This document shows positions 1-22,858 of a stretch of 22,858 bases of DNA, piece by piece. The notes beneath the pieces are model-generated. The model had not been told where the DNA came from. It saw nothing but the letters and a program-made list of their open reading frames with translations, and did not search any database. Source of the DNA: a virus; the IMG/VR virus record IMGVR_UViG_3300031825_000368, positions 1-22,858 of that record; one strand, given 5' to 3'. Every line of letters begins with the position of its first letter. Within the stretch, counting starts at the first letter, position 1. The position numbers and the translations under genes are program-made.

Positions 1-102
1 CTCGGGATCGGGGTGATGACGAACGACGGGCTGCACCCGAACGCATCGGCCGCGGCGCTCATGGCCGCAACGGTGCCGGTGAACTCGATCCTGTCGGACT
101 GA
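1..102 (+). CDS. SGNH/GDSL hydrolase-like protein, 3' end only
   Basis: Only the last 33 codons are present, read from base 1 to a TGA at 100-102. The peptide contains NDGLHPNASAAALMA, which matches the C-terminal catalytic block of SGNH/GDSL hydrolases, where Asp and His in DxxHP complete the triad. Such hydrolases are encoded near tail or fibre genes in several actinobacteriophages and may act on cell-surface esters. The Ser and Gly/Asn blocks lie upstream of the window, so the call rests on a single motif. No terminator hairpin abuts the stop codon; the first strong hairpins are those of the RNA-like array further on. Confidence 0.5.
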   Translation, partial: LGIGVMTNDGLHPNASAAALMAATVPVNSILSD

Positions 103-110
103 CCCCCGCT

Positions 111-300
111 CGTAACGGCTCACTACCGGCGGCCGGACCGGCGATGCAGGCCCCTCCGGCGCACAGACCGATCCGGCCGAACCCCAAGGATCCCACGCAG
201 TCCCGCGAAGTGGAGCTCGCGGAGAAAGAAGAGCCCCGCCGGGGACTCTCGTCCACGCCGGCGGGGCTCCCGGCCGCCGGCAGGGGGGATGCGGCGGCCG
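111..300 (+). ncRNA. Structured RNA-like module, copy 1 (three hairpins)
   Basis: The module starts with CGTAACGGCTC (111-121). Hairpin 1 pairs CGGCCGG (130-136) with CCGGCCG (173-179). Hairpin 2 pairs GAGCCCCGCCGG (231-242) with CCGGCGGGGCTC (258-269), a perfect 12-bp stem with an inner GGAC/GTCC (243-254). Hairpin 3 pairs CGGCCGCCG (271-279) with CGGCGGCCG (292-300) around the 12-nt loop GCAGGGGGGATG. A near copy of that loop recurs at 315-325, between CCGCC (304-308) and GGCGG (329-333). Copy 2 at 673-863 keeps the same elements at nearly the same spacing. Function unknown; no U-tract terminator follows. Confidence 0.5.
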
Positions 301-394
301 ATACCGCCCGAATACAGGGGGATGCACAGGCGGCAACCCGGAACTTTACTTCATCTTTGAACCAGGCTGAAGCCCGCCCACAGTGTCCCTCCGT

Positions 395-448
395 CGGTGC
401 GGCCGGTGGAGGCGCCGACCGCACCGCCAGTGACGCCCGCGGCGTCAC
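395..448 (+). other. Pair of adjacent perfect hairpins
   Basis: CGGTGCGG (395-402) pairs with CCGCACCG (419-426), enclosing a 16-nt loop that contains GGTGGAGG. Immediately after it, GTGACGCC (430-437) pairs with GGCGTCAC (441-448) across a 3-nt loop. The arrangement of a hairpin with a purine-rich loop beside a second strong hairpin resembles the neighbouring array units, but the sequence is not a clear copy of them. Confidence 0.4.
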
Positions 449-499
449 ACGGATCCCCGCCGTCCAAACTCCACAGCCGGGCGGGCGCACAACGTCGGG

Positions 500-609
500 G
501 TTACGCACTGCCGAAGGTGAAGAAGCGAGGAGCCGAACGCGATGTCCAGCCCTCCCCGGCAGTCCACCACGCTTCGGCGAGATGAAGGTATCGACAAACC
601 GGGCGTAAC
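500..609 (+). other. Long-range helix enclosing two mutually exclusive helices
   Basis: GTTACGC (500-506) can pair with GCGTAAC (603-609). Inside it, ACTGCCG (507-513) can pair with CGGCAGT (557-563), or the overlapping GCCGAAG (510-516) can pair with CTTCGGC (572-578). The last two cannot form together. Competing helices of this kind are typical of switching RNAs, but no ligand or regulated gene is evident, and in GC-rich DNA some 7-bp pairings arise by chance. Confidence 0.3.
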
Positions 610-672
610 GCCAACAGGTTGCTGACCGCTCGTATCACACGACGCGTGCTGCGTGCGCCTTCGGGGCCCTCC

Positions 673-863
673 CGTAACGGCTCGCAATTGGCGGCCGGCT
701 CGCACTGCGCAGCCCCCTGCGAGGCACAGTCCGAACCGGCCGGTCTCCAGCCTTCCACGCCCACCCGGGATGAGGACGGTATCGGACAGAAAACCCCGCC
801 GGAGAGAGAGTGGGGGCAACTCCGGCGGGGCCTCGGTCACCGTGCAGGGGGAGTGACGGTGAC
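673..863 (+). ncRNA. Structured RNA-like module, copy 2
   Basis: CGTAACGGCTC (673-683) is identical to copy 1. Hairpin 1 again pairs CGGCCGG (692-698) with CCGGCCG (736-742). Hairpin 2 pairs CCCCGCCGGA (794-803) with TCCGGCGGGG (821-830). Hairpin 3 pairs GTCACCGT (836-843) with ACGGTGAC (856-863) around the 12-nt loop GCAGGGGGAGTG. The hairpin 3 stem differs from copy 1 on both sides, yet pairing and the loop are kept. ACGGTATCG occurs on both sides of hairpins 2-3 (about 776 and 871). Confidence 0.5.
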
Positions 864-934
864 AAGACCAACGGTATCGAAGGCCGGGCGACCTCGTGGG
901 AAATCGGCTCACGAACCCCGCTCGAATAGGTGAA

Positions 935-1005
935 GCCCCGCCGGTGATCTCTGTGACGATCCGTCCGGCGGGGCCTGGCCGCCGGACGGGGGAGAACGGC
1001 GACCA
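935..1005 (+). ncRNA. Structured RNA-like unit 3 (two hairpins)
   Basis: GCCCCGCCGG (935-944) pairs with CCGGCGGGGC (965-974). Directly after it, TGGCCGCCG (976-984) pairs with CGGCGACCA (997-1005), with one C-A mismatch, around the 12-nt loop GACGGGGGAGAA. It lacks hairpin 1 of the full module. It is followed by TCAACTCTA (1009-1017), repeated after unit 4. Confidence 0.45.
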
Positions 1006-1222
1006 AGATCAACTCTAGGCGGGCAGCAGCCGGCGTGCAGACCTCCCGTCAGCACCGGCTCACGATGGGCTGGCTGTACGAGTTCATGCGGATCATGGTG
1101 AACGGCATGGCGTGCATGAGCGGGCTGATCCCAGACATGCCGCAACCGCGAAATGTGGGGGGTGCAGCCCTTCAGGGAGGACGAGTCCACGCACGCTCGG
1201 CGGCAGGCCTCGACACGGGAGA

Positions 1223-1280
1223 GCCTCGCCGTACTGCGCGTCGCGGCGAGGCCCAGCCGCCGAACGAAGGGAGAGGCGGC
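1223..1280 (+). ncRNA. Structured RNA-like unit 4 (two hairpins, divergent)
   Basis: GCCTCGCCG (1223-1231) pairs with CGGCGAGGC (1244-1252). Then GCCGCC (1256-1261) pairs with GGCGGC (1275-1280) around a 13-nt purine-rich loop, GAACGAAGGGAGA. TCAACTCTA follows at 1286-1294, as after unit 3. This is the most divergent of the four units, with a shorter second stem. Confidence 0.38.
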
Positions 1281-1606
1281 CGAGGTCAACTCTATGCGCG
1301 CGAGGCGCGAACCTGCAGCGCCCCGAGATCACTCATCCGCGACATCTACCGAAGCGCCGCGAGCTGCTTCTTGACTCACGAGGCCCCTGTCAGGGGACGC
1401 CCTCGATACCTCCGGACGTTGAATGCGTGCCCGCGCACGGGCCATTGCAAGAGCTCTGGCCGTCGGCCTCATCCGGGTGGGGTCCGACCTGCGAAGACTG
1501 CTCGGAATTAACCGGAACCGCGGCGGAGGTGGTAGAAAAGCAACAGCCGGGGCGCACATGCTGGGTAGCGAAGCACGCCCCGACTGTCACATCAGGAGAA
1601 GGTCAA

Positions 1607-1804
1607 CTAGGCAGTTGCCGCTGCCGAGATGACGGGCCGACGATAGGCGCACTCGCCCTTCCGCCCAATGCAGGGCGGGAAGCAAGCGTGCTGCTCGTGG
1701 GTGCTGACGAAGCCGTACTGGTCGACGTAGTTGCCGTCGGCCGGTACGCGCTGTCCGGTCTTCCAGGAACCGTTCGGTCCGAGAGGAAGGTGGGTCTTAG
1801 GCAT
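1607..1804 (-). CDS. Small YjzC-like protein (65 aa)
   Basis: The ATG is at 1804-1802 on the minus strand, preceded by AGGAGC six bases upstream, which selects this start over an upstream ATG in the same frame. The 65-residue product contains TGQRVPADGNYVDQYG, then FPPCIGRKGECAYRR. The first part resembles the GxxxPxxGxY pattern of the small YjzC-like family; the second, with two cysteines flanking Gly-Arg-Lys-Gly, recurs in small hypothetical proteins of varied bacteria. Biochemical function is not known. It has no signal peptide or membrane segment. It is transcribed away from the zinc-ribbon gene and towards the RNA-like array. It interrupts the phage structural genes, as accessory (moron) genes do. 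Confidence 0.72.
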   Translation of the reverse strand: MPKTHLPLGPNGSWKTGQRVPADGNYVDQYGFVSTHEQHACFPPCIGRKGECAYRRPVISAAATA

Positions 1805-1832
1805 GTTGAAGCTCCTGAAAGCTGAGGTCTGC

Positions 1833-1854
1833 GAGGAAACCAACGTGGTTCCTC
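1833..1854 (+). promoter_or_regulatory. Hairpin masking the ribosome binding site of the zinc-ribbon gene
   Basis: GAGGAAACCA (1833-1842) pairs with TGGTTCCTC (1846-1854), with one bulged A and a 3-nt loop. The 5' arm contains the only Shine-Dalgarno-like sequence (GAGGAA, 1833-1838), and the GTG start (1845-1847) lies in the loop and 3' arm. In RNA it would hide both; as DNA it could be a protein-binding site between the two divergent genes. Confidence 0.4.
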
Positions 1855-2030
1855 TGTCGGATTCGGCGCCCAAACGCTGCTCCAGTTGTGGAGGCGAATG
1901 GTTTCGTCTCGACGGGGGGACCTCGAGCCCAGATTCCTACCGGCATGGCGCCGTCACGATGTCCGCGTCCGGGAGGATCACGGGCTACTTCGGCGCGCCT
2001 GTTTGCTGCGACTGCGGCGCCCCGGCGTAG
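1845..2030 (+). CDS. Small zinc-ribbon protein (61 aa)
   Basis: The product has two Cys pairs, CSSCGGEWF near residue 12 and CCDCGAP near the C-terminus, about 40 residues apart, as in a zinc ribbon. The segment between them (AVTMSASGRITGYFG) looks like the beta-hairpin of such folds. GTG at 1845 is chosen because GAGGAA lies six bases upstream. An in-frame ATG at 1803 would overlap the start codon of the divergent minus-strand gene and has a poorer ribosome site. The role is unknown; small zinc ribbons in phages may bind nucleic acid or proteins. A terminator-like hairpin lies about 280 bases downstream. Confidence 0.55.
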   Translation: MVPLSDSAPKRCSSCGGEWFRLDGGTSSPDSYRHGAVTMSASGRITGYFGAPVCCDCGAPA

Positions 2031-2308
2031 TTTCACCGCCCAGGCCTGCAGCGATCGGGGCCTAGGGAGCGTGCCCAAGGTTGAAGGTGCGCGTCGACGC
2101 GCAAGGAGCGGAAATCAACGGTTCGTTCCTTTCGTCCGGATCGATGTCTCGATCTGTCGATCTTGAAGGCGGCATCATGGACACTACACCTAGTGGCCGA
2201 CAGATTCCTAGAACGCGAGATGTTGTGAGTTACAGCCGTGATATTCCCAGGTCGTGGGATTGCCCTGCCTCCTGGTTCGGCACGGACGGGAACGCACAAA
2301 CTACGCAA

Positions 2309-2342
2309 AAGAGCGCCGCACCCGGGAGGGTACGGCGCTCTT
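2309..2342 (+). terminator. Intrinsic terminator hairpin
   Basis: AAGAGCGCCG (2309-2318) pairs perfectly with CGGCGCTCTT (2333-2342), with an inner ACCC/GGGT stem and a GGGA loop, followed by TGTTT. It would end plus-strand transcription from the zinc-ribbon gene or the region after it. A-rich flanks on the left also allow use on the minus strand. Confidence 0.7.
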
Positions 2343-2423
2343 GTTTCGCTGGCGCGAAGGTGCCGCCTTCACGAACCAGTTGATGTGGTTGATCATGCCC
2401 CTCGGGCGGATCGCCGTCAAATC

Positions 2424-2436
2424 TTAGCTGAGCTAA
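2424..2436. promoter_or_regulatory. Perfect 13-bp palindrome, possible operator
   Basis: TTAGCT-G-AGCTAA is a perfect odd-length palindrome in an AT-richer patch of an otherwise gene-free 180-bp interval between two terminators. It resembles a dimeric repressor half-site pair, but no promoter or gene can be tied to it. Confidence 0.25.
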
Positions 2437-2530
2437 ACAGAGGTCGACGGCTCGCCACAACCTGGATCGGCACGGGAACTACGTGCTCACCGCATACGTC
2501 GGTGGATCCGCGTAACCGTACCTGCACAGC

Positions 2531-2565
2531 AAAGCGCCCCACCTCGCAATGAGGTGGGGCGCTTT
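2531..2565. terminator. Strong bidirectional terminator after the lipoprotein gene
   Basis: AAAGCGCCCCACCTC (2531-2545) pairs perfectly over 15 bp with GAGGTGGGGCGCTTT (2551-2565) across a 5-nt loop. It lies about 22 bases past the stop of the minus-strand lipoprotein gene. Its core GCGCCCCACC/GGTGGGGCGC recurs at 20611-20647. Confidence 0.85.
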
Positions 2566-2587
2566 CGTCATGTTTGCGCGGCACTCG

Positions 2588-3415
2588 CTACTGCCCGGCG
2601 CACTCCTGAGTCCACCCCGTGGTGCCGTCGGTGAACTGCGTCGTCCCGGTCTGATACATCGGTCCCGTCATGCAGTAGTCGATGACCTTCCCGGCAAGCG
2701 GCTGCGGATCACCATTCGGCGCCCCGGTGTAGCCCACCGGGGGAGCAGTCGCGGGCTGGGACTGCGGCACTGCTGGCTGCGCTTGCTCCAGAGTCGGGGT
2801 CGGCTCCACGGCTGGAACCTGCTCGGTGGCCGGCGCTTCGGCCGTGGTCGGGGTCGCGGTCTCCGGCAGGTCCCACTCGACACGGATGTCCTGGCCGCCC
2901 TGAGTGGTGTGGTAGCCGATCACCTCAGCCGCATCCGGGACGTCGAGGGTGACGCGTCCGTCCGCGCCAGAGTTCGGAGGCAGATCGATGAACGCACTAC
3001 TCCCGGGCCCGGAGCACGGCTCCGCGTCGGAGGTATCGATGTTCTTGGTGATCTTCCCGTCGGCGTCGACGTAGTAGAAGTCAGACGACCACAGCCACTG
3101 GGTGATCGAAGACGGCCCGACCTGGATTGTCGCGGAGAGACCCTGTTTGGTGATCGAATCGGAGTTGGTGTTGGCGTCGCAGCCGTCGGTGGACAGTGAG
3201 GTGTCCGAGATCTCGAGGACCGTCGTCCCGTTCTGGACCACCGTGGCGGTCTCGCCGAGCTGGACTTCGACGGCGCCGCGGGAGTTCAGTCCGGCGCCGG
3301 AGTCAGCCGCGGTGGTCGCGATGGTGGTGGGTTCCGGCTGGTCGGTGGTGTCGGAGTTGCCACACGCGGCGAGTAGGAGGAGGGCGGGCGCGAGCGCGGC
3401 AGTGCGAAGTTTCAT
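2588..3415 (-). CDS. Secreted lipoprotein (275 aa), likely prophage accessory gene
   Basis: The start at 3415 gives a short signal peptide, basic MKLR then a hydrophobic stretch, ending in the lipobox LAAC with Cys18 as the lipidated residue; the 18-codon upstream extension would bury this signal. After a Thr/Asp-rich linker, residues about 45-185 form a beta-rich domain similar in style to DUF4352/telokin-like lipoproteins (VQLGETATVV, TVLEISDTSL). A Pro/Thr/Ala/Gln-rich segment follows, then a 35-residue tail with two Cys ending ECAGQ. The protein is expected on the outer face of the cytoplasmic membrane. Its own orientation and terminator inside the late region suggest expression in the lysogen. 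Some prophage lipoproteins block DNA entry of superinfecting phage (e.g. Ltp of TP-J34); that role is only a guess here. Confidence 0.82.
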   Translation of the reverse strand: MKLRTAALAPALLLLAACGNSDTTDQPEPTTIATTAADSGAGLNSRGAVEVQLGETATVVQNGTTVLEISDTSLSTDGCDANTNSDSITKQGLSATIQVGPSSITQWLWSSDFYYVDADGKITKNIDTSDAEPCSGPGSSAFIDLPPNSGADGRVTLDVPDAAEVIGYHTTQGGQDIRVEWDLPETATPTTAEAPATEQVPAVEPTPTLEQAQPAVPQSQPATAPPVGYTGAPNGDPQPLAGKVIDYCMTGPMYQTGTTQFTDGTTGWTQECAGQ

Positions 3416-3437
3416 GTCCGGATCATCCCTTATCGTT

Positions 3438-3456
3438 GCGACGTCCGTTACGTCGC
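3438..3456. promoter_or_regulatory. Operator-like inverted repeat between lipoprotein and connector genes
   Basis: GCGACGT (3438-3444) and ACGTCGC (3450-3456) form a perfect 7-bp inverted repeat with a 5-bp spacer. It lies 22 bases upstream of the lipoprotein start and 55 bases upstream of the -10 element of the divergent head-tail adaptor gene, where a regulator could affect either or both. Confidence 0.4.
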
Positions 3457-3510
3457 GCTCAGGCTTCACCCCCCTCGTGCCGGGGGACTATCAACTGCAC
3501 GCCAGATCTC

Positions 3511-3516
3511 TACCGT
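3511..3516 (+). promoter_or_regulatory. -10 element for a leaderless start (adaptor gene)
   Basis: TACCGT is followed by seven bases and then the ATG at 3524, placing the transcript start at or beside the start codon. No -35 box stands out. Confidence 0.5.
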
Positions 3517-3523
3517 GGCGACC

Positions 3524-4240
3524 ATGTCCTGCACCTGGCCGATCGACCGGTCCTGCCTCCCCGAGGCAGCGACCCCCGAGGAGCGTGTGAAGCAACGGCA
3601 CGCCGAGGACCTGGCCGTGTCGGTGCTCTGGGCGCTGTCCGGGCGGCAGTTCGGTCAATGCCCGGTGATCGCGCGCCCTTGCCCGCAGACGTGCTCGACG
3701 TCCAGTGGAACGTACGGAGCCGGCTGGTTCCCAGTATTCGCCGACGGACAGTGGCGCAACCTGACCTGCGGATGCCCCGGTTCCTGCACAGCGTCCGGCC
3801 CGAAGGTCGTCCACCTACCCGGACCGGTCGGCGAGGTCCTCACGGTCACGGTCGCCGGCGTCATCCTCGACGAGGCGGCATGGCATCTCGAAGGAGACCG
3901 CCTCTACCGCGTCGACGGCGCGGACTGGCCACGTCAGGACATGAACAGTCCGTCCGGCAGTGACGGCACATGGACCGTCACCTACACCCGCGGCATCCCG
4001 GTCCCCGACGGCGTCGGGACCCTCGTCGGCATTCTCACCAAGGAGTTCCTGGACGCCTGCGGCGGCGGAAAGTGCCGTCTCCCGCGCCGCGTGCAGTCCG
4101 TGTCCCGGCAGGGTGTCTCCTACCAGATGGTCGACCCCACCGACATCTACCGCTCCGGGAAGACCGGGCTCGCCGAGATAGACATCTGGCTGGCCGCGGT
4201 CAACCCGATAGCGCTCCAACAAAGGCCGGTCGTCCGATGA
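3524..4240 (+). CDS. Head-to-tail adaptor (connector) protein, 238 aa
   Basis: The protein has the ALSGRQFGQCPV segment (residues about 35-46) followed by Cys-containing RPC, a pattern of head-to-tail adaptor proteins of actinobacterial siphophages. It would sit under the portal and start the connector that joins head and tail. The N-terminal half is helical and the middle is Cys-rich (TCGCPGSC). ATG 3524 is preferred over GTG 3515 because that GTG overlaps the -10 element and the ATG shares the leaderless arrangement of several genes here. It overlaps the next gene by ATGA at 4237-4240, as is usual for co-translated connector genes. The assignment rests on motif memory and position. Confidence 0.7.
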   Translation: MSCTWPIDRSCLPEAATPEERVKQRHAEDLAVSVLWALSGRQFGQCPVIARPCPQTCSTSSGTYGAGWFPVFADGQWRNLTCGCPGSCTASGPKVVHLPGPVGEVLTVTVAGVILDEAAWHLEGDRLYRVDGADWPRQDMNSPSGSDGTWTVTYTRGIPVPDGVGTLVGILTKEFLDACGGGKCRLPRRVQSVSRQGVSYQMVDPTDIYRSGKTGLAEIDIWLAAVNPIALQQRPVVR

Positions 4241-4764
4241 GCGACGTCGACTGCATCCTCAACGAGCTGATCTCCGCGCTGCGGGAAGCGTTCGCCCCGG
4301 ACTCGCAGATGCCTCCGCTCGGCGGTGGCACCACCGAGGTCCGGTTGTTCGCCGGGGACGCGACCCCGCTGGCAGCGTGGGACGCACACCGCGAAGGGGA
4401 GGGCTGCGACCACCCGTTCCTGTGGGTGCGGCTGGTCCGCCGGTACCGGACGCAGCAGTTCCCGGCCCCGTACGTCGGGCCTGCCCCGTGCGGGATGCCG
4501 ACGGCGGTCGCCATCGAAGTCGGGGTCGGGCGGTGCGCGGTCGTCGACGCCGAACCGTCCTGGGAGGAGTACGCCAACGAGGCGGAGATCAGCATCGACG
4601 ATTCGTGGCGGATCGACCTGGCGCTGTGCCGGGCGATGGGCAAGATCGAGCGCGCCGAGTGCGGGCTGTCCACGGCGATCGACGCCGTGGTTCCTTACGG
4701 CCCTGAGGGTGGCGTCATCGCCTGGATCGGGACCGGATACGTCCAACTGACCGGAGGATTTTGA
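4237..4764 (+). CDS. Connector or tail terminator-type protein (175 aa)
   Basis: Its ATG overlaps the stop of the adaptor gene (ATGA). The N-terminal helix (LNELISALREAF) and the later PTAVAIEVGVGR and RIDLALCRAM segments suit a small alpha/beta connector protein, and its place between adaptor and neck-type genes suggests head-to-tail stopper or tail terminator. Sequence alone does not separate these roles. A C-terminal segment (YVQLTGGF) looks like an edge strand. No membrane segment or signal is seen. Confidence 0.5.
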   Translation: MSDVDCILNELISALREAFAPDSQMPPLGGGTTEVRLFAGDATPLAAWDAHREGEGCDHPFLWVRLVRRYRTQQFPAPYVGPAPCGMPTAVAIEVGVGRCAVVDAEPSWEEYANEAEISIDDSWRIDLALCRAMGKIERAECGLSTAIDAVVPYGPEGGVIAWIGTGYVQLTGGF

Positions 4765-4765
4765 T

Positions 4766-5098
4766 ATGGCACAGCGCATCACTGTCGAGGGCACGATCAC
4801 CCCGTCGGTCCTGCTGTCGACCGGGGAACAGATGACGGTGACCCGAAGCCCGTTCATCGACAAGCTGATCTCCAAGGGGTTCATCCGCGTGGTCGCCGAC
4901 GATGCTCCCACTCCGACACAGCCGGCCGTCGAGGACCAACCCGTCGTCGTAGTCCCGGCACGCAACGCCAAGCGCGAAGTGTGGGCAGCATTCCTGACCA
5001 ACCTGAAGATCGAGTTCTCCGACGAGGACGGACGCGACGAACTGATCAATCTCTACGAGGACAGCGAGCACTACGTCCCGGACGACGATCGTGGCTGA
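4766..5098 (+). CDS. Small structural protein with HeH/SAP-like C-terminal motif (110 aa)
   Basis: GGAGGA (4753-4758) lies seven bases before the ATG. Residues 1-45 are short beta segments (ITVEGTITPSVLLSTGEQ), residues 46-60 are Pro/Thr/Val-rich, and the end (WAAFLTNLKIEF to RDELINLYE) fits the small helix-extension-helix module found at the ends of many phage head and connector proteins. The exact role is not known. It overlaps the next gene by 8 nt. Confidence 0.6.
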   Translation: MAQRITVEGTITPSVLLSTGEQMTVTRSPFIDKLISKGFIRVVADDAPTPTQPAVEDQPVVVVPARNAKREVWAAFLTNLKIEFSDEDGRDELINLYEDSEHYVPDDDRG

Positions 5099-5504
5099 CG
5101 CAGGCTACGAGCTCCAGGTCGACCAGGGGCGGCTGGGTCAGCAAGTCCAGCCGATCCTGGCGCGCAAGGCCGCGTCCCTGACCCGACGGATCGCCGCACA
5201 GGCGAAGATGAACGTTCCGGTCCGGACCGGCAACCTGGGGCGGTCGATCCAGGAGGACCCGATCGTGTTCTCCGGCCCGTTCCGGGTCACCTCGGGCGTG
5301 ACCGCAACGGCCAGCTATGCCGCCGCGGTGCACGAGGGCACCCGCCCGCACGTGATCCGGGCGCGCAACGCCCGGGCGCTGGCGTTCCCCGGCGACGGCG
5401 GGCGCACCGTGTTCCGGCGGTCGGTCAACCACCCCGGCACCCGGCCCCGTCCGTTCCTACGCAACGCCGCAGAGCAGGTGATCCGGGACGAGCAGCTCGG
5501 CTGA
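5091..5504 (+). CDS. HK97 gp10-like neck/connector protein (137 aa)
   Basis: The sequence has the classic layout of the HK97-gp10/neck (Ne1) family: an N-terminal helix, PVRTGNLGRSI near residue 44, then ATASYAAAVHEGTRPH and a C-terminal RPRPFLRNAAEQV. These proteins help complete the head-tail joint; the VRTGNL and YAxxVHxGT motifs are family hallmarks. GTG 5091 begins inside the preceding gene (8-nt overlap), implying translational coupling. Length agrees with the family. A major tail tube gene would normally be expected close downstream but is absent here. Confidence 0.82.
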   Translation: MADAGYELQVDQGRLGQQVQPILARKAASLTRRIAAQAKMNVPVRTGNLGRSIQEDPIVFSGPFRVTSGVTATASYAAAVHEGTRPHVIRARNARALAFPGDGGRTVFRRSVNHPGTRPRPFLRNAAEQVIRDEQLG

Positions 5505-5524
5505 GCCGCTGCACTGCCGGTGGC

Positions 5525-5530
5525 TAGCCT
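5525..5530 (+). promoter_or_regulatory. -10-like element ahead of the first chaperone gene
   Basis: TAGCCT lies 39 bases before the ATG at 5570 and matches the TAGCCT ahead of the tape measure gene. Here it would give a leader of about 30 nt carrying GAAGGA (5555-5560). Confidence 0.35.
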
Positions 5531-5569
5531 GGCCCGCGTCGCACCACCCCGATCGAAGGACGGCCTCGA

Positions 5570-6034
5570 ATGACCAGCTTCAACGACGACCCCGCGAAGA
5601 TCGCCCGCGACGAGGCGGACCTTGCCGAACGCAAGCGGCGCCTCGGCCTGGAGAAGACCGACGGCCCCGAGGTGATCGAGATCGACGAGTCCGGCGAGGT
5701 GAAGGCGGAGACCGCCGTCGCCACCGTCGACGAGCCGGAGCCGTGGCCGCACGAGATCCTGACCGACTTCTACGGAGAGGACTGGGAGGTCCGCAAGCCG
5801 AGCGAGCAGGCGCTCGCCGGATTCGCGCTGGCCTCGGGCAAGTACGTTCCGCAGAAGCTCCAGAACGACCTCGTCGGGCTGTTCATCAAGAACCACATGT
5901 CCGAGGAGTCGCACGAGCGGATGTACGAGCGGCTGATGAACCCGGACGACCCGGACTTCACCCCCGCCACGCTCGGCGAGATGATGAAGGAGATCGCCAC
6001 GTTGGGTCGCTCCACGGCTAGTGTCGAGTCGTGA
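5570..6034 (+). CDS. Tail assembly chaperone, first copy (154 aa)
   Basis: The acidic, helical protein precedes the tape measure gene, where the lambda gpG-type chaperone sits. Residues about 60-145 align by eye with the second chaperone at 18044: RKPxxxAL, then NDLVGLFIKNHM, ESHERMYERLM, LGEMMKEIATLG versus NDMVTLFVQDHL, ESWERLLVHML, LGEVMKRIATLG. Such proteins coat the tape measure during tail assembly. Unlike most systems, there is no frameshifted T-domain: the -1 frame is closed by a TAG at 6019-6021, just before the gene ends, and the next short gene does not look like a T domain. ATG 5570 has AAGGA about ten bases upstream. It overlaps the next gene by GTGA. Confidence 0.78.
   Translation: MTSFNDDPAKIARDEADLAERKRRLGLEKTDGPEVIEIDESGEVKAETAVATVDEPEPWPHEILTDFYGEDWEVRKPSEQALAGFALASGKYVPQKLQNDLVGLFIKNHMSEESHERMYERLMNPDDPDFTPATLGEMMKEIATLGRSTASVES
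6019..6024 (+). promoter_or_regulatory. -10 element for a leaderless start (69-aa gene)
   Basis: TAGTGT is followed by six bases and GTG at 6031. The start also overlaps the chaperone stop (GTGA), so translation could come by coupling or from a leaderless transcript. Confidence 0.35.
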
Positions 6035-6240
6035 GCGCAGACGAAGACATGCTGGCCCAGGCAGTCCGGGACATCGTCTCGGACGCTTCGGCGTCACTGG
6101 CCGGCGCGGTATCGGCCGGAGCCCGGCTCGGCGCGATGCTCGCCGGCGTGCACCGCGGTCTCGTGCAGGGCGGCGCCTCCGCGCACGTGGCCCTGGAGGT
6201 CACGAAGTCCGTGGCAGAGGCGGCATTCCGCAAGCCCTGA
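6031..6240 (+). CDS. Small helical protein between chaperone and tape measure (69 aa)
   Basis: The product is almost entirely Ala-rich amphipathic helix (DMLAQAVRDIVSDASASLAG, then HVALEVTKSVAEAAF) with no clear membrane segment. Its place suggests a role in tape measure folding or tail assembly, but it does not resemble the frameshift T domains of known chaperones. It lies in the -1 frame relative to the upstream chaperone and overlaps it by four bases. Only a short window (6022-6034) is free of stops in both frames and it contains no slippery heptamer, so independent translation from GTG is preferred over frameshifting. Confidence 0.6.
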   Translation: MSADEDMLAQAVRDIVSDASASLAGAVSAGARLGAMLAGVHRGLVQGGASAHVALEVTKSVAEAAFRKP

Positions 6241-6258
6241 GCCTGCACCACTGCTCTC

Positions 6259-6264
6259 TAGCCT
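6259..6264 (+). promoter_or_regulatory. -10 element for a leaderless start (tape measure)
   Basis: TAGCCT, six bases, then GTG at 6271. No ribosome site precedes the GTG, which supports leaderless translation. Confidence 0.45.
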
Positions 6265-6270
6265 GACGGG

Positions 6271-9200
6271 GTGACCACCCCCAGCGGCTCCATCGGAATC
6301 GGCGTTTCGATCGACGCCGACGACCTGACGTCCGAGATCACTCGGGCCGTGCAGTCGGCGATGTCCGACGTGCTGCGCTCAGTGCGCACCGGGATGGGGC
6401 AGGTCGAGGGCGCGCTCGGCGGTATCGACACCTCCGGCTTCGCTGACATCGCCCAGGCGGCGCGGGAAGCTGCCGAGCAGGCCGACTGGGCGGCGCGTGA
6501 CACCGCCTCGTCGGTGGACCGCACCGGGCAGCAGATCGACCGCAGCGCGCAGCAGGCGGCGCGGTCAGTCAACACGTCCCTGTCCCGGATCGACGCCTCG
6601 TCGCTGTCGCGGATCGCCTCCGGCGCCGACGACGCGATGGACCACCTGCGCCAGCTCGACCGGTGGCAGCTCCAGGCGCTCACCGCCGAGGTCAACCGCG
6701 CCGGACAGAACATCGGTCAGGAGATCGGAGCCGGAGCCTCGCACGCCGAGCGCACCCTGGGCCAGCTCGACTCCGCCTCGCTGGAGAACCTGCTCCGCTC
6801 GATCAACGACGTCACCCGTGAGATGAACGGCGCCACCGACGAGACAGAGCAGCTGTCGAGCCGGTTCGAGGGGCTGGGCTCCCGCGGCGACGGCTTGGTG
6901 AAGAACCTGGCCGGGGTCGCTGCCGGGGTGGCCGGGGTCGGGGCGGCGATGGACACCGTCGGCGCCGCGATCGAGCAGGCCGACCTCAACAACAAGCTCG
7001 CCGCGCAGCTCAACCTGGATCCCGCCGAGTCTGAGAAGGCGGGCCGGATCGCCGGGACGCTGTACGCCGGCGCGTACGGCGAGTCGATGGAGCAGGTGAA
7101 CGACGCCGTCGGCGCGGTGGTCTCGTCGCTGGGCAACCTGACCGACACCTCCGAGGGTGAAATCCAGTCCCTCACAACTAAGGCGCTGGACCTGTCGGCG
7201 GCGTTCGGGGTGGACGTCGCGCAGTCCGCGCAGACGGCGAACAACCTGATCCGCAACGGGCTGGCGAAGGACGGCGCCGAGGCGTTCGACCTGATCACCG
7301 CCTCGATGCAGACCGTTCCGGCGCAGATGCGCGACGAGATCTTCCCGGTGATGGACGAGTACTCGACGTACTTCCAGTCGATCGGGTTGTCCGGCACCGA
7401 GGCGATGGGCCTGATCACCAACGCCGCGCAGGGCGGCGCGATCGGGATGGACAAGGCCGGGGACGCAATCAAGGAATTCGGGATCCGCGCCACCGACATC
7501 GGCGACAAGGGCGCGGTCGAGGCGATGGAGTCGATGGGACTCAACGCGACCGACATGGCGAACGCCCTGCTTGCGGGCGGCGACACTGCTCGGGACGCGT
7601 TCCAGCAGATCGTCACCGGACTGCAGGGCATCACCGACCCGGCCGAGCAGGCGTCGGCGGCGGTGGCCCTGTTCGGCACCCCGCTTGAAGACCTCGACAA
7701 GGCGAAGATCCCTGGATTCCTGGCGGGGCTGTCCAACGCCGACTCTGCGCTGGGCGATGTCACCGGGCGTGCGGAGGCGATGGGTGAGACGCTCAACTCC
7801 GGCCCGGGTGTGGCGCTGGAGACGTTCAAGCGCACCCTCCAGCAGAGCCTCGTCGACGGGCTCGGCTCTACGGTGCAGTACTTCCAGGAGAATGAGGGCG
7901 TCGCGAAGGCGCTCGCCGTGGCGCTCGGGGCGCTGGCGACAGCCTACGTGGGGATGAGGGTGGCCTCTGCTGCCTCGGCGGTGGCCCTGGGCGTCCACAC
8001 CGCCGCGACCGGCGGCAACACCGCCGCGCTGGCGGCGAACCGGCTGGCGATGGGCGCTGCTGCGGTCGCCTCCGGGGTGATGCGGGTCGGGCAGCTCGCG
8101 GGGGCGGCGGCGACCGGGGTCGCCACCGCCGCGCAGTGGGCGTTCAACGCCGCCCTGTCGGCCAACCCGATCACCCTCATCGTCATCGCGATCGCCGGGC
8201 TGGTCGCGGGCCTGGTCGCGTTCTTCACCAAGACCGAACTCGGGCGCGAGCTGTGGTCCTCGTTCGTCGAGTTCCTGGCCTCGTCGTGGGAGACGGTCAA
8301 GGGAGCCTTCCAGGCGGCGTGGGAGTTCATCTCTCCGATCCTGTCGGGCATCTGGGACTTCGTCTCGAACGTCCTGGTCGGCGCGTTCAACACGCTGGTC
8401 TCCGTGGTCACCACCGTGTTCGACGCGATCGGCGCGGTGATCAGTTACGTGTGGAACTCGGTGGTCATGCCGGTGTTCAACGTCTGGCAGACGGTGATCA
8501 TGGGGATCATCGTGCCGATCCTGATGTTCCTGTGGAACTCGGTCGTGGTGCCGGTATTCCAAGGCATCGGCAACATCATCAAGACCGTGTGGGACACCGT
8601 CATCTCGGTGGTGTTCACCGCGATCAAGGTCGGGATCGACGCGCTCGGTGCTGCCGCGAACTGGCTGTGGAACAACGTCTTCGTCCCGGTGTGGAACGGT
8701 ATCGGCGCGGCGATCTCGTTCGTGTGGGAGACGATCATTCTGCCGGTGTTCGACGCGATCAAGGCCGGCATGGACGGGGTCGGGGCGGCGGCGTCCTGGC
8801 TGTGGAACAACGTCATCACTCCGGTGTGGAACGGTATCGGGGACACGATCCGCTGGGTGATCGACAACGTGATCACCCCGGCGTGGGAGGGCATGAAGTC
8901 CGGTCTCCAGGCGGTCGGGGACTTCTTCTCCACGGTGGTCACCGGCATCGGCAACGTGTGGAACGGGCTGCGCAACCTGCTCGCCAAGCCGATCAACTTC
9001 CTGATTGGGACGGTCTACAACGAGGGTATCCGCAAGGCGTGGAACAAGATCGGTGAATTCATCCCCGGACTGGTCACCGCCCCGGAGCTGCCCACCATCC
9101 CCGAGTACCGCACCGGCGGCGCGCTGCGTGGGCCGGGCACCGGGACGTCCGACGACATCCTCATGTGGGGCTCGAACGGCGAACACATGGTCACCGCAGC

Positions 9201-12075
9201 CGAGGTACTGGCTGCAGGCGGGCACGGGGTGCTCTACGCGATCCGCGACATGATCGCCCGCGGCATCCCGTTCTCCTGGGACAACGGGCGGGTCATCTCC
9301 ACTATCGGCGAGGGCAACCTCTCGCGGTACGGCACGGCAGTGCAACGCAAGGGCCTGGGCAACGTCGAGCCGGAGGGGTTGTTCAACCCGCTCCTCGCCC
9401 CGAAGTACAAGGACGGCGGCGCGATCGAGCTCGAGCCGTGGATGCTCCAGCTCGCCAAGGGACACCGGTTCGCGCAGGCGCAGCACGGCAAGCCGTACCA
9501 GTGGGCCGGCCCGACCGGTCCGGGCAGCTCGTTCGACTGCTCTGGGTTCATGGGCTCGATCGCCGCGGAGATCCTGGGCGGCGACCCGTGGCGCCGGTAC
9601 TGGGCCACCGCCTCGTTCGCCGGATACCCGACGGTCGGCCCGCAGGGCTTCACCAAGGGACTCGGCGCAGGATTCACCATCGGCGTGACCGACGACCCGG
9701 GCGGTCCGGGCGGCGGGCACACCGCCGGGGTGCTCGGCGAGGTGCCGGGCATGTTCGGGGTGGCCCGGGTCGAGTCGGGCGGAGCGATCGGCGACGTGCA
9801 CTACGGTGCCGGTCCCGATGTCCGGTCGTTCGCCGGGGTGTACACGTTGCCCATCGGCGCCAACGGGTTCTTCCAGCCCGGTGAGGGCCTGTCGGTCGGC
9901 CCGACCCCGGAGGAGCAGCGGTCGTTCCTCGGCGAGAAGGTGCACGACGTCCTCACCGCGATCACCGACCCGATCAAGGGCGCGATCGTCGGCGCGGTCG
10001 GCTCGCCGCCGCCGCACTGGCGCTCGGTCCCGCCGAAGTACCTCGATGCCGGGGCGGACGCTGTCGCCGACGGCACCGACGCGGTGATCGACGGGCTCGG
10101 CGACATGCTGTCGTCGGCGTGGACGGCGGCGAAGGGGCTCGGCTCCTCGCTGCTCGACACCCTCAACCCGTTCGACTCCGGCGGTCTGGCGTTCGGCAAG
10201 GGGTTCCTGCCGAAGAACGTCATCGCCCCGGAAAGGGTGCTCTCCCCGGAGCAGACGAAACTGTTCGAGATTCTGGTGACCTCGCTCCAGGCGCTCGCCA
10301 ATGGCGACTACGACGGCGGGCTGAGCCGCGTCGGCATCCAGGAGGACCACCCGGTCGTCGACGCCGCGCTGACCATGCAGGAAATTGCAGCGTCGGTCGA
10401 CGCGCTGGTCAACCGCGGCGACTACGACGGCACGATGTCGCGGTTCGGGGTGCAGGAGGACCACCCACTGATCGACGCGGTGTTGACCATGCGTGAGGTC
10501 GCCACGTCGGTCGATGCCCTGGTCGCCAAAGGTGACTACGACGGCACCCTGTCCCGATTCGGGATCCAGGAGGACGACCCGGTCGTCGACGCGGTGCTCA
10601 CCATGCGTGACACCGCGCTCGCCGTGCAGGACGTCGCCGGGTCGGTGGGCACGCTGGTAGAGAAGGGCGACTACGACGGCACCTTGTCGAGCTACGGCAT
10701 CCAGGAAGACCACCCGGTCATCGACGCGATCCTCGACGTCCGCGACGCGGTGGTCGAGGCACTGGGCAGCAGCGCGTCCAAGGTGGCCGGGGACATCGTC
10801 GCGGCCATGGCCCCGACCCCGAGGGACCTCGCGGAGAAGATCGACCCGGACACTCTGCGGTTCATGCAGGACACGCAGGCTCAGCTCACCGAGCAAGGCG
10901 AGATCATCTCGGAGACCGCGGAACTGGCGAAGCGCAACGAGTCCTCCACCGCCCTCGTCGTCGCCGAGCAGTACCGGCAGATCGAGAAGCAACTCGTCGA
11001 GGTCACCAACCGCCTCACCGGCGGAGTGCTCGGCCCGGTCGTGCAGTCCGCGATGCAATCCGCGCTCGGGCTGGTAGAGAAAGCGCTGGAGGCATCCACC
11101 GGGGACATCACCGCCGCGCAGGACAAGACCACCGAGGCCGTGAAGGACATCGACGTCTCGGGCGGGTCCACCGACCCAGCGCCGCCGTTCGGGGCGCCCG
11201 GCTCGGCGTTCGACTTCGCCACCGAGCTGTCCAACGCCGTCGTGTCGGTCACCGACACCGCCAGCCAGGCGATTCTCCAGGTCGGCATGGACATCGCCAA
11301 GGCGGCGCTGCAGCAGCAGAAGTCGACCGTGGACAACAGCCGCGGCGTGCTCGGCGACGAGAACAACTCCGGCGGGTTCCTGGTCGACACCATCGTGCGG
11401 CTGACCGGGGTGGAGATCCAGATCCGCGACACGATCTACGCCGTCGCCGACGAGATCAAGAAGTTCCGCGGCGAGCAGTTCCAGACGTTCGACGAGACCG
11501 GCGCGCTGCTCTCGGACACCGCCTCGCTGCTGGAGCGTTCGGCATCGAGCACCGACCTGGTCATCGCCGAACAGAACCGGATCAACCGGGAGCTGATCAA
11601 GGCGGTGCTGCGGTATCTGATGCTCAACGTCGTCCTGCCGATCCTCATGGCGCTGATGACCGCGATGATCACCGTCGCGGTCACAGCGATCGGCGCGGCA
11701 ATCGGCGCCGCGATCGGCGGTCCGATCGGCCTAGCCCTCGGCGCCGCACTCGGCGGCATCATTGGCCTGGCCCTGTCCGCTGCCGCCGCCGCGGTGATCG
11801 GCGGCATCGGGCTCGGCGCCGGGGCGGCGATCGACAGCTTCGACCAGGGCGGCATCGCCAACGGCATCGGTGTCCTGCCGAAGAACACGGTCCAGCCCGA
11901 GCGGGTGCTCTCGCCCAGGCAGACGGCCAGCTTCGAGCGGCTGGTCGACCTGCTCGACGGGTCGGGCCTGTCCGGCGGCGGCAGCCGCACTGTCCAGATC
12001 GGTTCGATGACCGTGCAGGGCACGCAGGCGGCGGAGAAGACCTCCGACAAGCTGCTGTCACTGCTCAACAGCTGA
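6271..12075 (+). CDS. Tape measure protein with NlpC/P60-like domain (1934 aa)
   Basis: This is the largest gene of the window and lies directly after the chaperone genes. Residues 1-230 are coiled-coil-rich. Residues about 230-450 match the PhageMin_Tail region (ALDLSAAFGVDVAQSAQ, AQGGAIGMDKAGDAIKEFG). Residues 540-670 hold Ala-rich hydrophobic helices, and 725-875 a Trp-rich repeat. An NlpC/P60-like domain spans about 1060-1200, with SSFDCSGF (Cys1090) and GGGHTAG (His1150) as probable catalytic pair; it may open peptidoglycan during DNA entry. Four GDYDG repeats follow (1345-1500). Another hydrophobic Gly/Ala stretch (about 1785-1855) precedes the C-terminus. The motif GG..LPKN..PERVLSP occurs at about 1304 and again at about 1860. 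By the usual rule of about 0.15 nm per residue the tail would be near 290 nm, less if the enzyme domain is globular. GTG 6271 is the start. Confidence 0.93.
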   Translation: MTTPSGSIGIGVSIDADDLTSEITRAVQSAMSDVLRSVRTGMGQVEGALGGIDTSGFADIAQAAREAAEQADWAARDTASSVDRTGQQIDRSAQQAARSVNTSLSRIDASSLSRIASGADDAMDHLRQLDRWQLQALTAEVNRAGQNIGQEIGAGASHAERTLGQLDSASLENLLRSINDVTREMNGATDETEQLSSRFEGLGSRGDGLVKNLAGVAAGVAGVGAAMDTVGAAIEQADLNNKLAAQLNLDPAESEKAGRIAGTLYAGAYGESMEQVNDAVGAVVSSLGNLTDTSEGEIQSLTTKALDLSAAFGVDVAQSAQTANNLIRNGLAKDGAEAFDLITASMQTVPAQMRDEIFPVMDEYSTYFQSIGLSGTEAMGLITNAAQGGAIGMDKAGDAIKEFGIRATDIGDKGAVEAMESMGLNATDMANALLAGGDTARDAFQQIVTGLQGITDPAEQASAAVALFGTPLEDLDKAKIPGFLAGLSNADSALGDVTGRAEAMGETLNSGPGVALETFKRTLQQSLVDGLGSTVQYFQENEGVAKALAVALGALATAYVGMRVASAASAVALGVHTAATGGNTAALAANRLAMGAAAVASGVMRVGQLAGAAATGVATAAQWAFNAALSANPITLIVIAIAGLVAGLVAFFTKTELGRELWSSFVEFLASSWETVKGAFQAAWEFISPILSGIWDFVSNVLVGAFNTLVSVVTTVFDAIGAVISYVWNSVVMPVFNVWQTVIMGIIVPILMFLWNSVVVPVFQGIGNIIKTVWDTVISVVFTAIKVGIDALGAAANWLWNNVFVPVWNGIGAAISFVWETIILPVFDAIKAGMDGVGAAASWLWNNVITPVWNGIGDTIRWVIDNVITPAWEGMKSGLQAVGDFFSTVVTGIGNVWNGLRNLLAKPINFLIGTVYNEGIRKAWNKIGEFIPGLVTAPELPTIPEYRTGGALRGPGTGTSDDILMWGSNGEHMVTAAEVLAAGGHGVLYAIRDMIARGIPFSWDNGRVISTIGEGNLSRYGTAVQRKGLGNVEPEGLFNPLLAPKYKDGGAIELEPWMLQLAKGHRFAQAQHGKPYQWAGPTGPGSSFDCSGFMGSIAAEILGGDPWRRYWATASFAGYPTVGPQGFTKGLGAGFTIGVTDDPGGPGGGHTAGVLGEVPGMFGVARVESGGAIGDVHYGAGPDVRSFAGVYTLPIGANGFFQPGEGLSVGPTPEEQRSFLGEKVHDVLTAITDPIKGAIVGAVGSPPPHWRSVPPKYLDAGADAVADGTDAVIDGLGDMLSSAWTAAKGLGSSLLDTLNPFDSGGLAFGKGFLPKNVIAPERVLSPEQTKLFEILVTSLQALANGDYDGGLSRVGIQEDHPVVDAALTMQEIAASVDALVNRGDYDGTMSRFGVQEDHPLIDAVLTMREVATSVDALVAKGDYDGTLSRFGIQEDDPVVDAVLTMRDTALAVQDVAGSVGTLVEKGDYDGTLSSYGIQEDHPVIDAILDVRDAVVEALGSSASKVAGDIVAAMAPTPRDLAEKIDPDTLRFMQDTQAQLTEQGEIISETAELAKRNESSTALVVAEQYRQIEKQLVEVTNRLTGGVLGPVVQSAMQSALGLVEKALEASTGDITAAQDKTTEAVKDIDVSGGSTDPAPPFGAPGSAFDFATELSNAVVSVTDTASQAILQVGMDIAKAALQQQKSTVDNSRGVLGDENNSGGFLVDTIVRLTGVEIQIRDTIYAVADEIKKFRGEQFQTFDETGALLSDTASLLERSASSTDLVIAEQNRINRELIKAVLRYLMLNVVLPILMALMTAMITVAVTAIGAAIGAAIGGPIGLALGAALGGIIGLALSAAAAAVIGGIGLGAGAAIDSFDQGGIANGIGVLPKNTVQPERVLSPRQTASFERLVDLLDGSGLSGGGSRTVQIGSMTVQGTQAAEKTSDKLLSLLNS
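8441..8890 (+). repeat. Trp-rich tandem repeat inside the tape measure gene
   Basis: About seven copies of a unit of roughly 22-26 codons recur with the consensus W-[ND]-[SN]-V-[IVF]-x-P-[VA]-[FW], for example WNSVVMPVF, WNSVVVPVF, WNNVFVPVW, WNNVITPVW and DNVITPAW. Periodic Trp/Phe at a fixed spacing is typical of tape measure proteins packed in a helical tube. Confidence 0.75.
10303..10740 (+). repeat. Four tandem GDYDG repeats inside the tape measure gene
   Basis: Units begin at 10303, 10417, 10531 and 10666 (protein residues 1345, 1383, 1421, 1466). The first two steps are exactly 38 codons, the third 45. The consensus is GDYDGxxSRxGIQEDHPVVDAxLTM, followed by a helix (SVDALV). The DNA sequences have diverged between units, so the duplication is not recent. 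Confidence 0.85.
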
Positions 12076-12085
12076 GGAGTGTGGG

Positions 12086-13345
12086 ATGCCGTTCCGAGGA
12101 TGGATGGAGCTCAACGGCGAGGAGTTCACCAACTCCTCGCGGTTGCTCGCCCACCTGCGCCCTCCCGCGCCGGCGAATGACGAGGCGATCGCACCGCCGA
12201 TGTCGTGTGCGTGCGACGTGACGATCCCGTACGACGACACCTGGCCGGAGCTGGAGGCCACGCTCAACAACGGGCCGTACACCCTCGACACCGCCCCGTG
12301 GTACGACGCGTCCCGCCCTGAGTCGGCGGAGTTCGCCGGGGTGTGGGTGATGGACGTGCAGGGCCTGGACACGGTTCCGGTGCAGCGTGACATCTCCGAG
12401 GCGGTGTGTGCGGGTGGGGTGGCGAGCTGGGCGCGGGACCGGTCCCGGCAGCTGACCTTCTCCGCCCTGATCGTGGCCTGTTCCAACGCGGGGGCGCGGT
12501 ACGGGCTCAACTGGCTGAGTTGTGTGCTGCGCCAGTCCAACGTGCGCGGCGGGGTGGACCTGAAGTTCTACCGGGCTCATCCGTCGGGCACGTCGGCTCC
12601 TCCTGCCAGCCAGCTGCGCACCACCTACGGCACGGTGCTCACCACGTCCCCGAAGGTCGTGGAGATCGCCGGGAGGGGCGGCGGCACCCGGCATCGGCAG
12701 GGCTCGATCTTCCGCGTCGAGTGGGAGATGGTGTGCACCAACCCGTACCTGTACGGCGAGTCGGTCACCGCTGCGGTGGGCTGGGACTCGATCGTCGAGG
12801 AGTCGATCGAGTGGGCGCACGCCCCGGACTGCGAGGACACCGCCAGCTGCGACCTGCCGACGATCTACAACGCCGAGTGCGCCCCGCCGGTCATCGAGCT
12901 GGAGGCGGCGCAGATCCCGGTGTGCGGCGGCTGCCTGCCGCTGTGCTCGATCGAGCGACGCACCTGGCAGCTGTCGGGGGTGCTGCCCTCTGTATGTGAG
13001 GAGACCACCGTCTCGGTGCGGGTGCAGAACACCGGGGAGGACCCGCTCACGGTGAACTTCTTCTGGCGTCCGTGCGGCTCGACTGAGCAGTGCGACAAGA
13101 CCGCAGCGATGTCGGTGTCTGGGCTGCCCGGCGGGATGACCGTGGTCGCCGACTCCATCACCGGACGCCCGTACATCGACAACAACGGGGTGCGCCAGCG
13201 GCAGGTCGGGATCGTCACCACCCCGACCGGTGCACCCTGGCGCCCGATAATGCTGGACACGCTGATGTGTTGGGAGTTGGTCGCCGAATCCGCTCCTGGT
13301 GCGCAGTACACGGTGATCCTGGAGCTGAGGGAGCGAGACTCGTGA
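12086..13345 (+). CDS. Minor tail protein, distal-tail type (419 aa)
   Basis: It directly follows the tape measure gene, the usual place of the distal tail protein that begins the baseplate. GAGGAG (12074-12079) lies six bases before the ATG. The N-terminal half has beta segments (GWMELNGEEF, GVWVMDVQGL) like distal-tail proteins; the C-terminal half is beta-rich (TTVSVRVQNTGEDPLTVNFFW) and may be a carbohydrate- or wall-facing domain. More than a dozen cysteines, including SCACD and VCGGCLPLC, are unusual for a cytoplasmically assembled tail protein. It overlaps the next small gene by GTGA. Confidence 0.7.
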   Translation: MPFRGWMELNGEEFTNSSRLLAHLRPPAPANDEAIAPPMSCACDVTIPYDDTWPELEATLNNGPYTLDTAPWYDASRPESAEFAGVWVMDVQGLDTVPVQRDISEAVCAGGVASWARDRSRQLTFSALIVACSNAGARYGLNWLSCVLRQSNVRGGVDLKFYRAHPSGTSAPPASQLRTTYGTVLTTSPKVVEIAGRGGGTRHRQGSIFRVEWEMVCTNPYLYGESVTAAVGWDSIVEESIEWAHAPDCEDTASCDLPTIYNAECAPPVIELEAAQIPVCGGCLPLCSIERRTWQLSGVLPSVCEETTVSVRVQNTGEDPLTVNFFWRPCGSTEQCDKTAAMSVSGLPGGMTVVADSITGRPYIDNNGVRQRQVGIVTTPTGAPWRPIMLDTLMCWELVAESAPGAQYTVILELRERDS

Positions 13346-13449
13346 ACGTGCAGGTAGGGCTGGAGGCGATCGCCGAGGCCGAGGTCTCCAGCGACCCGGA
13401 GCTGTGGGCGCAGACCATGCAAACCCAGAACGAGGAGGAGCAGCCGTGA
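13342..13449 (+). CDS. Micro-protein between tail genes (35 aa)
   Basis: A 36-codon frame starts at a GTG that overlaps the stop of the upstream gene (GTGA) and ends with a TGA overlapping the GTG of the next gene (GTGA). The peptide (NVQVGLEAIAEAEVSSDPEL, then WAQTMQTQNEEEQP) is acidic and helical. Four-base overlaps at both ends, with the coding frame preserved, make chance unlikely. The function is unknown; it could be a small tail assembly factor or could simply couple translation of its neighbours. Confidence 0.6.
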   Translation: MNVQVGLEAIAEAEVSSDPELWAQTMQTQNEEEQP

Positions 13450-13832
13450 CCGTCGGAGTGAGCACCGTCAACGTCGCGAACGAAGTACTGGACTGGCTGC
13501 GCGGCGTGGCCCCCGCCACGATCGCCGGGATGTACGTCAAGCTGCATACCGGGGACCCTGGCGCCGCCGGGGCGTCGAATGCCTCGGTGGTGACTACCCG
13601 TCGGCAGGCCACGATGAATGCCGCGGCCGGCGGGTCGATGACCCTGGCGTCGATGTCCGGGTCGTGGGCGATGACCGGTACCGAGACGATCACCCACATC
13701 TCGGTGCACGACGCCTCGACCGGCGGCAATTTCTTGTTCTCCGGGGCGCTGAGCACGCCGCGCTCGGTGGTCAACGGGGACACGCTAACGATGACCTCGC
13801 TGGTCGTAGGCAATACCCCGCTCGCCGCCTGA
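13446..13832 (+). CDS. Tail fibre-like structural protein (128 aa)
   Basis: The protein follows a common phage pattern: a short N-terminal helix (ANEVLDWLRG), YVKLHTGDPGAAGASN, an Arg in TTRR, then a beta-sandwich with THISVHDASTGGNFLFSGAL and a C-terminal GDTLTMTSL. Proteins of this kind are annotated as tail fibre or minor tail proteins and probably decorate the tail tip. GTG 13446 overlaps the stop of the 35-aa gene. Confidence 0.65.
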   Translation: MTVGVSTVNVANEVLDWLRGVAPATIAGMYVKLHTGDPGAAGASNASVVTTRRQATMNAAAGGSMTLASMSGSWAMTGTETITHISVHDASTGGNFLFSGALSTPRSVVNGDTLTMTSLVVGNTPLAA

Positions 13833-13864
13833 TCTCGACGACCGCAGAAGGGAGCAGGTGACTC

Positions 13865-15538
13865 ATGTCCTCGATGGGGATGAACAAGTCGGGGACGCAG
13901 ACACTCGCCCGCGCTTCCTGGGTCAAGCTGACCTCGTTCACGGTGCGGTCCGGGTATCCGGACACGGTCATCTCGAACGACGCCCTGGTGATGAATGCCC
14001 CGGGCGTCGGGGACATCACGTTCCAGGTGTCGTTTGAGTCGACCGGCGACGTCCAGCAGGTCCGGGTGGTGAAGAACGGGGTCACCGTGCTCGGCAGCGC
14101 GGTGAACGTCGGGGTGCTGGGCACGATCTCCGGGGAGACCGTCGCCGCCGGGGACACTCTCGAACTGCAGGGCTACTCGAACTCGTTCTTCACCACCCGG
14201 ACCCGGGTCACCGCGACGAGCACGTTCCTCGCATTCGACCAGACCACACAGGATCATCCGGCATCGTCCGGCCCGGAGGTCGGTTGGTACACCTCGTCGT
14301 CGGTGGAGGCGGAGAAGTACGCCGCCGCGAACCCCACCACACTCGGGTGGTCCACGACCGCGGGTGTGGACCTGGACGTCGCCGCCGCTGCCGCGCCGAG
14401 CATCGGCTGGGCGGTCGACGCGTTCCTCTGCAAGCCGGAGAACTACGAGGGCACCGCCGACACGGTGATCGGCTGGCATACCGAGGCCGACCTGACGGTG
14501 CTGCGCAAGGCGCAGCCGCCGGAGGTGTTGTGGGAGGACACGGCGGTGTCGGTGCACACCGCCGACGGTCGTCTGCTGGGGGCGCTGCTGTGCTCGTCGA
14601 TGGAAGGCATCACCTGGGGCAGGGAGCTGCGCGAGGTGTCGAGCTGCGAGATCACCGCGCTCACGCAGGCCGACCCGGACCTGTTCGAGGACCTGCGACC
14701 GTGGGTGCACTGGGTGACGGTGTGGCACGGGGAGCGCCCGGTGTGGTCGGGACCGATCCAGCAGGCGACCATCGGGCGCACCCGCACCCGGATCACCGCC
14801 AAGGACACCGGCACGTTCATGTGGCGCACCCGGGTGCCGATCACCCGGCAGTGGGCGGACACCGACCCGACGAAGATCGCGGCCACGGTGCTCGCCTCGA
14901 TGAACGAGCTGCACGGGATCACCGCCCCGCCGATCGTGCTCCCGGCGGTGACCGACGCGTTCACCTACGCCGCGGTGGCGGACTCGCGGATGCTCCACCA
15001 GATGTTCGACGACCTGGTCAAGCTCGGCCTGGAGTGGACCGTGGTCGCGGGCCGGTTCATCCTCGGCAAGTTCCCCGAGGCACCGGTCGCCACGCTCGCC
15101 GAGTGCGACTTCCTGGTCGAGATCGAACGGATGCGGGACGGCACCGCCACGTTCAACGACGTGCGGGTGCAGGGGCAGAACTGGGCACAGTCGGCGACGG
15201 CGCCGCTGGCCGGGCTGCGCTTGCAGACCCTCGTCTCGCTCGACGACGTGTTCGGGGTGTCGAACATCCAGAAGGCGGCACGGCTGTACGCCGCCGAGAC
15301 CGCGGCGATCCGGGACGTGCTGGTGCTGCCGCCCAGCTCGTCGCTGCACCCGGAGGCGGACGTCGACTTCGACGACCTGATCCCCGGCAAGGTGCTGCTG
15401 GTGCAGGCAGAGGGCGTGTCGTCGCTGATGCGGATCGATCAGGTGAACGTGTCCGCATCCCCGGCCGGCTTCGACACGCAAATTACCCTCGTCGCGGTCC
15501 AGAACCGCGGGGAGATCGCCGAACTGGTGGGAAGGTGA
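13865..15538 (+). CDS. Tail hub, ReqiPepy6 Gp37-like, with N-terminal beta domain and GW repeats (557 aa)
   Basis: Residues about 225-557 resemble the Siphovirus ReqiPepy6 Gp37-like family of baseplate hub proteins (RLLGALLCSSMEGITWGREL, SSCEITALTQADPDLFEDL, then the TRTRITAKDTGTFMWRTR region). The first 125 residues form a beta-rich domain in the style of phage C1q/TNF-like modules (VVKNGVTVLGS, AAGDTLELQGYSN). Between them, GW (or LW) recurs at residues 140, 161, 181, 203 and 222, a linker of about 20-residue repeats. The hub would hold the tail tip and the appended receptor-binding parts. ATG 13865 has a GGGAG-type site about ten bases upstream. Confidence 0.75.
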   Translation: MSSMGMNKSGTQTLARASWVKLTSFTVRSGYPDTVISNDALVMNAPGVGDITFQVSFESTGDVQQVRVVKNGVTVLGSAVNVGVLGTISGETVAAGDTLELQGYSNSFFTTRTRVTATSTFLAFDQTTQDHPASSGPEVGWYTSSSVEAEKYAAANPTTLGWSTTAGVDLDVAAAAAPSIGWAVDAFLCKPENYEGTADTVIGWHTEADLTVLRKAQPPEVLWEDTAVSVHTADGRLLGALLCSSMEGITWGRELREVSSCEITALTQADPDLFEDLRPWVHWVTVWHGERPVWSGPIQQATIGRTRTRITAKDTGTFMWRTRVPITRQWADTDPTKIAATVLASMNELHGITAPPIVLPAVTDAFTYAAVADSRMLHQMFDDLVKLGLEWTVVAGRFILGKFPEAPVATLAECDFLVEIERMRDGTATFNDVRVQGQNWAQSATAPLAGLRLQTLVSLDDVFGVSNIQKAARLYAAETAAIRDVLVLPPSSSLHPEADVDFDDLIPGKVLLVQAEGVSSLMRIDQVNVSASPAGFDTQITLVAVQNRGEIAELVGR

Positions 15539-15539
15539 C

Positions 15540-16193
15540 ATGTCGGGCACAGCGAAGGTGAAGCCTCCCAAGAACGACGCCGAGTGGGCGCGCGGGATGC
15601 AGCGCCGGGTCGAGCAGGTCGAGCACCCCTCGTCCACCCGGATCGGGCCGTGGGTGCTGTCCTCCGAGCAGGAGTCCGGCGACCTCATCGCCTCCCACGT
15701 CAACGGCGGCGCGGTCAAGCTCGCCCAGAAGCCAGAGGGCGAGGGCGAGGCCGACGCGGTCTCGTCCGGCTGGTCGCACATCAAGGTCTCCCGGCAGACC
15801 TCACAGACCATGAGCCGCGGCACCCACACCCCGGTCGCGTGGGACTCGGTGGACTCGCAGTCGAGCGACTGGTCCGCCACACCGGGCTCGACCACCTTCG
15901 TCATCCCGCAGAACGGGGTGTGGCTGATCAACTACCGCCTTTACTTCGGGGCGCTGGCCGACGTCCTGGTGGAGTCGTTCGTGATCATCGACGGTTCGCC
16001 CCGGTCGGCGAACCGTACGGTGAGCGCCAGCGCTGAGCCGATGCTCTCGTGCACGGAGGTCTTCACCCTCAACGAGGGCGCCGAGATCGTGTGCACCGCC
16101 GGCAAGGCCGGAAGCGGCACGTTCACCATCGGCCCGTACGTGGGCGGGTCAGCGATGACCTCCCTGTCCTTGACCCGTCTCCCGATCGGATGA
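15540..16193 (+). CDS. Minor tail protein with C1q-like C-terminal domain (217 aa)
   Basis: The N-terminus (WARGMQRRVEQVEHPSS, then IGPWVLSSEQESGDLIASH) is a common attachment segment of actinobacteriophage tail-tip proteins. Residues about 95-217 form a jelly-roll module: TFVIPQNGVWLINYRLYFG and EGAEIVCTAGKAG fit C1q/TNF-like receptor-binding domains, often trimers. GAAGG precedes the ATG two bases after the hub stop. Host surface binding is inferred from fold and position. Confidence 0.7.
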   Translation: MSGTAKVKPPKNDAEWARGMQRRVEQVEHPSSTRIGPWVLSSEQESGDLIASHVNGGAVKLAQKPEGEGEADAVSSGWSHIKVSRQTSQTMSRGTHTPVAWDSVDSQSSDWSATPGSTTFVIPQNGVWLINYRLYFGALADVLVESFVIIDGSPRSANRTVSASAEPMLSCTEVFTLNEGAEIVCTAGKAGSGTFTIGPYVGGSAMTSLSLTRLPIG

Positions 16194-16199
16194 ACTGAC

Positions 16200-16817
16200 A
16201 TGGCGCAAGTGTGTGTCTCCCGCAACCTCGATATCACCGGCGGCGCGCTGTCGGTGCAGCCCTGGTCGGTGCCACGGCACGTGTACGACCAGTCCTTCTC
16301 CTCCGTCGGCAACGGCACGTACGGGGCGCAGACCAACCTGCCGGGGAAGCTGATGATCGACTCGGGGGTGCAGGCGTGGACCAACACCTCACCGTTACCC
16401 GCACAGGTGCTGTTCCGGCTCCACCGCGGCTCACGGTACTTCGCGGTGTCTTCCCCCAACGTCGTCCAGGTCCGGGACCGGTTCACCGTCGCGATCGAGG
16501 AGACGCCGCGGGTGCCGGACACCTCGAACCAGTACCAGAGCGCGTCCGGCGGCGGGGTGGACATGTCCACCAACACCGCGGCGAAGCCGTACGCCGGTCT
16601 GCTGCGGATCTGGGACGACGCGATGATCACCGAGGAATGGTTCGGCCCGGTCGGTCCCGGCGAGACGTTCCGGTTCCACTACCGGGCGACGCTGTGGACG
16701 CCGCCGCCGTGGTCGAACAACGCCAATGACAACGTCCCGTTCCACGAGTGCGAGATCGACCCGGTCCGGGTACAGCTGCTCGCCTTCCCGACACAAGACC
16801 TGGAGGTGATGGGATGA
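16200..16817 (+). CDS. Minor tail protein, WTNT paralogue 1 (205 aa)
   Basis: This is the first of three adjacent related proteins. Shared features are WTNTSP (from residue 60), a beta stretch with LHRGSRYFAVSSPN, and near the end GPGETFRFHYRATLWTPPPW. The Gly-Glu-[TS] plus aromatic strand pattern recurs in the next two genes. All are beta-rich with no signal peptide, and fit tail-tip or fibre components. The gap to the previous gene is six bases, and its ATG has no clear ribosome site, so coupling is likely. It ends with ATGA overlap with the next gene. Confidence 0.68.
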   Translation: MAQVCVSRNLDITGGALSVQPWSVPRHVYDQSFSSVGNGTYGAQTNLPGKLMIDSGVQAWTNTSPLPAQVLFRLHRGSRYFAVSSPNVVQVRDRFTVAIEETPRVPDTSNQYQSASGGGVDMSTNTAAKPYAGLLRIWDDAMITEEWFGPVGPGETFRFHYRATLWTPPPWSNNANDNVPFHECEIDPVRVQLLAFPTQDLEVMG

Positions 16818-17407
16818 GTCTGAGAGTGTGCACCGCCGAGTTCATGACGTCGACGACGAAAGGCACCGGCTTCTCCCCGTCGTGGATGCCGCGGATGGTG
16901 GCAGAACGCATGTCGGCGTCCGGCCGGGACGGGAGCACCGAGCGGGCGCCGGACGGGATCCCGTTCATCGACACCGACATCCTGTGGACCAACACCACCG
17001 ACGACCCGCAGCACCTACACATGACCGTGCACCGGGCGAGCCGGTCGCTGGTCTCCTCCAACCCGAACACCGTCGCGATCGACGACGCGTACTCGTTCGA
17101 CGTCGGGCTGTCCCCGGCGGCGCCGATCCCGGCGGTGACCAACAACGGGTTCGGGGCGCGGCTCAAGGCGAGCCGGTCGACAGCGACCTCGGTGCTGTTC
17201 GGGCGGATCTTCCGGGACATCCCGGACTGGGTCACCAACGTCGACATCGGACCTATCGACCCGGGCGAGTCGGTGCACTTCCGGTACCGGGCGCTGTACT
17301 CCACGCCCGGGCAGTGGCGCACCGGCACCAGCGCCCGGCACGAGATGTACGCCCGGTGGGCGAGGCTGCGGCTGTGGGCCGCGCCGTGGGTGAACGGGAG
17401 CATCTGA
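16814..17407 (+). CDS. Minor tail protein, WTNT paralogue 2 (197 aa)
   Basis: The ATG overlaps the stop of paralogue 1 (ATGA), which picks this start over an in-frame upstream ATG at 16748 inside the previous gene. It shares WTNTTDD (W58), VHRASRSLVSSNPN and DPGESVHFRYRALYSTPGQW with its neighbours. It probably arose by gene duplication and belongs to the same tail-tip assembly. Its last base is the first base of the next ATG (TGATG). Confidence 0.68.
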   Translation: MSLRVCTAEFMTSTTKGTGFSPSWMPRMVAERMSASGRDGSTERAPDGIPFIDTDILWTNTTDDPQHLHMTVHRASRSLVSSNPNTVAIDDAYSFDVGLSPAAPIPAVTNNGFGARLKASRSTATSVLFGRIFRDIPDWVTNVDIGPIDPGESVHFRYRALYSTPGQWRTGTSARHEMYARWARLRLWAAPWVNGSI

Positions 17408-18015
17408 TGACTTACCCCTGCGTCGACCTCGACGACTTCGAGATGGTGGACGGGACGCACCTGCGCCCGAAGGATCACATGCAGTGGCGTCATGTCGCGC
17501 TCAACTACGCCAACGGGGTGATCATCTCGTTCGATCCGAACGACGGGGTCGCCAAGGATGTCGCGCTGCACGAGGTGCAGGCGCAGTGGACCAACACCAC
17601 GCCACGTGATCAGTACGCCTACGCGCTGCTCACCCGGGCCGGTGGGAGAGTGGTGCTCCAGTCGCAGTCCTCCGCCTACATCCAGATGTCGGTCGGGCAG
17701 ACCTCCGGGGTCTCGCCGGCCGACCCGTCGGCGCTCACGGCCTACTCCAAATTCGGGGTCGGGTACACCCGTGGCGTCACCGCCGCCGGGGAGGCGTACT
17801 ACGGCGTCATCGAGACCCGCATGGGCGAGCGCACGGCGGTGCTCGGGGACCGGGTGCTGCTGGCGCCGGGGGAGACGGTGAAGTTCAAGGCGGCGCTGCG
17901 GTTCGTCTCGACGTACTGGGAGTACCGCGACATCTACCAGGGCGACGTCGAGACGGAGGCGGAGGTCGACTCCGGCGAGTCGCAGATCGACATCTACGCC
18001 TACCCGGCGCTGTAG
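17407..18015 (+). CDS. Minor tail protein, WTNT paralogue 3 (202 aa)
   Basis: It starts within the stop of paralogue 2 (TGATG). WTNTTP (W61) and APGETVKFKAALRFVSTYW place it in the same family, although it is the most divergent and has an acidic N-terminus (CVDLDDFEM). Three unequal copies in a row suggest a hetero-oligomeric tail-tip or receptor-binding assembly, or diversification of host range. It ends with TAG, followed by a probable promoter for the next gene. Confidence 0.66.
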   Translation: MTYPCVDLDDFEMVDGTHLRPKDHMQWRHVALNYANGVIISFDPNDGVAKDVALHEVQAQWTNTTPRDQYAYALLTRAGGRVVLQSQSSAYIQMSVGQTSGVSPADPSALTAYSKFGVGYTRGVTAAGEAYYGVIETRMGERTAVLGDRVLLAPGETVKFKAALRFVSTYWEYRDIYQGDVETEAEVDSGESQIDIYAYPAL

Positions 18016-18030
18016 TTCACCACCACTCGT

Positions 18031-18036
18031 TACGGT
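18031..18036 (+). promoter_or_regulatory. -10 element for a leaderless start (second chaperone)
   Basis: TACGGT, seven bases, then ATG at 18044. The run TACGGTGGCGCGCATG closely resembles those at 3511 and 18744. Confidence 0.5.
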
Positions 18037-18043
18037 GGCGCGC

Positions 18044-18478
18044 ATGGCCTCACACGCTCCACCACCGCCGGGTCCGATGTTCGACCCCCCACCTTCCGAC
18101 GCCGACCTGTTCTCCCAGATCGAAGACGTCGAGCAGGGCGCCGGGCGGTGGCACTCGATCACCGTTGAGGGCATCACTCTGCGGGCCCGCAAGCCGCAGC
18201 CGACGGCGCTGCGCTCGCTTACGGCCGCCACCTCCAAGTCGGTCGGGGCGGCGATGCGCAACGACATGGTGACCCTGTTCGTCCAGGACCATCTCGACCC
18301 CGAGTCGTGGGAGCGGCTGCTGGTGCACATGCTCGACCCGGCGACGGACTTCGATGTGAAGTCCCTCGGGGAGGTGATGAAGCGCATCGCCACGCTCGGG
18401 ACCAACCGCCCTACCGTGCCGTCGTCAGTCTCGCGCTGGCGGCGGCGACCTACTGGCGCACGCTTCGGGCAAAGCTGA
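18044..18478 (+). CDS. Tail assembly chaperone, second copy (G part, 144 aa)
   Basis: Residues about 45-125 align with the first chaperone at 5570 (RKPxPTAL, NDMVTLFVQDHL, ESWERLLVHML, LGEVMKRIATLG). After IATLG the zero frame degenerates to an Arg-rich end (SRWRRRPTGARFGQS), while the -1 frame continues with a conserved-looking T domain, as in lambda gpG-gpGT. Its position is odd: after the tail-tip genes and before the lysis genes, about 12 kb from the tape measure gene. ATG 18044 is used because GTG 18035 lies in the -10 element. It could be a paralogue or a remnant of another tail module. Confidence 0.72.
   Translation: MASHAPPPPGPMFDPPPSDADLFSQIEDVEQGAGRWHSITVEGITLRARKPQPTALRSLTAATSKSVGAAMRNDMVTLFVQDHLDPESWERLLVHMLDPATDFDVKSLGEVMKRIATLGTNRPTVPSSVSRWRRRPTGARFGQS
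18409..18415 (+). other. Candidate -1 frameshift site in the second chaperone
   Basis: In the zero frame the codons are CGC CCT ACC. The P-site tRNA on CCT (18410-18412) can re-pair with CCC (18409-18411), after which reading continues TAC CGT GCC into the T domain. It is not a canonical XXXYYYZ site in its second half, so the exact slip point is tentative. It was chosen because the aligned homology ends just before it and the -1 product looks protein-like just after it. Confidence 0.4.
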
Positions 18479-18702
18479 TCCTCGCCGGGATCGCCGACCC
18501 GCTGCGTCAGCTGCCGGACCTGCACGCGCTGCTCGACGTGGTGGAGGCGGTGGCCGGGGAGTCGATGACCCGGGACGAGCTGGGCCAGTTCCACTTCCAG
18601 CTCTACCGCCCGGACCCGTCGGAGAAGCCGGTCGGGTTCGAGGAGGATGAGCAGCTCGATGCGTTCGCCGCGTTCGAGGCGGTGGCAGGAGGCCTGAAGT
18701 AG
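18410..18702 (+). CDS. Frameshift extension (T domain) of the second chaperone
   Basis: In the -1 frame the sequence reads YRAVVSLALAAATYWRTLRA, then LILAGIADPLRQLPDLHALL, and ends near EQLDAFAAFEAVAGGLK. This matches the usual C-terminal extension of tail assembly chaperones (Ala-rich start, LR.KLI, DPL..LPDLHALLD, LYRPDP). There is no credible start codon of its own at its beginning, and the frame upstream of this point is a shadow of the chaperone, so it is most likely made as a fusion of about 219 residues by -1 frameshifting. In lambda the longer form links the chaperone-coated tape measure to tail tube subunits. Confidence 0.7.
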
Positions 18703-18743
18703 CGGCCTGTTCGTGGCGAGGTCTGCGGTGCACGGTGTGTCTT

Positions 18744-18749
18744 TACCGT
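18744..18749 (+). promoter_or_regulatory. -10 element for a leaderless start (endopeptidase)
   Basis: TACCGT, seven bases, then ATG at 18757. This allows lysis gene expression independent of the upstream tail genes. Confidence 0.5.
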
Positions 18750-18756
18750 GGTCGCC

Positions 18757-19290
18757 ATGTCGCCCAGGTATTGGCCGCTCGAGCGCGGCCACATCGTCAC
18801 ATCCGGGTTCGGCCCTCGGTGGGGCGGGATGCACTTCGGCGTCGACTTCGGATGGGACGGCGGCTCCGGCGGCCTGCCCATCTACGCCGTCCAGGGTGGC
18901 AGCGTTGTCAACGTCGGGCCCGCCTCCGGGTTCGGGCAGTGGATCGTGATCGACCACCCAACCGAAGACGGAGCGGGCACCACGATCTATGGGCACATCA
19001 TCCCCGAAGTCCAGTACGGCCGGCGTGTCGAGGCGGGCCAGCGGATCGGGCACATCAACCCGGACTCGCGCACGAACGGCGGCGTCGCCCCACATCTGCA
19101 CCTCGAGTGGCATCGGGCTGTGTGGTCACCGCCCGGCCCGAACCGACTCGACCCACTCCCTCTCCTCGCCGGGGCGCTGTTCCCGGACGAGGCACCGCCC
19201 GCGCCGGCTACTTCCGTGCAGCTTGAGGGGTATTCCGACTACGTGCGGGAAGGGTTCGCGCAGCTCGTCCCACCGAAGGGAAACCGATGA
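18757..19290 (+). CDS. M23-family endolysin endopeptidase (177 aa)
   Basis: This is a zinc metallo-endopeptidase of the M23/LytM type that cuts peptide cross-bridges of peptidoglycan. The zinc ligands are visible: HxxxD as MHFGVD (His26, Asp30) and HxH as PHLHLEW (His113, His115), with YGH (His80) as the second active-site histidine. There is no signal peptide, as expected for a lysin released by a holin. ATG 18757 is preferred over GTG 18748, which overlaps the -10 element. A short C-terminal tail may tether it or bind the wall. It overlaps the muramidase gene by ATGA, so two lytic activities are on separate but coupled polypeptides. Confidence 0.88.
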   Translation: MSPRYWPLERGHIVTSGFGPRWGGMHFGVDFGWDGGSGGLPIYAVQGGSVVNVGPASGFGQWIVIDHPTEDGAGTTIYGHIIPEVQYGRRVEAGQRIGHINPDSRTNGGVAPHLHLEWHRAVWSPPGPNRLDPLPLLAGALFPDEAPPAPATSVQLEGYSDYVREGFAQLVPPKGNR

Positions 19291-20264
19291 CCCTCTACGG
19301 CATCGACGTCAGCAACCATCAGCGGGAGTTCAACTTCGCCGCAGCCAAGCGCGAGGGGTTCGTGTTCGCCACCCACAAGGTCACCGAAAGCGACGACTAC
19401 CGCGACCCGTACTGGCCCCGCGCCCGCGACCAGATGCGCGAGCACTTCCCCGGACTGTTCGGCGGCTATCACTTCGCCCGCAACGATGTGGACGTGAACC
19501 GGCAGGCCGACGCGCTCCTCGCCCACCTCGGCGACCCGTCGATCCCGGTGCAGCTGGACTACGAGGACACCGACACCCGCGGCTCGATCGACAACATGAA
19601 GGCCCTGATCCGCGCGATCGAAGATCGCGGGATGCGGGTGTTCGCGAACTACCTGCCGCGCTGGTACTGGACCGGACACATGGGCGCACCCCGCCTCGAC
19701 GGCACCCCGCCGATCTGGAACAGCCACTACGTGAACGGCACCGGATACGCGTCGGTCTTGTACCCAGGCGACAGCCATGCCGGCTGGGCGGAGTTCCACA
19801 CCGACGCGCCACGGGTGGTCATCCTGCAGTTCTCCGAACGCGGCCAGGTCGCCGGCCAATCCATCGACGTCAACGCCTTCCGTGGCACCGAGCAAGAACT
19901 CCGCGCGCTCTTCGGCAGCGCCCAACCCAAGGGGGAACCCGTGACCGACCTCGTAGAGCAGGGCGCCGGACAGCTACATCCGCAACCGGGCCGCCTACGT
20001 CCGATCGCGAGACCACAGAACGTCAACCCGTCGACGCGCACCCCGGACGAGCCGTGGCCGTACGACATGTGGTGCGATATCTGGAACGAGACCGTGTTCG
20101 ACGGCTACGACATCCGCCCCGAATACGCCGACGTCCCCGACGACATGGGCCGCTCCCTCGTGGCCCTCGTGCAGACCGTCGCGGCCCGCCAGGTCCGCGA
20201 GAAGGTGCAGCTGGACCGCATCGAATCCAAGCTCGACCGAATCCTCGGGGAGAAGAAGCTGTGA
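19287..20264 (+). CDS. GH25 muramidase endolysin (325 aa)
   Basis: Residues 1-210 form a glycoside hydrolase family 25 (lysozyme-like) domain: YGIDVSNHQ at the N-terminus (Asp7), KVTES, GGYHFARND, and QLDYEDTD with Asp91 and Glu93 as the likely catalytic pair; QSIDVNAF closes the barrel. It cuts the glycan backbone of peptidoglycan. Residues about 245-290 (DEPWPYDMWCDIWNETVFDG) form a Trp-rich segment likely to bind the wall, and the end is an amphipathic helix (VQLDRIESKLDRILGEKK). The start overlaps the endopeptidase stop, and the end overlaps the holin start (GTGA). Confidence 0.9.
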   Translation: MTLYGIDVSNHQREFNFAAAKREGFVFATHKVTESDDYRDPYWPRARDQMREHFPGLFGGYHFARNDVDVNRQADALLAHLGDPSIPVQLDYEDTDTRGSIDNMKALIRAIEDRGMRVFANYLPRWYWTGHMGAPRLDGTPPIWNSHYVNGTGYASVLYPGDSHAGWAEFHTDAPRVVILQFSERGQVAGQSIDVNAFRGTEQELRALFGSAQPKGEPVTDLVEQGAGQLHPQPGRLRPIARPQNVNPSTRTPDEPWPYDMWCDIWNETVFDGYDIRPEYADVPDDMGRSLVALVQTVAARQVREKVQLDRIESKLDRILGEKKL

Positions 20265-20596
20265 AGAACCTCGGCAAGAATTGGCCCGCCATCCGACAGG
20301 TCGCCTACAGCGTTCTCGCTGCGCTCCTCGCCCTCGGGGTGGCGCTGAACGTCATCACCGAGGACCAGTCGACGCAGTGGCTGTCGATCGCCACGTCGAT
20401 CCTCGGTGCGCTGGGGCTGCTCGTTGCGAACCTGTTCGTCGACCGCACCTCGCCAGCGCAGGAGGCGAAAATCGAGCAGGCCGTCGAGGTGGGTCTTGAG
20501 CGTGCAGCTCAGCGGGTGCAGCCGCAGGTACAGGCAGGCATCGATCACATGAACGATCTACGCGAGCAGTACGTCGACCCGTTCATCCGGCGATGA
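20261..20596 (+). CDS. Holin, two transmembrane segments (111 aa)
   Basis: The GTG overlaps the muramidase stop. Residues about 13-32 (VAYSVLAALLALGVALNVI) and 40-60 (LSIATSILGALGLLVANLFV) are membrane segments joined by a short polar turn, followed by a charged helical C-terminus ending in IRR. This is the plan of many actinobacteriophage holins, which permeabilise the membrane and release the endolysins. Position after two lysin genes and before a terminator agrees. Confidence 0.82.
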   Translation: MKNLGKNWPAIRQVAYSVLAALLALGVALNVITEDQSTQWLSIATSILGALGLLVANLFVDRTSPAQEAKIEQAVEVGLERAAQRVQPQVQAGIDHMNDLREQYVDPFIRR

Positions 20597-20610
20597 CGCG
20601 GGAAACGTGA

Positions 20611-20647
20611 GAATGCGCCCCACCGCTTCGCGAGGTGGGGCGCATTC
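20611..20647. terminator. Strong bidirectional terminator between lysis and hicAB operons
   Basis: GAATGCGCCCCACC (20611-20624) pairs perfectly over 14 bp with GGTGGGGCGCATTC (20634-20647) across a loop containing TTCG. It separates the convergent holin and hicB genes and shares its core with the terminator at 2531. Confidence 0.85.
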
Positions 20648-20671
20648 CGTGTGATCGCAGGCGTGTCAAGG

Positions 20672-21052
20672 TTACGAGTTCACGAGCTGGCTGGCGCGCT
20701 GGAAGGTGACACCGAGGATTTCGCCGATGTCACGCACAGGCACCTGACGGTCGGCGAGCTCACGCGCGAGCACCTTTGATTCGGCGAGTGCGTGCCGTTC
20801 GAGTCGTTCGGCTTCGCGGCGTTCGTTGCGGATCTTCTCGGCGCGAGCGCCGGCGTCGGGAATGTCTTCGACATCGACGTGCATGTCGATGTCGAACGAG
20901 TCGGGTGCGGTGATCGTTCGGAGTGCGATGAGGTCTCGGGCCATTGCTTCGGCTTCGCCGATTCGTCGCGCCTGGGTGAGTTCGTCGAGTTCGGGGATTG
21001 CGACCATCCACCACTTGCCTTCGCGGGTGACGTTCACGCGATAGGTAGTCAT
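20672..21052 (-). CDS. hicB: HicB-type antitoxin (126 aa)
   Basis: The N-terminal part (TYRVNVTREGKWWMVAIPEL) has the HicB partial RNase H-like fold pattern, including an Ile-Pro-Glu-Leu turn and GEAEAMARDLI helix. The middle is a long charged helix, and the C-terminus (RDIGEILGVTFQRASQLVNS) is a helix-turn-helix for DNA binding. HicB binds and neutralises HicA and represses the operon. It lies downstream of hicA, in the usual HicA-HicB order, but 71 bases away with an intervening hairpin. The ATG at 21052 is preceded only by a weak GGAAC-type site. Confidence 0.78.
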   Translation of the reverse strand: MTTYRVNVTREGKWWMVAIPELDELTQARRIGEAEAMARDLIALRTITAPDSFDIDMHVDVEDIPDAGARAEKIRNERREAERLERHALAESKVLARELADRQVPVRDIGEILGVTFQRASQLVNS

Positions 21053-21091
21053 GTCGGTGTTCCGTTCTGTCGTGTCGGTGTAGCGGGGGTG

Positions 21092-21117
21092 CTGGGGCCG
21101 GTTTCCCGGCCCCAGCG
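21092..21117 (-). terminator. GC-rich hairpin between hicA and hicB
   Basis: GCTGGGGCCGG (21092-21102) pairs perfectly over 11 bp with CCGGCCCCAGC (21107-21117) across a 4-nt loop. It lies seven bases past the hicA stop on the minus strand. Without a T-run it may act as a partial terminator or as an RNA-stabilising hairpin, and could set the toxin to antitoxin ratio. Confidence 0.5.
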
Positions 21118-21123
21118 GTGTGG

Positions 21124-21324
21124 CTACTCGCGCTTGCTGGCGGCGATTGCCTTGTTCACTTGACGTACGACGCCCGGGGAGACTGTCCGGTGTCCGATTG
21201 GAACCGAGACTGTCGTTCCGTTCGGTCCGTCCCAGATCTCGTGACTTCCCGAAGTGCGTTGCGGGGTGAAACCTGATTCTTTGAGGAGCTTCTGGATCTT
21301 CCGGGTGGGCTGCTCTGCAATCAC
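21124..21324 (-). CDS. hicA: HicA-type mRNA interferase toxin (66 aa)
   Basis: The small basic protein has the HicA double-stranded RNA-binding-like fold: a first helix (RKIQKLLKESGF), the turn TSGSHEIW with the catalytic His28, a strand pair (TTVSVPIGHRTVS) and a final helix (VVRQVNKAIA). HicA cleaves mRNA and stops growth when HicB is lost. GTG 21324 lies six bases after a TAGACT -10 element, so it is probably translated from a leaderless transcript. In prophages such modules stabilise the lysogen or block other phages. The full length agrees with the family. Confidence 0.85.
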   Translation of the reverse strand: MIAEQPTRKIQKLLKESGFTPQRTSGSHEIWDGPNGTTVSVPIGHRTVSPGVVRQVNKAIAASKRE

Positions 21325-21330
21325 AACGTT

Positions 21331-21359
21331 AGTCTATTCACTAGACTGTTTCTAGTCAA
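21331..21359 (-). promoter_or_regulatory. hicAB promoter and operator
   Basis: On the minus strand TTGACT (-35, 21359-21354) and TAGACT (-10, 21336-21331) are 17 bases apart, and GTG of hicA begins six bases later. AGTCTA (21331-21336) and TAGACT (21342-21347) form an inverted repeat covering the -10. CTAGA (21341-21345) and TCTAG (21351-21355) form a second in the spacer, reaching the -35. Both arrangements suit autorepression by HicB. Confidence 0.65.
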
Positions 21360-21396
21360 GCGAGTAGACAAAATATCGATGTGGCTAGGGCGCATG

Positions 21397-21436
21397 GAAA
21401 CGCCCCCACCCTCGTCGCGAGGATGGGGGCGCTTTC
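21397..21436 (-). terminator. Terminator of the DUF2637-type gene
   Basis: GAAACGCCCCCACCCTCG (21397-21414) pairs with the complementary run ending GGGGGCGCTTTC (to 21436), with one bulge and one mismatch around a 3-nt loop. It lies 63 bases past the stop of the minus-strand gene and before the hicA promoter. It is related to the terminators at 2531 and 20611. Confidence 0.75.
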
Positions 21437-21498
21437 GCCGTGTGGACGTGGGCGGTGCTTCCCGGGCCGAAGCCCCACCGCCCACGCGAGGATCCAGC

Positions 21499-22182
21499 CT
21501 ACGACGCGACAGGCGCCGCCAGCCATCTCCTGACCGTCGCCTCCGACTTCCCGATCTCATCCGCGATCGCATAGTTCGACCACCCGTCAGCGCGGAGCTG
21601 GCGCGCACGGTGACGCAGTGCGTCCACCGTGTCGCCCGGCACGTCATCCGGTCGCGTCTCTTCGGCTGGTTCGGACGCGGCCACCACGGTGAGCTGCGCT
21701 GACGCATGCGACGCCGGTGCGTCATCGGATGCGATCGGCTCGGTAATAGTATTTACCGGCCGATTGTTGTCACTGGACGACGTCGTGCTCGTGCGCGCCC
21801 GGGCGCGCACGATCGCCAAGTGCGTCACCGCCAGCGCAGCTGCTGGAGGAACCACCGCCACCGCAGTGCCTACTGCCGGATGCAGCGGCCCGGCCGGCAA
21901 CAGCACATGCGCGATGTTCCCGGCCACCGACACGACTGCGCCGAGCCACAGCAGCGACCACGCGTACCGCCGCGCCCCACTGTCGGCGGCGAACGTCACC
22001 ACCGCCCACGTGCCGGCGAGGATCAGCCCGTCGACGACCAGCGGCCACACGGCCGCCTGCGCGCGCCCCAACCCCGCTCGCGCCGCCAGGTCCGCCAGTG
22101 CGGTGTACGACAGCCACAGTGCCGCCAGCCCGAGGGCTGCAACGAAGAGGCCGTCCCGAGGTGTCACCCGAGGTGCTGACAA
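21499..22182 (-). CDS. DUF2637-like membrane protein with C-terminal HTH (227 aa)
   Basis: Four membrane segments are visible, at about 11-30, 43-65, 74-96 and 103-126, with the DUF2637 style (LWLSYTALADLAARAGLG, WPLVVDGLILAGTWAV). A Ser/Thr/Asp-rich cytoplasmic linker follows, then a helix-turn-helix (ADGWSNYAIADEIGKSEATV). DUF2637 proteins are common on actinobacterial plasmids, integrative elements and prophages, where the family is linked to transfer or plasmid spread; the HTH suggests DNA is brought to the membrane. TTG 22182 is chosen because GAAGGAG sits eight bases upstream; an ATG at 22236 would add 18 polar residues without a ribosome site. Confidence 0.75.
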   Translation of the reverse strand: MSAPRVTPRDGLFVAALGLAALWLSYTALADLAARAGLGRAQAAVWPLVVDGLILAGTWAVVTFAADSGARRYAWSLLWLGAVVSVAGNIAHVLLPAGPLHPAVGTAVAVVPPAAALAVTHLAIVRARARTSTTSSSDNNRPVNTITEPIASDDAPASHASAQLTVVAASEPAEETRPDDVPGDTVDALRHRARQLRADGWSNYAIADEIGKSEATVRRWLAAPVAS

Positions 22183-22381
22183 TGTCCCATCTCCTTCTGA
22201 TCGGTGCGATGCGGACCGCCCTTCCTCGGCCCGCATCGCGATGTACCGCTTATGAACCGGAAACCCCGTAAACCGCCCGGAACTACGGGCACCAATCGGC
22301 GCCGACCATCACCCACGGATTCACTCGATACGCTGCACCAACCGAACCCACCCGCCCCCGCCAACACCCACCCCGCCACAT
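22183..22381. other. Short gene-free stretch before the attachment site
   Basis: No gene or strong hairpin is seen. Its right half is very C-rich on the plus strand (CCCACCCGCCCCCGCCAACA) and holds no start codon with a ribosome site. It probably contains the DUF2637 promoter on the minus strand, but no clear -35/-10 pair can be named. Confidence 0.45.
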
Positions 22382-22433
22382 AAGCCCTGGCGAGGCGGCG
22401 GAGGACCCGGGTTCGATTCCCGGCAGCTCCACC
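22382..22433 (+). ncRNA. ssrA: 3' fragment of ssrA (tmRNA), putative attR
   Basis: GACCCGGGTTCGATTCCCGG forms a perfect T arm (CCGGG TTCGATT CCCGG), followed by the acceptor strand CAGCTCC, discriminator A and CC. The ending GGCAGCTCCACC is the hallmark of tmRNA, and no matching 5' half, anticodon arm or D arm lies upstream. The fragment is followed by a terminator and a host gene, so it is the displaced 3' end left when a phage integrates into ssrA and supplies its own copy at the left junction. The left limit of homology is uncertain. Confidence 0.78.
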
Positions 22434-22440
22434 GGAACGC

Positions 22441-22472
22441 GAAGGACCCCGGCCACCCGGCCGGGGTCCTTC
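22441..22472 (+). terminator. Intrinsic terminator of ssrA
   Basis: GAAGGACCCCGGCC (22441-22454) pairs perfectly over 14 bp with GGCCGGGGTCCTTC (22459-22472) across a 4-nt loop, directly after the ssrA 3' end. It probably belongs to the host ssrA transcript. Confidence 0.8.
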
Positions 22473-22488
22473 GCATCTGCCGGACCTC

Positions 22489-22494
22489 TACGGT
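22489..22494 (+). promoter_or_regulatory. -10 element for a leaderless start (crcB)
   Basis: TACGGT, seven bases, then ATG at 22502, the same spacing as the phage genes at 3524, 18044 and 18757. Confidence 0.5.
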
Positions 22495-22501
22495 TACCGG
22501 C

Positions 22502-22858
22502 ATGGAGTACAAGCCGACGGCCGTGGTCGCCGCGGGCGGAGCGGTGGGCGCCGTGGCCCGGTACGCCCTGGCCGTGCAGTTCCCCGGCATCTGGACGATC
22601 GCGGCGATCAACGTCGCCGGCTCGCTGCTGCTCGGCCTCGTCGCCGCGCTGCTCGGTCCCGATCGCCTGTGGCGCCTGTTCCTGGGTGTCGGCGTACTCG
22701 GCGGCTACACCACCTTTTCCACGTTCGCCGTCGACACCGTCCGCCACCCCGCGACGGCCGTCCTGTACGTGACTGTGACCCTCGTCGGGGCACTCACGGC
22801 GGCACGCGTCGGGATGGCCACCGGTGAGGCGTGGCGGCACCGGTCGGCGACCCGATGA
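22502..22858 (+). CDS. crcB: Fluoride channel CrcB/Fluc (118 aa), host gene
   Basis: The protein is a dual-topology membrane channel that exports fluoride. Family signatures are present: GGAVGAVARYAL (residues 12-23), INVAGSLLLG with Asn37, and GGYTTFSTF (67-75), which carries the Phe-box residues and the central Na+ site. Four membrane helices and a length of 118 match the family. The gene is complete and ends at the last base of the window. It is followed or accompanied by a second crcB in many actinobacteria, outside this window. No fluoride riboswitch can lie between the ssrA terminator and the start, since only 29 bases are available. Confidence 0.93.
   Translation: MEYKPTAVVAAGGAVGAVARYALAVQFPGIWTIAAINVAGSLLLGLVAALLGPDRLWRLFLGVGVLGGYTTFSTFAVDTVRHPATAVLYVTVTLVGALTAARVGMATGEAWRHRSATR

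Follow-up and report, generated by a model that had tools for sequence, protein, structure and literature searches.

A tandem array of putative 6C-like small RNA genes on Rhodococcus mobile elements

Introduction

The mycobacterial small RNA (sRNA) B11/6C represses translation via C-rich loops that pair with ribosome-binding sites (PMC10470900), and extra copies of 6C have been reported on mycobacterial plasmids (PMC9569102). Other RNAs that invite comparison with the locus described here are the proteobacterial sX13 (RF02232) and anti-hemB (RF02837), and the phage-borne GOLLD and ROOL. A literature search found no tandem 6C-like sRNA family on Rhodococcus phages or plasmids, and to our knowledge none has been described.

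The DNA that we analyzed, referred to as the window, is an entire 22.9-kb IMG/VR record from an actinobacterial tailed phage or prophage, closely related in DNA to phages of Gordonia and Rhodococcus. It opens with the end of a protein (1-102) that, by its position and final residues, fits the SGNH hydrolase at the counterpart site of ReqiPine5, and later genes include the head-tail adaptor (3515), tape measure (6271) and endolysin (19287). Between the SGNH gene and the head-tail adaptor gene lies an array of four related hairpin units, U1 to U4, which, as we read their signals, run against the phage late operon on the other strand. Two more strong hairpins with T-rich ends, at 2309-2342 (z -4.5) and 2531-2565 (z -6.3), are typical terminators around cargo genes. 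A short frame between U3 and U4 (1070-1160; MGWLYEFMRIMVNGMACMSGLIPDMPQPRN), which shows few differences in the related record G006, could be a small protein gene.

Results

A sequence-only reading had been unable to match the array to any of the large structured RNAs known from phages, and no Rfam family attains its gathering score in the window; the best weak matches (6C, anti-hemB, Scr3202 and sX13) are on the minus strand throughout. Of known RNAs, the units come closest to 6C (RF01066), which they resemble in having two consecutive hairpins, with a C-run in the first loop and a GC-rich second hairpin, and the 6C model aligns to minus-strand U1 (window 226-301) over positions 1-75 of 75, both helices included. 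They differ from 6C in score (23.1 bits for the window U1 and 25.5 in the related record G007, against a gathering score of 47), in that U2 and U3 are not recovered by the 6C model, and in being tandem paralogues with differing loops and a linked complementary hairpin, which we call H1'. None of 17 records held a 6C match over the cut-off, and a control from C. glutamicum, a known 6C carrier, was likewise below it. Given the low score and the shared layout, the units are 6C-like and not assignable as 6C members; as far as sequence can tell, they form a new family on Rhodococcus mobile elements that resembles actinobacterial 6C/B11. The sX13 and anti-hemB models match weakly over U2 on the minus strand, with a C-rich-loop and terminator layout common to both, but these matches fall far under the cut-off and come from other phyla, a matter of analogy rather than homology. 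GOLLD and ROOL are, like the array, noncoding and phage-borne. The proposal that the array is one large ornate RNA of that kind is not supported: there is no Rfam match to either, and the promoter boxes, T-tails and wobble pairs described below point to several short, separate genes.

The hairpin 2/hairpin 3 pairs on which that reading was built (231-300, 794-863, 935-1005 and 1223-1280) are all present, with their stems and loops. On the plus strand these pairs, U1 to U4, fold with z = -4.1, -2.4, -2.4 and -1.3 against dinucleotide shuffles. In an alignment of 22 homologous units, 98.0% of helix cells are paired (shuffled mean 94.7%), and 20 cells carry two-sided changes that keep the pair, against 4.9 in shuffles; none of 500 shuffles was as high on either count. 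Shifting the partner column by 1-3 positions destroys the pairing in this alignment. The covariation among homologues thus exceeds every shuffle, and the claim that paired stem changes reflect a selected RNA structure is supported. By inspection, the frames that are conserved prove to be broken or shifted from one relative to another, in keeping with the earlier view that the region holds no credible protein gene, and we rejected a coding role for the array on that ground. A start codon or Shine-Dalgarno sequence within loop 3 on the plus strand was also rejected on inspection, its frame not being conserved, and tRNA-like elements were considered and rejected.

The assumption of plus-strand transcription fared less well, since -10 boxes, T-tails and G-U wobbles all favor the minus strand. 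We gathered 30 units, found in Rhodococcus prophage records, on one phage-plasmid and on a number of plasmids. In 23 of the 25 common-type (non-U1) units, a gap of 5-7 nt separates an upstream TANNNT box from the base of hairpin 3' (hairpin 3 read on the minus strand); this is the start-site spacing of a sigma-A-type promoter. Within the 50 nt upstream of the 30 units, TANNNT is confined to two places, -5 to -7 (in 23 units) and -40 to -42 (in the U1 type); the chance of such placement is ~0.03 per unit. Positions 1, 2 and 6 are invariant and positions 3-5 vary (TACCGT, TAGAGT, TAGGGT, TAGGCT, TAAACT, TAAGGT, TAGAAT, TAGGAT), and this variation of the middle of the box across diverged units points to selection on a -10 element rather than to plain sequence identity. 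When upstream regions are clustered at 75% identity, 12 groups have the box and two common-type groups do not. The units without it are G007_U3, whose upstream region resembles a recombination junction, and G007b0. Several plasmid units, though not all, have by eye a CTCACG-like -35 sequence 17-18 nt upstream; there is no recognizable conservation of a -35 element. On the plus strand, none of the 30 units has TANNNT before hairpin 2, and no promoter was seen by eye before hairpin 1.

Termination signals and base pairing point the same way. The 10 nt after hairpin 2 contain on average 4.9 T residues on the minus strand and 1.8 on the plus strand, against a background of 2.4, and hairpin 2, alone among the unit hairpins and on the minus strand only, has the GC-rich stem and T-rich tail of an intrinsic terminator. 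Non-Watson-Crick cells in the 22-unit alignment, read on the minus strand, are mostly G-U with fewer A-C, while some changes in hairpin 1 remain paired only through plus-strand wobbles. Minus-strand folds trimmed to the inferred transcripts reach z = -5.2 (U1), -5.6 (U2), -5.0 (U3) and -2.1 (U4). The G-rich loop remarked on earlier is correct as a description of the plus strand but misleading as to the RNA, the loop being C-rich on the favored strand. Given the -10 box, the C-loop hairpin and the minus-only T-tail, each unit looks like a 70-115-nt sRNA gene, and the array is best read as four separate short minus-strand sRNA genes, each with a putative promoter and terminator of its own.

All of the following features are on the minus strand. 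The predicted U1 gene (222..336, its start inferred from the -10 box) has two C-loop hairpins followed by a terminator hairpin. Its TAAAGT box (343..348), 40-42 nt upstream of hairpin 3' and just before the extra C-loop hairpin, is conserved in all five U1-type units. The extra hairpin, H4' (303..334, loop CAUCCCCCUG), has a CCCCC loop in U1-type units, with inner stem variation compatible with pairing, and is followed by hairpin 3' (270..300, loop CAUCCCCCCUGC) and by terminator hairpin 2' with its tail CTCTTCTTTCTC (220..269). U2 (783..864) consists of a C-loop hairpin (836-863) and a terminator hairpin (792-833) with CCCCC in its loop too, plus the tail TTTTCTG; its box, TACCGT, is at 871..876, 6 nt from hairpin 3'. 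U3 (925..1005) combines hairpin 3' (976-1005, loop UUCUCCCCCGUC) with a terminator hairpin (935-973) and a TAGAGT box (1012..1017), and U4 (1213..1282) likewise combines hairpin 3' (1254-1282, loop UCUCCCUUCGUUC) with a terminator hairpin (1223-1252) and a TAGAGT box (1289..1294). C-runs thus occupy both terminal loops in U2-type and most plasmid units and the first loop only in U3 and U4; in U1 they occupy both upstream hairpins, and the terminator loop has none.

A covariance model of the family, R1, scores the window units on the minus strand at 83 (U2), 69 (U3), 57 (U1, 220-299) and 43 bits (U4), against a maximum of 38 bits on 84 decoy contigs picked for a look-alike GC hairpin, these being the yield of a GC-hairpin scan of viral contigs and mostly unrelated hairpins. 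The unit G008_U2, held out of R1, reaches 69.9 bits, and its box, TAGGAT, is at -6. Two other candidate RNAs came to light alongside the family. The R. aetherivorans plasmid pN2 carries a separate 6C-like RNA (NZ_CP106983.1 109279-109355; L233:100-176; 38.3 bits against 47 with the 6C model) with the second loop ACCCCCUGC, like the array units. A provirus record (L074:955-1031) has a C-loop hairpin and a terminator with a T-tail, is otherwise unlinked to the array family (R1 37.9 bits), and is possibly another phage-borne C-loop sRNA.

Relatives in IMG/VR were found by pattern and protein searches. One record, 96% identical, keeps U1-U4 in unchanged order (G006); others carry U1-U3 plus a second array elsewhere (G007), U3, U2 and U1 (G008), U2 and U3 (G009), U1 (G005), or a diverged array (G004). 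The plasmid collection yielded the array again, with all four units, on Rhodococcus sp. DMF-1 plas-2, which we take to be a phage-plasmid because terminase, capsid and lysin genes are present. Single units occur on plasmids of R. ruber, R. aetherivorans, R. sp. WB1, R. rhodochrous and R. pyridinivorans, and on pYYL1.1 one unit is duplicated and adjoins an IS element. The annotated carriers are Rhodococcus in every case, and the annotated phage collection contained no homologue of the array. A weak model match on pGD02.2.1 (36 bits), lacking a -10 box, was left out, and two matches from a single pattern scan of species-representative genomes (a Lentisphaerae MAG and a Clostridia MAG) were taken as chance.

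The upstream hairpin 1 (131-178 and 693-742) is real and is conserved for U1, U2 and most plasmid units. Its minus-strand counterpart, H1', lies ~55 nt beyond the terminator in U1/U2-type and most plasmid units and is preceded by a conserved box, GTGnGAnnCT. In most H1'-bearing units the H1' loop, GCAGGGGG, is perfectly complementary to the sRNA loop, CCCCCUGC. Of 19 units, 15 retain at least the pairing of CCCUGC with GCAGGG, and the complementary stretch averages 7.4 nt, compared with 3.7 nt when the loops are shuffled. In the window, H1' of U2 (693..742) has a G-rich loop, CUCGCAGGGGGCU, with 8 nt complementary to the U2 sRNA loop. The loop of H1' of U1 (131..178), GCCGGAGGGGCC, is no longer fully complementary, and the match is retained in the 96%-identical relative. 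U3 and U4 are usually without H1', an exception being G007b, a U3-type unit with H1', and their loops lack UGC.

We scanned the DMF-1 phage-plasmid for targets and found one candidate, a 10-nt match of the U4 loop to the Shine-Dalgarno/start site of a gene for an HTH protein within the immunity region. Since 11% of shuffles equal it (P ~0.11, not significant), we regard this match as a lead only. Genes adjoining the arrays include the PADLOC candidate defence genes PDC-M32A/B (G005) and PDC-M41B/M30A (G007), as well as SocA-PemK, Fic and a kinase; that these are candidate defence or toxin-antitoxin genes (L173:12530-14075; L176:10636-12582; L183:7608-8900; L187:2829-3680; L188:4864-6264) indicates that the arrays sit in an accessory-gene hotspot. 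Directly beyond the unit on pWB1 (L190:4419-4830), an ORF resembles, by eye, an ANTAR-domain protein. Separately, CGTAACGCATCCCGCG-like repeats (L009:349-1819; L180, minus strand) are often found just 3' of stop codons, with six copies of CGTAACG in one orientation against ~1.2 expected; they are perhaps a phage regulator-binding or start-associated repeat.

Discussion

We consider it quite probable that the array comprises four tandem, paralogous, 6C/B11-like sRNA genes on the minus strand whose products would block ribosome-binding sites. Conservation, covariation, a promoter and terminator pattern and loop complementarity are properties of the DNA itself, and from them we infer transcription, which would proceed in the order U4, U3, U2, U1, each gene using its own sigma-A-type -10 box. 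Each RNA would start at or near the base of its C-rich-loop hairpin (in U1, the first of two such hairpins) and end at the intrinsic terminator. Most likely, the exposed CCCCC loops would then base-pair to Shine-Dalgarno regions rich in G and keep ribosomes from loading, so that, by analogy with B11/6C, the array sRNAs should repress translation at such sites. The loop variants CCCCCUGC, CUCCCCCGUC and CUCCCUUCGUUC may give the RNAs distinct target sets. In U1/U2-type and plasmid units, H1', with its 8-nt complementary G-rich loop, probably serves as a linked decoy that captures the sRNA, or folds against it as an intramolecular kissing contact in read-through transcripts.

The same hairpins could also belong to one large structured plus-strand RNA of 190 nt to 1.2 kb, in which the C-rich loop of hairpin 1 kisses the G-rich loop of hairpin 3. 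Hairpin 1, the linker, hairpin 2 and hairpin 3 are conserved as a set in both plasmid and prophage units, the loops are complementary over 8 nt, and on pWB1 the loop pairing survives only on the plus strand, as G-U. We nonetheless find such an RNA improbable: hairpin 1 is missing from U3 and U4, the plus strand has no TANNNT upstream of hairpin 2, T-tails and most wobbles favor the minus strand, and the minus-strand -10 box at its fixed distance would go unexplained. Still less credence attaches to the view that the units are transcription terminators only, GC-rich hairpins in tandem that shield the late operon from cargo genes. Hairpin 2 is indeed strong and, on the minus strand, has a T-rich tail, and such hairpins are common between phage genes, but hairpin 3 covaries and keeps its CCCCC loop, and even in diverged copies from plasmids and phages its distance to a -10 box stays fixed. 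A terminator-only account is inadequate because it leaves both the conserved C-loop hairpin and the box unexplained. Least credible, and very improbable, is a DNA-level element (a hairpin for recombination, transfer or protein binding) that marks the edge of an accessory-gene hotspot. Although units flank variable cargo on several elements and the pYYL1.1 duplication lies beside an IS element, the promoter-terminator arrangement and wobble-tolerant pairing indicate RNA and no recombinase is consistently linked.

The four-sRNA-gene reading has a bolder extension, which we offer tentatively and hold to be rather unlikely: that phages and plasmids of Rhodococcus harbor self-contained modules of an sRNA and its decoy. 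In each, a 6C-like sRNA would be linked to a hairpin with an exactly complementary loop; the modules, duplicated and with loops diverging in phages, would serve to commandeer or rival the host's 6C regulon and to control either lysogeny or the defence genes linked to them.

Overall, this locus teaches that covarying hairpin arrays should be read on both strands. We know of few sRNAs in Rhodococcus. If transcribed, the array units would be sRNAs open to experiment, with naturally varying loops and a complementary hairpin linked to them, and would suggest that the regulatory logic of C-loops in actinobacteria is put to use by mobile elements.
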